Assembly (NCBI RefSeq): GCF_022701255.1
Contig: NZ_CP031705.1
Span: forward strand, 5,208,001-5,272,000
Origin: Microcoleus vaginatus HSN003
GTDB taxonomy: Bacteria > Cyanobacteriota > Cyanobacteriia > Cyanobacteriales > Microcoleaceae
Reading direction: 5' to 3'
DNA: 64,000 nucleotides
The position numbers and the translations under genes are program-made. The notes beneath the pieces were generated by a model, which did no database searches, was not told the DNA's origin, and saw only the letters and a program-made list of their open reading frames with translations. Shown one piece after another: positions 1 through 64,000 of this stretch (within the stretch, counting starts at the first letter, position 1; every line of letters begins with the position of its first letter).

Positions 1-664
1 CGCAACCCTAATTTATTTGGTTGACCTATCAAGAGAGCTAGAAAGAAATTTAATTTGTCTTAAAATCTGATAATTAAATTCAAGTCTGCCTCAAAAAAAC
101 TACTGCTTGAAATACCTTATCTTTGTTTTGGAGCGCTTTGGTAGATGCCCTCGTTTCTTAAAGAAGCTAGGCTACAGCAGGATCGAGCGGTGACGTTGGT
201 TAATTGATTTCTATAGCTGAATTAGAAATGTATTTTGAGTCTGGCGATTGTTAGGAAACCCTAACAAATTTAACGCTCGGCTTTTCTAAATAAAAAATTA
301 AATTTGAGGTTAGAATCAGATTTATGTGCATTTCGTTACTGCCATTGCCAGTGTGGTTTTTTGCGATCAGTTTTTTAGCTTCCTCGTGAAGCGAAGCTAT
401 CCCGTAGGGAATCGCCCGCAATAGATCGTCATCGCTTCGATCGGCAAACTACCCTTCAAAACCGGAATTAGCGACTGACGAGCCCGATCGCTCGCATATT
501 TTGCCAACTCTGACTTGTTCGAGTCCTGCAGGAGGCGGAAGCCTGGCGCTACAACCCTAGGATTAAGTTGAGGCGGGCCCCACTGGCGATCGCTCCTCAA
601 AAACAGCATGGCCACTAGGTCTTTAAGGCTATGCCTTCGGGTAGGATGAATAGGACGAGAGGAA
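1..664. other. Intergenic region, no gene supported
   Basis: No reading frame here resembles a known protein. Frame 2 stays open from the window edge to a TGA at about position 70 and could be the last 22 codons of a gene lying outside the window, but nothing in it is recognisable. The stretch carries one copy of a 32-bp dispersed repeat at 384-415 and an AT-rich section around 280-320. The promoter of the downstream phosphohexomutase gene should be in this region; I could not place it. Confidence 0.5.
384..415 (-). repeat. 32-bp dispersed repeat, copy 1
   Basis: The reverse complement of this segment is identical over all 32 bases to 23891-23922. It contains the core tcccgtaggga and the arm tcgtgaagcgaagc. 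Here it is intergenic; the second copy lies inside a reading frame. Short repeats of this type are common in Oscillatoriales genomes and their function is unknown. Confidence 0.8.
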
Positions 665-673
665 GTGGATAAA

Positions 674-2107
674 ATGAGCGCTAGCAGCAATTCAACAGAA
701 ATCAAGTTTGGAACCGATGGGTGGCGGGGACTGATTGCCCATGACTTTACTTTTGCCAACGTGCGAAAAGTCACCCGGGCGATCGCCAGTTACCTAGAAA
801 CCGCTTACACAAAAGACCGCCCAGTTCTAGTCTCCTACGATACGCGCTTTTTGGCAGACGAGTTCGCCCGCACCTCAGCGGAAGTATTGGCTGATTTGGG
901 ATGGACGGTGAAAGTGGTCGATCGAGATTGCCCCACACCAGTCATCGCTTACAGCGCCAAGCATCTCAACTCCGCAGGAGCCCTGATGTTCACTGCTTCC
1001 CACAATCCCGCACCTTACTGCGGCATCAAATACATCCCCGACTACGCGGGGCCGGCCACCCCGGAAATTACGGATACAATTGTGGCAAATATTGCTGGTG
1101 CTTCTGATGCCCCAGCCAAAGGCAGTCACAACGATAAAATTTCCACTTTTGACCCGAAACCCGAATATCTGAAGTTTCTTTATACTTTGATCGATGTGGA
1201 GCGGATTCGCTCTGCTAAGTTAAAGGTGAAATACGACGCCCTTTATTCGACTTCTCGCGGCTATCTTGACGGCGTTTTGGAACACTGCGGCTGCGATGTC
1301 GAAAGTTTTCACACCTACCGCGATGTGCTGTTTGGTGGCGGAATGCCGGAACCCAAGGGCGAACAGTTAGTTGAGTTGGTGGAAGCTGTTAAGAAGGATG
1401 CGGCGGATTTGGGTTTGGCTACGGATGGCGACAGCGATCGCTTTGGTATTGTTGACGAGTTGGGAAATGTCTTGACTCCAAACACCGTCCTGTTGCTGCT
1501 GGCGCGTCACTTGGTTAAGAATAAAGGTTTGACTGGGGCGATCGTCCGTACAGTCGCAACTACCCACTTGCTGGACAATTTGGCCGCCAAGTACGGTTTA
1601 ACAATTTACGAAACCGCAGTCGGTTTTAAATATATCGGCGAAAAAATGCGGGAAACTGCGGTGCTCATCGGTGGCGAAGAATCTGGCGGTTTGAGCGTTT
1701 TGGGTCACATTCCCGAAAAAGACGGGATTTTGGCTGATATGCTAGTTGCTGAGGCGATCGCCTATGAAGGGAAACCGCTTTCTCAGCTCGTTGAAGAAGT
1801 CATTAAAGAAGCCGACGGCCCCCTGTACAATAAGCGCTTGGACTTGCACCTAGAAGAAGCCCACAAAGCAGCCGTTTTGGAATCTTTTACCAAGAATCCC
1901 CCCACAGAAGTAGCAGGTATCCGCGTTAAGGAAATCGGCCGCAAAGACGGGATTAAACTTTATTTAGAAGACGGCGGCTGGGTACTGCTGCGGCCTTCGG
2001 GAACCGAACCTTTGATGCGCGTTTACATGGAAACCAATTCTGTGGAAAAAGAAACCAAAGTTGCCGAACACATGGAAAAGGTAATTTCTCAGTTAGAACC
2101 TGTTTAA
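674..2107 (+). CDS. Phosphoglucomutase/phosphomannomutase family protein
   Basis: Alpha-D-phosphohexomutase, which moves phosphate between C1 and C6 of a hexose through a phosphoserine. Visible motifs are the active-site serine loop TASHNP near residue 108, the metal-binding loop DGDSDRFG near residue 255, the sugar-binding loop GGEESGG near residue 335, and the C-terminal phosphate-binding loop RPSGTEPLMR. The length of about 477 residues suits the family. A GTG at 665 is also in frame, but the ATG at 674 sits 10 bases after a good Shine-Dalgarno (gagagga), so I prefer it. Whether the main substrate is glucose, mannose or glucosamine phosphate cannot be read from these motifs. It is a cytosolic enzyme feeding glycogen and cell-envelope sugar synthesis, and stands alone with its own terminator downstream. 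Confidence 0.93.
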   Translation: MSASSNSTEIKFGTDGWRGLIAHDFTFANVRKVTRAIASYLETAYTKDRPVLVSYDTRFLADEFARTSAEVLADLGWTVKVVDRDCPTPVIAYSAKHLNSAGALMFTASHNPAPYCGIKYIPDYAGPATPEITDTIVANIAGASDAPAKGSHNDKISTFDPKPEYLKFLYTLIDVERIRSAKLKVKYDALYSTSRGYLDGVLEHCGCDVESFHTYRDVLFGGGMPEPKGEQLVELVEAVKKDAADLGLATDGDSDRFGIVDELGNVLTPNTVLLLLARHLVKNKGLTGAIVRTVATTHLLDNLAAKYGLTIYETAVGFKYIGEKMRETAVLIGGEESGGLSVLGHIPEKDGILADMLVAEAIAYEGKPLSQLVEEVIKEADGPLYNKRLDLHLEEAHKAAVLESFTKNPPTEVAGIRVKEIGRKDGIKLYLEDGGWVLLRPSGTEPLMRVYMETNSVEKETKVAEHMEKVISQLEPV

Positions 2108-2153
2108 ATTTCCACCTATTCCAACGCGGGGTTTTTCTCTACCGCTTGAGATT

Positions 2154-2186
2154 GTGAGGTGCCCGCAGAGCACCTCACATCTTTTT
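2154..2186 (+). terminator. Rho-independent terminator after the phosphohexomutase
   Basis: A 9-bp perfect stem (gtgaggtgc pairing with gcacctcac) with a 7-base loop is followed by atcttttt. It begins 47 bases after the stop codon. Confidence 0.75.
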
Positions 2187-2570
2187 GATAACTCTTGCAG
2201 ATCATCTGAACATTAATCATCGATAATGGTCAGCTCGTTATATATTTGCAATACACGTGGATTTGTTAAAGTTTGGGATTGGTAAATTTATTTATTTTTA
2301 ATTCTTAATTAATTAAAATTTTCTCAATTTTTTCCGCATCTACTTGACTTTTTGCCTCATTTTATTGTATATTATTAAATAATGGTATGTTGGAAAACAT
2401 AAAAATTTTACACAGATTTAGATTGTCAAACAACTATAAGCTAATCCGCCTTTAAATTGCCTGGTCAAATAAATTTTCACTCTTGTGGGGTGGGCATCCT
2501 GCCCGCCATCAAAATACAATTTAAATGCACAACAGCTTATAGGGTAAATTATTAGCCTGTCAACCATTTT
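2187..2570. other. Intergenic region, AT-rich
   Basis: No gene is seen. The segment is strongly AT-rich between 2270 and 2450 and holds a short GC-rich palindromic phrase, gtggggtgggcatcctgccc, near 2486, of a kind scattered through such genomes. It probably contains the promoter of the LapA-like gene. Confidence 0.5.
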
Positions 2571-2846
2571 ATGAAAACAATTCCTCTGGTCGCCATTAGT
2601 TTTTTAGTAGCAATTTTAGCAAGCGCGATCGCCATTATCTCAGTCCAGAACGCCGCCCCAGTATCCTTAAACTTTATTTTTTTTAAATCGATACAACTGC
2701 CCGTAGGAGTAGTATTGGCAATGAGCATTAGTGCAGGACTGATTGGAGGTGCGCTACTGCAACCGCTGTGGAACCTTTCAGATTCCCAAAACTCTCGTCG
2801 TAAATTTCCGGCCAATCCAGAAGAATCCGACACCGTACAATATTAA
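2571..2846 (+). CDS. LapA-domain (DUF1049) membrane protein
   Basis: A 91-residue protein with two hydrophobic segments, at about residues 4-24 and 43-66, joined by a short loop containing QNAAPVSLNF. The layout of TM helix, QN-x-x-x-V-x-L-x-F strand, and second TM helix with GxxxGG is that of the lipopolysaccharide assembly protein A domain family. The C-terminal 25 residues are polar. Cyanobacterial members are inner-membrane proteins of unknown precise role; assistance in lipopolysaccharide assembly is inferred from enterobacterial LapA. The gene ends 14 bases before the stop codon of a convergent gene. Confidence 0.75.
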   Translation: MKTIPLVAISFLVAILASAIAIISVQNAAPVSLNFIFFKSIQLPVGVVLAMSISAGLIGGALLQPLWNLSDSQNSRRKFPANPEESDTVQY

Positions 2847-2860
2847 ATAGATTTAATCCC

Positions 2861-3862
2861 TTAGACGGAATATACGTGACCCTCAATCAGCAGCCGAGTA
2901 ATTCCCTTAGCTCGCAAATAAGGTGCTGCTTTTTGCAGCATACTGCTGTCAGGAATCTTGAAAACTCTTTGATTGCGAGTAGCAAATCGGCGGGCCACTC
3001 GGTGATTGTCAAACACTGCTAGGGTTTTCTCGCGAATTTCTGCTGGCGGAATTTGACCGAGTTCGCCAAAAGCTTTTAGAGGTCTAGTGATTAACTCCGC
3101 TGCCCGATCGACTACTAAATAGCAGATTTTGGGCAGAGATGCTTCGCTTAAAGGCAAAACTTGAATCAGTCCTGTACCCCGAAGCTCGTTAGCGAAGCCC
3201 TCGAAGAGGATCGACTCCGACGATAGTGAACCCAGGAGACTGCCTTCAAACAGAGAGTCTTCATGCTCTACATCTTCGTCGAAGTCGTCATCTAAATCGT
3301 CTTCATCCTCCTCATCCTCATCGTCGTCCTCGAAATCGCTAAAATCTTCACCTGCCAGCAGCCCTTCTGCTGGCAGCATAGCGTTTAGTTCACCAGTCAC
3401 AACAGCGGGGTGGCTCTGATCGGCAAGATTGGGTGCTTGGGCATCTTGCAGATCAGAAACATCCAAATCAGACTCTACATTTCCTTGAATTTCGAGTTCT
3501 GCAACTGGTTCAGGGACTGCTCCAGAACGCTTTCGGATCGTCGGTCTCGAATTTGAGGCTGACTGACGGACTGGGACTGACTCGGATAGCGGGACACCTA
3601 CAGGATCGGTTTCGCCATGTGCCGACAATTCAACAGTCGCCTCTGTCGGTTCAGAAACACTGGTGCGATCGGACAAACGCTTTTGTTTTTGCTGGACTAA
3701 AGATTCGTATTCCGGCTCCGACAAAGCCCCCTGAAGGATGCGCCTCACAGTGGAACTGCTCACTCCGTAGCGCTTTGCCAGAGTGATAGTATTCTCGTTG
3801 GACTGTCGGTACAGCCTGATGAGTTCGCGTTTGTCTGAATCGGAGAGTTTTGTAGGCGTCAT
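2861..3862 (-). CDS. HTH-domain protein with a long acidic region
   Basis: A 333-residue protein. Residues 1-60 form a transposase/resolvase-like helix-turn-helix (KRYGVSSSTVRRIL). A polar linker follows, then an extremely acidic stretch at about residues 172-205 made almost only of Asp and Glu, then a conserved-looking C-terminal domain of about 110 residues that begins near TGLIQVLPLSEASLPK. No catalytic DDE residues of a transposase are visible, so I read it as a DNA-binding protein of unknown function, not as an active transposase. The acidic tract could act as a DNA-mimic or protein-contact segment; that is inference. Confidence 0.65.
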   Translation of the reverse strand: MTPTKLSDSDKRELIRLYRQSNENTITLAKRYGVSSSTVRRILQGALSEPEYESLVQQKQKRLSDRTSVSEPTEATVELSAHGETDPVGVPLSESVPVRQSASNSRPTIRKRSGAVPEPVAELEIQGNVESDLDVSDLQDAQAPNLADQSHPAVVTGELNAMLPAEGLLAGEDFSDFEDDDEDEEDEDDLDDDFDEDVEHEDSLFEGSLLGSLSSESILFEGFANELRGTGLIQVLPLSEASLPKICYLVVDRAAELITRPLKAFGELGQIPPAEIREKTLAVFDNHRVARRFATRNQRVFKIPDSSMLQKAAPYLRAKGITRLLIEGHVYSV

Positions 3863-4016
3863 GCCAAGTTTTCCAGCAAAAAGATGTGAAAAGACGCAGG
3901 CTAGCAGTCAGGGAACTGTGATTTTTCATCTTCGATTTCAAGCTTAGAGATGCCGACAAGGGCAAAGAAGCTTTCGCGTCCCCATCGCTTGCCAAAGCAA
4001 CCCCAATCTCTAATCG

Positions 4017-5069
4017 CTACGCTGCGCGACGACTGCGCCTGCTCTGACGAGAGCGGGTTGAGATGTCATGTTCCAAGATAGCTCCAATCCCAAACAGGAT
4101 GGCGCTGAAAACAAAAAAGACTTCCAGCAAACTGCCGCTTTGATAACTACCCTCAGCCTGAGTATCGCGCCATTTAAAGTACATATCTGCGATGTAAAGC
4201 GAAAAAGTTGCAGCCGCAATCATTCTCCAAGATTGGGAAAAACGTCCTCCCCAAAACGCCAGCAGCAGTGCAGTAGCAATAATTAGCAGAAAAACGTCCC
4301 CGACGATGTAAAACAAATTAATGGCATTTTTGTGAGGCGCCAGTTGCTTGTCCAGTGCCATCACCCATCCCGGAGCTTTGATTTGTGCTTCTTCTTCGGG
4401 TTCTGATGCACCCTCGGTCGCTGCTGTTTGTGCCTCTAACTTGGACGAATTCTCCAAAGCAGGCGCTGTTCCTGTGGCAGTGGTTGCTGCTTCAGATTCT
4501 GTCACTACTTCTTGAGTGGCTGCCGGAGCCATTCCTAGCTGGACCCTCCAAGAGTCAGGTGCAGCAACCCATATAGCTACAGCAATCCCGAAGGCTGCAA
4601 TTCCCGCTAACAAACCCCACTGCCAAATTTCTAGATTCAGTCGCTTGGAAGTCACAGCTACAACCATGCCACCGATCAGGACCACATAGCTGCCCAGATA
4701 AAAGGCATCTGCTGGAGACACGTCCGGGTCTAACCCGAAATAGAGTTCCCAAATCCCGAACAGCACGCCGGCTATGAAATAGAAGAGCATCCCCAGACCT
4801 ATGCCCAGCCAGACGTTGCGCCCACTGACCATGTGGGGGCTTTGCCAGTTTCTAAAACAGACTAAAGCCGCTCCCAAGTATGCTCCACATTCAAAAATAT
4901 AAGTGCCGATCGAGTACCAAAGAGGTAAACCCTCTTCTGCTGAGAGGGGGACGCTGAACAGCAAAAAGAACAGCAACGCCATTACAGCCCAGACAATGCC
5001 CGCAATCACTAGGGTCTGAGCTGACAGTAAAGATGAAGATGTAGATGACTTTTCTGAAGTGCTACTCAT
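4017..5069 (-). CDS. Multi-pass membrane protein of unknown function
   Basis: An integral membrane protein of 350 residues from the preferred start, with about eight hydrophobic helices. Helices lie at both ends; a soluble, low-complexity loop rich in Ala, Glu and Thr (about residues 185-230) separates the first six from the last two or three. An upstream ATG at 5111 would add 14 residues with no membrane character. The internal ATG at 5069, encoding MSSTSEKS, has a GGA 7 bases ahead and gives a cleaner N-terminus. I recognise no family with a known role. The C-terminus ends in a run of Arg and Ser, typical of a cytoplasmic tail. Confidence 0.6.
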   Translation of the reverse strand: MSSTSEKSSTSSSLLSAQTLVIAGIVWAVMALLFFLLFSVPLSAEEGLPLWYSIGTYIFECGAYLGAALVCFRNWQSPHMVSGRNVWLGIGLGMLFYFIAGVLFGIWELYFGLDPDVSPADAFYLGSYVVLIGGMVVAVTSKRLNLEIWQWGLLAGIAAFGIAVAIWVAAPDSWRVQLGMAPAATQEVVTESEAATTATGTAPALENSSKLEAQTAATEGASEPEEEAQIKAPGWVMALDKQLAPHKNAINLFYIVGDVFLLIIATALLLAFWGGRFSQSWRMIAAATFSLYIADMYFKWRDTQAEGSYQSGSLLEVFFVFSAILFGIGAILEHDISTRSRQSRRSRRAA

Positions 5070-5111
5070 AGGGATTCCACGAGACCTAACTAGCGGTTGA
5101 ACGCACCCCAT

Positions 5112-5628
5112 CTCAATCTTTGATTGGAGATGAGGATTCTTTCGCCAAAAAACCTTAAAAAACCTTGCTCTGACGCTTCCGGAATAACTGGCGTCCTCAG
5201 TGTGTCGTCGGGACGTTGGCCCTTGTACACTCTAGAAAGACTAAGCAAGAATAATATCTATTTACTAATTCAATCAATTAGTTGTTAGTCGATCTTGTAC
5301 CCGGAAATATAATGATAGAAATACGGTATATGTCTTTACCCTTAAGGTTTGTACAGTACCCAATCTATCTCTGAAATTCTACCATCAAAGGTTGAGGTAT
5401 CTGTTTTTTTGCTTTCACACTCCCCCACTCATATCAATAATTCTGGGTGGGGACTGCGCTCGAAACTTAGTTAAATTGCCAGACCATAGGTGGCCTCCAA
5501 ACCGAATCAACAATTTAGTTGGTCAATACAAGTTGGCAATCCAACCTGTATATCACCTACCCCCTACAGTGCAATTATCTAAGCTCAATTATCTCAGTCC
5601 AATTGTCTGAGCAATTGTCACAGATTTT
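5112..5628. other. Intergenic region between two minus-strand genes
   Basis: No gene is supported. It contains a pyrimidine/purine palindrome near 5418-5450 (cccccactc against gggtgggg) and the segment that should carry the promoter of the downstream membrane protein gene. A run of short imperfect repeats of caattgtctgag-like sequence near 5570-5625 could form the 3' hairpin of the upstream gene. Confidence 0.4.
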
Positions 5629-6303
5629 CTATCCTGCGATCCACAATTTGTTGAGGGCTGATTGTTTCAGCCAATCTAGAAACTGAGTCCGATCCGGGGC
5701 TGGCATATCTTGCAGCACATCGCTGACTCCCTCAGCGAAGTCCGTATTGCCAAAATATGATTTCCCCAAACGGTGGAGTTCTTGCAATAAGGTTTTGAGA
5801 TGCTGCTCTTGCCAAGGAGGCACCTTGTGATTTTGCAAGGGACTAACGGTTAGCCAATTTTTGATCGCATCAGGGGAGTCTGCCTGGGGGAACTTTCCCT
5901 GCTGAAATACCTTGGCGATATCTTTCTGAAACGATGTGGCTTGCCTTGCGCCTAAGAGGTCTTCTACATCGAAGTAAACAGCTTGAAGCAGTAGCAGACA
6001 ACCCTGCGCGAACAGCGGTGCTTTGGTTGCTTCATTACTTGCCGGTTCTTCACCCGCAAGCTGATCTAAACGGACTTTTCCCCAGACGCTATATCTCTCC
6101 GGCTCTTCTAGCAGAACACAGGCTTTGCCTCGGTTGTCGGTTAAGTCCCGCCACAAGGCTCTGGCGTCTTCTGCTTGCTTGCCGTTAAAGGCGCTGATCA
6201 GGCGAAAAGTCTGCCCCTGATAATTGAGAATGGGAATTTGTTGATCCCGTTTTGGGTGTTGAAAATTGGTTATTTCAACATCCTGCCGTTTCAGAATAAA
6301 CAT
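5629..6303 (-). CDS. Conserved cyanobacterial protein, Npun_F0813-like
   Basis: A 224-residue soluble protein with no signal peptide and no membrane segment. The start MFILKRQDVEI and overall length match my recollection of the Npun_F0813 family, which occurs only in cyanobacteria and has no assigned function; the family name is from memory and not verified. The C-terminal half is helical and Leu/Gln-rich (HLKTLLQELHRLGKSYFG). An IS200/IS605-like right end lies 43 bases upstream of the start codon, so the normal promoter may have been displaced. Confidence 0.6.
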   Translation of the reverse strand: MFILKRQDVEITNFQHPKRDQQIPILNYQGQTFRLISAFNGKQAEDARALWRDLTDNRGKACVLLEEPERYSVWGKVRLDQLAGEEPASNEATKAPLFAQGCLLLLQAVYFDVEDLLGARQATSFQKDIAKVFQQGKFPQADSPDAIKNWLTVSPLQNHKVPPWQEQHLKTLLQELHRLGKSYFGNTDFAEGVSDVLQDMPAPDRTQFLDWLKQSALNKLWIAG

Positions 6304-6346
6304 GACACTGCGATTTGACTCCTGTCATGGCCGAGGTGCTGTGCTT

Positions 6347-6400
6347 TTGACACTCCCCATGCCTAAAGGCGAGGGGATTCTTGATTCAGCGAGTCCACTT
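6347..6400 (-). mobile_element. IS200/IS605-type right end / omega-RNA-like remnant
   Basis: Read on the minus strand, this segment has the form seen at the 3' end of TnpB transposons: a sub-terminal hairpin (stem GCCT/AGGC stacked on CCCC/GGGG, at 6355-6376) followed by GGGGAGTGTCAA, where the element stops at 6347. The bases before the hairpin (gctgaatcaagaatccc) are also typical. No intact tnpA or tnpB was found in the following 850 bases, so this is a remnant or a minimal non-autonomous element. The identity rests on recalled family features. Confidence 0.5.
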
Positions 6401-7243
6401 AAATTAGCAGGATTGCTCCTGATCACCCAGAGATGGTTCTCTCCTCAAGCGTTCCGATACTTTTTTGCTAACAAATGCTAACAAATATCTGAGCTGAGAT
6501 AGTCTCTCAGCCTGGGCCTATAAATCAATGCACGAAGGAAAATCCCCCGCGCACAATTTACGACTGCTGTACTGGCAACGTTTGATTTTCGCGCTCATGC
6601 CGAGCAGGCGATTGACTGTTTTGCTTTGATGCCGTAGAGGAAGCTTACATAGAGGCTCCGTACCATCAGGGATTTTCACCTGAGTCTTTCAATCATAGTT
6701 CTACCACATTTTTCTCAAATATCAAGTCGAGCAGAATGTTAGCAAACATAACTAAACATCAGCCAATTAGTCATTCTGTCTCAACTCATACCTAAAATGA
6801 GGGGACGAGCTCTGGTTTTTCGCTAATGTGGTCAGCGTTTTAGGCTTTGCCACTAGGGGATGTTACCATAACCAATAGAAATCGGGGAAAAAGCACCTGT
6901 GACTCTTGTGCTGTCTGAGTTCCGTCTTAATTTGGGGAGAGATGCGATCGACCAAATATTTTGGTTTGTACTCGACCTCTAAATACTTTACCCGAGTTCA
7001 CGTCCTACCTAGTTTGGATGGTAAATTTACAAGTGTGCTGTTTGCAGGTGAGTCGCTCCAGCTTGGGTGAGATACAGGAAGAGGACGCACAGGCACTCTC
7101 ATCACCTTGGTTTTTTTCCCAGCCATCGCGCTCCACGCCGTCTTTTTCTACATCAAAGTGGTTTCTGGGTAAGTCATCATATAATTTACTTGCTCGATCG
7201 CACACTGCACCGATACAATAATCTTGTTAGCCATTTTTGACTT
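6401..7243. other. Long gene-poor region, probably decayed mobile DNA
   Basis: Over 800 bases without a credible gene. The part next to the IS200/IS605-like end (6401-6720) may be the decayed body of that element; short open frames on both strands are interrupted and show no known domain. A 66-codon minus-strand frame at 7005-7205 starts with GTG, has no ribosome-binding site and resembles nothing known, so I did not call it. The promoter for tRNA-Arg should lie near the right end. Confidence 0.45.
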
Positions 7244-7317
7244 GGGTGCGTAACTCAGTTGGATAGAGTAGCTGCCTTCTAAGCAGCGAGCCGCAGGTTC
7301 AAGTCCTGCCGTACCCG
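7244..7317 (+). tRNA. tRNA-Arg (anticodon UCU)
   Basis: A complete cloverleaf can be folded. The acceptor stem GGGTGCG pairs with CGTACCC, with one G-U pair. The D arm has ACTCAGTTGGATAGAGT, the anticodon stem GCTGC/GCAGC encloses loop CTTCTAA with anticodon TCT, and the T arm is GCAGG-TTCAAGT-CCTGC. The discriminator base is G. The CCA end is not encoded. It reads the rare AGA and AGG codons. Confidence 0.95.
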
Positions 7318-7663
7318 TTACACAAAATTTAATGATATCAAGGGTTTCAGCACTTTTCTACCACCAAGGAAAGAGCGACTGATATCTTATTTGCTTCGGA
7401 TTTGTTTCCGATGCCCGAATCCGAAACAAATCCTTAAAAAAGCCCCGCCTGCCAAACCTGGGCCAATCTGCCCGCTTCTGGGCGATCGACACTGCTACGC
7501 TTCTGAGTATATGTTTGGCACAGCCGATGTGGTATCATAAAAAGTCTATTGTGTCAATAGCCTAGATCCTGCGATGTTCAAACAGCACCAGCAGCAGGTT
7601 GTGGGCCGAGTAGCCCTCAGGGGTTATCCTTAGTAATCAGGCTAGTTTCCGATAGGTTTGGAT
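7318..7663. other. Intergenic region downstream of tRNA-Arg
   Basis: No gene is seen. There is an imperfect inverted repeat around 7387-7437 (ttcggatttgtttc against gaatccgaaacaaat) that could end tRNA transcription or be a dispersed palindrome. The 5' region of the site-2 protease homologue begins about 7560. Confidence 0.4.
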
Positions 7664-9292
7664 ATGTTCCCAACAACTCTATTTCATATTCCCCAAAATT
7701 TAATGCTATTACTCGACCGCAGCGCGATCGACCGATTAAAGCCCCTATGGGCGCAAGCAACCGGAATGCCTATAGTTGCATCGGAAAATACGGCAACAAT
7801 TGCGCTCGTATTGGTTGCTGTGGGAATTCTAGGTTGGGGATTTTATCGCGCCAGACCTTTTGGCAAACTGGGAATTTTGGCTTGGTTGCAGTCTGTTGCG
7901 TTGATGAGTCCCTGGCTGCTGTTCTTTGGTTTGTTCGCCGCAGGGATTTACCTCAATCTAGTTGCGGTATTGTTGCTGCTGGTGGCATCCACGGGATTAT
8001 ACATTTATCTGGGTCGGCAATTGCGTAAGGCTGCATCGGATGCAGTGCTGCCGCGCCCGGATGCTGCTGAGGTAAAGTCCCAAAGCGATGCTTTCTCGGC
8101 CCCTGACTCCCAGGGAACACCAGGCCCAGAAACCATTAAGATCGTGACATCCTCGCCTGCGAATAAGGAATCAGAAATAATTCCCGTTCCAGTTGAAGAC
8201 CTCAAAACAATTAAAGGCATCTTTGGCATTGATACTTTCTTTGCCACAGAAACAATTCCTTATCAAGATGGGGTAATTCTCAAAGGTAATCTCCGGGGAG
8301 ACCCAGAACAAGTACACTCACGTTTGACGGCAAGTTTGGAAGAAAGATTAAATGATCGCTACCGCCTATTTTTAGTAGAAAATCAGGACGACAAGCCAGT
8401 AGTTATTATCTTGCCCAGCACCAACGACCCGCAGCCAACTACCGTATCTCAAAAAATCCTAGCAGTCGTGCTGCTGCTGGCAACAATTGCTACTAGCTTA
8501 GAGACAGGCGGTTTGCTGCTAGGTTTCGATTTCTTTAACTCGCCGACTAGATATCTAGAAGTTCTGCCAATTGCAGTAGGAATTTGGGCGGTTTTAGGCT
8601 CTGGGGAAATTGCTCGCCGAGTGCTGGCAAATCGGTACAAGGTTGGCTTGAGTTGGCCGTTTTTTATACCAACTTTGCAGATAGGTTGTTTTGGAGCGAT
8701 CGACCGTTTTGAGTCGCTGCTGCCCAACCGTAAAGTTTTGTTTGACATCGCTTTTGCCGGGTCAGCGGCTGGGGGTATAGTTTCTCTGCTAATGCTGGTA
8801 ACGGGTTTGCTGCTGTCTCACCCCGGCAGTTTGTTTCAAATTCCCGCAGAATTTTTCAAGGGCTCAGTTTTGGTGGGAACTTTGGCAAAAGTGGTTTTGG
8901 GTTCGGCGTTGCAGCAGCAGATTGTTGACGTTCACCCGCTGGTAGTTATAGGTTGGTTGGGCTTGGTAATAACGGCGATTAATTTGATGCCGGCGGGACA
9001 GTTGGACGGGGGTAGAATCGTGCAAGCCATCTACGGTCGGAAAATAGCCAGTCGCACTACTTTGGCGACTTTTGTGGTGCTGGCTATCGTTTCTTTGGTT
9101 AATCCTTTGGCTCTGTATTGGGCGATCGTGATTCTGATTTTACAGCGGAATCTGGAACGGCCCAGCCTCAACGAGCTGACTGAGCCTGACGACGCTCGCG
9201 CGGCTTTGGGTTTGCTAGCTTTGTTCTTGATGATTGCTGCCCTGTTGCCGTTGACTCCAGCTTTGGCTGGCCGTCTGGGCATCGGGAACTAA
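7664..9292 (+). CDS. Site-2 protease (M50) homologue lacking the HExxH motif
   Basis: A membrane protein of 542 residues related to the cyanobacterial/plant EGY branch of site-2 proteases. It has N-terminal hydrophobic helices, a soluble region at about residues 125-260, and a C-terminal core of six or more helices. The conserved core phrases FESLLPNRKVLFDIAFAG and NLMPAGQLDGGR (the second metal-site motif) are present. Where active members have HExxH, this protein reads GSGEIARR near residue 313, so both metal-binding histidines are missing. Plant EGY3 is a known precedent for an inactive relative. Start: the ATG at 7664 follows AGG by 7 bases; a TTG at 7658 is also in frame. It is likely a non-proteolytic member in the thylakoid or plasma membrane. 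Confidence 0.85.
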   Translation: MFPTTLFHIPQNLMLLLDRSAIDRLKPLWAQATGMPIVASENTATIALVLVAVGILGWGFYRARPFGKLGILAWLQSVALMSPWLLFFGLFAAGIYLNLVAVLLLLVASTGLYIYLGRQLRKAASDAVLPRPDAAEVKSQSDAFSAPDSQGTPGPETIKIVTSSPANKESEIIPVPVEDLKTIKGIFGIDTFFATETIPYQDGVILKGNLRGDPEQVHSRLTASLEERLNDRYRLFLVENQDDKPVVIILPSTNDPQPTTVSQKILAVVLLLATIATSLETGGLLLGFDFFNSPTRYLEVLPIAVGIWAVLGSGEIARRVLANRYKVGLSWPFFIPTLQIGCFGAIDRFESLLPNRKVLFDIAFAGSAAGGIVSLLMLVTGLLLSHPGSLFQIPAEFFKGSVLVGTLAKVVLGSALQQQIVDVHPLVVIGWLGLVITAINLMPAGQLDGGRIVQAIYGRKIASRTTLATFVVLAIVSLVNPLALYWAIVILILQRNLERPSLNELTEPDDARAALGLLALFLMIAALLPLTPALAGRLGIGN

Positions 9293-9533
9293 CAGTAGTT
9301 TGGCATCTTTGGTAATAGGCTCTTGGGTTGCGGTAAATTAGTGGAATCTAGGAATTGACCGATCGAACTGGAGAACTGAAGGGCGATCGGGTTCCTAACT
9401 ACTAATTTCCAATTAAGACCCCCGCCCTGGGCAATTTATCTACTACCAAAAGTTGATTTTTTTATATCCCAAAATTTGTTTAAACTTGATCGATTAAGTT
9501 TAAATAACTTATCTGAGCCTATAGGATAAAGTC

Positions 9534-10484
9534 ATGGCTAATCAACTTCCTCCTTTATTGGTAACTTTTGATGCAGATGTTTTAATGGCTGGCAGAACCC
9601 AAGTTTGGCAAGAATATGCCAAGGTGGGAACTTGCTATATCCCGGAAGTAGTGTACGACGAAATAGATCGTCTGACAGGGCAGGCCGTGGAAAAAGATCA
9701 AGAGCAAGTAGCTAGAGAGTTTATGCGATTTTTTGCCGACAGTGGCTGGATTGCAACTGACGCTCAGGAAACACACCGAGCTCTCGAACCTTCGATCAAA
9801 AATCAAAGCAAGCCAGCAATGCTAGTAGTGGCTACGGCTCAGTGCGTTTACGGTTTGGCGACCGAACACCCGGAGGCATTGGTGATTTTTGTCTCCAACA
9901 GCCAGCCTCTGCTGAAGCGGCTGGCTTCTGTAGGTGCTACGAATCTCTGCGGGATTACCGGGGCGATGCTGTTAAATTGGGCCAGGAAAGGGGAACGCCC
10001 GCCGGCGGCGACTCAGCAATTGCAAAGTTTGATGCGTACCCTCGCCGAACGCAAATCGGCTCAGCGCCCTAACAGCAGAATTCAGGATGCTGCTGTGGGC
10101 CAAACGGGGGCTTCTGCTAGCAAGTTAACGGGAACCCGCGGCGCTTCTGAATTGAAGTCGGCCAGCAGTTTTACTAAAACTAATAAAACGGGTTTGACTG
10201 AGAAGCGCAGTGCGAGTTCGCGCCCCAAAACGCCGCGGCGCAGTCGCGAGGAGTCGAAAGATTACGAGCCGGCTGTATATCGCATTAAACATATTACACC
10301 TCCGAAAAAAAGGAACAGCGGTTTTCTGTCTACTGTGTTCAATTTTTTGGGAGCGTTATTTTTCTTGACGGTAGCGGTGGGTATTTTGTGGCGAGTGTTC
10401 GATGTTAGGGGTTTTAGAAAAACTTTTGTGCCGGCTCTACCGCAGCCTGTACAACAATTTGTTAAGTCGATCGACCCTAAATAA
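9534..10484 (+). CDS. PIN-domain protein with C-terminal membrane anchor
   Basis: A 316-residue protein. Residues 8-150 look like a PIN nuclease fold, with acidic residues in TFDADVLMAG, in EVVYDEIDRL and in the region near FVSNSQPLLKRL. The middle, residues 165-250, is Ser/Lys/Arg-rich and probably disordered. A single hydrophobic helix at about 263-285 (TVFNFLGALFFLTVAVGIL) anchors it. PIN domains usually cleave RNA, but the membrane anchor and lack of an adjacent antitoxin argue against a standard toxin-antitoxin pair. Activity is not proven, since the acidic quartet can be only partly assigned by eye. Confidence 0.65.
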   Translation: MANQLPPLLVTFDADVLMAGRTQVWQEYAKVGTCYIPEVVYDEIDRLTGQAVEKDQEQVAREFMRFFADSGWIATDAQETHRALEPSIKNQSKPAMLVVATAQCVYGLATEHPEALVIFVSNSQPLLKRLASVGATNLCGITGAMLLNWARKGERPPAATQQLQSLMRTLAERKSAQRPNSRIQDAAVGQTGASASKLTGTRGASELKSASSFTKTNKTGLTEKRSASSRPKTPRRSREESKDYEPAVYRIKHITPPKKRNSGFLSTVFNFLGALFFLTVAVGILWRVFDVRGFRKTFVPALPQPVQQFVKSIDPK

Positions 10485-10736
10485 TCTGGTTGTCTGAAAA
10501 TTCTACCTTCAGATCCGGCTGACTTGTGCATTCGGTCATCGTTAATCTCGCACCTTCGGAAACTGCGATCGCACGCTTGATTCACAAATTAGTTCGCTCC
10601 CCTAAATATAGCGGTAAGGTTCTTGTGGCGCACCCTAGGGTTAGAATTTCTGGCCTTAGTCGGCTGGGAATTTTCAACGGCTACTATCACAACAGAAGAT
10701 GAAGGCTTCACTTTAGTGTTCTAAAAATCCATCGCC

Positions 10737-10919
10737 ATGCTGAACGGGAATGAAATAATTAGTGGATTAGCACTGGCTTTTGCGGGTTTTGCTTATGCTT
10801 TAGTATTTTTTGTTCTTCTTCCTTTCAGATAGTACGATTATGCAGCACCACTTGGGGCAATAGCAATGGCGATCGCCTTTACTCTAGCAATAATATCGTT
10901 TCCGGTTGCATCGGAATAA
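10737..10919 (+). pseudogene. Possible broken small membrane-protein gene
   Basis: ATG at 10737 opens a 31-codon frame rich in hydrophobic residues that stops at a TAG (10830-10832). The same frame continues for 28 more codons with a second hydrophobic helix (APLGAIAMAIAFTLAIIS) and ends inside a MITE-like element at 10917-10919. Together this would be a two-helix protein of about 60 residues, split by one stop codon and cut at its 3' end by the insertion. The pattern is visible, but the gene identity is unknown and the first 31 codons might be a functional small protein on their own. Confidence 0.3.
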
Positions 10920-11025
10920 TAAAATCGAGTCAACAGTTAACACTCAACCATTCAGTTTTTCGACCCCGAGGTAACAGTCAACAGTCAACAGTCAACCATA
11001 ATTCCGGTGCAACCGGAATTGGTAT
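10893..11025 (+). mobile_element. MITE-like element, copy 1
   Basis: About 133 bases flanked by imperfect terminal inverted repeats: 21 of 25 positions match between the left end (atatcgtttccggttgca...) and the reverse complement of the right end. The interior is non-coding and contains the phrase ataaaatcgagtcaaca and repeated gtcaaca units. Two further copies occur at 11543 and 30659. The right end supplies the first two bases of the start codon of the next gene. Confidence 0.7.
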
Positions 11026-11539
11026 GAATTGGCTACTATCTGCATTGTTGCTAACTGGCTGGAGTTGGGTGGCTGCATTATGTGGTTTTCAGATAGCCCT
11101 CAGGTTTTTTGGTAGCGTGTTTCTGGAAGATGGGCTGTACCTGCCAAATTTGTTGTTTTTTGGAACTATGATCGTAGGATATACGAGCGTTTATACCAGT
11201 TTTTCACAACAAAAAACACTGGTAATGGTGGGTTTATGTACAGGATTTTTTCTGGATTCAATGTACTTATTTTTGATTGGTGGCTATGTGATCAAAGGCA
11301 AAAATCCGTTTCATGCTTCTTCTACCCAGATGCTGCCACTGTTGAATCAAAGGGTAGAAATTATCACCGACAATCCCAAACAATTGTATTTGAATGGCAA
11401 AACAGGCGAACTCACGCATATTAACCGTTATGAGGTGACAGTGAAACTAGATTTTGGAGGAGACGAGAGATTGATGTGGCGCTATGTCGATGTATGGTGG
11501 CAGGATATTAAGGCTGCTAACAAACAGAAATCCCAGTAA
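11024..11539 (+). CDS. Small membrane protein of unknown function between two MITE-like copies
   Basis: A 171-residue protein with about four hydrophobic helices (roughly residues 4-27, 39-57, 66-86 and a weaker one) and a C-terminal soluble region of about 65 residues rich in charged and aromatic residues (DERLMWRYVDVWWQDIKAAN). I recognise no family. Its ATG overlaps the last bases of MITE copy 1, and copy 2 starts 4 bases after its stop codon, so the gene is tightly bracketed by two direct copies of one element. No other in-frame start is available, since an upstream stop lies inside the element. Confidence 0.6.
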   Translation: MNWLLSALLLTGWSWVAALCGFQIALRFFGSVFLEDGLYLPNLLFFGTMIVGYTSVYTSFSQQKTLVMVGLCTGFFLDSMYLFLIGGYVIKGKNPFHASSTQMLPLLNQRVEIITDNPKQLYLNGKTGELTHINRYEVTVKLDFGGDERLMWRYVDVWWQDIKAANKQKSQ

Positions 11540-11542
11540 TTT

Positions 11543-11669
11543 ATATCATTTTCGCTGGTATGGGAATAATAAAATTGAGTCAACACTTAACACTCAACCA
11601 TTCAGTTTTTCGACCCAGAGTTAACAGTCAACAATCAACAATCATGAGGAGTGTAACCGGAATTGATAT
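11543..11669 (+). mobile_element. MITE-like element, copy 2
   Basis: About 127 bases in the same orientation as copy 1, with the shared interior (ataaaattgagtcaacac and gttaacagtcaacaatcaac). The left end is more diverged (atatcattttcgctggtatg), while the right end keeps gtaaccggaattgatat. It fills the whole gap between two convergent genes, and its last base is part of the stop codon of the UPF0182 gene. Confidence 0.7.
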
Positions 11670-14600
11670 CAATCACTATTTAAAGCTGGCGCTGTTCCTT
11701 CTACAGGTCGAATAATGATCGGTTTAGTAGTAGATGGTTGCTGAAAAAGTGCCTTGAGTGCCAATTCAAGATTTTCTGCCATGACTATGCGGTTTTCGTA
11801 GACAGCAATAACTCTGACTAAAGTTGGCAAACTATTGCGCTCTGCTTCTAAGTAAAGAGGTTCCACATACAGTAAAGATTGTTCAATGGGAATTACTAAT
11901 AAGTTTCCTTGAATTGCTTGTGAACCCTGGCGACTCCAGAGAGATATTTGTTCGGAAATAACGGGATCTTGATTAATTAAAGCTTCTATTTGTTCCGGGC
12001 CATAAACTAATCGCTGTTTGGGAAACAGATACAACAGCAATTTTCCGTAATTGCCACCATCGGATCGCCCTGCAATCCAAGCAATTAAATTGTTGCGAGT
12101 TACTGGTGTAAATGGGAGCAGCAAAATAAATTCTTCTGCTGTTTCCGTGGGCAGTTTTGTAATCAAATAATACGGTGCTACGGGCTGCTGTTCGCTGCCA
12201 TAAATTTCATTGGGAACTCGCCATAAATCCTCCCGATTGTAAAATACTTGCGGGTCTTCCATATGATAAGTTAGCAAGCGTTCGGATTGAATGCTCAACA
12301 AATCTACTGGATATCTGATATGTTTGCGTAGAGCCGGAGGCATTTTGTCTAGGGGTTGGAAGAGTCCGGGAAAGATAGCCATCCAACTGTTAATAATCGG
12401 ATCGGAGGGATAGGCAACGTAGAAATCAACAGACCCGTTGTAGGCATCAATTACTACTTTTACGGAGTTACGGATGTAGTTAAATTCATGATTTCCGGGG
12501 TCAGAATAGGGATAGCGAGGACTTGCTGTATAGGCATCGATAATCCAGTAAAGATAGTTGGGATGTTTATCATTAGCAGAGGGTGAAGGTTTAATCTTGT
12601 TGCCATTTCCCTCCCTTTCTTTTTCTATGTCCTCATTGCTAAGATTGGCGTTTGCTACTACTAAATACGGGTCGGAATCGTAGCGCAAAAAAGGAGCGAT
12701 CGCCCGGACTCTTTTGTTAATATTTCGGCGGTACAGCAATTTAGTTTCTGGCGTAAAATTGCGGGTGAGCGCCATTTGCCAATTTTTGAGATAATTAGCA
12801 AACAGCCAGCGCCGCCATATTGAACCGATCGCAATTCCGCCCCTACCCTTGTAAGTATTGTAAACATTTTCTTCGCCGCTGGGATAATCAAATTCTTTGA
12901 CTTTTGTGGGCGTCATGGCGTCTGTATCGGTGATTTCGCCGTAGTAAATTCGCGGGTAGCCGATCGGAATACTGGCCCGAATTTGAGCGCTAGTGACTTC
13001 CAAAGCAGTCTCTCCTTTCTGGGCTGCAACTCCAATATCTTTGACAAAATAATCGGGTAAACCGCCGACACCGACTCTGTTTACGGGAGAAAGAGTAAAG
13101 CCGTAACCGTGAGTGTAAACTAGGTGTTCGTTCACCCAAGTTTGAGCTTCGGGGGCAACTGCTGTGTAATCTAATTCCCGGGCTGCCAGAAATACTTGTT
13201 GGCTGTCCGAATCTCCCTTTTGTGCTTTTTCATTTTTGATTGTGTAGCGATCGATATCGGCATCAGGAAATGTATAATATGGTCTAATTTGCTGTAATTG
13301 TCGGTTTGTTTGCAGCAGCGGTCGCTTGTCCCACAGCCTGATATTGCTAATAGTAAGTTGATTTTTTTCTAAGTCGGCATAAGTAAGTTTGCCGGCGGGA
13401 TCGAATGTTTTTATTTCAATTTTGTTGAGATCAAAGGCTTCTTTAGTAAAGGCTATGCTGCGCTGAATGTACGGCCTTTCTCGTGCTAGTTCGTTGGGTT
13501 GAACTATGAGCTGCTGCACAATTTCGGGCAGCAGCATACCTCCCACCACAGTTAAAGTTAGCCATGCTAAAAGAATTTTTTTTATGAGTTCATTTTTAAT
13601 TTTGAATTGGTAAACCTGCCACAGCATCAAAAGCGCGATCGCCCCCGCCAAAATACTCAAAAATCCATAGACGGGTAGCCGCACCGTCACGTCAGCATAA
13701 TTTGCCCCGTAAGTAACGTCTCCTCGCGAATACAGCAATGCGTAGCGCCCCAACCAGTAGCGGAATGCAATGGCTAGCATTAAAGCTGCACCCAACCCGT
13801 ACAAGTGACGCTGCTGCGATCGAGAAAATCCCAAAAATATCCCTTGACTCAGGCTATTTCCTGACAGCAAATATGTTAAAGCACAAGATACTAAACTATA
13901 CAAAAATACAACTGTCAGCCCGAATCCTAGCAAATCTAAGATGGGCAAAATAAATACATAAAAGCTAATATTTTGATTGAAAAGAGGGTCGGTTGTGTTA
14001 AAGTTAATAGGGTGAAAATATTGCAAAACATTTGTCCAGCGACTGGCGACAATAAGCCCGATCGCCAAACTGAGAAAAAAAGCGATCGCCCGCAGCCAAA
14101 AATCAGGCTTAATTACCACAGCTAACATTGTCCCCAGCAACAAGCCCAACTGCCACCAGCGAGAAAATAGCTGCACCCCTATTTGCTGGATTGACTCTAT
14201 TCCCAACTCCACGGGCGGCGCAGGTAAATTGTCAGCTATACCGAAATAGGTGATGCTGCTTGCAGCTAACAGCCCGCAGTGAATTACTGTCAAAGTTGCG
14301 ATCAAACTCAATCCGAATACTGCTAACAGCAGCCAGGAAAAGGTAATTGGGGATTTAGCAACAGGTATTTCGTAATTCTTCCCGGTATTCTTCCGCGTGT
14401 TGTTCGCCCCCAGTGAAGCGAATAGCGCCCCCACAACGGGCGATTTTCTTTCCTCTGCGGGATGTTGCAGGCGGCGGGCTAAAGCCAAATTTCCGAGCAA
14501 AAAGACAGAAGAAACAGCAATTGCGATCGTCCCCAGCAACCCTTGAGTTTTCAGCTTTAATAGAAAAACCTGAAGATATCCAACTTCCTGAAACCAGAGA

Positions 14601-14689
14601 ATTTCTGCCGCCATGCGGGAGGCAAGTTCAAAAACCAGCCATAGCCCCGCAATCAGTAGCATTATTTGATAAATTCGCCTATTAGTCAT
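11669..14689 (-). CDS. UPF0182 family large membrane protein
   Basis: A 1006-residue protein with about seven N-terminal membrane helices over the first 390 residues, then a large soluble domain. The conserved soluble region (NIRLWDKRPLLQTNRQLQQI, TYTHGYG-like segment VYTHGYGFTLSPVN, and YPRIYYGEI) identifies the UPF0182/COG1615 family, which is widespread in cyanobacteria and actinobacteria and has no known function. Compared with many members it carries an extra N-terminal insertion of about 40 residues after the second helix. The stop codon TGA is formed from the terminal repeat of the MITE-like element at 11543-11669, so the last residues may differ from the ancestral protein. It lies 223 bases downstream of hemA. 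Confidence 0.85.
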   Translation of the reverse strand: MTNRRIYQIMLLIAGLWLVFELASRMAAEILWFQEVGYLQVFLLKLKTQGLLGTIAIAVSSVFLLGNLALARRLQHPAEERKSPVVGALFASLGANNTRKNTGKNYEIPVAKSPITFSWLLLAVFGLSLIATLTVIHCGLLAASSITYFGIADNLPAPPVELGIESIQQIGVQLFSRWWQLGLLLGTMLAVVIKPDFWLRAIAFFLSLAIGLIVASRWTNVLQYFHPINFNTTDPLFNQNISFYVFILPILDLLGFGLTVVFLYSLVSCALTYLLSGNSLSQGIFLGFSRSQQRHLYGLGAALMLAIAFRYWLGRYALLYSRGDVTYGANYADVTVRLPVYGFLSILAGAIALLMLWQVYQFKIKNELIKKILLAWLTLTVVGGMLLPEIVQQLIVQPNELARERPYIQRSIAFTKEAFDLNKIEIKTFDPAGKLTYADLEKNQLTISNIRLWDKRPLLQTNRQLQQIRPYYTFPDADIDRYTIKNEKAQKGDSDSQQVFLAARELDYTAVAPEAQTWVNEHLVYTHGYGFTLSPVNRVGVGGLPDYFVKDIGVAAQKGETALEVTSAQIRASIPIGYPRIYYGEITDTDAMTPTKVKEFDYPSGEENVYNTYKGRGGIAIGSIWRRWLFANYLKNWQMALTRNFTPETKLLYRRNINKRVRAIAPFLRYDSDPYLVVANANLSNEDIEKEREGNGNKIKPSPSANDKHPNYLYWIIDAYTASPRYPYSDPGNHEFNYIRNSVKVVIDAYNGSVDFYVAYPSDPIINSWMAIFPGLFQPLDKMPPALRKHIRYPVDLLSIQSERLLTYHMEDPQVFYNREDLWRVPNEIYGSEQQPVAPYYLITKLPTETAEEFILLLPFTPVTRNNLIAWIAGRSDGGNYGKLLLYLFPKQRLVYGPEQIEALINQDPVISEQISLWSRQGSQAIQGNLLVIPIEQSLLYVEPLYLEAERNSLPTLVRVIAVYENRIVMAENLELALKALFQQPSTTKPIIIRPVEGTAPALNSD

Positions 14690-14727
14690 TAGTTATTAAT
14701 CATTAGTTATTAGTCATTAGCTATTGG
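14687..14727. repeat. Heptamer-type AT-rich tandem repeat
   Basis: Several imperfect tandem units of the form tcattag/ttattag lie directly upstream of the UPF0182 start codon. They belong to the short tandemly repeated sequences common in filamentous cyanobacteria. Confidence 0.6.
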
Positions 14728-14874
14728 TTGAATGATAACTGATATCAGGTTCGAGCAATTTACCCTCCCGAACGATGCTTTTGCCGCAAGGGTTGGAGGC
14801 ATTTTTATTCATGGTAATTGACCCGACATAATATGACTCCTGCTTTCCTGTCAACGGCTAACTGCTTTCCTGTC

Positions 14875-14909
14875 AACTGACTAATGACTAATGACCAATG
14901 ACTAATGAC
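14875..14909. repeat. Heptamer-type AT-rich tandem repeat
   Basis: Units of the form actaatg repeat with small changes just after the hemA stop codon, complementary in type to the block at 14687-14727. No function can be assigned. Confidence 0.6.
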
Positions 14910-14912
14910 AAA

Positions 14913-16205
14913 CTAGCTGTACTGCTGATTGACATCCACATCCAAATTAAACAGTGTTTGCAAAGTTTGCATCGCTTGCCGCCGCGCCTCAATATCCTGC
15001 TGAGCCCGCAACTGTACCATCGGATCGTGCAAAATCTTATTCACAATCCCCCTTGTTAAAGATTCAATCACGTCTTGATGTTTCTCCGAAAATTCCGAAC
15101 CCAGACGCGATAAAGCTTTTTCTAACTCTTGTTCTCGAATCAATTCTATCTTATCCCGCAAACAGCTAATAGTAGGAACAGTTTCCAAACTGCGCCACCA
15201 GAGATCAAAAGCCTCTACTTCCTGTTCCAGCAAGCCCTGAGCTTCCATTGCCATTTTGCGACGGCTTTCGTGATTTTGAGCTACCACTGCTTTCAAGTCA
15301 TCCACATTAAACGATCGCACATTAGCGAGTTCGTTCGCATCCGAATCAATGTTGCGTGGCACAGAAATATCCACCAACATCAAAGGGCGATTCGGTTCTA
15401 AAACCGATTCCAATTTAGCTTTATTTAACAGTGGCTCGGTAGCTGCCGTACTGGTAAAAACCAAGTCAGAACTGGCAATTACCTGCATCATTTCCGAGAG
15501 CTGATACAGGTGCAATTCAGCATCTTTAAACTGACCGGCCAACTCCAGGGCGCCCCGCACAGAGCGGTTAACGATCGAAATATGGCTAGCTCCTTTTGAG
15601 AGCAAATGCTGTACCAAAAGCCGCGACATTTTGCCAGCACCGATAATCGCAATTTTGCTGCTTGGTAAATGCTGACCCTTCATTTGAGCCAATTCTGCCG
15701 CCGCCGAAGAAATCGAAACTGCACCAGTACCGATGCTAGTTTCGGTGCGAACTCGCTTCCCTGCTGTGAGAGCTTGTTTGAACAAGCGCTCTAAAATTCT
15801 GCCTACACCTTTGTACTGCTGGGCGAGTTTGTGAGTTTGTTTCACCTGAGCCAAAATTTGTCCTTCTCCGAGAACCAAACTGTCGAGGCCAGAAGCCACT
15901 CGCATCAAGTGCATCACAGCATCTTCGTGCAGCAAAATAAACAGGTGAGGGCGCAAAGACTGCAAAGGAACTTTACTGCATTCCGAAAGGAACTGAATAA
16001 CCTCTCGCACACCAGGTTCCGACTCGCTGGTAACAATATAAATCTCTAAACGGTTGCAAGTGCTGAGAATAGCAACCTCTTGAATGTGCGGGTAGCCGCG
16101 CAATTGGGCGATCGCCGCTTCAACTTTCTGTTCTGGAATGCTCAGTTTTTCGCGAACTTCAACCGGCGCTGTTTTGTGGCTGAGACCTACGACTGCAATA
16201 TTCAT
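14913..16205 (-). CDS. hemA: Glutamyl-tRNA reductase
   Basis: Reduces glutamyl-tRNA(Glu) to glutamate-1-semialdehyde, the first committed step of heme and chlorophyll synthesis, using NADPH in the cytosol. The N-terminus [20 protein letters not shown], the active-site cysteine in STCNRLEIY (about residue 50), the tRNA/substrate region [19 protein letters not shown], the Rossmann motif [10 protein letters not shown] and a C-terminal dimerisation helix are all present. The length of 430 residues is normal. Heme feedback in this family acts through the N-terminal region, which looks intact. The gene is followed on the same strand by the UPF0182 gene and preceded by glpX. Confidence 0.97.
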
Positions 16206-16350
16206 ATCTGTGATTTGTCACTATTTCTTTCTTAGTTGTTAACAGTCACCTGCTATTAGTTCTTAGTTTATCGCTAATTGCTAATCATCGGTGACTGTTA
16301 ACATTTAACTGTTAATTGTTAACATTTAACTGTTAACCCCTAACTAATCA

Positions 16351-17388
16351 CTAATTCAATTGCAAAGATTTCGGCTGGTCAAACATATGGATTGTATCCA
16401 CAAACCGAGCAGTTTTCGACTGAGAAGAAATTACCAAACTTTCAGTGCGAGCGCCACCACCAAAGAAGCGAACTCCATCCATCAGCGTTCCGGGAGTAAT
16501 CCCGCAAGCTGCAAACAGAACTGTTTCTCCCGATGCCAACTCTTCAGCATTGTAAATCTTGTCTGGGTCTGTAATGCCCATGTCATTAAGTCGAGCGATA
16601 TTGCTCTCTTTGCTTTCACCGATCAAACCAGTTTTTACAACAGCCGGATCGTAAATTAACTGCCCTTGGAAGTGACCGCCCAAACAGCGCATTGCTGCTG
16701 CGGAAATCACACCTTCGGGTGCAGCGCCAATACCCATAAGTGCGTGGATGTTGGAACCAGAAAACGCGCAAGAAATCGCTGCCGAAACGTCGCCGTCGCT
16801 GATCAACCGAACTCTTGCACCCGCTTGCCGAATTTCATTAATTAAATCTTTGTGTCGGGGGCGATCCATGACCACCACCACCAAATCTTCAATACTGCGG
16901 CCGAGACAATCAGAGATAATTTTGAGGTTTTGAGTGGGCGTTTTGCGAATATCTACATGATTCTTAGCAGCCGCAGGAGCAGCCAATTTGTTCATGTAGA
17001 AATCCGGTGCCGCAAACAAACCACCTTTTTCAGAGATTGCCAAAACTGCCATCGAACCGTTTTGACCGTAAGCAACCAGGTTAGTACCTTCGCAGGGGTC
17101 AACAGCGATGTCAATTTCGATCAGTTCATCTAGGTTGCAGACATCTTTGGCATCTTCGCGGGTACAAATACCTACTTGTTCGCCGATGTAAAGCATGGGT
17201 GCGTCATCGCGTTCGCCTTCGCCGATCACGATGCGGCCGCGCATATGAATTTTGTTCATGCGCTCCCGCATGGCTTCTACAGCCACTCTGTCGGCTTCAT
17301 CTTTCTCGCCTTTGCCCATCAAGCGAGCGGAGGCGATGGCTGCCTGCTCAACTACTTCGATAATCTCTAAACCGATTACATTGTCCAC
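16351..17388 (-). CDS. glpX: Class II fructose-1,6-/sedoheptulose-1,7-bisphosphatase
   Basis: A 345-residue dual-function bisphosphatase of the Calvin cycle and gluconeogenesis, releasing the C1 phosphate of FBP and SBP in the cytosol. Family motifs include [15 protein letters not shown], the metal-binding DPCEGTN and [15 protein letters not shown]. Translation most likely begins at a GTG (17388), which gives the expected N-terminus [20 protein letters not shown]. In cyanobacteria this enzyme carries SBPase activity for carbon fixation. It is divergent, across 495 bases, from a CBS-CP12 gene whose product is expected to act in the same cycle. AMP and redox regulation are known for the family; nothing specific is visible here. 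Confidence 0.96.
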
Positions 17389-17883
17389 GAACTAGATCCT
17401 CCCAACTGCTGATGCGTGCCTTGTGCTCTTTTGCACTCCCAGCAATCAAGTTTATCAGAGGCGGGGATCTCTGCGAGCGCAAGCACTTGCTTAGTTTGTG
17501 TTAACTTTTGCTTCTTTGGGACTAGGGCTGCAAAATCTGAGTCGAACCAGCTCAAGGATCTGATCGCCCCAATACTTCACTCTTGCTTGGAGAATCGCAC
17601 GCTAGCCCCGTCTGAGCGCTAAATCGCGGACTCCAGAGGTTCCGGGGGAGCGAGGGGCTGTTTGAGCCAATTTGTCATCCCGATGGCCGTTAAAGGTTTT
17701 ATGATTAGTTTGCGATCGCACGATTTCTCAGAAACCTGGTTGCTAGACCGGATTTCTCGTTACTAAACCCAAAATTTTGGTAGAAACCCGATTTCTGAGG
17801 GTAAGTCCTAATGATGATCACCAATCAAATGGACCGCCCCAAATCGGGACCCAGTAGACTTTATCAGCGGGAAGGAATAAAAA
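17389..17883. other. Divergent intergenic region between glpX and CBS-CP12
   Basis: A 495-base region that must hold both promoters. It contains one copy of a dispersed inverted-repeat family near 17728-17797 (gaaacctggttgctag against ggtagaaacccgatttct); a related copy occurs at 53549-53610. The last 15 bases hold a strong Shine-Dalgarno (ggaaggaa) for CBS-CP12. No gene is seen. Confidence 0.5.
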
Positions 17884-18501
17884 ATGATGATGAAAGCCCA
17901 AGATATTATGACAAAAGAAGTGGTCACTATTCGCGGTTCGGCAACTGTAGCTGAAGCGGTAGCGATGATGAACGATTTGTGTTTGCGTGCGTTGATTGTG
18001 GAACGCCGCCACGAACAAGATGCCTACGGCATAGTGACAGAAACGGATATTGTCTATAAAGTAGCAGCCTACGGAGTAGACCCGAAAAAAGTCCGCGTCT
18101 TCGAGATTATGACCAAACCGTGCATTACGGTCAATCCTGACTTGGGTGTGGAATATGTCGCTAGGTTGTTCGCGAATACCCGCATCCGCCGGGCGCCGGT
18201 GATTAAGGACGAGCTACTGGGGATTATTTCGGTCACAGATATCTTGACAAAAAGCGATTTTGTCGAGAAACCGAAAAGTGTTTTATTTGAGGAAGAAATC
18301 GAACAGGCGATCGCGGATGCCAGAACTATCTGTGCCGAGAAAGGCGCTACTTCTAGAGAGTGCGCGGTAGCGTGGGATATTGTAGAGGAAATGCAGGCTG
18401 AGGCTTCTCACCAGCGATCGATGAAGCTTGACAAAACGGCTTTTGACGAGTATTGCGAGGAAAATCCCGAGGCCGCTGAAGCGCGGATGTACGAGAGTTA
18501 A
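17884..18501 (+). CDS. CBS-CP12 fusion protein
   Basis: A 205-residue protein. Residues 4-125 form a pair of CBS motifs, which usually bind adenosine nucleotides (GIVTETDIVYKV and GIISVTDILTK). Residues 137-205 form a CP12 domain: the N-terminal cysteine pair C150/C160 in ICAEKGATSREC, the AWD-x-VEE core, then YCEENPEAAEARMYE. In CP12 the last segment normally ends with a second cysteine; here it is Ala200, so only C191 of the C-terminal pair remains. CP12 tethers GAPDH and phosphoribulokinase under oxidising or dark conditions. Fusion to CBS suggests adenylate-controlled Calvin-cycle regulation, which fits its place opposite glpX. Three tandem ATG codons begin the gene; I use the first. Confidence 0.92.
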   Translation: MMMKAQDIMTKEVVTIRGSATVAEAVAMMNDLCLRALIVERRHEQDAYGIVTETDIVYKVAAYGVDPKKVRVFEIMTKPCITVNPDLGVEYVARLFANTRIRRAPVIKDELLGIISVTDILTKSDFVEKPKSVLFEEEIEQAIADARTICAEKGATSRECAVAWDIVEEMQAEASHQRSMKLDKTAFDEYCEENPEAAEARMYES

Positions 18502-18513
18502 TTTAGTTATTAG

Positions 18514-18583
18514 TAATTAGCTATTAGTTATTAGCTATCAACTCTTATTTATGGATTGATAACTAATAACTAATAGCTAATAA
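18514..18583. terminator. Long inverted repeat between convergent genes
   Basis: Two arms of about 27 bases built from heptamer units (taattagctattagttatta and its complement) are separated by a short AT-rich loop. The structure lies between the convergent CBS-CP12 and VOC genes and could stop transcription from both sides, although it lacks a clear U-tract. It may equally be a heptamer repeat inverted by chance amplification. Confidence 0.45.
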
Positions 18584-18628
18584 TCGGAACTAGCTTTTTT
18601 TCTGCGATCTTCACCAAAAATAAAAAAT

Positions 18629-19015
18629 TTAAATGTTTGGCGCCATCATACAAAACACGTTCAGCTTATTCCCATCAAGATCCCGAAAATATCCCGCATA
18701 AAACCCCGGCAACACTCCTCTTGGTCCGGCCGGTCCTTCATCCTTAGCCCCCAGTTCGATCGCTTTGTTATAAACTAAGTTGACTTTTTCTGGACTGTCA
18801 ACTTGAAGAGCTATCATTACTCCATTGCCAACAGTTGCTGTGTTACCATCAAAGGGTTTTGTAATAGCAAGTCCTGGTTGCTCAATAGAAACGCCCCATG
18901 CGATAAATTGGTCGAATTCCATGAATCGTCGAGCGCCAATTTCAGCAAGCAAAGCATCATAAAACTTGGCGGCAGTTTCAATATCGTTGGTACCGAGTGT
19001 AACGTATCCGATCAT
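18629..19015 (-). CDS. VOC-family (glyoxalase/bleomycin-resistance fold) protein
   Basis: A 128-residue single VOC domain. It begins with the usual beta strand MIGYVTLGTNDIETAAKFYDALL and ends with YFRDLDGNKLNVF, the last strand that normally supplies a metal ligand. The family includes glyoxalases, dioxygenases and antibiotic-binding proteins, and the substrate cannot be told. It is short and has no partner gene. An AT-rich spacer separates it from the SRAP gene. Confidence 0.85.
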   Translation of the reverse strand: MIGYVTLGTNDIETAAKFYDALLAEIGARRFMEFDQFIAWGVSIEQPGLAITKPFDGNTATVGNGVMIALQVDSPEKVNLVYNKAIELGAKDEGPAGPRGVLPGFYAGYFRDLDGNKLNVFCMMAPNI

Positions 19016-19165
19016 ATTTTTTGTCTTCTAACTGATGTTAAGATTAAAAAAATGTTTGAGCCAATAACAACTGAGTTAAACTGATCCTTAGAAAACCAAA
19101 GCTACAGCTCAAACATCATTTTAGATCATAACTCAAACTATCTCGGTTTTGTCCGCTGCAATGAT

Positions 19166-19837
19166 TTATTGCGGATCGCTAATACATTCGGGAGTGTCTC
19201 TACTTGGACTGTTGACGATCGCACTTACCGCTTTTGCTTTCATGGCTTCGGAAGCATACGGTTTTAACAGCGGCAAAACTTCCTGAGCATTTTTAACAGA
19301 AGGATCGAGCCACTGTTCCCAATCGCTGTCGGGGAGAATCACTGGCATTCGATCGTGCAGCGGCTCCACTGTTTCGTTAGCAGCGGTAGTAATTATACTG
19401 CAAGATACAATGTTTTCTTTTTCTGGAGACTCCCAATTTTCCCACAAACCGGCAAAAGCAAAAGGTTCTCCGTCTGCCTTTTGAAAATAGTAAGGCTGTT
19501 TGTTCTTTCCCTGCTGTTGCCATTCGTAAAAACCATCAGCGACTATCAAACATCGCCTGTGCTTGATGGCGCTGCGAAAAGCAGGTTTTTCGGCTACAGT
19601 TTCCGATCGCGCATTGATCATCTTGCTGCCCATTTTCATGTCTTTTGCCCAACTTGGAATCAAGCCCCAGCGCATAAATTGAAACTGTCGCTGCATTTGC
19701 TTTTGAGAAACTGTGACTGTCGCCACTGATTGAGTTGGGGCGATATTGTATCGCGGTTTAATGTCGGGAACTTCCGACAGTTTGAAGAATTCGGCGATGA
19801 TTTGACCTGAAGTAGTTAAAGTGTATCGTCCGCACAT
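19166..19837 (-). CDS. SOS response-associated peptidase (SRAP, YedK/HMCES family)
   Basis: A 223-residue protein that by family knowledge crosslinks to abasic sites in single-stranded DNA to protect them. The catalytic cysteine is residue 2 (MCGRYT), exposed after removal of Met. The family motifs NARSET, GFYEW (with the active-site Glu) and LHDRMPVIL (with the active-site His) are present. The length is normal. UvsE, another repair gene, follows upstream on the same strand but 549 bases away with repeats between them, so they are probably separate transcripts. Confidence 0.95.
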   Translation of the reverse strand: MCGRYTLTTSGQIIAEFFKLSEVPDIKPRYNIAPTQSVATVTVSQKQMQRQFQFMRWGLIPSWAKDMKMGSKMINARSETVAEKPAFRSAIKHRRCLIVADGFYEWQQQGKNKQPYYFQKADGEPFAFAGLWENWESPEKENIVSCSIITTAANETVEPLHDRMPVILPDSDWEQWLDPSVKNAQEVLPLLKPYASEAMKAKAVSAIVNSPSRDTPECISDPQ

Positions 19838-20386
19838 AATTTATAGTTGGTATTAACGCGGTTTTCTCTTATTCCGGCAGTCCAGTATTGGTCGGGTTAT
19901 CGACAGTCCGGCAGGGGTTTAAACCCCTGCCAGAATGCTAAATTCGGTTAAAACTGAGATATTGCAACATTCTCAATTACTTGTTTAGGAACAGGCAAGA
20001 TGCCTGTTCCACAAGAGATGAATTTTATTGTGGAACAGGCATCTTGCCTGTTCTTGACAAGAGTGCAAGATGTAAGTTAAAACCGACTGGAAATACGATC
20101 TCAATATCTATCTATTTTAGTCCTCTTTTAGAGGACTTTAGCTATGAGACAGGGGTTTTTAACCCCTGTCGGATTGTCGGACTAAACCGGGCGGGCGGGA
20201 CACCCCAAAATAAAATTCATTCTTTGTGGAACAGGCATCTTGCCTGTTCTTGCGGGACACTCACCCCACAATAAAATTCATTCTTTGTGGAACAGGCATC
20301 TTGCCTGTTCTTGGGATTTACCGTTGGGTGGGGGCGGGTTTTCGAGATGATTGGTTTTAGGCAATTATTGTTAGTAAAATTTCCCC
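19838..20386. repeat. Repeat-rich intergenic region with four GAACAGGC hairpins
   Basis: Four copies of a hairpin with arms ggaacaggca and tgcctgttc lie at 19988-20010, 20032-20053, 20228-20249 and 20289-20310. The last two sit in a tandem duplication of about 61 bases. Two other perfect palindromes, ggcaggggttt/aaacccctgcc near 19909 and acaggggttt/aacccctgt near 20150, occur as well. A related hairpin is found near 59200. No gene is seen. Confidence 0.75.
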
Positions 20387-21331
20387 CTATGAGACAGTGC
20401 TAAGTTGTGGAACATTCACAGACAACCATTCACCGCGCAACTTTTCAATAGCTAATTCTTTGAATTTAGCTTCTACTTCAATCCAAGGAGCTTGATAATA
20501 GCAATTAGGCATTTCTGTGATTAAATCGCTGTGGCGCGGATCGGTAAAAAACTCTTTTCCATTCGATATGTGTACTAATTGCCATTCAGGAACAGACCAA
20601 GTTGTGCGGGCTGCTGCGAGCATTTCGGCAACGCTGGGATCGTCGTAAGTTTCTAAATGTTCGTGAATGACGTGGTGGTGGGCGTCAAAAACCATTGGTA
20701 CGCCGGTATCGAGACAAACTTCTAAAATTTCCGAGGAACTGTAAGCGTATTCGTCATTTTCAAAGGTTAAGCGCGATCGAATTGATTCGGGTAAATCGCG
20801 GATGACTGACTGGAGTTGCGAAGTGCGATCGCTCTTGCCGCCGTGAATGTTCATCAGCGCCCAGGGCGATCGGGGCTGTCCCAACATATCTAAAATTAAA
20901 GCATGAGTGGCGAGAATTTTAATACTGTTGGCAACGACATCAGGCTTGTCGGAACTGAGCACGACAAATTGATCGGGGTGGAGTACCAAACGGATGTTGA
21001 GGGAAATTGCGCGATCGCCCGTAATCCGCAATTCCTCAGTCATGGAGTGTAGCACCGCTTCCCCCAAATCTGTATCTGCAAAAGGGAACAGTGCAGAAGT
21101 CATCCGGTAGAGCTTAATCTGATTAGCTGAACAGAAGTCGATCGCTTTGTCAAGCCTTTTTAAGTTGTCTGTATAAAGCTCGCGCAATACTTTTTCTTGT
21201 TCAGTTTCCGAAAGCTGTAAAAGTCGTTTCCGCGTGACAGTGCGAAAGCGCACTGCATCGGATGTTGTAATGCAGACCAGCCCCAATTCCGGCAATTTTT
21301 CCTGTTCCACTACTGGGTTAATCCCGCTCAT
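20387..21331 (-). CDS. uvsE: UV DNA damage endonuclease
   Basis: A 314-residue TIM-barrel endonuclease that nicks DNA 5' of UV photoproducts in an alternative excision-repair pathway. Family motifs include LYRMTSALFPF, LVLHPDQFVVL, NIHGGKSDR, FENDEYAYSS and MVFDAHHHV, which carry the metal-binding His, Glu and Asp residues. Length fits the bacterial UvsE/UVDE family. UvsE is uncommon in cyanobacteria compared with photolyase, so its presence may reflect a sun-exposed habitat; that is inference. Confidence 0.95.
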   Translation of the reverse strand: MSGINPVVEQEKLPELGLVCITTSDAVRFRTVTRKRLLQLSETEQEKVLRELYTDNLKRLDKAIDFCSANQIKLYRMTSALFPFADTDLGEAVLHSMTEELRITGDRAISLNIRLVLHPDQFVVLSSDKPDVVANSIKILATHALILDMLGQPRSPWALMNIHGGKSDRTSQLQSVIRDLPESIRSRLTFENDEYAYSSSEILEVCLDTGVPMVFDAHHHVIHEHLETYDDPSVAEMLAAARTTWSVPEWQLVHISNGKEFFTDPRHSDLITEMPNCYYQAPWIEVEAKFKELAIEKLRGEWLSVNVPQLSTVS

Positions 21332-21569
21332 TTAGCAATAATTCCTAACTTTAATTTTATGTAAAATAGGTTTCTCGTAAGGACTTGAGTTTTTAGTTGT
21401 GAAGTTTTTAGGTACTACTGAACCTGCCCAAAGAGCCCGACCGAGATTGGAATCTCTGGCAGACTCTGGGGACAGGTACAAGATGTAATTAGTACAAACG
21501 TGAGTTGTTATCAAAAATCTAATGAACCGCCTCGCAGATAGCATATCGGTGCTAATTTAATCGATATAA

Positions 21570-21776
21570 CTATTGCTGTGTTTCGCCAGACTCAGCCTCT
21601 TCGTCGGGCCGCGCGGTCGCTACAGGATTTTCCATTGCTTCATTATGGAACGGATAACCGGATGTTTCTTGATTTAGCGGGTCAGCGGGTTGGTCCGCAG
21701 GGGATGTAATTTGACCGTTAGTGTTGGTATTGGGTTTTGTGGAAGAGCCTTTATGGCTGGCGTGACCGCTACTCAT
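21570..21776 (-). CDS. Small hydrophilic protein of unknown function
   Basis: A 68-residue polar protein, rich in Asn, Thr, Pro, Glu and Gln, with no predicted helix or membrane segment and probably disordered. The start codon is preceded by a good Shine-Dalgarno (gagg, 8 bases upstream), which supports real translation. I recognise no family. It lies between UvsE and the ABC1 kinase on the same strand. Confidence 0.55.
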   Translation of the reverse strand: MSSGHASHKGSSTKPNTNTNGQITSPADQPADPLNQETSGYPFHNEAMENPVATARPDEEAESGETQQ

Positions 21777-22136
21777 GTTTTTTTCCTCATTTAGGTCGAT
21801 CGAACAATTCCTAGCTTAGACTTAATTGCTGCGGGCGATCGCCTATCTTAAGTCAGAGATGTTGCTTAACAGTTGAGTATGCGATAGCAGTCCTAAAGGA
21901 GTCGAAAATTTTTTACCCCACGCCAACCCTCCCCTTACTAAGGGGAGGGAGTAAGAAATTCACAAATGATTTAGGATTGCTATAGCACTCCTGGCATAAA
22001 TCATGAAATCTTTCTCTTCTATTCTCAACATTGACCTCAATATAGCGTCTTCGCGGTTTGTTCACAAAAAAAGCCAGTTGTGCGTTTCCCGAAAGGATTG
22101 CTATATCTCATGATTTTCCCTATTTCCCCTTTCCAA
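21777..22136. other. Intergenic region with dispersed repeat
   Basis: No gene is seen. It contains a typical dispersed palindrome near 21926-21956 (ctccccttac... aaggggaggg) and AT-rich flanks. The region follows the ABC1 kinase stop codon and should include its transcript end and the promoter of the small hydrophilic protein. Confidence 0.45.
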
Positions 22137-23972
22137 TCAACTCCGCAAACGGCCTGACCTGAGAATGCTAATAATCAACCAAAAACCCAAAAAACTCGCC
22201 GCCCCAAACAAACCAGTGCTCAGAAAAGATAACTGAGAAGTTTGTGCGTTAGAAGAAATAATTGCTGCCCCTACAATCAGCGAACCCACGACAATACTAA
22301 AAGAAAGTCGGTTCGCAGAATCGCCCAGAGTGCGGCGTAGTGGATCGAGTTCTTTTAGTGTCAAGTTCCACTTCAAAGTTTCCGAAGTAACTCGGTCTAA
22401 AAGCACTTCCACCTGTCGCGGAGATTGCAAAGATAAGCTTTTGAGATCCAGGGCAGTTCTCAGCAGAGCTTGGATTGGATCATCTCCTAATAACTGACGC
22501 CGAAACATATCGGTCATCAGGGGTTTGACCTGCTCTACAATATTAAATCGGGGATTAAAAGAGCGCGCCAGTCCTTCCAGATTAGCTAGAGTTTTTGCAT
22601 ACAAACCGAGATTGCTGGGTAGTCGAATTTTATTTTTACGGGTGATTTCCAGCACCTCGTAAAAAATTTCCGACAAGTTCATTTGTGACAAGCTGACATT
22701 GTAATACTTGCGGAGCATTCGAGCTAAATCGTTCTCTAGATTAACTAAACTTGTCGGCTGAGCAAATTCTGCCATTTCTAAAGTTAATTGAGCGCAACGC
22801 TGAGCATCTAAATCGACAATGGCCAGCAACATTTCTGTCAAATTCTGTTGAGTTCGCGGGTCTAATCGGCCGACCATACCGCAGTCTAGCAAAGCTATCC
22901 GGCCGTCTGTTAGATAAAATAAATTGCCGGGATGCGGGTCTGCGTGAAAGAATCCGTCGATGTACAACTGCTGGAAGAAAACGCGGCAAAGTAGGGTTGT
23001 AATTTCTTCGCGTTCGGCATTTATATCTCCTTTGTGGCGAATTCCTTGCAAATCGCCTAACAAAATCGGGACTCCGTTCAGCCACTCCATTACTAAGAGT
23101 TTTTTTGTGGTCAACTCCCAGTTAATTTCTGGTAAGACAACTTGTGTGGGGTCAAACCATTTACTTTTAGATAAATTGCGGCGCAGTTCGTCTGTATAGC
23201 TGGCTTCTTGAATGAAGTCTAATTCTGCACGCAGGGCGATCGCAAATTCTTCTGCTAGGGCGACAATATCGTATTGTTGACCGAAGTCTGTGAGCATGAC
23301 AAGTTCTGCCAAACCTCGGAGCACGGCGATGTCTTGTTCGATGACAATATCAATACCGGGGCGCTGAACTTTGAGGGCGACTTCGCGGCCGTCTTTTAAA
23401 GTAGCTTTGTGGGTTTGGGCGATCGAACCTGCGGCGATGGCTTGAGTGTTAAATTTGGCGAAGGTATCTTCGAGGGATTGTGTGAGTTCCTTGCGGACGA
23501 TAAATTCTACTTGCGACCAGGGTACGGGCGGCACTTCCGCTTGTAGCGTGGAGAGGGTTTCGATGTAGACGGCCGGCAAAAGGTCGGGACGGGTGCTCAG
23601 CAATTGTCCCAATTTGACAAATACTGGGCCTAATTCGACGAGGATGTTGCGGAGAACTGCTGGAGTTGGGAGACTGGGTGCGTCGGTTTTGCGGCCGGTT
23701 AGGAGGCTTTTCATGTAGTCCCAACCGTTGCGGAAGACGACCTCTAGAATTTCTCCTTTGCGAGAATTGTTTTGAACTAGGCTAAACAAGGGGCCTCCGG
23801 GTCGATCGGGTTTAAGGGCTATATAACTACTAGGATAGCGCTGTTGACCGGGCTGACCAGTGTCTTGGGGAATAAATTGGGCGAAAGGGTGCGATTCCCT
23901 ACGGGATAGCTTCGCTTCACGAATTTTGGGGTGTGGGGGCGATCGGTCTTTGGCCGTGGCATTGCTCCTCAT
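22137..23972 (-). CDS. ABC1/UbiB-family atypical kinase (AarF)
   Basis: A 611-residue protein of the ABC1K family, which influences prenylquinone metabolism in thylakoids and plastids. It has the KxGQ motif (VFVKLGQLLSTRPDLLP), the Ala-rich nucleotide loop in AAGSIAQTHKA, the lysine in VALKVQRPG, the catalytic HADPHPGN, the DCGMVGRL metal motif, and two C-terminal membrane helices after residue 555. The first 60 residues precede the conserved domain. Residues about 17-28 (IREAKLSRRESH) are encoded by a 32-bp dispersed repeat, so the N-terminus has been altered by a repeat insertion or the true start lies further in. No partner gene is adjacent. Confidence 0.93.
   Translation of the reverse strand: MRSNATAKDRSPPHPKIREAKLSRRESHPFAQFIPQDTGQPGQQRYPSSYIALKPDRPGGPLFSLVQNNSRKGEILEVVFRNGWDYMKSLLTGRKTDAPSLPTPAVLRNILVELGPVFVKLGQLLSTRPDLLPAVYIETLSTLQAEVPPVPWSQVEFIVRKELTQSLEDTFAKFNTQAIAAGSIAQTHKATLKDGREVALKVQRPGIDIVIEQDIAVLRGLAELVMLTDFGQQYDIVALAEEFAIALRAELDFIQEASYTDELRRNLSKSKWFDPTQVVLPEINWELTTKKLLVMEWLNGVPILLGDLQGIRHKGDINAEREEITTLLCRVFFQQLYIDGFFHADPHPGNLFYLTDGRIALLDCGMVGRLDPRTQQNLTEMLLAIVDLDAQRCAQLTLEMAEFAQPTSLVNLENDLARMLRKYYNVSLSQMNLSEIFYEVLEITRKNKIRLPSNLGLYAKTLANLEGLARSFNPRFNIVEQVKPLMTDMFRRQLLGDDPIQALLRTALDLKSLSLQSPRQVEVLLDRVTSETLKWNLTLKELDPLRRTLGDSANRLSFSIVVGSLIVGAAIISSNAQTSQLSFLSTGLFGAASFLGFWLIISILRSGRLRS
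23891..23922 (+). repeat. 32-bp dispersed repeat, copy 2 (inside a coding region)
   Basis: This is identical over 32 bases to the reverse complement of 384-415. It lies in frame in the 5' part of the ABC1 kinase gene and is translated as a basic, polar segment. A repeat that is elsewhere intergenic has thus become coding. Confidence 0.8.
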
Positions 23973-24104
23973 AGTAATATACAGTTAAAGCAGACATGAT
24001 ATTTTTATAATTAAATTTATTGACTTGAAAACTTGTCTCAAATAATTGAATGAGTAAGTTATTACAAACCAGATTCTCAATGTGTTTAATACCGTATAAG
24101 AGAC

Positions 24105-24689
24105 ATGATTGCCATCCAATTTCCTACCAACTCGATCGAATTATCCATCAACTTAAGTGACGAGCAATTTTTTCAGCTTTGTCAGCACAACCGCGATTAT
24201 CAATTTGAACGTACAGCATCAGGGGAATTAATTATTATGCCACCGACAGGCAGTGAAACTAGCAGGCGTAATGCCGATTTAACATCTCAACTCCGAGTCT
24301 GGAACCGTGAAACTAAACTGGGAGTTGTTTTCGACTCTTCGGGAGGCTTTAAACTCCCCAATGGTGCCGATCGCTCTCCTGATGCCTCTTGGGTCAAAAA
24401 AGAACGGTGGGATGCTTTAACACCGGAACAAAAAGAGAGTTTTGCTCCTTTGTGTCCAGATTTTGTTGTTGAGTTGCGTTCTCGGACTGATTCCTTGAAA
24501 AAACTTCAAGAGAAAATGCAAGAATATATAGATAACGGTGCTAAATTGGGTTGGTTAATTGACAGGCAAAATCGGCGGGTAGAAATTTATCGCCCCGGTC
24601 AAGATGTTGAAATTATCGAAAATCCTGCCACTCTATCAGGGGAAGATGTACTGCCTGGTTTTGTGTTGAATTTAGAAGAAATTATGTAA
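24105..24689 (+). CDS. Uma2-family (DUF820) restriction-endonuclease-fold protein
   Basis: A 194-residue single-domain protein of the large cyanobacterial Uma2 family with a PD-(D/E)xK nuclease fold. The core is visible as SPDASWV (Asp), FVVELRS (Glu-x-Arg in place of ExK) and KMQEYIDNGAKLGWLID. These proteins are present in dozens of copies in filamentous cyanobacteria, and their substrates are unknown. It stands alone, divergent from the ABC1 kinase, with 132 bases between the start codons. Confidence 0.92.
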   Translation: MIAIQFPTNSIELSINLSDEQFFQLCQHNRDYQFERTASGELIIMPPTGSETSRRNADLTSQLRVWNRETKLGVVFDSSGGFKLPNGADRSPDASWVKKERWDALTPEQKESFAPLCPDFVVELRSRTDSLKKLQEKMQEYIDNGAKLGWLIDRQNRRVEIYRPGQDVEIIENPATLSGEDVLPGFVLNLEEIM

Positions 24690-24803
24690 ATAAAGTGAAG
24701 AGTAAGGCACAACACAGATTCAAAAACGAATGCCTGGATAAACAGTGATGAATAGTTGGTGTATCCGTCTTCAGAATCCGTGTCGTGCTGCCTCATTTCA
24801 CCT

Positions 24804-25865
24804 TCACAGCAAATCTTTCAACTTCTCATCTTCTCCCAAAACCTTAATTACCTGTTTAATCTCCTGCGTCCTGTCCTTTTTCACAATCAAAGTCACATTG
24901 CCATCTCTGACAACTACGACATCTTCTAAACCAATGGTGACGATGACTTCATTCTCATCCGCTGCATAAAAAATGCCGCCCTTGGTATCAATTCCGACGT
25001 GTTTTGCTAACTCGACATTAGGCTTATCTCCTTGCAGCAAACGGCCGATCGCATTCCAATCACCCAAATCGTCCCAGCTAAAGCCTACGGGCAGAACACA
25101 GGCTTTTTGCGTCTTCTCCATCAGGGCGTAATCGATGCTTATTTTGGGTAATTCCGAGTACGCCTGCGCGCCTTTTGTTTCCAAAGCTGCCATCATTTCC
25201 GGTACATGATTTCGCAATTCTGTCAAGACTGTTCCAACTCGAAATACAAAAATTCCGCCGTTCCAACTAAACTTGCCACTGGCTACAAATTCTTCCGCAG
25301 TTGTGCGATCGGGCTTTTCGGTAAACCTCGCCACCCGATAGGCTGGAAAACCTCCAAAACTGCCAATTTCCTCGCCTTGTTCGATGTAGCCGTAGCCGGT
25401 GGAAGCATAACTCGGTTTTACTCCCAAAGTGGCGATCGCATCCTGATTTTTCGCCAACTCGGCCGCCGCCTCCAAAGTCTTGACAAACTCCTCCGGTTCC
25501 CCAATCCAGTGATCCGCCGGAAAAAAACCCACCACCGCATCTTCGCCGTAACGCTTCGCAGTTTCTATAGCAGTCCAGGCCACCGCTGGCGCAGTATCGC
25601 GGCCCTCGGGTTCCGCCAGCAAGTTCTCAGGAGGTAAAAGCGGCAACTGTTCCCGGACTCCCGCAGCCAACATTTCCGACGTTACCACCCACAAATCGTC
25701 CCAGCCGTTACCTAATGTTAATAGTCTTTCTGCTGTAGCTTGCAGCAAACTCTTGCCGCTACCGTCGAGACTCAAAAACTGCTTGGGGCGCTGCTTGCGG
25801 CTGAGGGGCCAGAAGCGTTCGCCTTTACCGCCGGCGAGTATTACGGGAATTAAGGTTTTGGTCAT
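24804..25865 (-). CDS. manC: Mannose-1-phosphate guanylyltransferase
   Basis: Makes GDP-mannose from mannose-1-phosphate and GTP for polysaccharide and glycan synthesis in the cytosol. The 353-residue length matches the single-domain form without the C-terminal phosphomannose isomerase cupin. Motifs include the nucleotide signature ILAGGKGERFWPLSRKQRPKQ, FFPADHWI, FTEKPD and WNGGIFVFR. The CRISPR leader begins just upstream of its start, so the two transcripts diverge. The substrate is inferred from family motifs. Confidence 0.93.
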   Translation of the reverse strand: MTKTLIPVILAGGKGERFWPLSRKQRPKQFLSLDGSGKSLLQATAERLLTLGNGWDDLWVVTSEMLAAGVREQLPLLPPENLLAEPEGRDTAPAVAWTAIETAKRYGEDAVVGFFPADHWIGEPEEFVKTLEAAAELAKNQDAIATLGVKPSYASTGYGYIEQGEEIGSFGGFPAYRVARFTEKPDRTTAEEFVASGKFSWNGGIFVFRVGTVLTELRNHVPEMMAALETKGAQAYSELPKISIDYALMEKTQKACVLPVGFSWDDLGDWNAIGRLLQGDKPNVELAKHVGIDTKGGIFYAADENEVIVTIGLEDVVVVRDGNVTLIVKKDRTQEIKQVIKVLGEDEKLKDLL

Positions 25866-26220
25866 GGTTTGAAGTTTAAGGGTTCTGATCTATTTTGCTC
25901 GACAGCTTATAATTATGAAGAGAATTGTGGCTGTCTGCGGGTTTTGGGCGCGACGTATATTTTTGGGAAAAATGCGTCTGTTGCTGGGTGTAAAATTCGA
26001 GAGGTTAATTTTGTGGGCTGTAATCCAATTTATGTAAGGGTTTGAGGCCGATTCCTGGGGAAAACGGCAGACACAATTGCTGAAGCCTTTATATGATAAG
26101 GGTTTGAGGGGGAAAGTCTAAATAGGGTATTGACAGGCCGGAGGCTGAAATGGTATTTTTGCTAATACAGACCCAAATGAACGTTGAAAACCAAATACAG
26201 CAAGGCTTCTGGAACGGGCG
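25866..26220 (+). promoter_or_regulatory. CRISPR leader region with candidate promoter
   Basis: A 355-base region between manC and the first repeat, without a gene. It is placed on the leader side because the repeats end in ATTGAAAC in this direction and the decayed repeat is at the far end. A promoter-like pair is visible: TTGACA at 26130-26135 and TATTTT at 26154-26159 with 18-base spacing, so transcription would begin about 55 bases before the first repeat. The promoter has not been shown experimentally. Confidence 0.6.
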
Positions 26221-29200
26221 GCCGGAAAATACCTAAAACCCTATCAGGGATTGAAACCCTGGTTTTTCTTTCTTTTTTTCGGTGTCTGCGGTGGGCCGGA
26301 AAATACCTAAAACCCTATCAGGGATTGAAACAAGGGAACTACCCTAGCCAAGAAATTTTGTCAAGAGCCGGAAAATACCTAAAACCCTATCAGGGATTGA
26401 AACGCTCCCACTAGCGGAGATTCTTCCGCCACTAACGAAGGCCGGAAAATACCTAAAACCCTATCAGGGATTGAAACCCACTCTTCTACCAGCATCGTGC
26501 TGCTGCCATTCTTGATGGCCGGAAAATACCTAAAACCCTATCAGGGATTGAAACGCCGAATGCGGGCTTCGTGCGATCGCAGAAATTCAGGCCGGAAAAT
26601 ACCTAAAACCCTATCAGGGATTGAAACAAGTAATTTACGAGGAACGATACACAAATGGGATGGCGCCGGAAAATACCTAAAACCCTATCAGGGATTGAAA
26701 CAAAGCACTTACCTCTAAACGGCTACTATTTGTTCAACCCATGCCGGAAAATACCTAAAACCCTATCAGGGATTGAAACCCAAATCAAGTGTCACGAATT
26801 TGCCCGGATTTTGCCGGAAAATACCTAAAACCCTATCAGGGATTGAAACAGTCGAACAAGCTTGTCAGTCCGCACTTGCCCAAGGCCGGAAAATACCTAA
26901 AACCCTATCAGGGATTGAAACATTGAGTTTTCTATGGACTGGGCTGTTAAAGCTGGTGCCGGAAAATACCTAAAACCCTATCAGGGATTGAAACAACTGG
27001 TCATTCCGTCCTACAGTCTCTCGCCATTTGTGCCGGAAAATACCTAAAACCCTATCAGGGATTGAAACGACGATGATGACAAAACAGCACTCCGACGCGG
27101 CAGCCGGAAAATACCTAAAACCCTATCAGGGATTGAAACTGGTATATCAGTATTGCTACGCTAGACGAAAATATTGGCCGGAAAATACCTAAAACCCTAT
27201 CAGGGATTGAAACGGGATTGTTCGATTTATTGGGCTTGGCACTGGCGATCGAAGGCCGGAAAATACCTAAAACCCTATCAGGGATTGAAACGTACCGGTG
27301 GTTTCTTCTCCCGTGTTTGTCGGCTGCGCCAGGCCGGAAAATACCTAAAACCCTATCAGGGATTGAAACTTTTTCTGTTAATGGTGACGCCATTATTTGA
27401 CTGCCGGAAAATACCTAAAACCCTATCAGGGATTGAAACTGAGGTAGGGGCTGCCAACTATGGGGCGATTCTCCGCCGGAAAATACCTAAAACCCTATCA
27501 GGGATTGAAACGAGCAAGTACACCCTACCAGGGATTGAAGCTAACAGCCGGAAAATACCTAAAACCCTATCAGGGATTGAAACCTGTGTCTCACTCACCT
27601 TACCACGCAGCCTATGCAGGCTTAGAGAGCCGGAAAATACCTAAAACCCTATCAGGGATTGAAACCTGTGTCTCACTGGGAATCCGTACTTGTTGGTCGT
27701 GCCGGAAAATACCTAAAACCCTATCAGGGATTGAAACATGATGTTGTTGGGAAAAGAAACGCTCCTGAACGGCCGGAAAATACCTAAAACCCTATCAGGG
27801 ATTGAAACATCACTCAGCTAATCCGCGCTCGCCAGGAGGTGGCCGGAAAATACCTAAAACCCTATCAGGGATTGAAACCCACTTAACGGGATCGACTCAT
27901 TTTCGATTGAGCCGGAAAATACCTAAAACCCTATCAGGGATTGAAACGGTCTAGTCCAAACTTCTGGCTGTCAAGGGTATTTGCCGGAAAATACCTAAAA
28001 CCCTATCAGGGATTGAAACTAATTAACTCACCTTTGTACAACGGAACATCAGGCCGGAAAATACCTAAAACCCTATCAGGGATTGAAACATTAATAAAGC
28101 ATTAATGAAAATTGAATTTCTGCCCATGCCGGAAAATACCTAAAACCCTATCAGGGATTGAAACTCAACCGACACTCACGGTCGATCGCTCACAAGCGGC
28201 CGGAAAATACCTAAAACCCTATCAGGGATTGAAACGGAGGGCAAAACTGGGTATAGGCAATGCTGGCCGCTGCCGGAAAATACCTAAAACCCTATCAGGG
28301 ATTGAAACTGGGCTGGAAGCTGGAACCCACTATCAAGTTGGGCCGGAAAATACCTAAAACCCTATCAGGGATTGAAACTAGAGTCCAAGCGGAAATGCTT
28401 GATTGGCTTAAGCCGGAAAATACCTAAAACCCTATCAGGGATTGAAACGTGACCTGTAACTTGGACACCTTCTAAAGATTTAGTGCCGGAAAATACCTAA
28501 AACCCTATCAGGGATTGAAACAGGTGCGACTTACTTTCCGAAACTGCCTATCTACCGCCGGAAAATACCTAAAACCCTATCAGGGATTGAAACTTGTAAA
28601 TACGACGAAGCAGAAGAAGCTTGGGGCAGGCCGGAAAATACCTAAAACCCTATCAGGGATTGAAACTTTGGTGGAGGTGCGCTCGCCTTGGGGGGAATTG
28701 CCGGAAAATACCTAAAACCCTATCAGGGATTGAAACTGTAGCACCACAGGGCATTTTAATTTTTTAGGCGGTCGTGAGCCGGAAAATACCTAAAACCCTA
28801 TCAGGGATTGAAACCCGGTGCCGCTGGTGTCAACAATGAATTTATGTTGCCGGAAAATACCTAAAACCCTATCAGGGATTGAAACTCTTCCGTTTTCCTG
28901 TGGGTAGGACTGCCACATAGCCGGAAAATACCTAAAACCCTATCAGGGATTGAAACATGACTACTTTAGAGCCTGCCGTTGTCCCTGTTAAGGCCGGAAA
29001 ATACCTAAAACCCTATCAGGGATTGAAACTAAATGCTTCGGCTGTGGCGTTGGCGGCGGGCCGGGCCGGAAAATACCTAAAACCCTATCAGGGATTGAAA
29101 CTATAAACCTAGAAGTAAAACTTAGGAGGAGGCATGGCAAGCCGGAAAATACCTAAAACCCTATCAGGGATTGAAACCGGATTCTCGCATCAATCCACAG

Positions 29201-30265
29201 GCTATCTGTGTGAATTCTGGCCGGAAAATACCTAAAACCCTATCAGGGATTGAAACACCAAGTATGGAACCGAGGAACAAAAAAGATCTTGCCGGAAAAT
29301 ACCTAAAACCCTATCAGGGATTGAAACCAAAAAGTTCAGGGGCTAGTCCGACACCGGGAGCCAGCCGGAAAATACCTAAAACCCTATCAGGGATTGAAAC
29401 AGTCGCGCAAAAATTTTAGCACCTTCAACAGGATGCCGGAAAATACCTAAAACCCTATCAGGGATTGAAACTTCAGGATCGAATGGGACTAAGAGGCCCA
29501 TATAGAAGCCGGAAAATACCTAAAACCCTATCAGGGATTGAAACTAAATGCGACTTCTGCCGGAGTATCACCGCTGGCAGGCCGGAAAATACCTAAAACC
29601 CTATCAGGGATTGAAACATTTGTGTTTCCGTAGCCATAGCCATACCCATCACGCCGGAAAATACCTAAAACCCTATCAGGGATTGAAACGGGCATTCCTG
29701 ACTATTACGGCTCACAAAACCTAGCCGGAAAATACCTAAAACCCTATCAGGGATTGAAACGCCTCGGTGTTTGGCTCGGCTTCAGGGTCTGCCCGCCGGA
29801 AAATACCTAAAACCCTATCAGGGATTGAAACTCCCGCCCAATTCCACAATTTCTGCCCGCCTGACACCGCCGGAAAATACCTAAAACCCTATCAGGGATT
29901 GAAACTACAAAAAATTACTTGAGAGGAAATCGAAACCAGCCGGAAAATACCTAAAACCCTATCAGGGATTGAAACTCGGTTTGTCGCTCCGGCAGCGGCG
30001 CCAGTTCGCGCCGGAAAATACCTAAAACCCTATCAGGGATTGAAACTCGAGTGGCGATACTGTTTCTGATGTCTTGAATCAAGCCGGAAAATACCTAAAA
30101 CCCTATCAGGGATTGAAACCCTTGGCTGTGTGGTTGGCTTTGATGAGCAATAAGGCCGGAAAATACCTAAAACCCTATCAGGGATTGAAACAAGTGCGAT
30201 CGACCTCGGCAAGGATAGCGGAATAGAGCCGGAAAATACCTATTTTCCCATCTAGGGCTTGAAAC
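26221..30265 (+). CRISPR. CRISPR array: 56 repeats, 55 spacers, no cas genes nearby
   Basis: The repeat is 37 bases, beginning gccggaaaatacc and ending cagggattgaaac, with a central palindrome ccct-atc-aggg. I located 56 copies; the first 55 appear uniform, and the last (30228-30265) is degenerate with one extra base, which marks the distal end. Spacers are 32-45 bases, mostly 33-37. The repeat end ATTGAAAC would give the usual 8-base 5' handle on crRNA, so transcription is on the plus strand. Repeat length and handle resemble type I-D, I-B or III arrays of cyanobacteria, but type cannot be fixed because no cas gene is present in the 26 kb before or 34 kb after it. Processing must depend on Cas6 encoded elsewhere. 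Short open frames across the array are only translated repeats. Confidence 0.99.
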
Positions 30266-30658
30266 AGCAGCGGGATGGGAAGATCAACGATCGCACTCAT
30301 AAACCCGGTTTTTTTGCTACCATACTTCCGAGCCCGCACAAACGGCAAAAAACCCGCCTTCTTTGATTTTGATGCCTATTCCTCTTAATATCCTCAAAAC
30401 TCAGCCGCAATTAACCCAAAACCCTATCAGGGATTTTTTGTCACCCGATCAATATCCAACTTTTATCAATACTTGGCCCACTTCATTTTTATTTCTCTTT
30501 ATCTCGTACTGTTCCATACTTGGCGGCGCCGCTTTTTTCAGCTTTAATATTGTTCCCGATCCAGCCGGAAACGATATGAATTGGTTTGATAGCTATTCGA
30601 GACCTGACTTGTTCAAGAAGTCGGGCCTCGCCAGTATATCGTTTGTGGAAGTTAGCTT
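30266..30658. other. Region distal to the CRISPR array
   Basis: A long open frame crosses 30363-30743, but it runs through a CRISPR-repeat fragment and into a MITE-like element, so I do not call it as a gene. Hydrophobic codons at 30480-30550 may be a gene relic. A hairpin at 30598-30630 (arms cgagacctgactt and aagtcgggcctcg) belongs to the same family as 33014-33044. Confidence 0.4.
30418..30435 (+). repeat. Isolated fragment of the CRISPR repeat
   Basis: Eighteen consecutive bases (aaaaccctatcagggatt) are identical to the centre of the CRISPR repeat, 153 bases beyond the last repeat. A chance match of this length so close is very unlikely, so this is probably a relic of a formerly longer array. 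Confidence 0.6.
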
Positions 30659-30809
30659 ATATCCTTTCCAGTTGCATCGGAATGATAAAATCGAGTCAAC
30701 AGTTAACACTCACCCACTCAGTTTTTATACCCCGAGTCAATAGTCAACAGCGTTGCGCTGAGCCAAGTCGAAGGGTCAACAATAATTACGCTGCAACCGG
30801 AACGGATAT
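30659..30809 (+). mobile_element. MITE-like element, copy 3
   Basis: About 151 bases with ends atatcctttccagttgca and tgcaaccggaacggatat as inverted repeats, and the same interior (gataaaatcgagtcaacag). Compared with copies 1 and 2 it carries an additional internal segment of about 20 bases (gttgcgctgagccaagtcga). It ends 16 bases from the stop codon of the PSI accumulation factor gene. Confidence 0.7.
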
Positions 30810-30825
30810 TACTTATTGCAACATT

Positions 30826-31437
30826 TTACTTCGATAATTCGACATTAAGTTCGTTCACAACGCGGCGTTTTAGCGGGAGGGATTTTTCACGGGGCAGCAA
30901 ATCAAATACTTTCCGAAAAGCATCATCAACCTGTTCAAAGGGTATTTGTCCTTTCTCGTTAAAAACTACTTTTCCCGATTGGTCGAGGATGAGAGTTTGA
31001 GGTACAAAACCTTCGTAATAATGGCTCGGTTCTGTGAGTTCCGGTGACGGTTGCGGAGGCAAAGAGTCAACACTTATCGGCATAAAATCGGCTTCGCGGC
31101 CGTAAAATTCCTGGAGTTGAGAGACGACGATCGCGTATTGCTTGGAGTCGCTGCTGTCGTCTGTGTAAAACACTAATAATACGGGTTTATGGCGTTTGAA
31201 AGAATCTACAAGCTTGACTTTAGGAGGAACTAGGGAACCGTTGCCGGCGTAGAGGGCAAAGATTGTACCGTCAAAGCGATCGTCGGTGAGAGTTGCTAAG
31301 GCTGGTGGCGTGCCGGTTAGCAGTATCAAGCTAAGTGCGATCGCGACTGTTAAAAGACTCGCTGACAAGATTCGCCGCAGCAAGCCTAGGCCAGTAGCAG
31401 GAGTAACAATTGAATTTTTGTTCTCAGGAAATATCAT
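30826..31437 (-). CDS. Thioredoxin-fold thylakoid photosystem I accumulation factor
   Basis: A 203-residue protein with an N-terminal hydrophobic segment at about residues 23-47 that ends in a PPALA-type cleavage or anchor site, then a thioredoxin-like domain (VLLVFYTDDSSDSKQYA, FVPQTLILDQSGKVVF). The family resembles Synechocystis Slr1796, a thylakoid protein needed for photosystem I accumulation; this link is from memory. The usual CxxC redox pair is absent: the position reads DDSSDSK, so it is unlikely to be a thiol oxidoreductase. The MITE-like copy 3 lies directly after its stop codon. Confidence 0.75.
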   Translation of the reverse strand: MIFPENKNSIVTPATGLGLLRRILSASLLTVAIALSLILLTGTPPALATLTDDRFDGTIFALYAGNGSLVPPKVKLVDSFKRHKPVLLVFYTDDSSDSKQYAIVVSQLQEFYGREADFMPISVDSLPPQPSPELTEPSHYYEGFVPQTLILDQSGKVVFNEKGQIPFEQVDDAFRKVFDLLPREKSLPLKRRVVNELNVELSK

Positions 31438-31756
31438 AGGGTGTTGGCACTTGCTGTAAGGAAATCGAAATCAGATGCAAAAACTTTCCTAAGTTTATCA
31501 GCAAAATGTAGGCAAATGTTGGTGAGTAGGTTAAAGTAGTTTCGGCTCGACTATCATAAATTGCTGATAGTGGCGATCTACAAGGCGATTATACTGACCG
31601 AAGAGCACTATTTGCGATCGGCTTTTCAGGGCCGGGCTCGAAGTGTCCGCGCCCCAATAAAATTTATTTGTGGGATGGACTTCAAGCTTCCCAGAAAGGT
31701 GCAAAATCTTAAATCCAATTGATAACTAGAAACTGACAACTAGGAATTTACAACTA
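31438..31756. other. Divergent intergenic region
   Basis: No gene is seen in this 319-base stretch between the PSI factor and uppP. It should carry both promoters. A direct run of actaga/actgac/actagg-like bases near 31727-31745 precedes the uppP start codon. Confidence 0.45.
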
Positions 31757-32659
31757 ATGATAGCTTTGCTTGACGCACTCCTCGCCCAAACGCCCGCTGC
31801 TGATGTTTCCGGGCCCGCTCAAATCAATCTGGTGCAGGCCTTTATTTTAGGAATTGTACAAGGATTAACCGAGTTTTTGCCCATCAGCAGCACCGCTCAT
31901 TTAAAGGTAGTGCCGATCGCCCTAGGATGGGGCGATCCGGGGGTTGCTTATACTGCTGTAATTCAGTTGGGCAGCATTGTGGCAGTGCTTTGGTATTTCT
32001 GGAAAGACTTGACAACTATAACTTTAGGTGCTGTAGATGCCGTGGTGCGGCGCGACTTCAAATCGCAAGAATTTCAAATGGCGGTGGGACTGGTTTTGGG
32101 AACAATACCTATACTCTTTTTTGGGCTGCTAATCAAGGCATTGGTTCCAGATTTTGACAACTCGCCACTGAGAAGTTTGGCCAGCATCGCCATTGCTTCG
32201 ATATTCATGTCGCTACTTTTAGCAACAGCCGAAAAAATTGGCAAGCGCAATCGCACTTATGAAAAGTTAACTGTTCAAGACGGTATTTTGATGGGATTAG
32301 CTCAAGCAATAGCCTTGATTCCGGGGTGTTCGCGATCGGGTTCCACTCTCACAGCAGGATTGTTCATGGGATTGGAAAGAGCCGCCGCCGCGCGGTTTTC
32401 TTTTTTATTGGGAATTCCGGCAATTACTCTGGCTGGATTAGTAGAATTAAAGGGTGCTGTGGGAGAAGGAATCAGCGATGCTGGAGTTGCAGCTTTGATA
32501 GTGGGGACGATTTCGGCATTTGTATTTTCTTATTTGTCGATCGCGTGGCTGATCAAGTTTCTGCAAACTCAAAACACCTGGGTGTTTGTGTGGTATCGGC
32601 TAGCTTTTGGCGTGGCCATTTTAACCGCGATCGCAGGTGGGGCCGTGAACAATATTTAA
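31757..32659 (+). CDS. uppP: Undecaprenyl-diphosphate phosphatase
   Basis: Removes one phosphate from undecaprenyl diphosphate so that the lipid carrier can be reused for peptidoglycan and polysaccharide assembly; also called BacA for bacitracin resistance. The two family motifs are clear: QGLTEFLPISSTAHL near residue 37 and PGCSRSGSTLTAGL near residue 188. About eight membrane helices are predicted. At 300 residues it is slightly longer than the E. coli enzyme because of an N-terminal extension with ALLAQTPAADVSGP. A strong palindrome follows the stop codon. Confidence 0.95.
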   Translation: MIALLDALLAQTPAADVSGPAQINLVQAFILGIVQGLTEFLPISSTAHLKVVPIALGWGDPGVAYTAVIQLGSIVAVLWYFWKDLTTITLGAVDAVVRRDFKSQEFQMAVGLVLGTIPILFFGLLIKALVPDFDNSPLRSLASIAIASIFMSLLLATAEKIGKRNRTYEKLTVQDGILMGLAQAIALIPGCSRSGSTLTAGLFMGLERAAAARFSFLLGIPAITLAGLVELKGAVGEGISDAGVAALIVGTISAFVFSYLSIAWLIKFLQTQNTWVFVWYRLAFGVAILTAIAGGAVNNI

Positions 32660-32668
32660 AAGATAAAT

Positions 32669-32712
32669 CCGATAGCAGTAGGAGCCACTTATGTCGCTCC
32701 TACTGCTATCGG
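32669..32712 (+). terminator. Perfect 17-bp inverted repeat after uppP
   Basis: The arms ccgatagcagtaggagc and gctcctactgctatcgg pair perfectly around a 10-base loop (cacttatgtc). There is no U-tract, so it may be a dispersed palindromic repeat that acts as a weak terminator or stabilises the uppP mRNA 3' end. Confidence 0.6.
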
Positions 32713-32754
32713 TAGAATTAAGAAATAGAATGCCCCCTTACAAAATTATTACCA

Positions 32755-32919
32755 ATGAAAGAAAGTGGGAAACCTCAACAGCAAGAGAATCTAGAGAATC
32801 TGTTGATGCAGTTAAAAATAAATTTAGATCAGGACGATTTAGATAAAATGTGCGCCCGTGCCGTTAAGGAGAAAGGCGAAAGATTTGTCTCCCCCCTTTT
32901 TTTCTTGAATGTGAGTTGA
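32755..32919 (+). CDS. Possible small protein of 54 residues
   Basis: ATG at 32755 opens a frame of 54 codons ending in TGA. The product is charged and helical (NLENLLMQLKINLDQDDLDKM) and the codons are AT-rich. There is no clear Shine-Dalgarno sequence and I recognise no family. The last ten codons change in character and may come from read-through of non-coding DNA. Confidence 0.3.
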   Translation: MKESGKPQQQENLENLLMQLKINLDQDDLDKMCARAVKEKGERFVSPLFFLNVS

Positions 32920-33013
32920 CCACTTTTCTTTTATTTACACAAATCATTCATAGGTGGTAGAGTAACGAAAGATATAAAAAAATAAATTATCGGATTCTGA
33001 TAATGTTTAATTA

Positions 33014-33044
33014 GATCCTCGACTTCTTTAAGAAGTCGGGGATC
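33014..33044. repeat. Palindromic hairpin repeat
   Basis: The arms gatcctcgacttctt and aagaagtcggggatc pair with one wobble around a one-base loop. A related hairpin is at 30598-30630. It lies 60 bases beyond the end of the TPR pseudogene and may end its transcript. Confidence 0.6.
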
Positions 33045-33103
33045 AGCGTCTTCTATTTTTTAGCGATTAGTAGTGCGATCGACCTTTGGGGAGTTTTTGC
33101 AGT

Positions 33104-34321
33104 TTATCGAAGTCTCCTAACATTGTTAAGGGCTTTTTGATAGTTATTTTTATCTCCTTGCTTCTGAAATAAGTCTGCTGCTTTCTGAAAATCTTGAATT
33201 GCACCCTGCTTGTTTCCTAATTCAGAGCGGGCAAATCCCCGGTTGCCGTAGGCTTCGGCATAGTTAGGATTAATTCGTAAAGCTTGGTTGTAATCGGCTA
33301 CAGCACCCTGGTTGTCTCCTAAGTCAGAGCAGACAACTCCCCGGTTTAAGTAAGGTTTAGCAAAGTTAGGATTAATTCGTAAAGCTTGGTTATAATCCGC
33401 TAAAGCACCCTTGTTGTCTCCTAAACGATAGCGGGCAAGCCCCCGGTTGTTGTAGGCTTCGGCAAAGTTAGGATTAATTCGTAAAGCTTGGTTATAATCC
33501 GCTAAAGCACCCTTGTTGTCTCCTAAACGATAGCGGGCAAGCCCCCGGTTGTTGTAGGCTTCGGCAAAGTTAGGATTAATTCGTAAAGCTTGGTTATAAT
33601 CCGCTACAGCCCCCTTGCTGTCTCATAATTCAGATCGCAGCATTCCCCGGTTGTTGTAGGCTTTGGCATAGTTAGGATTAATTGGTAAAGCTTGGTTGTA
33701 ATCGGCTACAGCACCCTGGTTGTCTCCTAATTCAGAGCGGGAAATTCCTCGGTTGTAGTAGGCTTTGGCATAGTTAGGATTAATTCGTAAAGCTTGGTTG
33801 TAATCGGCTACAGCACTCTGCTTGTCTCCTAATTTAGAGCGGCAAATTCCCCGGCTGTGGTAGGCTTTGGCATAGTTAGGATTAAGCTTAATTGCTTGAG
33901 TGTAAGCGGCTATAGCGCTTTGACAATCTCCTTTTTGATACTTATCCTCACCCCGAATAAAGAAATCCTCAGCTTTCGTTCCTGCCGCCAAATCTGAGTT
34001 GGCAATCTTAGCAACGCTGTACTTTTGAATGTTGGTAAATTCTACAACTGTTAAGTCAACTTCTGGCAGTTTTTTTAAGGTAGCGTCAGCGTCACTCCCC
34101 TGCATCAAAGTGAATAGCAAAGTCCTATTCGTACAAGTATCATCTTGATTAACAGCAGCGCACATCACGGGTTCTGCATTCATAATCCCAGTGTTAATAT
34201 ATTTGAGAGTGCCGTTGTTAAAAAAGCTATCATTTGCCGCACGGCTGGGTTGACAAAAAACTACACTTGTGGTACAAGCAACTAACCCGGTTAGGAGTCC
34301 TGTCAAGATTTTGAATTTCAT
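33104..34321 (-). pseudogene. Secreted TPR-repeat protein gene interrupted by one nonsense codon
   Basis: From ATG at 34321 the frame encodes a signal peptide (MKFKILTGLLTGLVACTTS, with a cleavage region near QPSRAA), a short N-terminal domain and TPR units of 34 residues (NPNYAKAYYNRGISRSELGD). At 33623-33625 a TGA replaces what in sister repeats is GGA (Gly of LGD). Beyond it the same frame remains open for 172 codons, with five or six more TPR units and a natural C-terminus ending in NNVRRLR and TAA at 33104-33106. The full product would be 405 residues. Two neighbouring units at about 33380-33600 are nearly identical in DNA, so the repeats have been copied recently. The truncated 232-residue form might still be made. 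Confidence 0.85.
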
Positions 34322-34440
34322 AAATTAAAGATTTTTGCTTTATTCTGTCACAGCTCAAATAAATTCACAACCCAGAACAAACCCTGATTCTAAAGGCGAT
34401 CGCCTTTAGCAAACTTCAACAAATAACCGATAATATAACC

Positions 34441-35826
34441 ATGAGCGACTTATCAATCCGGCCAGCCCTAATCACCAAAGTTATCCCCGAAAGCATCTGC
34501 GCCGAAATGGGATTTGAACCCGGAGACTCAATCGTCGCCGTCAACGGTCAAAAACCCCGCGATTTAATTGACTATCAATTTCTGTGCGCCGATGAATTTC
34601 TCGAATTAGAAGTATTAGACACTAAAGGCAAAACCCACAAGTTAGAAATAGAAAAAGATTACGACGAAGACTTGGGAGTTGAATTTGAAACCGCTCTTTT
34701 TGATGGACTAATTCAGTGCAACAACCGCTGCCCTTTTTGCTTTATCGACCAACAACCACCGGGCAAGCGCGAAACTCTCTATCTCAAAGATGATGACTAC
34801 CGCCTCAGCTTTCTTTATGGTAGCTATCTCACTCTCACAAATCTGACTCAAAAAGAGTGGGACAGAATCGAACAAATGCGGCTTTCTCCTCTCTATGTTT
34901 CCGTACACGCTACCGAACCGGAAGTACGAATTAGGCTGTTAAAAAATCTCCGGGCTGGCAAGATTTTAGAGCAAATCAAATGGTTTCAAGAACGCCGCTT
35001 GCAAATTCACGCTCAAGTAGTTGTTTGTCCCGGTATTAATGACGGCGAACATTTAGAACGCACTTTGTTAGATTTGGCCAAGTTTCATACAGGAAGTATT
35101 CCCGCTGTAGCATCGGTGGCTGTAGTGCCGGTGGGTTTAACTCGCTTTCGCCCTGCCGAAGATGAACTAATCGCAGTAACTGCGGAAAAAGCGCGAGAAG
35201 TAATCGAACAAGTGCAGAAAATTCAAGTGCTTTTGAGTCAAGGAAAAGGTGGCAAAAAGGCGAAAAAGCAGCATTCAAAATCGCGCTGTATTTGGCTGGC
35301 TGACGAGTGGTTTTTAATAGCGGGTTTAGATTTGCCGTCGGCTGCTGATTACGAAGATTATCCCCAAATTGGTAACGGTGTGGGTTCGATTCGCCAGTTT
35401 ATCCAGCAGTTTGAAACGGCTTTTGAGAAGCTGCAACCGATGCAAGTCGAGCCGGCGCGCAAGCTAGTTTGGGTGGTGGGGAATGCTGTCGAAAAAGCTT
35501 TTGAGCCGATCGTACAACAACTCAACCAAATTCCCGGCTTGTCCGTCAACATGGCAGCTTTGTGCAGCCACTACTGGGGACAAACTATCACTGTTACGGG
35601 TTTGCTCACCGGGCAAGATTTACTCGAAGCTTTGCAGGGGCGAGACTTGGGAGAGGGTATCCTGTTGCCGTCGGTGATGCTAAAACAGGGGGAACCGCGT
35701 TTTCTAGACGACATGACCCTCGAACAGCTAGCCAGCTCCCTAAAAACCCGGATTTTGCCCGTGAGCGGAGTAGAGGAACTAATCTCGGCGGCGATCGGTC
35801 TGGCAACTGCTGAGGTTGAATTCTAA
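34441..35826 (+). CDS. TIGR03279/DUF512 cyanobacterial radical-SAM-like FeS protein
   Basis: A 461-residue protein. It begins with a PDZ-like segment (ITKVIPESICAEMGFEPGDSI), then an FeS cluster motif CNNRCPFCFIDQ (CxxxCxxC) near residue 98, a TIM-barrel-like region (LYVSVHATEPEVRIRLLKN) and a C-terminal DUF512 domain (GVGSIRQFIQQF). The family is nearly universal in cyanobacteria and usually annotated as a putative FeS-containing oxidoreductase; the reaction is unknown. The C-x3-C-x2-C spacing suggests radical SAM chemistry. It stands between the TPR gene and tolC. Confidence 0.9.
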   Translation: MSDLSIRPALITKVIPESICAEMGFEPGDSIVAVNGQKPRDLIDYQFLCADEFLELEVLDTKGKTHKLEIEKDYDEDLGVEFETALFDGLIQCNNRCPFCFIDQQPPGKRETLYLKDDDYRLSFLYGSYLTLTNLTQKEWDRIEQMRLSPLYVSVHATEPEVRIRLLKNLRAGKILEQIKWFQERRLQIHAQVVVCPGINDGEHLERTLLDLAKFHTGSIPAVASVAVVPVGLTRFRPAEDELIAVTAEKAREVIEQVQKIQVLLSQGKGGKKAKKQHSKSRCIWLADEWFLIAGLDLPSAADYEDYPQIGNGVGSIRQFIQQFETAFEKLQPMQVEPARKLVWVVGNAVEKAFEPIVQQLNQIPGLSVNMAALCSHYWGQTITVTGLLTGQDLLEALQGRDLGEGILLPSVMLKQGEPRFLDDMTLEQLASSLKTRILPVSGVEELISAAIGLATAEVEF

Positions 35827-35966
35827 ATTTTGAATCGAACATTCAAAAGTTAACATGAGTAGGGTAATTCTGACTTGTAACTGGAGAGTTCAGGCTACAA
35901 ACTAGAAACTTGAAGCCAACTCTTGCTCTAAAATTGTCTCTAGAATTGCAGACTAATTAAAAAATT

Positions 35967-37877
35967 ATGCGTGTTTTTCGTCAAATCGTGGTAGTCGGAG
36001 TGGGCGCTGCAATTACTTTCAGCAACGCCGCACAGAGTGCTTCAGCACAGCCTCCGGCTCAATCTCAGGACAGTTCCGCCCTTAGCAATCAGCTCGAAGT
36101 AGGGCAGAATATTCGATCGACCTCGAACACAGCACCAGAATCAGCATCCGATCCCGAACAGTCGATCGCCCTTAACCCTCAAACCTCCAAGTCTCAGCAG
36201 CCAGGGGGAGCAAACATCGCATCAACTTCCTCAACCGGGCCCGAGCAAGCATCAAAGCCTCAACAGGCTGCTCCGGCTGCCCCATTAACTCTGTCTCAGG
36301 GCGGTTCAACGCCTCTTAAAGGGTTGGAACCGACACAGGTTCAGCAGCCTTCTCCCACCCCTCCCAACAATGTTCCGGTGCCCAGTGCCCCGGTGCCCAG
36401 TTCCCCAGTTCCCATCCTCCGGGGCACTCCGAACGAAAGTTTCCCCGCTGTGCCGCCGAAGGGCATTTTAAACACCAACCCTCCGGCTTCCCTGGAACCC
36501 AACCCGAATCCGCTGCTGTTTCCGACAAACCCCGAGGATGTCAGGATCGAGCAAACTGAGTCAATTACCTTGCAGCAGGCGATCGACCTCGCGCGGCGCA
36601 ACAGCCAAGTTTTGCAAATCGCCGGACAGCAAGTGGAACAAAGCAGAGCAGCTTTGCGCGAACAGCAAGCTGCTCTTTATCCAGACCTAAATTTTCAAAT
36701 GGACGCCAGCCGATCTGTGACTGCCGGCGGAGAACTCGGAATTCGGGCTACGCAGCGCCGTATCAACGCTGTGGCTAACCGAACCGGGCAGCCCGCAGAG
36801 CAAGCCGGCACAAATTTCGGCAACAACAGTCTCAACAGCACTTTGCAGTTGAGCTATGATGTCGATTTGTTCGGAAGACGGCGCGCTACCATCCGCGCGG
36901 CAGAGGAACAGTTGCGCCTTCGGGAACTGGATGTGGAACGCCAAGCCGAGGAACTGCGCTTCGACACTGCTGAGGCTTACTACACCTTGCAAAACGCGGA
37001 CGGACAAGTTGCCATCCGCCAAGCTTCGGTGAGAAATGCCGAGCAAAGTTTGCGGGATGCCGAAGCTTTGGAACGGGCAGGGGTGGGAACCCGGTTTGCT
37101 GTGTTGCAGGCTCAGGCAAATTTGGCTAACGAACAGCAACAACTGTCAGTTGCTCGTCGTGATCAGCGAGTTGCCCAGCGGCGTCTGGCTGAGATTTTGA
37201 ATATCAGCCAGTCGGCGAACTTGACAGCGGCTGACCCGGTAGAGCAAGCAGGCTTTTGGAGGCTGTCTTTGGAAGACAGTATCGTGCAGGCTTTTAGGAA
37301 TCGCCCCGAGTTGGAACAGCAGTTGGTGCAGAGAGATATCAGCAAGCAGCAGAGGCGAGCGATTCAGGCAGGGCGTTTGCCTCAAGTGAGTGTGGGGGGT
37401 AGTTACAACGTACTGGGACAAGACCCTGATAACCCCGATCCGTATGCTGTTCGTGGCTGGGCCGATGGTTATTCGATCCGGGCGAGTCTGACTTGGAGTA
37501 TCTTCGATGGGGGCGCGGCGAACGCCCGGGTGAGACAGCGGGATGCTGATATTGCGATCGCCGAAACTCGATTCGACCAACTCCGCAATCAGGTTCGCCG
37601 CGAAGTGGAACAAGCTTATTTTGGCTTAGAGTCGAGCTTTGAGAATATCGAAACTTCTGAGGCGGGAGTTTTGCAGTCGAGGGAAGCTCTGCGTCTGGCG
37701 AGACTGCGGTTTCAAGCTGGTGTGGGTACTCAGACGGATGTGATTCAGGCGGAAACTGATTTGACTAGGGCTGAGAGAAACCGATTGTCGGCAATTATCA
37801 CCTACAACCTGGGGCTGTCGTCTCTTCAGCGGGCTGTGACCAATCTGCCCACTAATAACCTCTCAGACGCTCCTTGA
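35967..37877 (+). CDS. TolC-family outer-membrane efflux protein
   Basis: A 636-residue protein with an N-terminal signal sequence (IVVVGVGAAITFSNAAQSASA), then a Pro/Gln/Ser-rich linker of about 150 residues, then a TolC/OEP domain from about residue 195. The OEP domain has two copies of the helical hairpin repeat (LQQAIDLARRNSQVLQ and EDSIVQAFRNRPELEQQ, AEAYYTLQNADGQ, EQAYFGLESSFENIE). It forms the outer-membrane tunnel of efflux and type I secretion systems and works with inner-membrane partners encoded elsewhere. Cyanobacterial homologues are often needed for metabolite and protein export. The long Pro-rich N-terminal extension is typical for cyanobacterial members. Confidence 0.92.
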   Translation: MRVFRQIVVVGVGAAITFSNAAQSASAQPPAQSQDSSALSNQLEVGQNIRSTSNTAPESASDPEQSIALNPQTSKSQQPGGANIASTSSTGPEQASKPQQAAPAAPLTLSQGGSTPLKGLEPTQVQQPSPTPPNNVPVPSAPVPSSPVPILRGTPNESFPAVPPKGILNTNPPASLEPNPNPLLFPTNPEDVRIEQTESITLQQAIDLARRNSQVLQIAGQQVEQSRAALREQQAALYPDLNFQMDASRSVTAGGELGIRATQRRINAVANRTGQPAEQAGTNFGNNSLNSTLQLSYDVDLFGRRRATIRAAEEQLRLRELDVERQAEELRFDTAEAYYTLQNADGQVAIRQASVRNAEQSLRDAEALERAGVGTRFAVLQAQANLANEQQQLSVARRDQRVAQRRLAEILNISQSANLTAADPVEQAGFWRLSLEDSIVQAFRNRPELEQQLVQRDISKQQRRAIQAGRLPQVSVGGSYNVLGQDPDNPDPYAVRGWADGYSIRASLTWSIFDGGAANARVRQRDADIAIAETRFDQLRNQVRREVEQAYFGLESSFENIETSEAGVLQSREALRLARLRFQAGVGTQTDVIQAETDLTRAERNRLSAIITYNLGLSSLQRAVTNLPTNNLSDAP

Positions 37878-37995
37878 GATTCAGTTGGGGCGAGCTTTAA
37901 TTACCAGATCAATGGGACATCCTGTATTAAACGTCCGACACATTAGTTAATATTTGGTAATAGAGTTCCATGTCAACTGCGTTAAGGGATCGGCA

Positions 37996-38292
37996 ATGGC
38001 CAATATCAAGTTTGTGAAGGAAAATCAGGAAGTCATCGCAGCAGACGGAGCGAATTTGAGGCTCAAAGCTCTAGAAAACCGCATCGATTTGTACACGTTT
38101 TCGGGAAAAATGATGAATTGCGGGGGCATCGGTCAATGCGGCACCTGCATTGTGGAAATTGTCGAGGGCAGTGAAAATCTGTCGCCCCGCACTGACTTTG
38201 AAAACCGCAAGCTCAAGAAAAAGCCCGAAAACTATCGGTTGGCTTGTCAAGCTATGGTCAACGGCGCGGTGAGTGTGAAGACTAAGCCGTGA
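37996..38292 (+). CDS. 2Fe-2S ferredoxin-like protein
   Basis: A 98-residue [2Fe-2S] electron carrier. Cluster cysteines are in [10 protein letters not shown] (C-x5-C-x2-C) and in LACQA. An upstream ATG at 37954 would add 14 residues ([14 protein letters not shown]) without homology; the ATG at 37996 gives the expected start [13 protein letters not shown]. The family differs from the photosynthetic PetF in its longer basic C-terminal part ([12 protein letters not shown]). psbM lies 299 bases downstream on the same strand; its redox partners are unknown. Confidence 0.88.
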
Positions 38293-38591
38293 CTTTCAGA
38301 AGGCAGAAGGCTAGAGATGCTAGAGATGCAGAAGGAAAGAAAAATTCAGAATCCAAGAATTTTGTTTTTTTTTCCTATTTAACTGTATAATAATCATCTC
38401 TTTTCCTCACCTCGGAAAAGCAACTTAGTTTCTACAAAAAATAAAAGGTTGGTCTGCGAGCCATCCACGCAGAACCTGGGTTTCGACGCTTGTCCGTAAG
38501 CCATTCTTCTGTCTTCGAGTTTGCCTTTTGCCTTTGAGTGATATCCTAGTTGTGTGTATTTTCCTATTTTCCGATAGAGGCGAGCGTCTTC

Positions 38592-38705
38592 ATGGAAGTT
38601 AACGATTTAGGGTTTGTGGCAACCATTCTGTTTGTATTGGTTCCCAGTGTTTTTCTAATCATTCTGTACATTCAAACGGCTAGCCGTCAAAGCAGAAAAG
38701 ATTAG
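38592..38705 (+). CDS. psbM: Photosystem II reaction centre protein M
   Basis: A 37-residue single-helix protein of the photosystem II dimer interface in the thylakoid membrane. The sequence [18 protein letters not shown] continues into [14 protein letters not shown] and ends in a short basic tail, the layout of PsbM. The helix spans about residues 7-27. It is so short that it is easily missed. A terminator follows 40 bases after the stop codon. Confidence 0.96.
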
Positions 38706-38742
38706 CAACTGCTGCTGTTTCTGTCTGGTGCAAGCGGCTTGC

Positions 38743-38784
38743 AAAAAAAAGCGCCAACAGCTTTTTGCTGAGGCGCTTTTTTTG
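38743..38784 (+). terminator. Rho-independent terminator after psbM
   Basis: The stem aaaagcgcc-aa-cagc pairs with gctg-a-ggcgctttt around loop ttttt and is followed by a T-run (ttttttt). It is the strongest terminator in the window. Confidence 0.9.
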
Positions 38785-38909
38785 TTAAATATTCTGTGTT
38801 GGCTGCTATAGCAGAAGGAAGAAGTAAGAAGCAAGAATAGCTCATGTTTGAGCAATTAAGAACGTCCTAATTCTGGGGGGCGGTTGCTATAACTGTTAAC
38901 GTTGAGAGT

Positions 38910-39761
38910 CTAGCCGACTGTGCGGGCTAGCAAGACGGGACAGTTGGCGTAGACTCGCACGTAATCTGATAGCGAATTTCCTAGGAGTCGATCGATATCC
39001 ACAAAGTTTTTGGCAACGCTGGGTCGCCGATCCGGGGAACCGAGCACCAACAAGTCGGCATTCATATCGTCTGCAATCCGACAAATTTCTTCCCCTGGCT
39101 TGCCTGTAGCACTCACGCAGCGGTAGTGAACTCCCATTTGTTTCGCTAGTGCTACTGCCGGAGCTAATACGGGGTCTTTGTCAGCACTTGCTGTTAAATC
39201 TGCGGTGGATTTTCCAGTCAAATCTTTGGTGACGTGTACTAAAATTATCTCTCCGCCACTGACTTCTTTGACCAAAGATAGCGCAAGCTGGAATGACTGT
39301 TTGGCGGATTCCGATTTATCGACGGCCACCATAACGCGCTTGATTTTTTTGACGTAGATGTCGTCTTTTACTAACAGCATCGGTCGGGATGTTAGCTGGA
39401 ACACGTACTGACTGACTGAGTTTTCAAAAATCGATTGCAGCCGTCCGAGTCCCCGGGAACCCATAATTACTAAGTCGGATTGTTCTTCTTCTGCGACTTG
39501 GCAAACTGTTGTTTTCGGGTCTCCCTGTTTGAGCCGGGGATTGACTTTGCTGGGATCTATTTTCAAAGACTGGACTGCTTGTGCTAATATCTTGCCTCCT
39601 TCTTCCAACTTGGCTGCCATGCCCTCGGATGTTACTTGTGGCGGCACGACGTGCAAGACGGTGACAGAGGCTTTTTGCAAGGAAGGGATGTCCATCAACA
39701 TATTAAACATCTCTTCGCACAAGCCGCGACCGGCTACGGCTACTAAAATTTTTTCTATCAT
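38910..39761 (-). CDS. Universal stress protein with two Usp domains
   Basis: A 283-residue tandem Usp protein. The first domain (residues 1-140) ends with VIMGSRGLGRLQSIFENSVS, the ATP-binding G-x2-G-x9-G(S/T)-like loop. The second domain (residues 146-283) ends with LVLGSPDRRPSVAKNFVDI, which is less canonical. Usp proteins bind ATP or other ligands and respond to stress; the specific role is not known. It is convergent with psbM and divergent from a thioesterase gene. Confidence 0.92.
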   Translation of the reverse strand: MIEKILVAVAGRGLCEEMFNMLMDIPSLQKASVTVLHVVPPQVTSEGMAAKLEEGGKILAQAVQSLKIDPSKVNPRLKQGDPKTTVCQVAEEEQSDLVIMGSRGLGRLQSIFENSVSQYVFQLTSRPMLLVKDDIYVKKIKRVMVAVDKSESAKQSFQLALSLVKEVSGGEIILVHVTKDLTGKSTADLTASADKDPVLAPAVALAKQMGVHYRCVSATGKPGEEICRIADDMNADLLVLGSPDRRPSVAKNFVDIDRLLGNSLSDYVRVYANCPVLLARTVG

Positions 39762-39902
39762 GGTTTTGGCGGTAAAAACAGTTGAGTTTTCTTGTGCGAG
39801 GTTAAACTAGGGCGTTGGTACTCTAGTTTCTTACTGTCAAGCATAAGCCTGAAGTTTGTCTTATGATTTGTAGAAATGTAGCGTTTTGGAACGATTTGTA
39901 AA

Positions 39903-40397
39903 GTGTTAGAGAACGATCGAACTCAACCAGAACTCGCACCGGCTGGTGCTATTCAAAACCGGGGCGGGATGGACTCTGAGGGCTGGTTTGAATATTTGGT
40001 GCGAGTGTACCCTCACCATACCGACTACAGCGGTGTGGTTTGGCACGGGACTTATCTGGCTTGGATGGAGGAAGCTAGGGTGGAAAGTTTGCGCTCTCTT
40101 GGCATCGAGTATGCAGACTGGGTGGCGCAGGGTTTGGAATTGCCCGTGGTGGAACTTTCGCTGCGCTACCACCGCTCTGTACAAATGGGTCAATCTGTGG
40201 CAGTCAGAACGCGGATAGGTGCTAGGGAGGGTGTGCGGCTGCTTTGGGATTACGAAATTCGATCGGCTGATACTCAGGAGTTATATGTGACAGCACAGGT
40301 AACTTTGGTTGGTGTCGATCGTGACAAAGGTAAGATTATGCGTCAATTACCCCCAACAGTGCAGGCAGCTTTGGCAAAGTTGGCGGTCAACCCTTAG
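39903..40397 (+). CDS. Hotdog-fold acyl-CoA thioesterase
   Basis: A protein of the 4HBT/YbgC thioesterase group. The active-site region is VRVYPHHTDYSGVVWHGTYLAWMEEARVESL, with the catalytic Asp in HTDYSG; I cite it here only by its parts HTDYSGVVWHGTY and WMEEAR. The reading frame starts at a GTG (39903) and gives 164 residues. A later ATG at 39969 would give 142 residues, starting close to the conserved domain; neither has a strong ribosome-binding site. The substrate is unknown; cyanobacterial relatives act in phylloquinone or fatty-acid metabolism. Confidence 0.85.
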   Translation: MLENDRTQPELAPAGAIQNRGGMDSEGWFEYLVRVYPHHTDYSGVVWHGTYLAWMEEARVESLRSLGIEYADWVAQGLELPVVELSLRYHRSVQMGQSVAVRTRIGAREGVRLLWDYEIRSADTQELYVTAQVTLVGVDRDKGKIMRQLPPTVQAALAKLAVNP

Positions 40398-40575
40398 ACT
40401 TATCTATTAGATCTCCCCAATAACTTTTGTGGAGCAGGCATCCTAGCGGCTTTTGACTGTATTTTTTGGAGATATCTATTGGGGGTCATGGCTCAAGTTT
40501 GTATAAGGTATTGTGCCCTCGGCGATGCCAGCCCCTTTTTCAAGATTTTGTTAGTAGCTAAATTGATCGTAGATT

Positions 40576-41724
40576 ATGATTAAAATTCTTGATTCTACCT
40601 TGAGAGAGGGAGAACAAACCCCTGGAGTTTATTTCGCACCTGAAACAAAGTTAAAAATTGCGGAGTTTTTAGACCACATAGGAGTTGATATTATTGAAGC
40701 TGGCAATCCTGCTGTAGATAGCGAAATTGCTTTAGCCGTTACCCGCATTGCCAATGCTGGACTAAAAGCAAAAATAGGCGCTCATTCGCTCTGCCGAATA
40801 GATGATGTTAAAAAAGCCCTGGATTGTAATGTCAGCTTTTTAGGCGTGTTTTTTAGTGTATCCTCTCAACGATTGCAATGCGACTATAATATCTGTTTAG
40901 ATGAAGCCATAGATAAAATTGTGGAAGTAATAACTTATGCTAGAGAGCAGAATGATAGTTTATTAATTCGCTATACGCCGGAAGATACAGTTCGCTCTCC
41001 TATGAAAAATGTGATTGAGGCGGCTAGTGCAGCAGTGCAGGCTGGAGCTAATATAATCAGCATAGCTGATACCACTGGATATACAACCCCATTTCAACAA
41101 AAACGTAGTATTTATTATTTTGTCAAAATCCTGAAGGAGGAACTAGCCAAACGAGAATTATATCCACAAATAGAAGTTCATTGCCACAACGACCGAGGTT
41201 TAGCTTTAGCAAATGCCTTGGATGCCTACAGAGCGGGAACAGATATTATTGATGTCAGCGTGATGGGACTAGGGGAAAGAGCTGGTATAGTGGATTTGGC
41301 TGAGTTACTAATAAATTTATCCGACCTTATTGAGGAGAAAAACTTTTGGAAACTAGGATATTTGAAAGATTTGTATAATTTGGTAAGCGAGTATTCTCAT
41401 GTACCTATTTCTCCTCATCACCCTGCCGTGGGTAAAAATGCTTTTACCCATTATGCAGGTGTTCACGTTACGGCAATGGCAAAAGATGAGCGCCTATATC
41501 AAAGTTTAAATCCAGAAGTTTTGGGAATTAAAAGTAGTATAGCATTAGGGATGCAATCGGGATTGACTGCTGTAGAATTAGCTCTCAAGCAGATTGGCAG
41601 AGAGGAACTGGCTGAAAACAAATATTTAGTAGCTAAGATTCTTAAAGAAATTAAAGAAATTTCTAAAAGAGGAACCCCAATCGATATCGATAAAGAATTT
41701 ATAGAAATTATTGATAATTGCTAA
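40576..41724 (+). CDS. Homocitrate/2-isopropylmalate synthase-like enzyme (DRE-TIM)
   Basis: A 382-residue metal-dependent aldolase-like enzyme that condenses acetyl-CoA with a 2-oxo acid. The N-terminal signature LDSTLREGEQTPGVYF and the metal site VHCHNDRGLALANAL are clear. It looks more like NifV/homocitrate synthase than LeuA because it is short and has no C-terminal regulatory (leucine-binding) domain. No nif genes are present, so a role in nitrogenase cofactor synthesis is only one option; supply of an unusual amino-acid precursor is another. The gene is AT-rich compared with neighbours, and a DHA2 exporter follows after 82 bases on the same strand, so the two may form a transferred unit. 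Confidence 0.85.
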   Translation: MIKILDSTLREGEQTPGVYFAPETKLKIAEFLDHIGVDIIEAGNPAVDSEIALAVTRIANAGLKAKIGAHSLCRIDDVKKALDCNVSFLGVFFSVSSQRLQCDYNICLDEAIDKIVEVITYAREQNDSLLIRYTPEDTVRSPMKNVIEAASAAVQAGANIISIADTTGYTTPFQQKRSIYYFVKILKEELAKRELYPQIEVHCHNDRGLALANALDAYRAGTDIIDVSVMGLGERAGIVDLAELLINLSDLIEEKNFWKLGYLKDLYNLVSEYSHVPISPHHPAVGKNAFTHYAGVHVTAMAKDERLYQSLNPEVLGIKSSIALGMQSGLTAVELALKQIGREELAENKYLVAKILKEIKEISKRGTPIDIDKEFIEIIDNC

Positions 41725-41806
41725 TTTACAGTAGCACCTACCAAGTGAAAAATGCTATATTTTGGATGATTTCAGAATAATACCCACCTCTTTCTAGATA
41801 GTAATA

Positions 41807-43270
41807 ATGTCAATAACCCCAACAGAAAACTCTAACGAATTAAGGCAAGAAGAGAAGAAATCATCTGAAAAATGGTGGACTCTAGTTGGTATTGGTATTG
41901 GTGTATTCATTTTTGCTTTGGATGTGTATATAGTTAACTTGGCTTTGCCAGTTATGGTTGAATCTCTCCATACCAGTTTTGCCACGATTCAATGGGTAGT
42001 TTTAAGTTACTTGCTGGCAATCGCCATATTTGTAATATTGGTATCAAAATTAGGTGATATCTGGAACAAGAAGCGATTGTACATTATTGGCTTAACAATC
42101 TTTACGATCAGTTCACTATTGTGTGGAATTGCGCCAAATGTCTGGTTTTTAATAGCGTTTCGAGGATTGCAAGGAGTAGGTGCTGCGTTTTTATCTGGCT
42201 TGGGAACTGCGATGATTGTGGAGGCATTTCCAGCGGCAGAGCGGGGAATGGGACTAGGTATTAGAGCGGGAATTTACGGAATGGGGATTACCTTGGGGCC
42301 CATGGTAGGAGGACTGCTGATGAGTGTGGGAGGCTGGCCTTTAATTTTCTGGGTGAATGTTCCGATTGGGATTTTTGCCATTTTGATTGTGGCTTGTTTT
42401 GTACCGAATTCTGCGATTAGTGGAAACCCAGAAAACTTTGATATCATCGGTACGCTGATATTGACCATCGTCTTAACTTCTTTTATTCTTGGCATTACCC
42501 TATTACAGAAGGGTAATTCTCATATTGCCATAAATATGCTGGGTTTTTCAGTCGTCAGCTTGATTGGCTTTTTATGGTTTGAATCCCGAATAGCAGCACC
42601 AATGATCGACTTAAAAATATTTCGATCCGTAGAGTTTAGCCTGGGCTTAACGCTACGTTTTATTGCAAATTTCGCGATCGCAGGTGTCATCTTCATCCTT
42701 CCTTTTTTCTTCACCTTCCTTGAACACTATTCAACTCAAAAATCTGGTTTTTTAATGGTAGTACCGTCACTTTTGATTGTGACGACTGCGCCTATTTCGG
42801 GTATTCTTTCCGACCGTTTTGGCACGCAGCTAATTACTTTAATGGGTCTAGTATTTATGGCAATTGGATGTTTTTTAATCAGCAGATTTGATACTGAATT
42901 AACTGTCATCAAGTATATTTTGGGGATTATTCCCTATGGGGTAGGAGTGGCGATGTTCAACTCTCCTAACAATAGCTCTATTATGGGAGCCGCACCAAAA
43001 GAGCGATTAGGTATTGCTTCGGGATTGTTGTCATTTTCCCGGATATTAGGGCAGATGCTGGGAGTACCAATAGTAGGTGCTTTGTTCTTCTTTACCACAA
43101 ATTTTAGCGCTAATTTTGCACCGAATATCGATATTAGCAATGCGCCTGTACAAGCATTACTTTTTGCTACACATACTACTTTTTCGGTGCTTGGGGTTTT
43201 ATTAATGGTTTCGACAATGTTTGCAACTTTCTTTTGGTGGATAGAGAATAAAAAAGCGGCTCTCCTATAA
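41807..43270 (+). CDS. MFS drug/metabolite exporter, DHA2 (14-helix) family
   Basis: A 487-residue proton-driven exporter of the inner membrane. About 14 helices are predicted. Motif C of the antiporter group is visible as GMGITLGPMVGGLL, and the first-helix D in FALDVYIVNLALP is the typical DHA2 signature. Substrates cannot be deduced. It lies 82 bases after the DRE-TIM synthase gene and shares its AT-rich codon use, which suggests that it exports a product of the same small pathway. A decayed copy of the sufE gene is convergent with it, 40 bases beyond its stop. Confidence 0.88.
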   Translation: MSITPTENSNELRQEEKKSSEKWWTLVGIGIGVFIFALDVYIVNLALPVMVESLHTSFATIQWVVLSYLLAIAIFVILVSKLGDIWNKKRLYIIGLTIFTISSLLCGIAPNVWFLIAFRGLQGVGAAFLSGLGTAMIVEAFPAAERGMGLGIRAGIYGMGITLGPMVGGLLMSVGGWPLIFWVNVPIGIFAILIVACFVPNSAISGNPENFDIIGTLILTIVLTSFILGITLLQKGNSHIAINMLGFSVVSLIGFLWFESRIAAPMIDLKIFRSVEFSLGLTLRFIANFAIAGVIFILPFFFTFLEHYSTQKSGFLMVVPSLLIVTTAPISGILSDRFGTQLITLMGLVFMAIGCFLISRFDTELTVIKYILGIIPYGVGVAMFNSPNNSSIMGAAPKERLGIASGLLSFSRILGQMLGVPIVGALFFFTTNFSANFAPNIDISNAPVQALLFATHTTFSVLGVLLMVSTMFATFFWWIENKKAALL

Positions 43271-43309
43271 AAATCATTGGCTGTTGATTTTAGTGAGGAT
43301 TTTTCATGC

Positions 43310-43728
43310 TTAATTCAGTTCTGATTGCTCACTTCCCTGGGATTCCAGCGCTTTCTTTTTCATCATTTGAAAAATGTTGTAAAATCCGTTAGCGCGGGAA
43401 GGTATCAAACTCACATTCAATCCCGTGTCATGAATAAAATATGGGGTAAGGGTGACAATTTCAGCAGGCGTTAATCCGCTCAAACCTTCCACCAGCAAGC
43501 CAACTAATCCTTTAACTAACTGAGCGTCTGAATCGCCTTGATACAAAACTTTTCCGTCTGCAAAATTTGCAGTAATATAAACTTGCGGCACGCAGCCAGA
43601 AACTTTGTTTTCCGGCAATTTATCGCTTTCGGGAAATGCTGGGAGTCTCTTGGCATACCACAGCAGTTGTTAGTAGCGCTGTTTCGGATCGGAATGTCGC
43701 TGAAAGCGCTGGACGATTTTAGCTAGGG
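43310..43728 (-). pseudogene. Decayed copy of sufE
   Basis: This is a duplicate of the intact sufE at 47508-47954. It retains the SGC active-site region and the C-terminal part, SRANGFYNIFQMMKKKAL. A TAA replaces the GAA (Glu) of RYEQLLWY near 43672, and the N-terminal first ten codons are lost at a junction with a permease fragment near 43728. A product starting at the internal Met (43618) would have 102 residues and include the active-site cysteine, but it is unlikely to fold well. Confidence 0.85.
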
Positions 43729-43740
43729 GTGCCGCTAGCG

Positions 43741-44094
43741 TCGAGCGATAAATTTGCTGCCTTTGGGCGACGATTTAGCTGTTGGTTTGGGGGTTTCGCT
43801 GGTGCGATCGCGCTTATTGATTGGGGGGTTGCTACTTTGCTAGCTGCGAGTGCTGTCAGCATCGGCGGATTGATTGGTTTTGTGGGATTGGTTGTGCCTC
43901 ACGGGGTGCGTTTGTTGGTTGGTAATGATTATCGGTTTGTGTTGCCGCTGAGTGCGATCGGCGGTGCTTGGGTGTTGACTTTTGGTGATTTTTTGGCTCG
44001 TTTGGGTGCGGGAGAATTGCCTGTGGGTACGGTTACGGCTTTGTTGGGTTCTCCGCTGTTTATCTGGCTGCTTTATCGGCGTTCTAGTCAGTAG
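43741..44094 (+). pseudogene. 3' fragment of a FecCD-type permease gene
   Basis: The fragment matches the last 118 codons of the intact permease gene at 48151-49149 (starting cgataaatttgctg). One base is missing in the run ttgattgggggg near 43825, where the intact copy has ttgattgggggtg, so the first third is out of frame. The rest reads VATLLAASAVSIGG to the end in frame. The first 200 or more codons are deleted. Confidence 0.88.
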
Positions 44095-44259
44095 GAAAGA
44101 AGGAAGAAGGAAGAGGGAAGAAGGAAAATGAAAAAACTCAAATGTTAGGCTTTTTTTATTTCTTATTTTTCCCCTATTTTGAATTCCCAATTTTTATTTT
44201 TCAAGTCTCAATTTTTAAATCTCAATGCTTAAGGCTCAATTCCCAATTACCAAAATAGA

Positions 44260-44358
44260 ATGTCTTTAGAAATTAAAAATTTAACTGGGGGTTACTTGGA
44301 TTATTTGCTGACTCAGCATATCGAGGTTATTCCTCATATTGTGGATTTGCTGCATTAA
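44260..44358 (+). pseudogene. 5' stub of a FecE-type ATPase gene
   Basis: The first 12 codons (MSLEIKNLTGGY) match the start of the intact ATPase gene at 49283, including the upstream spacing and start context. After codon 12 the sequence diverges completely, and the frame stops after 20 more unrelated codons. This marks the right boundary of the duplicated block at about 44297. Confidence 0.8.
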
Positions 44359-44493
44359 CCGGACTTGCAGGGTGCGCTGCACCTTACCTGTAAACAAAAG
44401 GTATTTGTAAAGAAATATAAATTGTTGACCCAAGTGAACACAGGCTGGCAAGTTGTGATAGCTTTGGGTAAGATAGCGATTTGTAGATGTCAA
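44281..44493 (-). CDS. Possible small helical protein, doubtful
   Basis: A 70-codon frame beginning at a TTG. The C-terminal half looks like a real amphipathic helix (LQVRLMQQIHNMRNNLDMLS), but its last codons run into the duplicated fecE stub. A different frame from an ATG near 44506 also gives a plausible N-terminus for the first 20 residues, so this may be a frameshifted and truncated gene. No family is recognised. Confidence 0.25.
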   Translation of the reverse strand: MTSTNRYLTQSYHNLPACVHLGQQFIFLYKYLLFTGKVQRTLQVRLMQQIHNMRNNLDMLSQQIIQVTPS

Positions 44494-44544
44494 TTTTTTT
44501 TGTCATGGTCAAAATAACTCAATTTATATTAATTAGATAAAAAA

Positions 44545-45483
44545 ATGGAAGCATTACTTTTATTAATAGGATTTGGAGGCGGGGCAGTAGTCTGCTGGCT
44601 AATTTTGAATAAGCGACATTCACGCAATTTGGTGCGGATGCAGGGTTCGCAGGAGGCTATATCGAATTTGGCTGCTCAATTGGATGCCCGAAATTCGGAA
44701 TTGCGGCAAAAGGTGCAGAATGAAAATCAGCTAAATTCTGAATTGTCCCAGTTGCAAAGTCGGTTGGAAACTGTGACTCGCGAGCAAGAATTGTTAAAAA
44801 ATCAAGTGTCGGAAATGGAAGAATTTTTGGCAGGAATTGCCCAAGATCGATCGCAAATTGATGCTCTGATTGCTGATTTGCAGTTTCAGCTAGAAAATGC
44901 TCAACAAGCTGAGTCGCAGTTAGCAGAAGTGGCAGAACTTAAAAATCAGTTAGAAGTTGGGGAGCAGGAGCGATCGCACCTTAACGCTCAATTACGGGAA
45001 ATGCAAGCAGAATTAGAGACGGTTGATGCAGAACGTACTCAATTTCACGCTCTGCTGTCGGAATTTGAGAGTCAGTTGGAAACGGCTAGTCAAAGCAGAT
45101 TGCAGGTACAGTACCAGTTGTCGGAAATTCAAATTAAGTTCGATCGCTCGATTGAAGAGCGGGAGCAACTTCAGTCTCAACTGTCGGGTTTGCAAACTCA
45201 ACTGCAATTAGTCGAAGCAGAGCGATCGCAACTGCAATCTCAGTTAGAAACAGCTAACACAGAGCGATCGTATCTTTACTCTCAAATGTCGGAATTTCAA
45301 AGTCAAATCCATACAGCTAATCAGGCTCAAAATCAACTGCAATCTCAAGTAGACGAATTAGAAAATCATTTAGAAACCGTCTATCAAGAACGTTTGCAGC
45401 TAAATTCGCAGCTAGCCGAATTGCCAACCCAATCCCCAGCGGGCGAGCCAGAATCTCAAGAACCTGAAGTAGAGTCAAATTGA
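44545..45483 (+). CDS. Membrane-anchored coiled-coil protein
   Basis: A 312-residue protein with one N-terminal membrane helix (residues 3-21, LLLLIGFGGGAVVCWLIL), then an almost uninterrupted coiled coil over residues 30-295 built of Gln/Leu/Glu heptads. Within it a unit of about 21-28 residues (LEtv-aeRsqLqsQLsef) repeats eight or nine times. The last 15 residues are acidic. It is cytoplasmic apart from the anchor and likely structural; the function is unknown. Confidence 0.65.
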   Translation: MEALLLLIGFGGGAVVCWLILNKRHSRNLVRMQGSQEAISNLAAQLDARNSELRQKVQNENQLNSELSQLQSRLETVTREQELLKNQVSEMEEFLAGIAQDRSQIDALIADLQFQLENAQQAESQLAEVAELKNQLEVGEQERSHLNAQLREMQAELETVDAERTQFHALLSEFESQLETASQSRLQVQYQLSEIQIKFDRSIEEREQLQSQLSGLQTQLQLVEAERSQLQSQLETANTERSYLYSQMSEFQSQIHTANQAQNQLQSQVDELENHLETVYQERLQLNSQLAELPTQSPAGEPESQEPEVESN

Positions 45484-45558
45484 CGAGAAATCAAAGATAT
45501 GACAGACTTCTTCAGTACAAACTTTAAAATAGTTATGCCATCCGACATAATATTACTC

Positions 45559-46515
45559 CTAAATCCCTAACAATCGAGCTGGGTTTTCCTTCATCATTAA
45601 ATCAATTTCAGGTTGAGAAATGCCTTTATCCTTCAACTTTTTAACAAATAATTTGTAACCTTCCGCAGGTAAAGGATCGGGTTTTCTTCCCAAATCGGTA
45701 CTCATAACAAAATGCTCCGCTCCGATTAGTTTAATCGCTGCTGCCATCTGACTAATAGAAACTTGATGCCAGTTTTTGTGTCCGTCATCAGCGGCATTTT
45801 CTCCCATCAAATCGTTGACAAATGCGAGTTCTAAGAAAGCTCCGGCTGCGGCGGCTGTTTGCATATTTTCTAGGGACAAACCGGGTACATCCGCCATTGC
45901 GTGGGTAATCAAGATGTTCTTAATGTTGAGAAGGTTAGCTTCAGTTACAACTGCCATCACTTCTTCTGAGGAAATATGACCAGTTTCCAATATCAAATTC
46001 TCTTTGGCTACAATCTTCAACACCGCTACTGTTTCCGGTAAAACCTTGCCCTTTTCCGCAACTTTAATCCCTATTCCCGATTTGTGAAAAACCTGCAAGT
46101 GATGCTCAGCATCAACCGTTGGCAGCCACACTACTTTACCGTATTTGCCACCGATGCGGTGCATTGCTTCGACAGCTTGGGGATTAATGCCGCCGACAGC
46201 ATAATTGAGAACAACTCCCCCGAAAACTTGGATTTCTGGTACTATTTTATTCACCAAAACTGCCCGTGCTGCTGTGCTGGCATAATGATTTTTTAATACA
46301 ACAGCTTTCATCTTCGCCCTAGCAGCTAATTTCGCTACTTCAAAATCATCCAACCTGCGAGGAATCACATCAGGAGAAGAATGAATGTGAAAGTCGATCG
46401 CACCTTGGATCGTACTCTTTGGCAAATTGATTATCGGCGACTCTCCCATAGCATAAACTGGCAGACAAAACCAATAGCAAACAATCCAAACTAACGTTAA
46501 AAAAACAGCTTGCAT
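45559..46515 (-). CDS. DUF6282-type metal-dependent hydrolase-like protein, secreted
   Basis: From the ATG at 46515 the protein has 318 residues, starting with a signal-like helix (MQAVFLTLVWIVCYWF...) ending near PVYAMG. The mature part has an amidohydrolase-like TIM barrel: metal-site HxH in DFHIHSSPD, then LETGHIS, ITHAMAD and STDLGRK. I assign it tentatively to DUF6282; substrate unknown. An upstream ATG at 46587 would add 24 residues encoded by a low-complexity dispersed repeat (NEPQRAQRTQRGEG), which is not likely to be native. The alpha/beta-hydrolase gene lies immediately upstream and overlaps that alternative start. Confidence 0.7.
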   Translation of the reverse strand: MQAVFLTLVWIVCYWFCLPVYAMGESPIINLPKSTIQGAIDFHIHSSPDVIPRRLDDFEVAKLAARAKMKAVVLKNHYASTAARAVLVNKIVPEIQVFGGVVLNYAVGGINPQAVEAMHRIGGKYGKVVWLPTVDAEHHLQVFHKSGIGIKVAEKGKVLPETVAVLKIVAKENLILETGHISSEEVMAVVTEANLLNIKNILITHAMADVPGLSLENMQTAAAAGAFLELAFVNDLMGENAADDGHKNWHQVSISQMAAAIKLIGAEHFVMSTDLGRKPDPLPAEGYKLFVKKLKDKGISQPEIDLMMKENPARLLGI

Positions 46516-46583
46516 TCCTCCCCTCTTCCCTTCTCCCCTCTGCGTTCTCTGCGCCCTCTGCGGTTCATTCCCTCTTAATTCTC

Positions 46584-47489
46584 TCAAATAAAAGATTTAA
46601 CCGCATTTGCCAAAGCTTCTGCATTCTCTTCGTGCATTCCCAAAGAACCGGGAACAACTCGCGATTCAACACCCGGTAATTCCGTTAATGCTTCCATTTC
46701 AGCCTTTGATTTGGGCGGCGCACTTTCAGCAATTACAACCATCACCGGCACTGCTAATTGTTGAAAATTATCTGTAAATTCCGATCGCACTTTTGCCGGA
46801 TCTAAACCACCAGTCACAAAGGCAGCGGGACCGTAGCGAGCACCTGGTTTTTGCGTAATTTTCCACTTATTTTGAATGAAATCGGGCGTGACTTTTGCAG
46901 CATCCACATAGACGTGGCGCCGATACATCAAACTCAGGAAAGACGGCGCAGTGTTGAGTTTGTATAGGAATTGTCCCAGTAAGGGCGATCGAACTAATTC
47001 TCTCACGATTCCATGCCACCCGCTTTGCTGTTTGCTCATCGTCGGCAAAGGCCCGCGCCAAGTCGGCGCAGCTAATACAATCTTTGACCAAACATTGGGC
47101 TTGGATTGCGCTAATTGCATCACATAACCCGCAGCGTGACCTGCCGCAACTACAGCAACCGGACTCTTAAAATTTGCCTCAACAAAATCCTTGAGAAATT
47201 GATGATATAATTGCGGTTGATAGTCGGTTCGCGGGCGATCCGATTCGCCGAAACCCGGCCAATCTAAGCTCACAACTTGAAAGTTAGAAGCTAACAATTC
47301 TGCTAAAGGACGCATTTCTTCTCGCGTGGAAACCGTACTGAAAGCAGGCAGCAGCAATACTGGATTGCCCTGTCCTCTGGTTTCGTAAATAACTTTAATT
47401 TGCGTTTCTTTCCAATTCCACAGATATTCTTGAACTGCGGCGGGATAGTTGCCAAAATTGGATTTTGTTAAATCTGTAGTTTGAGTCAT
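46584..47489 (-). CDS. Alpha/beta-hydrolase fold protein lacking the nucleophile serine
   Basis: A 301-residue protein. The oxyanion/early strand (VLLLPAFSTVSTREEM), SLDWPGFGESDRP and the acid region fit the alpha/beta-hydrolase fold. The nucleophile elbow reads GHAAG at residues 117-121, so an Ala (119) occupies the position of the catalytic Ser. A late His in LGMHEENAE is present. Either it uses another mechanism or it is a non-catalytic fold member; similar Ala variants may exist in cyanobacterial relatives. It lies in a minus-strand run with the DUF6282-like gene and sufE, 18 bases after sufE. Confidence 0.85.
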   Translation of the reverse strand: MTQTTDLTKSNFGNYPAAVQEYLWNWKETQIKVIYETRGQGNPVLLLPAFSTVSTREEMRPLAELLASNFQVVSLDWPGFGESDRPRTDYQPQLYHQFLKDFVEANFKSPVAVVAAGHAAGYVMQLAQSKPNVWSKIVLAAPTWRGPLPTMSKQQSGWHGIVRELVRSPLLGQFLYKLNTAPSFLSLMYRRHVYVDAAKVTPDFIQNKWKITQKPGARYGPAAFVTGGLDPAKVRSEFTDNFQQLAVPVMVVIAESAPPKSKAEMEALTELPGVESRVVPGSLGMHEENAEALANAVKSFI

Positions 47490-47507
47490 GGCTGTTGATT
47501 CTTTCTT

Positions 47508-47954
47508 TTAATTTGTTTCAGCTTGCTTGCTCAATTCACAAGCAAGTGCCTTATTTTTCATCATTTGAAAGATGTTATAAAATCCGTTAGCGCGGGAAGG
47601 TGTGAGACTCACATTTAATCCCGTGTCTTGAATAAAATCTGGGGTGATGGTAACAATTTCAGCAGGCGTTAATCCGCTCAAACCTTCCACCAACAACCCA
47701 ACTAATCCTTTGACTAACTGAGCGTCTGAATCGCCTTGATACAAAACTTTTCCTTCTGCCAAGTTTGCAGTAACATAAACTTGCGACGCGCAGCCAGAAA
47801 CTTTGTTTTCCGGCAGTTTGTCGCTTTCGGGAAATGCTGGGAGTCGCTTGGCATACCACAGCAGTTGTTCGTACCGCTGTTTCGGATCGGAATGTCGCTG
47901 AAAGCGCTGGACGATTTTAGCTAGGGCTGCGGGTAGCGCGGTGTTTGCAGACAT
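47508..47954 (-). CDS. sufE: SufE-family sulfur acceptor
   Basis: A 148-residue protein that accepts sulfur from the cysteine desulfurase SufS for Fe-S cluster assembly in the cytosol. The conserved cysteine is in KVSGCASQVYV near residue 55. Other family elements are QRYEQLLWYAKRLPAFP, GLVEGLSGLTPAEI and SRANGFYNIF. Length is normal. A decayed copy lies at 43310-43728. The neighbouring divergent fecCD operon is for metal-chelate uptake, which may link iron supply and cluster assembly. Confidence 0.93.
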   Translation of the reverse strand: MSANTALPAALAKIVQRFQRHSDPKQRYEQLLWYAKRLPAFPESDKLPENKVSGCASQVYVTANLAEGKVLYQGDSDAQLVKGLVGLLVEGLSGLTPAEIVTITPDFIQDTGLNVSLTPSRANGFYNIFQMMKNKALACELSKQAETN

Positions 47955-48150
47955 GATTCACTCGTAGCGGTTTACTTCGTTAATATTATACATTTAATTT
48001 TGCCGGCGGGTGCGATCGCCTGCTCATGTCCTCCCACTGAAGCCGTCTTCAGGTGAATCGGTTATTGTTATTGTAGTTAACGAGTTCGAGCATTCAAAAC
48101 AGAGGAAATATGGGATTTAGTGCTGTTAAGGAAGATTGTGGTGTAATGTA

Positions 48151-49149
48151 GTGACTCTGCAAAAAATCTGGCTAAAATATCGAATTCTTCAGGCCGTTGT
48201 ATTCTTAGGATTGGGTTTGCTGTTAACCATAGCCCTTTCGCTTTCTTTTGGTGCGGTGCCGATGAGTGCCGATCAATTGTGGCAAGCATTTCTGCACCGA
48301 GGTGATGCTGTCAATCAGACTATTTTCTGGGAATTGCGTTTGCCCAGAGTTGCCGCAGCGCTGACGGTTGGTGCGGCTTTAGGAATGTCGGGGGCTTTGC
48401 TGCAAGGGTTGCTCCGCAACGGTTTAGCCGATCCTTTTGTATTAGGAATTTCGGCGGGGGCAGGGTTGGTTGCGATTACCATGCTGACTTTGGGAATATT
48501 TCAAACTTGGGTGCCTTTGGCGGCTTGGATAGGTGCTATTTTAACTTCGATGCTCGTCTACTTTTTGGGAAAAACTAAAACGGGGATTTCCGTTGAACGT
48601 TTGGTTTTAGCTGGTGTGGCTGTGAGTTCTCTGTTTGGGGCCATACAAACTACACTGCTGCTGTTAGCTGAAGACAGCCGTTTGCAAGCTGCTTTGAATT
48701 GGTTAATCGGCAGTTTAAACGGTCGCGGTTGGTCGGATTTGCAGGTAGCTGCACCTTATATTTTGACTGCTTTGTTGTTAGGATGTTTTTTGGGTCGATC
48801 GATAAATTTGCTGGCTTTGGGCGACGATTTAGCTGTTGGTTTGGGGGTGTCGCTGGTGCGATCGCGCTTGTTGATTGGGGGTGTTGCTACTTTGCTAGCT
48901 GCGAGTGCTGTCAGCATCGGCGGATTGATTGGTTTTGTGGGATTGGTTGTGCCTCACGGGGTGCGTTTGTTGGTTGGTAATGATTATCGGTTTGTGTTGC
49001 CGCTGAGTGCGATCGGCGGTGCTTGGGTGTTGACTTTTGCTGATTTTTTGGCTCGTTTGGGTGCGGTAGAATTGCCCGTGGGTACGGTTACGGCTTTGTT
49101 GGGCTCTCCGCTGTTTGTCTGGCTGCTTTATCGGCGTTCTAGTTATTAA
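48151..49149 (+). CDS. FecCD-family ABC transporter permease
   Basis: A membrane permease of a metal-chelate (siderophore, heme or cobalamin) importer, of 332 residues with about ten helices. Family signatures include LRLPRVAAALTVGAALGMSG, GLLRNGLADPFVLGISAGAG and GLIGFVGLVVPHGVRLLVG (the ATPase contact). Start: a GTG at 48151 gives MTLQKIWLKY; a TTG at 48136 is also in frame but too close to the AAGGAAG ribosome-binding site. It is followed by the ATPase gene (134 bases) and then the binding protein. A 3' fragment of the same gene is found at 43741-44094. Confidence 0.92.
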   Translation: MTLQKIWLKYRILQAVVFLGLGLLLTIALSLSFGAVPMSADQLWQAFLHRGDAVNQTIFWELRLPRVAAALTVGAALGMSGALLQGLLRNGLADPFVLGISAGAGLVAITMLTLGIFQTWVPLAAWIGAILTSMLVYFLGKTKTGISVERLVLAGVAVSSLFGAIQTTLLLLAEDSRLQAALNWLIGSLNGRGWSDLQVAAPYILTALLLGCFLGRSINLLALGDDLAVGLGVSLVRSRLLIGGVATLLAASAVSIGGLIGFVGLVVPHGVRLLVGNDYRFVLPLSAIGGAWVLTFADFLARLGAVELPVGTVTALLGSPLFVWLLYRRSSY

Positions 49150-49232
49150 AAAGAAGGAAGAAGGAAGAGGGAAGAGGGAAGAAGGAAGAGGGAAGAGGGA
49201 AGAAGGAAGAGGGAAGAGGGAAGAAGGAAGAC
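49150..49232 (+). repeat. Purine heptamer tandem repeat
   Basis: Heptamers of gaaggaa, gaggga and related purine units repeat for about 80 bases between the permease and ATPase genes. In the decayed copy at 44094-44130 the same place has only about 35 bases of the same pattern, so the tract has expanded or shrunk after the duplication. Confidence 0.75.
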
Positions 49233-49282
49233 GCAAAATTAATTACCGATTACAAATAATCAATAACCAATAACAAAATATA

Positions 49283-50068
49283 ATGTCTTTAGAAATTCAA
49301 AATTTAACTGGTGGTTACGGCGAAGTTGCGATCGCCCACAACATCACTTTATCTTTACAACCAGGTGAATGGTTGAGTCTCATTGGTGCCAACGGTTCTG
49401 GTAAGTCTACTTTCTTGAAGTTAGTTAGCCGCATCCTAACTCCGCAGCAAGGAAGTGTGTTGCTTGATGGCAAAGCAATTCATACTGAACCTGCTGCTGT
49501 TGTCGCTCAAAAATTAGCGATTTTGCCGCAGCAGCAAACAGTGCCAGAAGGTTTGACGGTAAGGCAATTAGTTAGTTTGGGGCGTTCTCCTCATCAGGGT
49601 TGGTGGCAGTGGGAATTGAGCAAGGAAGATGCAGAAAAGGTGGAAGTTGCGATCGCTCAAACTGGGATTGAGGATTTTCGCGATCGCCCTGTGGAACAAC
49701 TCTCAGGAGGCGAACGCCAGCGCGCTTTCCTCGCCTTAGCTTTGGCTCAAAATCCGCAAGTTTTGCTATTAGATGAACCTACTACTTATTTAGATATTTG
49801 CTATCAGTTGCAATTGTTAGAGTTGCTTAACCAGCTCAATCTAAAACACAAAATGACGATTATTACGGTGCTGCATGAAATTAATTTAGCTGCTAGGTAC
49901 AGTTCGCGGATTGCTATGTTAAATAAAGGGGAACTTTTTTGTGTAGGAACTCCGGCACAAGTTTTAACTCCTGATAATTTAGCTCAGACTTTTGGCGTAG
50001 AAGCTATCATTTTAGAAACTTCTGTAGGCTTGCAGATTTGTGCGATCGCTCCTACTATTCACACTTAA
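49283..50068 (+). CDS. FecE-type ABC transporter ATP-binding protein
   Basis: A 261-residue ATPase driving the importer. Walker A is GANGSGKST, the signature is LSGGERQR, Walker B is VLLLDEPTTYLD and the H-loop is in VLHEINLAAR. The C-terminal extension, SVGLQICAIAPT, is usual for this family. It sits between the permease and the binding-protein genes on the same strand, so the three probably act together, although gaps of 134 and 320 bases suggest separate control of the binding protein. Confidence 0.95.
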   Translation: MSLEIQNLTGGYGEVAIAHNITLSLQPGEWLSLIGANGSGKSTFLKLVSRILTPQQGSVLLDGKAIHTEPAAVVAQKLAILPQQQTVPEGLTVRQLVSLGRSPHQGWWQWELSKEDAEKVEVAIAQTGIEDFRDRPVEQLSGGERQRAFLALALAQNPQVLLLDEPTTYLDICYQLQLLELLNQLNLKHKMTIITVLHEINLAARYSSRIAMLNKGELFCVGTPAQVLTPDNLAQTFGVEAIILETSVGLQICAIAPTIHT

Positions 50069-50388
50069 TTAATTTATACTAAGCATAAGTTAACCCTCGC
50101 ACGAAGTTCTCAATCTCTTCATAATTATTTCAATTTACTTATGCGCGCAATCTGCTGTTCTATCGGAGTGCCACAGGCTTTAAACTATTGCCTAGTATTG
50201 ATTTCAAAGGATCGAATAAAACTTAAGAGATACTTAAAAAATCCGAATTCAGACAATAAATGCGGCTTTTTATACAAAATATCCAGTAAACTATTGATAT
50301 TTAAATCATTAAGCGCTCACGTGCGCTCGAACTTCCCGTCAATTCTGTCTCAACCTGGTCTAAACTTGCTGTAACTCCAGCCTAAACT
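50069..50388. other. Intergenic region before the binding-protein gene
   Basis: A 320-base AT-rich region with no gene. It may contain a promoter for the lipoprotein gene. I looked for a Fur-type palindrome and saw no good match. Confidence 0.4.
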
Positions 50389-51294
50389 ATGTACAAAACT
50401 TTTTTTTCTCGTACCGCTATCCTGTTGCTGAGTTTAGCATTTACCGCTTGCTCCGCCGCCACTTCACCCCAAATTCAGCAATCAACTCCTGCTGGTTCGC
50501 CAGCCAATCGACCACAAACAACTAACAGCGAATCAGCACAAAAAGTTGTAGCTTTAACACCTTTAACCGCCGATATTATTTATCAACTCGACCCAACCAA
50601 ACTTGTAGGAATTCCCGGCAGCGCATTAGTCAGCAGCAACCCCAAATTTACAGGGATTACCGCAGTCACTGCCGAACGCACCCCTCCTAATTTGGAAAAA
50701 ATCATCGCATTGAAACCGGATTTGGTCGTAGGTGCGTCGGGATTTCATGACCAAACAATGCAAAAATTGCAGCAGCTTGGAATTAAAACTTTACTCACTC
50801 AAGTTGATAGCTGGAAATCCCTAGAAGAGTTAACAACAACTTTAGCTAAATCCCTCAATGCCACTCCAGAACCTCTTTTAAAACGCTACCAAACATTTTT
50901 AGCAGACATCCCAAATCAAAGCCCCGCCACTTTAGTTTTGGTAAGCAGACAACCGATTTTATCGCCCAATCAAAGCAGTTGGGCTGGAGATTTGCTGGGT
51001 AAGTTTAACGTGAAAAATGTCGCAGCCCAATTGCAAGGAGATAGCCCCGTTCGAGGCTACGTGACGCTTTCAGCGGAAAAGGTTTTAGAGGCTAATCCGG
51101 AAGTAATCATTATAGTCGATCGGGGAGAAGGAATTTTAGACCAATTTAAATCTGATTCATTTTGGAATCAACTAACAGCCACAAAAAATAATCGAGTTTA
51201 TGTTTTTGACTACTACGGATTGGTCAACCCAGGGAGTATCGAAAAAATTGAGCAAGCAACTGCTCAACTTAAACAAGTTCTCGCTAAAAAGTAG
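50389..51294 (+). CDS. Metal-chelate ABC transporter substrate-binding lipoprotein
   Basis: A 301-residue periplasmic binding protein of the FecB/BtuF/TroA class. The lipobox is LAFTAC (Cys near residue 21), so it is anchored to the membrane after lipid modification. The class features VVALTPLTADIIYQLDPTKLVG, LKPDLVVG and EANPEVIIIVDRGEG are visible. It delivers the ligand to the FecCD-FecE pair upstream. There is no TonB receptor in the window, so the ligand (ferric siderophore, heme or cobalamin) remains open. Confidence 0.88.
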   Translation: MYKTFFSRTAILLLSLAFTACSAATSPQIQQSTPAGSPANRPQTTNSESAQKVVALTPLTADIIYQLDPTKLVGIPGSALVSSNPKFTGITAVTAERTPPNLEKIIALKPDLVVGASGFHDQTMQKLQQLGIKTLLTQVDSWKSLEELTTTLAKSLNATPEPLLKRYQTFLADIPNQSPATLVLVSRQPILSPNQSSWAGDLLGKFNVKNVAAQLQGDSPVRGYVTLSAEKVLEANPEVIIIVDRGEGILDQFKSDSFWNQLTATKNNRVYVFDYYGLVNPGSIEKIEQATAQLKQVLAKK

Positions 51295-51446
51295 AGACCC
51301 GATTTTGAAAGATAAAAAAACTCTAGAAATCAGGGAACAAATTGACTACAATTTCTCTAAATGTGAGAAAGCTAAAGGCACTCAAAAGCGCGCAGCGATC
51401 GGAAACCTGGTTTTTAACCCTGACTTCCTATGCTGTCGGATCGCCC

Positions 51447-51812
51447 TCAAGAAGCTAGATCCAGAGGCGGCAAACCGCGCAACTGCCGCAGCGAGTTGAT
51501 ACATAACTGACAATCGCAGCCAAACAACGCCGAGGCTGCATTACTTTCTTCTTCCGAAAAATCCAGCATTGCCACCTGCTGATCATCGGGCCGCTGCCAA
51601 CTGATTTTTACTTTAGAATTAGCAGCAGCAGCTTTGGCTGGGAGGCGCACGCAAGTCAGACGCTGACCGTGGGGCGATCGCACGCATTGGGGCGAATCAG
51701 CCGATTGGCTTGGTGTTTCGCCAATTAGAGCGGGATTTGCGATCGCGCTCAAAGACATCACAGATCCAAAGAGCGTGGGACTTACCAATAAAGTGAGGAG
51801 CAATCGATTCAT
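51447..51812 (-). CDS. Secreted small protein of unknown function
   Basis: A 121-residue protein with an N-terminal signal sequence (MNRLLLTLLVSPTLFGSVM, cleavage near SAIA-NP). The mature part has four cysteines; the first pair, in QCVRSPHGQRLTCVRL, and the second, CDCQLCINSLRQL, could form disulfides or a small metal site. I recognise no family. It is convergent with the binding-protein gene. Confidence 0.6.
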   Translation of the reverse strand: MNRLLLTLLVSPTLFGSVMSLSAIANPALIGETPSQSADSPQCVRSPHGQRLTCVRLPAKAAAANSKVKISWQRPDDQQVAMLDFSEEESNAASALFGCDCQLCINSLRQLRGLPPLDLAS

Positions 51813-52137
51813 TTGTCGTCCTTCAGAACTTCAACGTATACAGTAGCCGATTATCTGTTGCAATTCAACAAGGTTTTCGTTCGAGATCAGTACGATTTGC
51901 CGTTATTAAGGCTTAAAAGCCGAATATTTACCGCCTAAACCTTCAACAATTATCAGGGTATTAGCAATCAGCATTTTTTGATAAGTATCACCTTCGCTCC
52001 CCAGTTTAAGATTTGTTGCAATTTGAGTAAGTTTAGCTCGCCAGTGATAAGAAATTCCTCCAAGGCGGGTAAACTGATGTCAGCAAGGGTGACTCGAAGC
52101 AGCGAACAAGTTTACCTCAAAAACCAGGTGGGGAGTG
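51813..52137. other. Divergent intergenic region
   Basis: A region of 325 bases between the secreted protein and the response regulator, without a gene. The final bases carry a G-rich ribosome-binding site (ggtgggga) for the regulator. Confidence 0.45.
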
Positions 52138-52869
52138 ATGAGAACAGTTTTAGTGGTGGAAGATTCCCGCAGCCAGCGGGAGTGCATTTCACATCAGTTG
52201 AGATGCAGCGGATTGAATGTAATTCAGGCTTCTGACGGTGTGGAAGCGCTGGCTAAAGTTGAGAAAAATGGCCCCGATTTAGTATTATTAGATGTCATAA
52301 TGCCCCGTCTCGACGGCTACGGGGTTTGCCGTTTAATTAAAGCTAATCCCGAAACTCGGAACATACCGGTGGTATTTTTAACAGGCAAGGGACAGCAGTT
52401 AGCTTTATTTTCGAGGTTCCAGGGCGATCGCGCCGAGGCTTATGTTAGCAAACCTTGGCAGCCGAGGGAACTTTTGGCAACGATCAAAAAAGTTTTGCTC
52501 AATGCCAATATTAAGTTCGATCGAGCTTCAGCCGACGCTTGGACGGAATATGGAATTTTAAACTTAAACACAGTCGAACTTTATCAAAGCCATGCCGATG
52601 CTTGGACAAAATACAGCTCCCAAATTATTAAATTGTACGATTCCAGCTTAGCAGCTTTCGAGCAAGCTTTGGCAATTGAACCGAGTCACTCGAATGCAAA
52701 CAAGTATCGCAACCGAGTCCAGACAATCCGGGCAATTTTGATGAAAAAATTAGAGCAAACTAAACCCTGCAAAGTGTGCGATTATTATTACGGCAAGGAC
52801 GGCATCAATTGTGCGGTGCATCCTGCTGGCCGCCCTCAAGAACTGTGTCGCGATTGGGAATTTAATTAA
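52138..52869 (+). CDS. Response regulator with C-terminal Cys module
   Basis: A 243-residue protein. Residues 3-120 are a CheY-like receiver: acidic pair in VVEDS, phospho-acceptor Asp in LLDVIMP near residue 52, Thr in FLTGKG and Lys in VSKPW. The middle (130-205) is helical and TPR-like (SLAAFEQALAIEPSHSNA). The end has a cysteine module CKVCDYYYG, then NCAVHPAG and ELCRDWE, four Cys and one His in 33 residues, which resembles a small metal-binding motif seen in cyanobacterial proteins (DUF6464-like; not verified). A GTG at 52135 directly precedes the ATG. The next gene, a cyclase-like protein, is 6 bases downstream, so they form an operon. Confidence 0.82.
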   Translation: MRTVLVVEDSRSQRECISHQLRCSGLNVIQASDGVEALAKVEKNGPDLVLLDVIMPRLDGYGVCRLIKANPETRNIPVVFLTGKGQQLALFSRFQGDRAEAYVSKPWQPRELLATIKKVLLNANIKFDRASADAWTEYGILNLNTVELYQSHADAWTKYSSQIIKLYDSSLAAFEQALAIEPSHSNANKYRNRVQTIRAILMKKLEQTKPCKVCDYYYGKDGINCAVHPAGRPQELCRDWEFN

Positions 52870-52875
52870 ACCAAA

Positions 52876-53475
52876 ATGAAAACAAATAACCGCGCTAACT
52901 TGGAAAAGTTGCTGCAAGAAAGAAACGAACATCCCGAAAGAATGGCTGAAATTGATGAAAAAATTAATGCCACTTTCCGCAAAAGTTACGCAATTTTAGT
53001 AATGGATATGTCGGGATTTTCGCGCACGACAGTCCGCTACGGAATTATTCATTTTTTGGCAATGATTCACCGGATGCACGGAATTGTCAAACCGATAATT
53101 TCAGAATACGGTGGCACTGTAGTTAAGGAGGAAGCAGACAATGTTTTTGCAGTTTTTGCCGATGTAAAATCGGCGGTGGAAGCTGCGATCGACTCTTTGA
53201 AACAAACTGCCGCTGTCAACACGACACTGCCACCGGAGATGGATATTTACCTCTGCATTGGTATTGGTTGTGGCGATGTTTTGATGCTGGAAGGAGAGGA
53301 TATGTACGGATCGGAATTTAATCTGGCATCCAAGCTGGGAGAGGATTTGGCGGAACGGGGAGAGATTTTGCTAACCTCAGCAGCCTTTGAAAAGTTGGAA
53401 GGTGACAAGCAAGATTGGGAAAAAGTGGAACTTTCGGTTTCAGGTTTGGAATTGGTGGCGTACAAGCGGCTGTAA
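52876..53475 (+). CDS. Class III nucleotide cyclase-like protein
   Basis: A 199-residue soluble protein with a short N-terminal helix and one class III cyclase homology domain. The first metal Asp is in VMDMSGFSR (D44), the second in EEADNVFAVF (D88). The ribose/transition-state region reads FNLASKLGEDL: the Asn is retained (N149) but the conserved Arg is Lys (K153). Class III cyclases make cAMP or cGMP as dimers. The Arg-to-Lys change may weaken activity, so it could be a regulator or a low-activity cyclase. It follows a response regulator with a 6-base gap, which suggests phosphorelay input. Confidence 0.8.
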   Translation: MKTNNRANLEKLLQERNEHPERMAEIDEKINATFRKSYAILVMDMSGFSRTTVRYGIIHFLAMIHRMHGIVKPIISEYGGTVVKEEADNVFAVFADVKSAVEAAIDSLKQTAAVNTTLPPEMDIYLCIGIGCGDVLMLEGEDMYGSEFNLASKLGEDLAERGEILLTSAAFEKLEGDKQDWEKVELSVSGLELVAYKRL

Positions 53476-53661
53476 TCGGGTGACTTTCTCTTGTCTTCTC
53501 GTTCTTTGCCCTCCTGGAAAATGAGAACATGACTTGCCCCAGCCTTCACTAGAAACCCGGTTTGTTCGCAGATATCGGGCGACTCAGCCATTTTGGTAGA
53601 AACCGGGTTGATGAGGCTATATTCTTAGAGAATATCGACTTTAAATAAAATTTAAAATCAG

Positions 53662-54597
53662 ATGATTGATGAACACCAAACTTGGCAATCTATTAATTTA
53701 TCCGCTATTGGACAGCGGCTGGCTTGGCTACAGCAACAGCCAGACAAAGTTATTTTTTGCAAAGAGTCGGGCGTTCACTATGTTGCAGTCACAAAAGAGC
53801 GATCGCACATTAAGCTATCTTTAGTAGAAAAAGTCAATCAGCACACAGATTTACTGCAATCTGTTTTCGATTTCAACAATCCTTTACATCTAGTGTCTGA
53901 ATATACTCAGGCGATGATGTTGGGTTTAGTGTGGGAAAGCCAACCTCAAAGAATCTACATGGCTGGATTTGGTGGCGGCAGAGTTCCCTTAGTTTTGCAC
54001 CACTATTTGCCGCACACTGTTATAGAATGTGCGGAGGTCGATCCGATCGCGATCGAAGCAGCTACACAGTGTTTTGGGGTAAAATTGGACGATCGGCTAA
54101 CTGTAACAATTCAAGACGGCCGAGAGTATTTAGAGCAGCAAAAATCAGATACTCAGTACGATATCATCATGATCGACGTAGCTTTTGGCAACGGCTACTT
54201 TCCGCACCGCCTATCCACCAAAGAATTTTATCACATCTGCGAAAAACACTTGTCAAGCGAGGGAGTGGTGCTAGCAAATCTGCTGCACAGAGATGAGTTT
54301 TATGCCGAAAAAATCACAACTTTTCAAAGTGTGTTTTCTCAGGTGTGCGTGTGTGTTTGCCAAGAAAGTAATAGCATTTTAATTGGTAGCAACAGCCAGA
54401 TTTTGGAGAAAGATGAGATTGTTGATAAGGCAAAATATTTGCAAGATAGCCATCAATTTTCCTTTCCATTAACAGACAGGGCGCTTGAGGTAAAAGTAGG
54501 TAGAGAATTGGCGGAGGCTGTACCTACTTTAGACAAAGCTCAAATTTTTCATGACGATTCGCCGCCCGCTGGTTATTTTGATTGCTGGTTATTCTGA
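53662..54597 (+). CDS. Spermidine-synthase-like methyltransferase-fold protein
   Basis: A 311-residue protein. The Rossmann nucleotide loop is IYMAGFGGGRVPLVL, the acidic residue is in ECAEVDPIAIEAA, and the later strand is YDIIMIDVAFGNG. This arrangement resembles polyamine synthases (SpeE) but the D/E gatekeeper loop cannot be confirmed, and the N-terminal beta domain is short. Substrates could be decarboxylated SAM or SAM. No polyamine genes lie nearby. A repeat-rich gap of 236 bases follows, before the NACHT gene. Confidence 0.75.
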   Translation: MIDEHQTWQSINLSAIGQRLAWLQQQPDKVIFCKESGVHYVAVTKERSHIKLSLVEKVNQHTDLLQSVFDFNNPLHLVSEYTQAMMLGLVWESQPQRIYMAGFGGGRVPLVLHHYLPHTVIECAEVDPIAIEAATQCFGVKLDDRLTVTIQDGREYLEQQKSDTQYDIIMIDVAFGNGYFPHRLSTKEFYHICEKHLSSEGVVLANLLHRDEFYAEKITTFQSVFSQVCVCVCQESNSILIGSNSQILEKDEIVDKAKYLQDSHQFSFPLTDRALEVKVGRELAEAVPTLDKAQIFHDDSPPAGYFDCWLF

Positions 54598-54833
54598 TAT
54601 TGATAATAATATCTCGGTTTTATCGAAGTTTCGATCCCCCTCGTATCCCCCTTAATAAGGGGCACTTTGAATGAATGCTCTTGTCCCCCCCTTGTGTTTT
54701 GGGGGGTTAGGGGGGAGCGAGATGATGGTTACTCACACAGAATATTGATGCTACTTTTTCCCGGAATTTTCAGCGCCGCTCGCGTATCTAGAAAAAATCT
54801 ATAATCAATCCATATTCTAAAATCTATAATCAA

Positions 54834-57800
54834 ATGGCGACACCAGTTGATTTTCCTAAATATCTGCAATCCCTGGTTGAGTCTTATAAAAAACAAGAGC
54901 ATCTCTACACGCTGACGGATTTACAGGTGGAGGTGCGGGTGGAAAAGCCACCGGAGGATCGATCGCAACCTCGATCCGCAGAAAATAAACCAGAAACGAA
55001 AATCGAGCGGCTGGAAGTGCTGGCGGGACTCCGCAAGTACGTGCAGCAGGGAAAAGTGCTGCTAGTGGGCAAGCCCGGTTCGGGAAAATCGACGGTATTG
55101 CAGCGTTTTCGGTGGGAATGGGCACTAGAAGCGCTGGAAAATGGCGATCGACAGATTCCGGTGTTGGTGCAGTTGAGGAGCGATCGCTCGATCGTAGATG
55201 CAATCTGTGCCGAATTTCGACAAGCAAAACTCAGAGTTGGCGAGAAAGAGGTGGATGATTTGCTGCTGGATGGCAGGTTGTTGCTGTTGCTCGATGGCGT
55301 GAATGAGATGCCATCGCAACAAAGGCGGCAGGATTTGCAGCTATTCCACGACGACAATCCCGATACGGCGATGATTTTCACGACGCGGGATTTGGCGCTG
55401 GGCGGATCTTTGGGCATTGAGAAAAAGCTGGAGATGTGCGCGCTGACGCAACCGCAGATGCGGGAGTTTGTGCACAAGCATTTGCCGCAACATGGGGATT
55501 CGCTGCTGCGACAATTGGGCGATCGCCTGCGAGAGATTGCCGAAACGCCGTTACTGCTGGAAATGATGTGTAAGGTGTTTAAAAATAGCGGGAAAATTCC
55601 CCAGAGTAAGGGCGAGTTGTTTCAGGAGTTCGATCGCCAGTATGACGAGTTTAAGCGCGGTGCGTGGGTTTCGGATGATTTTCGGCGCTTCAAGTCGGAG
55701 GTTTTGCAGCAGTTGGCTTTTGTGATGTTGCAGGGTGACTCGCAGCGCCCCACGGATGGTTGGGTGGCGATTTCTCGCGATCGGGCTGAGAGGATTTTGG
55801 AGGGTTGGTTGCGCGATCGGGGGGTGGTGGATGCGCCAACCAAGGCGAAGGAGTGGCTAGAGGATTTGCTGGAGCACCATCTGTTGCAGGTGGCGGCAAA
55901 ACCGGAGGAAATAGAGTTTCATCACCAATTATTTCAGGAGTATTATGCGGCGCGGGCGTTGCGGAAACTGTTTGATGATAAGCATCCTGATGCGATCGAC
56001 GATCGACGGTTGCAGCATTTCTATTTGAATTATTTTAAATGGACGGAGCCTCTGGCGTTCATGCTGTCGTTGTTGGAGGATGAGAAGCAGGCGGTGCGGG
56101 TGGTGCGGCTGGCATTGGATGTGGATTTGAGCTTGGGGGCGCGGCTGGCGGGGGAAGTGCAGCGGGAGTTTCAGCAGCGCACGGTTGGGTTGGTGGATGG
56201 GTTGGAGGTGCCGGGGTGGTTGAAGGCTGCGCTTTTGGGGGAAGTGCGATCGGATGAGGCGATTTCGGGATTACTTAGACTCCTTGAAGATTCAGACTCT
56301 TATATGCGTAAGAAGGCGGCAGATGCCTTAGGCAATATCCGTGATGATCGGGCGATTCCGGGATTACTTAAACTCCTTGAAGATTCAGACTCTGATGTGC
56401 GTTGGAGGGCGGCAGATGCCTTAGTCAAAATCGGTGACGATCAGGCGATTGCGGGATTACTTAAACTCGTTGAATATTCAGGCTCTGATGTGCGTTGGAG
56501 GGCGGCAGATGCCTTAGGCAAAATCGGTGACGATCGGGCGATTGCGGGATTATTTAAACTCGTTAAACATTCAGATTCTGATGTGCGTAAGAAGGCGACA
56601 AATGCCTTATGCAATATCGGTGGTGATCGGGCGATTCCGCGATTACTTAAACTCGTTGAACATTCAGAGGATTATGTGCGTAAGAAGGCGACAGATGCCT
56701 TATGCAATATCGGTGGCGATCGGGCGATTCCGCGATTACTTAAACTCGTTGAACATTCAGACGATTATGTGCGTATGAGGGCGGCAGATGCCTTATGCAA
56801 AATCGGTGACGCTCAGGCGATTCCAGGATTACTTAAACTCGTTGAACATTCAGACGATTATGTGCGTATGAGGGCGGCAGATGCCTTATGCAATATCGGT
56901 GACGCTCAGGCGATTCTAGGATTACTTAAACTCCTTAAAGATTCAGATTCTGATGTGCGTATGAGGGCGGCAGATGCCTTATGCAAAATTGGTGACAAGG
57001 CGGCAATTCCCGGATTACTTAAACTTGTTGAAAATTCAGACTATGATGTGCGTAAGAGTGCGGCAGATGCCTTAGGCGAAATTGGTGACAAGGCAGCAAT
57101 TCCCGGATTACTTAAACTTATTAAAGATTCAGACTCTTTTGTGGGTTGGAGTGCGATATATGCTTTGGGCAAAATCGGTGACAAGGCAGCAATTCCCGGA
57201 TTACTTAAACTTGTTGAAGATTCAGACTCTTTTGTGCGTAGGAATGCGGCAGATACCTTAGGCAAAATTGGTGACAAGGCGGCAATTCCCGGATTACTTA
57301 AACTTGTTGAAAATTCAGACTATGATGTGCGTAAGAGTGCGACAGATGCCTTAGGCAAAATCGGTGACAAGGCAGCAATTCCCGGATTACTTAAACTTGT
57401 TGAAGATTCAAACTCTGATGTGCGTTGGAGTGTGGCAGAGGCCTTAGGCAAAATCGGTGACAACACAGCAATTCCCGGATTACTTAAACTTGTTGAAGAT
57501 TCAAACTCTGATGTGCGTAGGAACGCGGCAAAAGCCTTAGGCAAAATCGGTGACAAGGCAGCAATTCCCGCATTACTTAAACTTGTTAAAGATTACCACT
57601 ATGATGTGCGTTTGAGTGTGGCAGAAGCCTTAGGCAAAATTGGTGACAAGGCAGCAATTCCCGCATTACTTAAACTTGTTGAAAGTTCAAACTCTGATGT
57701 GCGTAGGAATGCGGCAGAGGCCTTAGGCAAAATTGGTGACAAGGCAGCAATTCCCGCATTACTTAAACTTGTTGAAAGTTCAAACTCTGATGTACGTAAG

Positions 57801-59102
57801 AATGCGGCAGAGGCCTTAGGCAAAATTGGTGACAACGCAGCAATTCCCGCATTACTTAAATTTGTTGAAGATTCAAACTCTGATGTGCGTAGAAATGCGG
57901 CAGAGGCCTTAGACAAAATTGGTTACAAGGCAGCAATTCCCGCATTACTTAAATTTGCTGAAGATTCAAACTCTGATGTGCGTAGGAATGCGGCAGAGGC
58001 CTTAGACAAAATTGGTTACAAGGCAGGGATTCCCGCATTACTTAAATTTGTTGAACATTCAAACTATGATGTGCGTAGGAATGCGATATATGCTTTGAGT
58101 AAAATCGGTGACAAGGCAGTAATTTCCGGATTACTTGAAATTGTTGAATATTCAGAGTATTATGTGCGTAAGAGTGCAATAGATGCTTTAGGCGAAATTG
58201 GTGACAAGGCAGCAATTTCCGGATTACTTAAACTTGTTGAACATTCAGACTATGATGTGCGTAAAAATGTGGCAGATACCTTAGGCAAAATTGGTGACAA
58301 GGCAGCAATTCCCGGATTACTTAAACTTGTTAAAGATTCAGTCTCTTTGGTGAGTAGGAGTGCGGTAGATACCTTATGCAAAATCGGTGACAAGGCAGCA
58401 ATTTCCGGATTACTTAAACTCCTTGAAGATTCAAACTCGGATGTGCGTAGGAATGTAGCATATACCTTAGGCAAAATCACTAAGCAGCACACAGAAGGAG
58501 TCGTCCCCTATCTCCCGCACCTCCTCACCTTAATTCCCTCCGAATCCGGCAAAGAAGTTCACGGCCTCATCCTTGCCATCCAAGCCGCCTGCAAATACTA
58601 CAACTATGAGATTTGTCAGTTGTCCCTAGCACCGGACATTGGCAGGCATCCGGCGAATGTTTCTGCTAGCGTATATATACAATCTCTCAAGGAACTCACA
58701 GTGATGTCAAACCAATCACCCATCTTTAACCAACCAAATGCCAACATAGCCCTTAACTATGCCGCTGAAAACAGCAATCCCAACGTTACTCAAAACATCC
58801 AAGCCGCCCAGCAATTCTCCCCAGAAGCTGCACTGAATGCAGTAGTGCAAATCATTCAGGCATTAGAAAAAAAGCATACAGAAGTGCAAGACGAGCAACA
58901 AGCACGCAATATTATTGATGCAAAATTTAAGGTAATCAAAGAGCAAAAACCCATCGAGTGGCAAAACCTAATCAGCTTCAAACAGGTTTACAACGGTGGC
59001 AAAAAAGCAGCGCTGAAAGTTGGCGAACACTTCGCCGAATCAAACCCCTGGGGCAAAGGACTTGTTGCCTTCATTGAAGGCGTATCCGAAGACGTGAAAT
59101 AG
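54834..59102 (+). CDS. NACHT NTPase with 24 HEAT repeats (NLR-like)
   Basis: A 1422-residue protein. Residues 1-70: a short N-terminal region (FPKYLQSLVESYKKQEHLYT). Residues 71-230: NACHT NTPase, with Walker A GKPGSGKST (79-87), Walker B LLLLLDGVNE (149-158) and a sensor Arg in FTTRDLALG. Residues 230-475: helical winged-helix-like part (FHHQLFQEYYAARALRKL). Residues 476-1219: 24 units of 31 residues, of the PBS-lyase/HEAT type. Residues 1220-1422: a linker rich in Asn (FNQPNANIALNYA, NSNPNVTQNIQ) and a C-terminal helical module (PIEWQNLISFK, NPWGKGLVAFIEGV). The architecture is that of bacterial NLR-like sensors with HEAT repeats in place of leucine-rich repeats; several bacterial NACHT proteins defend against phage. 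Ligand and effector activity are not identifiable. A single gene, no recognisable effector partner. Confidence 0.9.
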   Translation: MATPVDFPKYLQSLVESYKKQEHLYTLTDLQVEVRVEKPPEDRSQPRSAENKPETKIERLEVLAGLRKYVQQGKVLLVGKPGSGKSTVLQRFRWEWALEALENGDRQIPVLVQLRSDRSIVDAICAEFRQAKLRVGEKEVDDLLLDGRLLLLLDGVNEMPSQQRRQDLQLFHDDNPDTAMIFTTRDLALGGSLGIEKKLEMCALTQPQMREFVHKHLPQHGDSLLRQLGDRLREIAETPLLLEMMCKVFKNSGKIPQSKGELFQEFDRQYDEFKRGAWVSDDFRRFKSEVLQQLAFVMLQGDSQRPTDGWVAISRDRAERILEGWLRDRGVVDAPTKAKEWLEDLLEHHLLQVAAKPEEIEFHHQLFQEYYAARALRKLFDDKHPDAIDDRRLQHFYLNYFKWTEPLAFMLSLLEDEKQAVRVVRLALDVDLSLGARLAGEVQREFQQRTVGLVDGLEVPGWLKAALLGEVRSDEAISGLLRLLEDSDSYMRKKAADALGNIRDDRAIPGLLKLLEDSDSDVRWRAADALVKIGDDQAIAGLLKLVEYSGSDVRWRAADALGKIGDDRAIAGLFKLVKHSDSDVRKKATNALCNIGGDRAIPRLLKLVEHSEDYVRKKATDALCNIGGDRAIPRLLKLVEHSDDYVRMRAADALCKIGDAQAIPGLLKLVEHSDDYVRMRAADALCNIGDAQAILGLLKLLKDSDSDVRMRAADALCKIGDKAAIPGLLKLVENSDYDVRKSAADALGEIGDKAAIPGLLKLIKDSDSFVGWSAIYALGKIGDKAAIPGLLKLVEDSDSFVRRNAADTLGKIGDKAAIPGLLKLVENSDYDVRKSATDALGKIGDKAAIPGLLKLVEDSNSDVRWSVAEALGKIGDNTAIPGLLKLVEDSNSDVRRNAAKALGKIGDKAAIPALLKLVKDYHYDVRLSVAEALGKIGDKAAIPALLKLVESSNSDVRRNAAEALGKIGDKAAIPALLKLVESSNSDVRKNAAEALGKIGDNAAIPALLKFVEDSNSDVRRNAAEALDKIGYKAAIPALLKFAEDSNSDVRRNAAEALDKIGYKAGIPALLKFVEHSNYDVRRNAIYALSKIGDKAVISGLLEIVEYSEYYVRKSAIDALGEIGDKAAISGLLKLVEHSDYDVRKNVADTLGKIGDKAAIPGLLKLVKDSVSLVSRSAVDTLCKIGDKAAISGLLKLLEDSNSDVRRNVAYTLGKITKQHTEGVVPYLPHLLTLIPSESGKEVHGLILAIQAACKYYNYEICQLSLAPDIGRHPANVSASVYIQSLKELTVMSNQSPIFNQPNANIALNYAAENSNPNVTQNIQAAQQFSPEAALNAVVQIIQALEKKHTEVQDEQQARNIIDAKFKVIKEQKPIEWQNLISFKQVYNGGKKAALKVGEHFAESNPWGKGLVAFIEGVSEDVK
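56259..58490 (+). repeat. 24 tandem 93-bp repeats encoding HEAT units
   Basis: Exactly 24 units of 93 bases in phase. Units 1-8 form one subfamily (cgatcgggcgatt junctions, ADALCKIGD endings) and units 9-24 another (ggtgacaaggcagcaattcc junctions). Variation is concentrated between the LLKLVE helix and the DVR turn (residues 10-17 of a unit) and at the two residues after DVR; the frame is never broken. The high DNA identity points to recent copying by slippage or recombination. Confidence 0.95.
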
Positions 59103-59287
59103 CCAACTAACCCAAAAGTTTGCTGAAATATTGCAACATTTTTAATAAGGCTTTCAGGGCGGGCGAGACTCCCACCCCAGAAGAAAATTTACTCTTTGTG
59201 GAACAGGCCGAAAAGCCTGTTCCTGACAGAGATGCAAGATGTAAAATAAAACAGCAGTAAGCTCTATGCAAACCCGAGGCTCACAGC

Positions 59288-59509
59288 ATGATTCAAAATC
59301 CCGCATACTATCAGATGGTGCTAGACACTTTGTGCACCGCCCTAGAGGATGCCCGCCCCGCTGTCAGGGCGAAAGCATCAGAAGCACTGGGAAAAATAGG
59401 AGATGTGGCGATGGTGCCCATATTAGTTAAAGCCTTCAAAGACACCTCGCCAGAAGTCCGTTCCAGCGTCATCCAAGCCCTCGGACAACTGATACTAAAT
59501 GAGGCTTAA
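59288..59509 (+). CDS. Small HEAT-repeat protein
   Basis: A 73-residue protein made of about two HEAT repeats (LEDARPAVRAKASEALGKIG, FKDTSPEVRSSVIQALGQL). It lies 186 bases after the NACHT-HEAT gene on the same strand, with a GAACAGGC-type hairpin between them. The units resemble the consensus of the large protein but the DNA is clearly diverged. It may be a partner or an offshoot of the larger gene, or a scaffold of another complex. Function unknown. Confidence 0.65.
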   Translation: MIQNPAYYQMVLDTLCTALEDARPAVRAKASEALGKIGDVAMVPILVKAFKDTSPEVRSSVIQALGQLILNEA

Positions 59510-59587
59510 ATACTCCTTTCATTTCTTAGTCCCCCTCTGCTCGGACTTCCTTTGTGTAGACGCGATTTCAAGATCCGAGTAATCTTA

Positions 59588-60019
59588 TCATTTCATACAT
59601 TCAACCATCTGCTGTTCCAGCTTAGCCAACAATGTATCAACATCTGTTGCAGCTTCCTCAAAACAAACAGGAGGTTCAGGCTTAGGTTCAAAAAGAATCA
59701 ACTTAATTTGACCTTCGCCGATCGCCAAAATCGCCACTTCCTTCTCAGGCTTGTGAGCGTTCAACACACCTACAACTTCCTGAATATGACTTCTCACTTG
59801 ACGGTTCAACTCCTCAACCGCCTCTTTCTTACAATACACAAAACGCGCAGTTTCCGCAATATCAATTGCTAAAATCTCCTCGCTTTCCTCTCCCCTTTCC
59901 AGAAATAGCCCCCAAGCCAAAGCAGCCAATTCATTTTGATTAGCTTTCACGAATTTATCTAATTTGCGGCTCCAGCTATTTTCGTTGGGTTTGGACTCAG
60001 GGCTATCAAATAGAAACAT
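59588..60019 (-). CDS. CcmS-like beta-carboxysome assembly protein
   Basis: A 143-residue soluble protein (NSWSRKLDKFVKANQNELAA, then ALAWGLFLERG, EELNRQVRSHIQEVVG and GQIKLILFEPKPEPPVCFEE). Length and these phrases match my memory of the cyanobacterial family of Synechocystis Slr1911 (CcmS), an assembly factor for beta-carboxysomes; this is not verified by a search. No ccm operon lies in the window. It is convergent with the small HEAT gene. Confidence 0.55.
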   Translation of the reverse strand: MFLFDSPESKPNENSWSRKLDKFVKANQNELAALAWGLFLERGEESEEILAIDIAETARFVYCKKEAVEELNRQVRSHIQEVVGVLNAHKPEKEVAILAIGEGQIKLILFEPKPEPPVCFEEAATDVDTLLAKLEQQMVECMK

Positions 60020-60053
60020 TTTCTCTTCTTGTTTGTATAAACTAATATTTTAC

Positions 60054-60106
60054 AGTCAGCAGTCAGTAGTCAGTTGGCAGTTGGCAGTTGGCAGTTGACT
60101 GTTGTC
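60054..60106. repeat. Heptamer tandem repeat
   Basis: Perfect units of ttggcag (three in a row) are flanked by looser gtcagtag and gtcagcag units, with about 50 bases in total. It lies between the CcmS-like gene and the ABC exporter gene; no coding content. Confidence 0.7.
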
Positions 60107-60181
60107 ATTAGTTACCCATGCCCAATGCCCCATCCCCAATTCCCAATTAGCAATTCCCAATTACCCAAAACCGCTGCGTTT

Positions 60182-61978
60182 CTATCTTATACCAGATTGC
60201 ACGCGCCAGAGCGCCGCATAAATTCCGTCCTGTTCGATCAGTTGTTCGTGCTGCCCCGATTCTACCACTAGCCCCTCTTCCATGACACAAATGCAATCGG
60301 CATTGCGGACAGTAGAAAGACGGTGGGCGATCGCAATTGTAGTGCGATTCTTGGTAATTCGTTCGAGCGATCGCTGAATTGCCGCCTCAGTCTCGTTATC
60401 CACCGCTGAAGTAGCTTCGTCAAGAATCAAAATCGGCGGATTCTTCAAAACAGCCCGTGCAATTGCAATTCGCTGCCGCTGACCCCCCGACAATTTTTGA
60501 CCGCGTTCCCCAACAATAGTGTTGTAACCGTCCGGCAATTGGGCGATAAACTCGTGCGCTTCTGCAATTTTAGCAGCATTTACTATCTCTCGATTACTTG
60601 CCTCAAAACTGCCGTAAGCAATATTTTCTGCCACCGTACCGTGAAACAAAAACACATCTTGACTCACCAATCCGATCGCTCTCCGTAAATCTTTTAAATT
60701 CAGGTCATTTAATTCTATACCGTCGAGGTAAATATTGCCATACTGTACCTCGTACAGCCTTAAGATTAGTTTCACCAGCGTACTTTTTCCCGAACCAGTA
60801 GCGCCAACAATCGCAGTAGTTTTTCCAGCAGGCAGAGTCAACGAAAAATACTGCAAAATCGGCTTTCTTTGATTGTAAGAAAAAGTAACATTTTTAAATT
60901 CCAACTCACCCTTAATCGAACTAACAGGCCGCCGAATATCACCCGTGCGAATTGCGATCGGAGTATCCAACAAATTCATCACCCGATTAGTAGAAGCCAT
61001 AGCGCGCTGGTATTGATCCAGAGTATCTCCCAGGCGAGTCAGCGGCCACAACAACCGCTGGGTCAAAAACACCAAAACGCTGTAAGTTCCCACAGACAAC
61101 CGGCCCGCCACAACCTCCAAACCGCCCAGAAATAGCGTTGCAATAAACCCCAAGAAAATCACAACCCGAATCAGCGGAATAAAAGCTGCCGAAAGTACGA
61201 TCGCCCGTCGGTTGCTTTGGCGGTAAGCTTGGCTTTGTGTTTCGATGCGCTGAATTTCATAATCTTCGGAAGTAAAACTTTTAATAGTAGTAATTCCCAT
61301 CAAATTATTCGAGAGTTGCCCGTTCAGAAAACTCACCTTTTCCCGCACATCAGCATAAAAAGGAGCCAGGCGATTTTGAAAGGTAATCGAACCCCAAATA
61401 ATAAAAGGTATCGGCAGCATTGACAGCCCAGCCACACCAGGAGAGGCAGCAAAAAAAGCGGCCCCAATCACGATAACCGTTGTAATTACCTGAATCACCT
61501 CATTAGCACCGTCGTCCAAAAAACGTTCCAGTTGATTGATATCATCGTTGAGAATAGAAATCAAACCGCCCGTGCTGCGTTCTTCAAAATAAGCTAATTC
61601 TAATTCCTGCAAATGGCTGTAAGCTTCCAGACGCAAATCGTGTTCAATATCCTGAGCCAAATTGCGCCACAAATAATCATAGGCATATTCAAAAACCGAT
61701 TCCAACGTCCAAACAATCGCGCTCACAAAAGTGATAATTGCCAGTTGCCAAAAGACATCTTTTATGCCCCACTGAGCGAGCATAGAATCTTGCTGTTTCA
61801 CCACCACATCAACAGCAATACCGATTAAGGCTGGCGGCGCTAAATCAAAGAATTTATTGAGCAGCGAACAGATACTTGCCAGCCAAGCTTTCAGGCGGTA
61901 GCGACGCCCGTACTTCAGCAGCCGCTTTAGGGGATGGACAGGTTTTGATGGATTTGGTGATGCTTGAGAATCATTCAT
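60182..61978 (-). CDS. ABC exporter (MsbA/lipid-A or drug type), half-transporter
   Basis: A 598-residue protein with six membrane helices in the first 330 residues and a C-terminal ATPase. Walker A is GATGSGKST, the signature LSGGQRQR, Walker [13 protein letters not shown] and the H-loop [10 protein letters not shown]. Half-transporters of this kind form homodimers and export lipids, peptides or drugs. The substrate is not evident. It is on the minus strand with a 207-base gap from tyrA. Confidence 0.95.
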
Positions 61979-62185
61979 AGGGCATGGGGAATGGGAAATA
62001 GGGCCGAGAATTAAAAATTAGTAGGGTGCTCCGCGCGCACCTTACTCTTGTTTAATTTTAAATTCTCAAAAGCCCCGTTCCTAGGCTTCAAACGTTAACA
62101 CTGGCTTCATTTTAGCGACTACACCAACTATTTGCGCCTCAATCGGAACGTGAATTACTGGTTGAATAGGGTTGTAAATTTTGGC

Positions 62186-63025
62186 TCACAAGTTGTAATT
62201 CTGTCTCGCTTGTTGAGTCTGCTTCAGCTTGTGTTCGAGAGCTTGCCAATTTTCGGCTTCGATATCAGTGATGAACTCGTCAAGACTGTCGCGGTAAATA
62301 GAGAGCGATCGCAACAATTCCTCTCGATTGTACTTCGCCACCATCACTCCCAGCTCGGGATTGCCGCCCCCAACGCGGCTCGTGTCCCGAAAACCCGAAC
62401 TCGCCAAATGTTGGGCTAAATTAACAATATGCCGATCGCCCTCTCGATCGCAGGCAGCAACCAGCGTCGCGCTCGCCATTAGCGGCAAATGAGAAATCCA
62501 AGCCACAGCTCGATCGTGCTCTTCCGGCTCACATCGGTAAACTTTAGCACCCAGCAACCGCGCAATTTCCTCAACCTTATCCACCGCAAGCGTCGGCGTC
62601 TGGGGAGTCGGCGTCACCACGTAAGGCCGCCCGACAAACAAATCCGACACCGCCGCCTCGATTCCGCTTTCAGCAGTCCCCGCCATCGGGTGTCCCCCCA
62701 CAAAGTTCGGCCACAGAGAAGACACAGCCTGCACTATGGGTGTTTTTACGGAACCGACATCCGTTACAATAGTATCCCGGGAAAGATAGGGAACCAAGTC
62801 TCGGACGATCGGCTCGATCGACCCCAGCGGCGTGCAAATAAAAACCACATCGGCTGCTGCCATTAGAGACAGGTGTATGCTGGCTTCATTGACAACACCA
62901 CGAGCTTGCGCCCGAGAGCAAGTCTGCTGGCGACTCGAAACCCCAAAAACATTAAACCCGCGCAATCGCAAATCCAGCCCGATCGAGCCACCAATTAAAC
63001 CTAGTCCTACAATACCGATATTCAT
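62186..63025 (-). CDS. tyrA: Prephenate/arogenate dehydrogenase
   Basis: A 279-residue NAD(P)-dependent dehydrogenase in tyrosine synthesis. The Rossmann motif GLGLIGGSIGLDL, the catalytic region FVGGHPMAGTAESGIEAA and the C-terminal dimerisation helices are clear. In cyanobacteria the enzyme usually prefers arogenate and NADP; the preference is inferred from the family. It is divergent from the pentapeptide-repeat gene with only 38 bases between start codons. Confidence 0.93.
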   Translation of the reverse strand: MNIGIVGLGLIGGSIGLDLRLRGFNVFGVSSRQQTCSRAQARGVVNEASIHLSLMAAADVVFICTPLGSIEPIVRDLVPYLSRDTIVTDVGSVKTPIVQAVSSLWPNFVGGHPMAGTAESGIEAAVSDLFVGRPYVVTPTPQTPTLAVDKVEEIARLLGAKVYRCEPEEHDRAVAWISHLPLMASATLVAACDREGDRHIVNLAQHLASSGFRDTSRVGGGNPELGVMVAKYNREELLRSLSIYRDSLDEFITDIEAENWQALEHKLKQTQQARQNYNL

Positions 63026-63063
63026 AGCAATAAAATGGGGATATTTGATACGGTGCCGCCCCC

Positions 63064-64000
63064 ATGACAGTCGAGGAACTCCTGAAAAAATATGCCGCCG
63101 GAGAAAGAAATTTTGCCGGAATCAACCTGACTGAGGCCAACCTCAGCGGCGTCAACTTGAGCGGAGCCAACCTCAAGGGTGCGAATCTGAGTGTAGCAAA
63201 CCTAAGCGGAGCAAACCTCAGCAAAACCAACCTCACAGGTGCCAAACTCAACATCGCCAGACTCAGTGGCGCCCATCTAGGTGGCGCCGACCTCACCGAC
63301 GCCGACCTCAACGTCGCTTATCTAGTGCGAGTTGACCTCAAAAAAGCCATACTCATAGGAGCGAAACTGATCAGAGCCGAGCTCATTCGAGCCGAACTCA
63401 GCGGCGCCGACCTCAGCGGCGCAAACCTCAGCGGCGCCACCCTCACCGAAGCCACCCTTCGAGGAGCCAACCTCGCTCAAGCCAACCTTCGAGGCGCTCA
63501 TCTCAGCGGCGCGTGCTTGACAGAAGCCAACCTCGAACAAGCCAACCTGCAAGGAGCCGACCTTAGCCGGGCCGACCTCAGCGGCGCCGACTTGCGAGGC
63601 ACAGAACTGAGACAAGCCAACCTTACTCAAGCCGTACTCAGCGGCGCCGACCTCAGCGGCGTCAATTTGCGTTGGGCCATCCTCAGCGGCTGCAATCTCC
63701 GCTGGGCCGACCTCAGCGAAGCCAAATTGAGCGGTGCCGACCTCAGCCGAGCCGACCTCTGCCACGCCAACTTGCTGAATGCCAGCTTAGTTCACGCCGA
63801 CCTGTCAAATGCCTATCTGATCCGCGCCGACTGGATTGGAGCCGACTTAACCGGAGCCACCTTAACCGGAGCCAAACTCCACGCAGTTTCGCGACTCGGC
63901 ATCAAGACCGAAGGCATGACCTGCAAGTGGGTTGATCTCAGCCCCAACGGCGACCACAGCCAAATTTACTGGTTGAACTCTGGAGGAACGCAGGACTTTT
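63064..64000 (+). CDS. Pentapeptide-repeat protein, 3' end outside the window
   Basis: ATG at 63064 starts a frame still open at the window end, with 312 codons visible. Residues 1-20 are a short N-terminal cap (MTVEELLKKYAAGERNFAG). From about residue 21 to 275 there are some 50 pentapeptide units A(D/N)LSG, which form a right-handed beta helix. Then the pattern ends (LHAVSRLGIKTEG) and a different C-terminal domain begins (MTCKWVDLSPNGDHSQIYWL). Cyanobacteria have many such proteins, of mostly unknown role. GC content is higher than in the neighbours, caused by the repeat. Confidence 0.93.
   Translation, partial: MTVEELLKKYAAGERNFAGINLTEANLSGVNLSGANLKGANLSVANLSGANLSKTNLTGAKLNIARLSGAHLGGADLTDADLNVAYLVRVDLKKAILIGAKLIRAELIRAELSGADLSGANLSGATLTEATLRGANLAQANLRGAHLSGACLTEANLEQANLQGADLSRADLSGADLRGTELRQANLTQAVLSGADLSGVNLRWAILSGCNLRWADLSEAKLSGADLSRADLCHANLLNASLVHADLSNAYLIRADWIGADLTGATLTGAKLHAVSRLGIKTEGMTCKWVDLSPNGDHSQIYWLNSGGTQDF

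Follow-up and report, generated by a model that had tools for sequence, protein, structure and literature searches.

The window, a stretch of 64,000 nucleotides from Microcoleus vaginatus HSN003, carries a gene whose product joins a NACHT domain, a long array of HEAT units, a short signalling motif and a C-terminal helical bundle (Table 1). The stretch FHHQLFQEYYA, conserved in our alignment, presumably corresponds to the NLR winged-helix motif. Six further genomes of the genus have a HEAT gene of 198-249 aa after the receptor gene, and the 73-aa HEAT mini-ORF of the window is apparently a shortened form of it.

Table 1. Features of the receptor gene and its downstream mini-ORF, in window positions.
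Feature	Position	Strand	Basis
NACHT-HEAT-motif-helical protein, 1422 aa, ATG start	54834..59102	+	ORF, Pfam
Pre-NACHT region, residues 1-70, without known domain	54834..55043	+	Pfam
NACHT domain, residues 75-218	55056..55487	+	Pfam
Walker A GKPGSGKST, residues 79-87	55068..55094	+	Sequence, alignment
Walker B LLLLLDG, residues 149-155	55278..55298	+	Sequence, alignment
FHHQLFQEYYA stretch, residues 362-372	55917..55949	+	Conservation in alignment
24 HEAT units of 31 aa (93 bp), residues 479-1222	56268..58499	+	TRF, unit periodicity
Conserved linker 3' of HEAT array (IQAACKYYNYEI region)	58500..58718	+	
Class a signalling motif PIFNQPNANIALNYAAENSNPNVTQNI, residues 1296-1322	58719..58799	+	pLDDT <50 in model
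Helical bundle CTM-1, residues 1330-1416	58821..59081	+	Model; conserved columns
HEAT mini-ORF, 73 aa	59288..59509	+	

The NACHT domain was matched by Pfam (E 1.3e-10), with both Walker motifs intact, as the first-pass annotation of this DNA had claimed. That annotation had counted loss of the ATPase motifs in homologues as an argument against its reading; in an alignment of 35 hand-chosen rows, the motifs are invariant, and the invariant columns include G79, P81, G82, G84, K85, S86, T87, D154 and G155. A predicted model of residues 1-480 (pLDDT 84.6) resembles NLRC4, NOD2 and NLRP3 (Foldseek, E ~1e-12). The top PDB match of this model was NLRC4 (4kxf, E 2.4e-12), with a TM-score by query of 0.56-0.61 across the 4kxf chains, and of the 46 leading PDB rows, 40 named an animal NLR, the remaining six being oocyte complexes with the chain unnamed. 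On this model the ATPase core of the window protein has the animal-NLR fold, and the earlier description as an NLR-like sensor gains support. Residues 1-70 gave no Pfam match. This short region of ~70 aa had been considered a possible effector, a reading we dropped because relatives with an N-terminal effector have a whole trypsin-like domain before NACHT; the effector is not N-terminal.

The HEAT array supplies the kind of superstructure-forming repeat expected of an NLR-like STAND protein. Its units are strictly periodic at 31 residues and were matched by Pfam HEAT_2 (E 5.3e-275), while TRF found 23.8 copies of 93 bp (87% match, score 2540, far beyond chance), in agreement with the 24 units counted earlier. 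Automatic names would make the protein a phycobilin lyase or a phycobilisome-degradation protein, and its NCBIfam scores for CpcE (399.1, cut-off 330) and NblB (316.7, cut-off 300) do exceed the cut-offs. These scores are high because many HEAT units are summed (12 and 9 stretches), and the NACHT core and the C-terminal module lie outside the matches. We regard the names as a repeat artefact and such a function as almost certainly wrong.

Against an orthologue in the same genus (G013), the first 1434 nt of the gene are 95.2% identical and the last 396 nt 92.4%, whereas HEAT units of the same index are 80.0% identical and best-match units 83.7%. For 98 of 143 units the nearest neighbour lay inside the unit's own protein (shuffled mean 16, maximum 32). 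Judged from these comparisons, turnover is far faster in the array than in its flanks, with renewal taking place within the gene. Adjacent units are 87% identical at the DNA level, while the fungal criterion of >85% over 100 aa is a protein-level one. Changes occur throughout the array and among all base pairs, with 44-55% involving A, whereas DGRs make adenine-specific changes in a variable repeat that is copied from a template. Within the unit, the inter-repeat positions 26-28 and 31 are as variable as the six binder positions (11, 12, 15, 16, 19 and 23), the equivalents of those randomised in alphaRep proteins.

At these six positions pN was 0.303, against 0.157 elsewhere (p 5e-4). The four arrays at the window site gave a dN/dS of 1.54 (kappa 1, p 5e-5); a value above 1 was found for these four and not for the other five tested. 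For the binder positions, dN/dS was 1.79 (p 0.012) at the window site and 1.07 in the other five arrays with kappa 1, and 2.37 and 1.38, respectively, with kappa 2. The excess at the window site is not confined to binder positions, because the other 25 positions also exceed 1 (1.37, p 0.007, kappa 1). Neutral slippage might homogenise an array of this kind, its variable positions then reflecting weak structural constraint. A dN/dS of 0.82 in five pooled orthologues would suit that explanation, as would the value of 0.97 for paralogue L179 (14 of 18 units; one-residue insertion), the spread of the excess beyond the binder positions and, according to the excerpted text of PMC3754942, the general variability of the alphaRep positions across the natural repeat family. 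We nevertheless hold it to be rather unlikely in view of the 1.54 at the window site, the 1.64 of paralogue L180, whose variable residues are those flanking its V-R pair plus two others, and the 0.92 of a non-NLR TPR array (6 units, of which one has an in-frame stop). Fast turnover and roughly doubled variation at the positions randomised in alphaRep point to ligand sensing, which is our best reading of the array and favours the proposal, made from the letters alone, of a variable ligand surface.

The separate C-terminal module noted in the first reading is present at residues 1286-1422, where no Pfam model reached its cut-off. Its bundle, CTM-1, gave a middling model (mean pLDDT 63.5), for which a Foldseek search of the PDB found no fold (nothing below E 0.001), and the motif PIFNQPNANIALNYAAENSNPNVTQNI was unstructured in the model. 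Hydrophobicity in CTM-1 is nowhere strong (19-residue Kyte-Doolittle maximum 0.61; 1.5-2.0 in CTM-2). In relatives, the same C-terminal slot holds a TIR, nucleoside phosphorylase, caspase or metallophosphoesterase domain, or else a short motif and a helical bundle. Among ten C-termini picked by eye, Pfam identified Metallophos in three, TIR_2 in two, PNP_UDP_1 and Peptidase_C14 in one each, and no effector in three. The effector domains in this slot speak for the earlier view that the module is an effector or its adaptor.

When the bundle is encoded apart from the receptor, the receptor tail ends in a motif, and in the product of a downstream gene a motif of that class precedes the helical part. 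Motif classes were assigned by alignment to exemplars, judged against a shuffled null (99th percentile 34, maximum 38, threshold 44), which replaced regular expressions that had left classes c, f and h unmatched in 70 module homologues. All 12 classified receptor tails, in six classes, had the same class downstream (0 of 20000 permutations), including 6 of 6 within 39 order-level loci taken blind to their tails. A score permutation was weak when uncapped (905/20000), because fused-domain receptors match the stand-alone domains of other loci; with a score limit of 60, chosen afterwards, it gave 1/20000. These score permutations omit five loci in which the receptor ORF ends inside the array, and over 40 loci including those five the result was 6/10000. 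Two receptors with class a and a fused bundle (G025 and G010) have a class f gene downstream, so the pairing fails for these fused forms. Relatives of the window protein seem to hand their signal to the protein of the neighbouring gene through a short matching tag. By its sequence the window gene is the one-piece form, with motif and bundle fused to the receptor, and no separate partner would be needed.

The motif and bundle could instead serve the same receptor only by holding the oligomer together or recruiting an unlinked effector, the killing enzyme lying elsewhere. One relative (L219) combines an N-terminal trypsin-like domain with an intact fused bundle in one protein, which suggests that the bundle may be an adaptor; a second (L240) has the same layout with its ORF broken inside the bundle, and a third (L223) has the trypsin-like domain in the receptor and the bundle gene downstream. 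Searches of the bundle turned up no recognised domain, catalytic or otherwise, which fits as well. We think this arrangement unlikely for the window protein, since whole enzyme domains occupy the same slot in other relatives and neither the module nor motif a was found a second time in its own genome, although partners with another motif would escape such a search.

An orthologue is present in 13 of 29 genomes of the genus, the equivalent site is empty in 11, and residues 1-45/46 are left as a remnant in two (G018 and G019); the gene is accessory. A relative together with its paired gene lies on a mobilizable plasmid in Calothrix; the pair of Calothrix PCC 6303 is CAL6303_RS28245 and RS28240. 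A purely housekeeping context had been named beforehand as contrary to a defence role, and the contexts of homologues in fact differ, that plasmid among them. Viral contigs yielded no confirmed relative of either the NACHT part or the bundle. PADLOC matched no system model outside the repeats other than marginally: seven of nine hits fall inside the HEAT array, and two marginal ones overlap the NACHT part (E 0.007 and 0.011). The NCBIfam model of EruA, a NACHT antiphage protein, scored 22.7 against a cut-off of 1000. Instead of acting against phage, the protein might serve the filament as a sensor in stress, development or kin recognition. Conserved genes flank the window site, and in fungi, NLRs whose repeats are renewed take part in allorecognition, according to PMC10907252 and PMC12222747. 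Patchy presence with empty sites, plasmid carriage and array turnover weigh against a sensor of this sort, which we consider improbable, but they suit allorecognition almost as well as defence.

We favour, with a probability of about 0.6, a one-piece intracellular receptor of the NLR type (STAND/NACHT) that signals through its C-terminal motif and bundle; a putative anti-phage or regulated-death role is likely. The concave HEAT surface would bind a foreign or altered protein, probably from a phage, and binding would drive ATP-dependent oligomerisation. Once clustered by the oligomer, the C-terminal motifs might assemble, perhaps into amyloid, and the helical bundles, drawn together in this way, would kill or halt the cell or recruit a partner. 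More tentatively, at somewhat less than even odds, we propose a large cyanobacterial class of immune receptors built back to front: a NACHT switch, a HEAT sensor renewed by recombination, and a C-terminal prion-like tag that templates onto its matching counterpart on a small executioner. The tags would fall into about eight classes and the executioners into two or more types, one of them also serving NB-ARC, LRR-Roc-COR and membrane-protein-like receptors. Such receptors offer a concrete one-gene or two-gene test of bacterial NLR signalling, in an order opposite to the described one. Their naturally varied arrays share one scaffold, and binding specificity might be deduced from a small number of positions in each unit with the help of the alphaRep structures. 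The receptors also connect cyanobacterial filaments with fungi, in which repeats are renewed and motifs template cell death.

The BASS/Bell bacterial amyloid signalosomes are reportedly those of Dyrka et al. 2020. In the excerpted descriptions (PMC7889193, PMC8086366, PMC12261475, PMC9815663), a receptor gene and a small helical effector gene lie side by side and carry a common short motif, which comes in several exchangeable classes and lies at the receptor N-terminus and the effector C-terminus; the hosts include cyanobacteria. Relatives of the window gene are alike, by these published descriptions, in having a motif common to the receptor and the neighbouring gene, and unlike in that it stands at the receptor C-terminus and before the helical part of the effector, often in one protein. 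Signalling motifs at receptor C-termini were not found described in the literature searched; Dyrka et al. 2020 and Kibby et al. 2023 lay outside that search, so an earlier description is possible. The bNACHT proteins, as far as the text seen of PMC12169576 describes them, run from an N-terminal effector through NACHT to a C-terminal sensor. The window protein shares their single-gene NACHT core with a variable sensor, but its sensor is central, its effector slot is C-terminal and its N-terminal 70 aa are without a domain. Systems with effector-associated or death-like domains likewise place a homotypic adaptor in effector and core component (PMC8195603, PMC7159879, in part), as window-type relatives do; theirs are named domains, whereas here a motif of 25-35 aa is used. 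Fungal NLR repeats are described in portions of PMC4986451 and PMC12222747 as internally conserved and variable in length, with variable positions on the concave face. The window array is likewise internally conserved and length-variable with variable positions, differing in its HEAT units (fungal NLRs have WD, ANK or TPR repeats) and in its C-terminal slot. The artificial HEAT binders of the alphaRep series, known from PDB entries, share with it the 31-aa unit type and the same variable positions; they are a designed library and no receptor. PMC3754942 gives these positions and, for one complex, binding through the concave face.

Pfam places a NACHT domain ahead of HEAT repeats that cover the middle of the window protein; the coordinates are collected in the table. 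The 93-bp units of the array share 87% DNA identity with their neighbours and ~79% in more distant pairs. The NCBIfam models CpcE, NblB and DVU0298 all score over their own cut-offs on this protein via the repeats, a possible source of misnaming in automatic annotation. Residues 1–480 were modelled at a pLDDT of 84.6 (35 rows), and a fold search with this predicted model found resemblance to entries for NLRC4, NOD2, NAIP and NLRP proteins, at E values down to 2.4e-12 and with TM-scores by query of 0.56–0.61 against chains of the NLRC4 entry 4kxf. An NLR was named in 40 of the first 46 rows, the other six being oocyte complexes with the chain unnamed. Sequence identity to the structural matches is just 13–19%. 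Across an alignment of 35 rows that we chose, the residues of the P-loop, LDG and FHHQ..QEYYA show little or no variation. A short linker joins the array to a 137-aa C-terminal module, for which Pfam gives no match at cut-off and a search against PDB folds gives none at E below 0.001. Its AlphaFold2 model (37 rows) has a mean pLDDT of 63.5, with the first 42 residues below 50, and predicts five helices.

Features of the window and of the receptor protein
Feature	Location	Strand	Remarks
Receptor gene	window 54834–59102	+	ORF, 1422 aa
NACHT	residues 75–218		Pfam
HEAT array, 24 units	residues 479–1222		exact 31-aa spacing, gapless
Module helices (predicted)	45–62, 69–86, 88–104, 111–118, 120–131 (module numbering)		AlphaFold2 model
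HEAT mini-ORF, 73 aa	window 59288–59509		3' of receptor gene
Tandem repeats	window 26741–30191		~3.4 kb, many ~71–73 bp repeats, strong AT skew; sole ORF of at least 150 aa inside is 156 aa
TPR array	window 33201–33885	-	102-bp units, 6.7 copies, 87%, in-frame stop in one unit

Orthologues were found in 13 of the 29 genus genomes (contig ends truncate two), 81–100% identical over most of residues 1–469; in G018 and G019 only about the first 46 residues remain. The window's own genome, G000, has 23 NACHT matches, 16 over the curated cut-off, and a single copy of this family, the nearest other NACHT being 30% identical. On one side of the window site is a gene that by eye resembles spermidine synthase, on the other a gene of 143 aa. 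Among genomes with both flanks in reach, which leaves out G001, G008 and G022 (second flank outside the retrieved sequence), the gene occupies this site in G000, G013, G028 and G014 and, split over two contigs, in G026, while in 11 genomes (G003–G007, G011, G012, G015, G021, G024, G025) the flanks are separated by 120–728 bp lacking any NACHT match. In G006, G007, G011, G012 and G025 the receptor lies at another site, behind a 331-aa pentapeptide-repeat gene. Copies of the HEAT mini-ORF follow the receptor in G013 (97% identical) and G028 (95%), and a HEAT gene of 198–249 aa lies downstream of it in G025, G007, G011, G010, G026 and G020. Behind this gene, G025, G010 and G011 have a further one of 216 aa that combines a HEAT part, a class f motif and CTM-2, a second executioner type with a more hydrophobic helix. 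Elsewhere in the window, the TPR array is perhaps a decaying gene.

Renewal of the HEAT array is well supported by sequence comparison. The nearest unit lay in the same protein for 98 of the 143 units of nine orthologues, where 1000 label shuffles averaged 16 and never exceeded 32; G011 is the exception, with two of ten. Judged by these nearest neighbours, the array is undergoing concerted evolution. Over the first 1434 nt G000 and G013 diverge by 4.8% and over the final 396 nt by 7.6%, against 20% between same-index units. Complete genus orthologues have 10–21 units (G013 21, G007 17, G028 16, G012 15, G014 14, G025 and G006 13, G011 10), counts that exclude the split G022 and the gapped G020. 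A window-derived profile found 4–19 units (median 12) in 97 database proteins, against 24 in the window, but it undercounts divergent units and part of the 97 are partial. By eye, the receptor array of locus L300 seems to be interrupted by a transposase-like ORF.

A PDB sequence search showed the HEAT unit to be of the alphaRep type. The library paper gives positions 18, 19, 22, 23, 26 and 30 as varied and describes one complex that binds via concave faces bearing the variable residues (PMC3754942). These map, based on the V-R pair in PDB alignments, to unit positions 11, 12, 15, 16, 19 and 23, where nonsynonymous variation is about twofold higher (0.303 vs. 0.157 elsewhere, Mann-Whitney p 5e-4); inter-repeat positions 26–28 and 31 are as variable. 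Counting along minimum spanning trees, with recombination ignored and tree edges taken as independent in the binomial test, gave a dN/dS of 1.54 (kappa 1, p 5e-5; 1.77 at kappa 2) for the four arrays at the window site and 0.82 (0.94 at kappa 2) for the other five orthologue arrays. At the six binder positions the values were 1.79 (p 0.012) and 1.07, respectively. The remaining 25 positions gave 1.37 (p 0.007) at the window site vs. 0.72; the excess therefore extends beyond the binder positions. Taken array by array, whole units gave p 0.037 for G000 and 0.014 for G013; the other seven miss 0.05. Two further NACHT-HEAT genes of the own genome have 34-aa units: L179, at 89% mean unit DNA identity (14 of 18 units), has a dN/dS of 0.97, and L180, at 84%, one of 1.64, its most variable sites being unit positions 10 and 14 and the residues adjacent to the V-R pair. 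These counts support diversifying selection on the window-site arrays, though not on all arrays tested.

The C-terminal module, which in the window protein consists of a short class a motif followed by the helical bundle CTM-1, was found in 43 loci of a species-level genome collection, all cyanobacterial by title. It ends a P-loop protein of 1037–1466 aa in 16 of the 40 loci with an ORF found, among them L240, whose ORF ends 19 codons early. Fifteen selected receptor or neighbour proteins contained NACHT (10), HEAT (11) and Trypsin_2 (3, each time preceding NACHT). Of 291 genomes sampled across the order, 71 have a NACHT relative passing E 1e-30. From 86 listed places outside the genus, 40 were taken down the score list, some skipped, with the tails unseen. 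Ten C-terminal 420-aa pieces were then chosen by eye as domain-like, nine from these order-level loci and one from G004; Pfam returned Metallophos in three, TIR_2 in two, PNP_UDP_1 and Peptidase_C14 in one each, and no effector match in three. Metallophos was confirmed in L271, L274 and L276, and others among L271–L302 look similar by eye; a metallophosphoesterase seems to be a frequent C-terminal effector in this NACHT family. From these sequences we take the C-terminus to be the effector slot of this family, unlike the order described in PMC12169576, with an N-terminal effector and a C-terminal sensor.

Homologues of the module that stand alone retain its helical part, and their first 25–40 residues are exchanged among several kinds; receptors without a fused bundle carry the same kinds in their tails. 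Among 120 receptors listed of 1149 found, 65 have a fused bundle, preceded by motif class b (37), a (26), c (1) or none (1). Tails of the other 55 are of class f (24), d (10), c (5), b (3, by eye cut or shifted inside the module) or none (13, several truncated). Beyond the genus, fused forms carry class d (L225) and class f (L230). Pairing was assessed at 45 loci, 39 complete order-level loci and six added after their downstream motif had been seen, using neighbours taken from ORFs rather than curated genes and eight classes each defined from one exemplar (that of class h from an added locus). For all 12 classified tails (c, d, e, f, g, h), the same class was best among ORFs within 3 kb downstream; random pairing of those twelve gave a mean of 2.7 and a maximum of 9 in 20000 trials. 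The 39 order-level loci account for 6/6 tails with the same class downstream, and a seventh case, L298, belongs to none of the eight classes but pairs when aligned directly. The partner motif stands at the protein start in L264, L268 and L224 and behind a HEAT part in L267, L270, L299, L080 and L235, always ahead of the helical part as far as the inspected sequences reach. Added-set receptors include an NB-ARC (L224) and an LRR-Roc-COR protein (L235), and those of L227 and L228 are proteins with hydrophobic stretches (by eye); L235, L227 and L228 have a module-type gene with a matching motif downstream. Two receptors break the pairing: those of G025 (L073) and G010 (L085) have class a and a fused bundle, yet a class f HEAT-CTM-2 gene lies downstream. 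There, an earlier f tail may have given way to the fusion.

Given the pairing pattern and the motif composition, we infer that the motif may form amyloid. In the window gene, receptor and partner halves are joined in one protein, which we read as a self-contained NLR whose oligomerisation would cluster motif and bundle. It likely senses phage, because of its kinship and mobility; in Calothrix sp. PCC 6303 a mobilizable plasmid carries a receptor and partner pair, near which are encoded a MobV relaxase and a VapC toxin. In the BASS papers, such motifs were found by matching exchangeable short motifs of receptor and partner in adjacent genes (PMC7889193, PMC8086366), and relatives of the window gene likewise show matching, exchangeable short motifs in neighbouring receptor and partner genes. 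However, in those sources (and in PMC12261475) the BASS motif lies at the N-terminus of the receptor and at the C-terminus of the effector, whereas in the relatives of the window gene this order is reversed.
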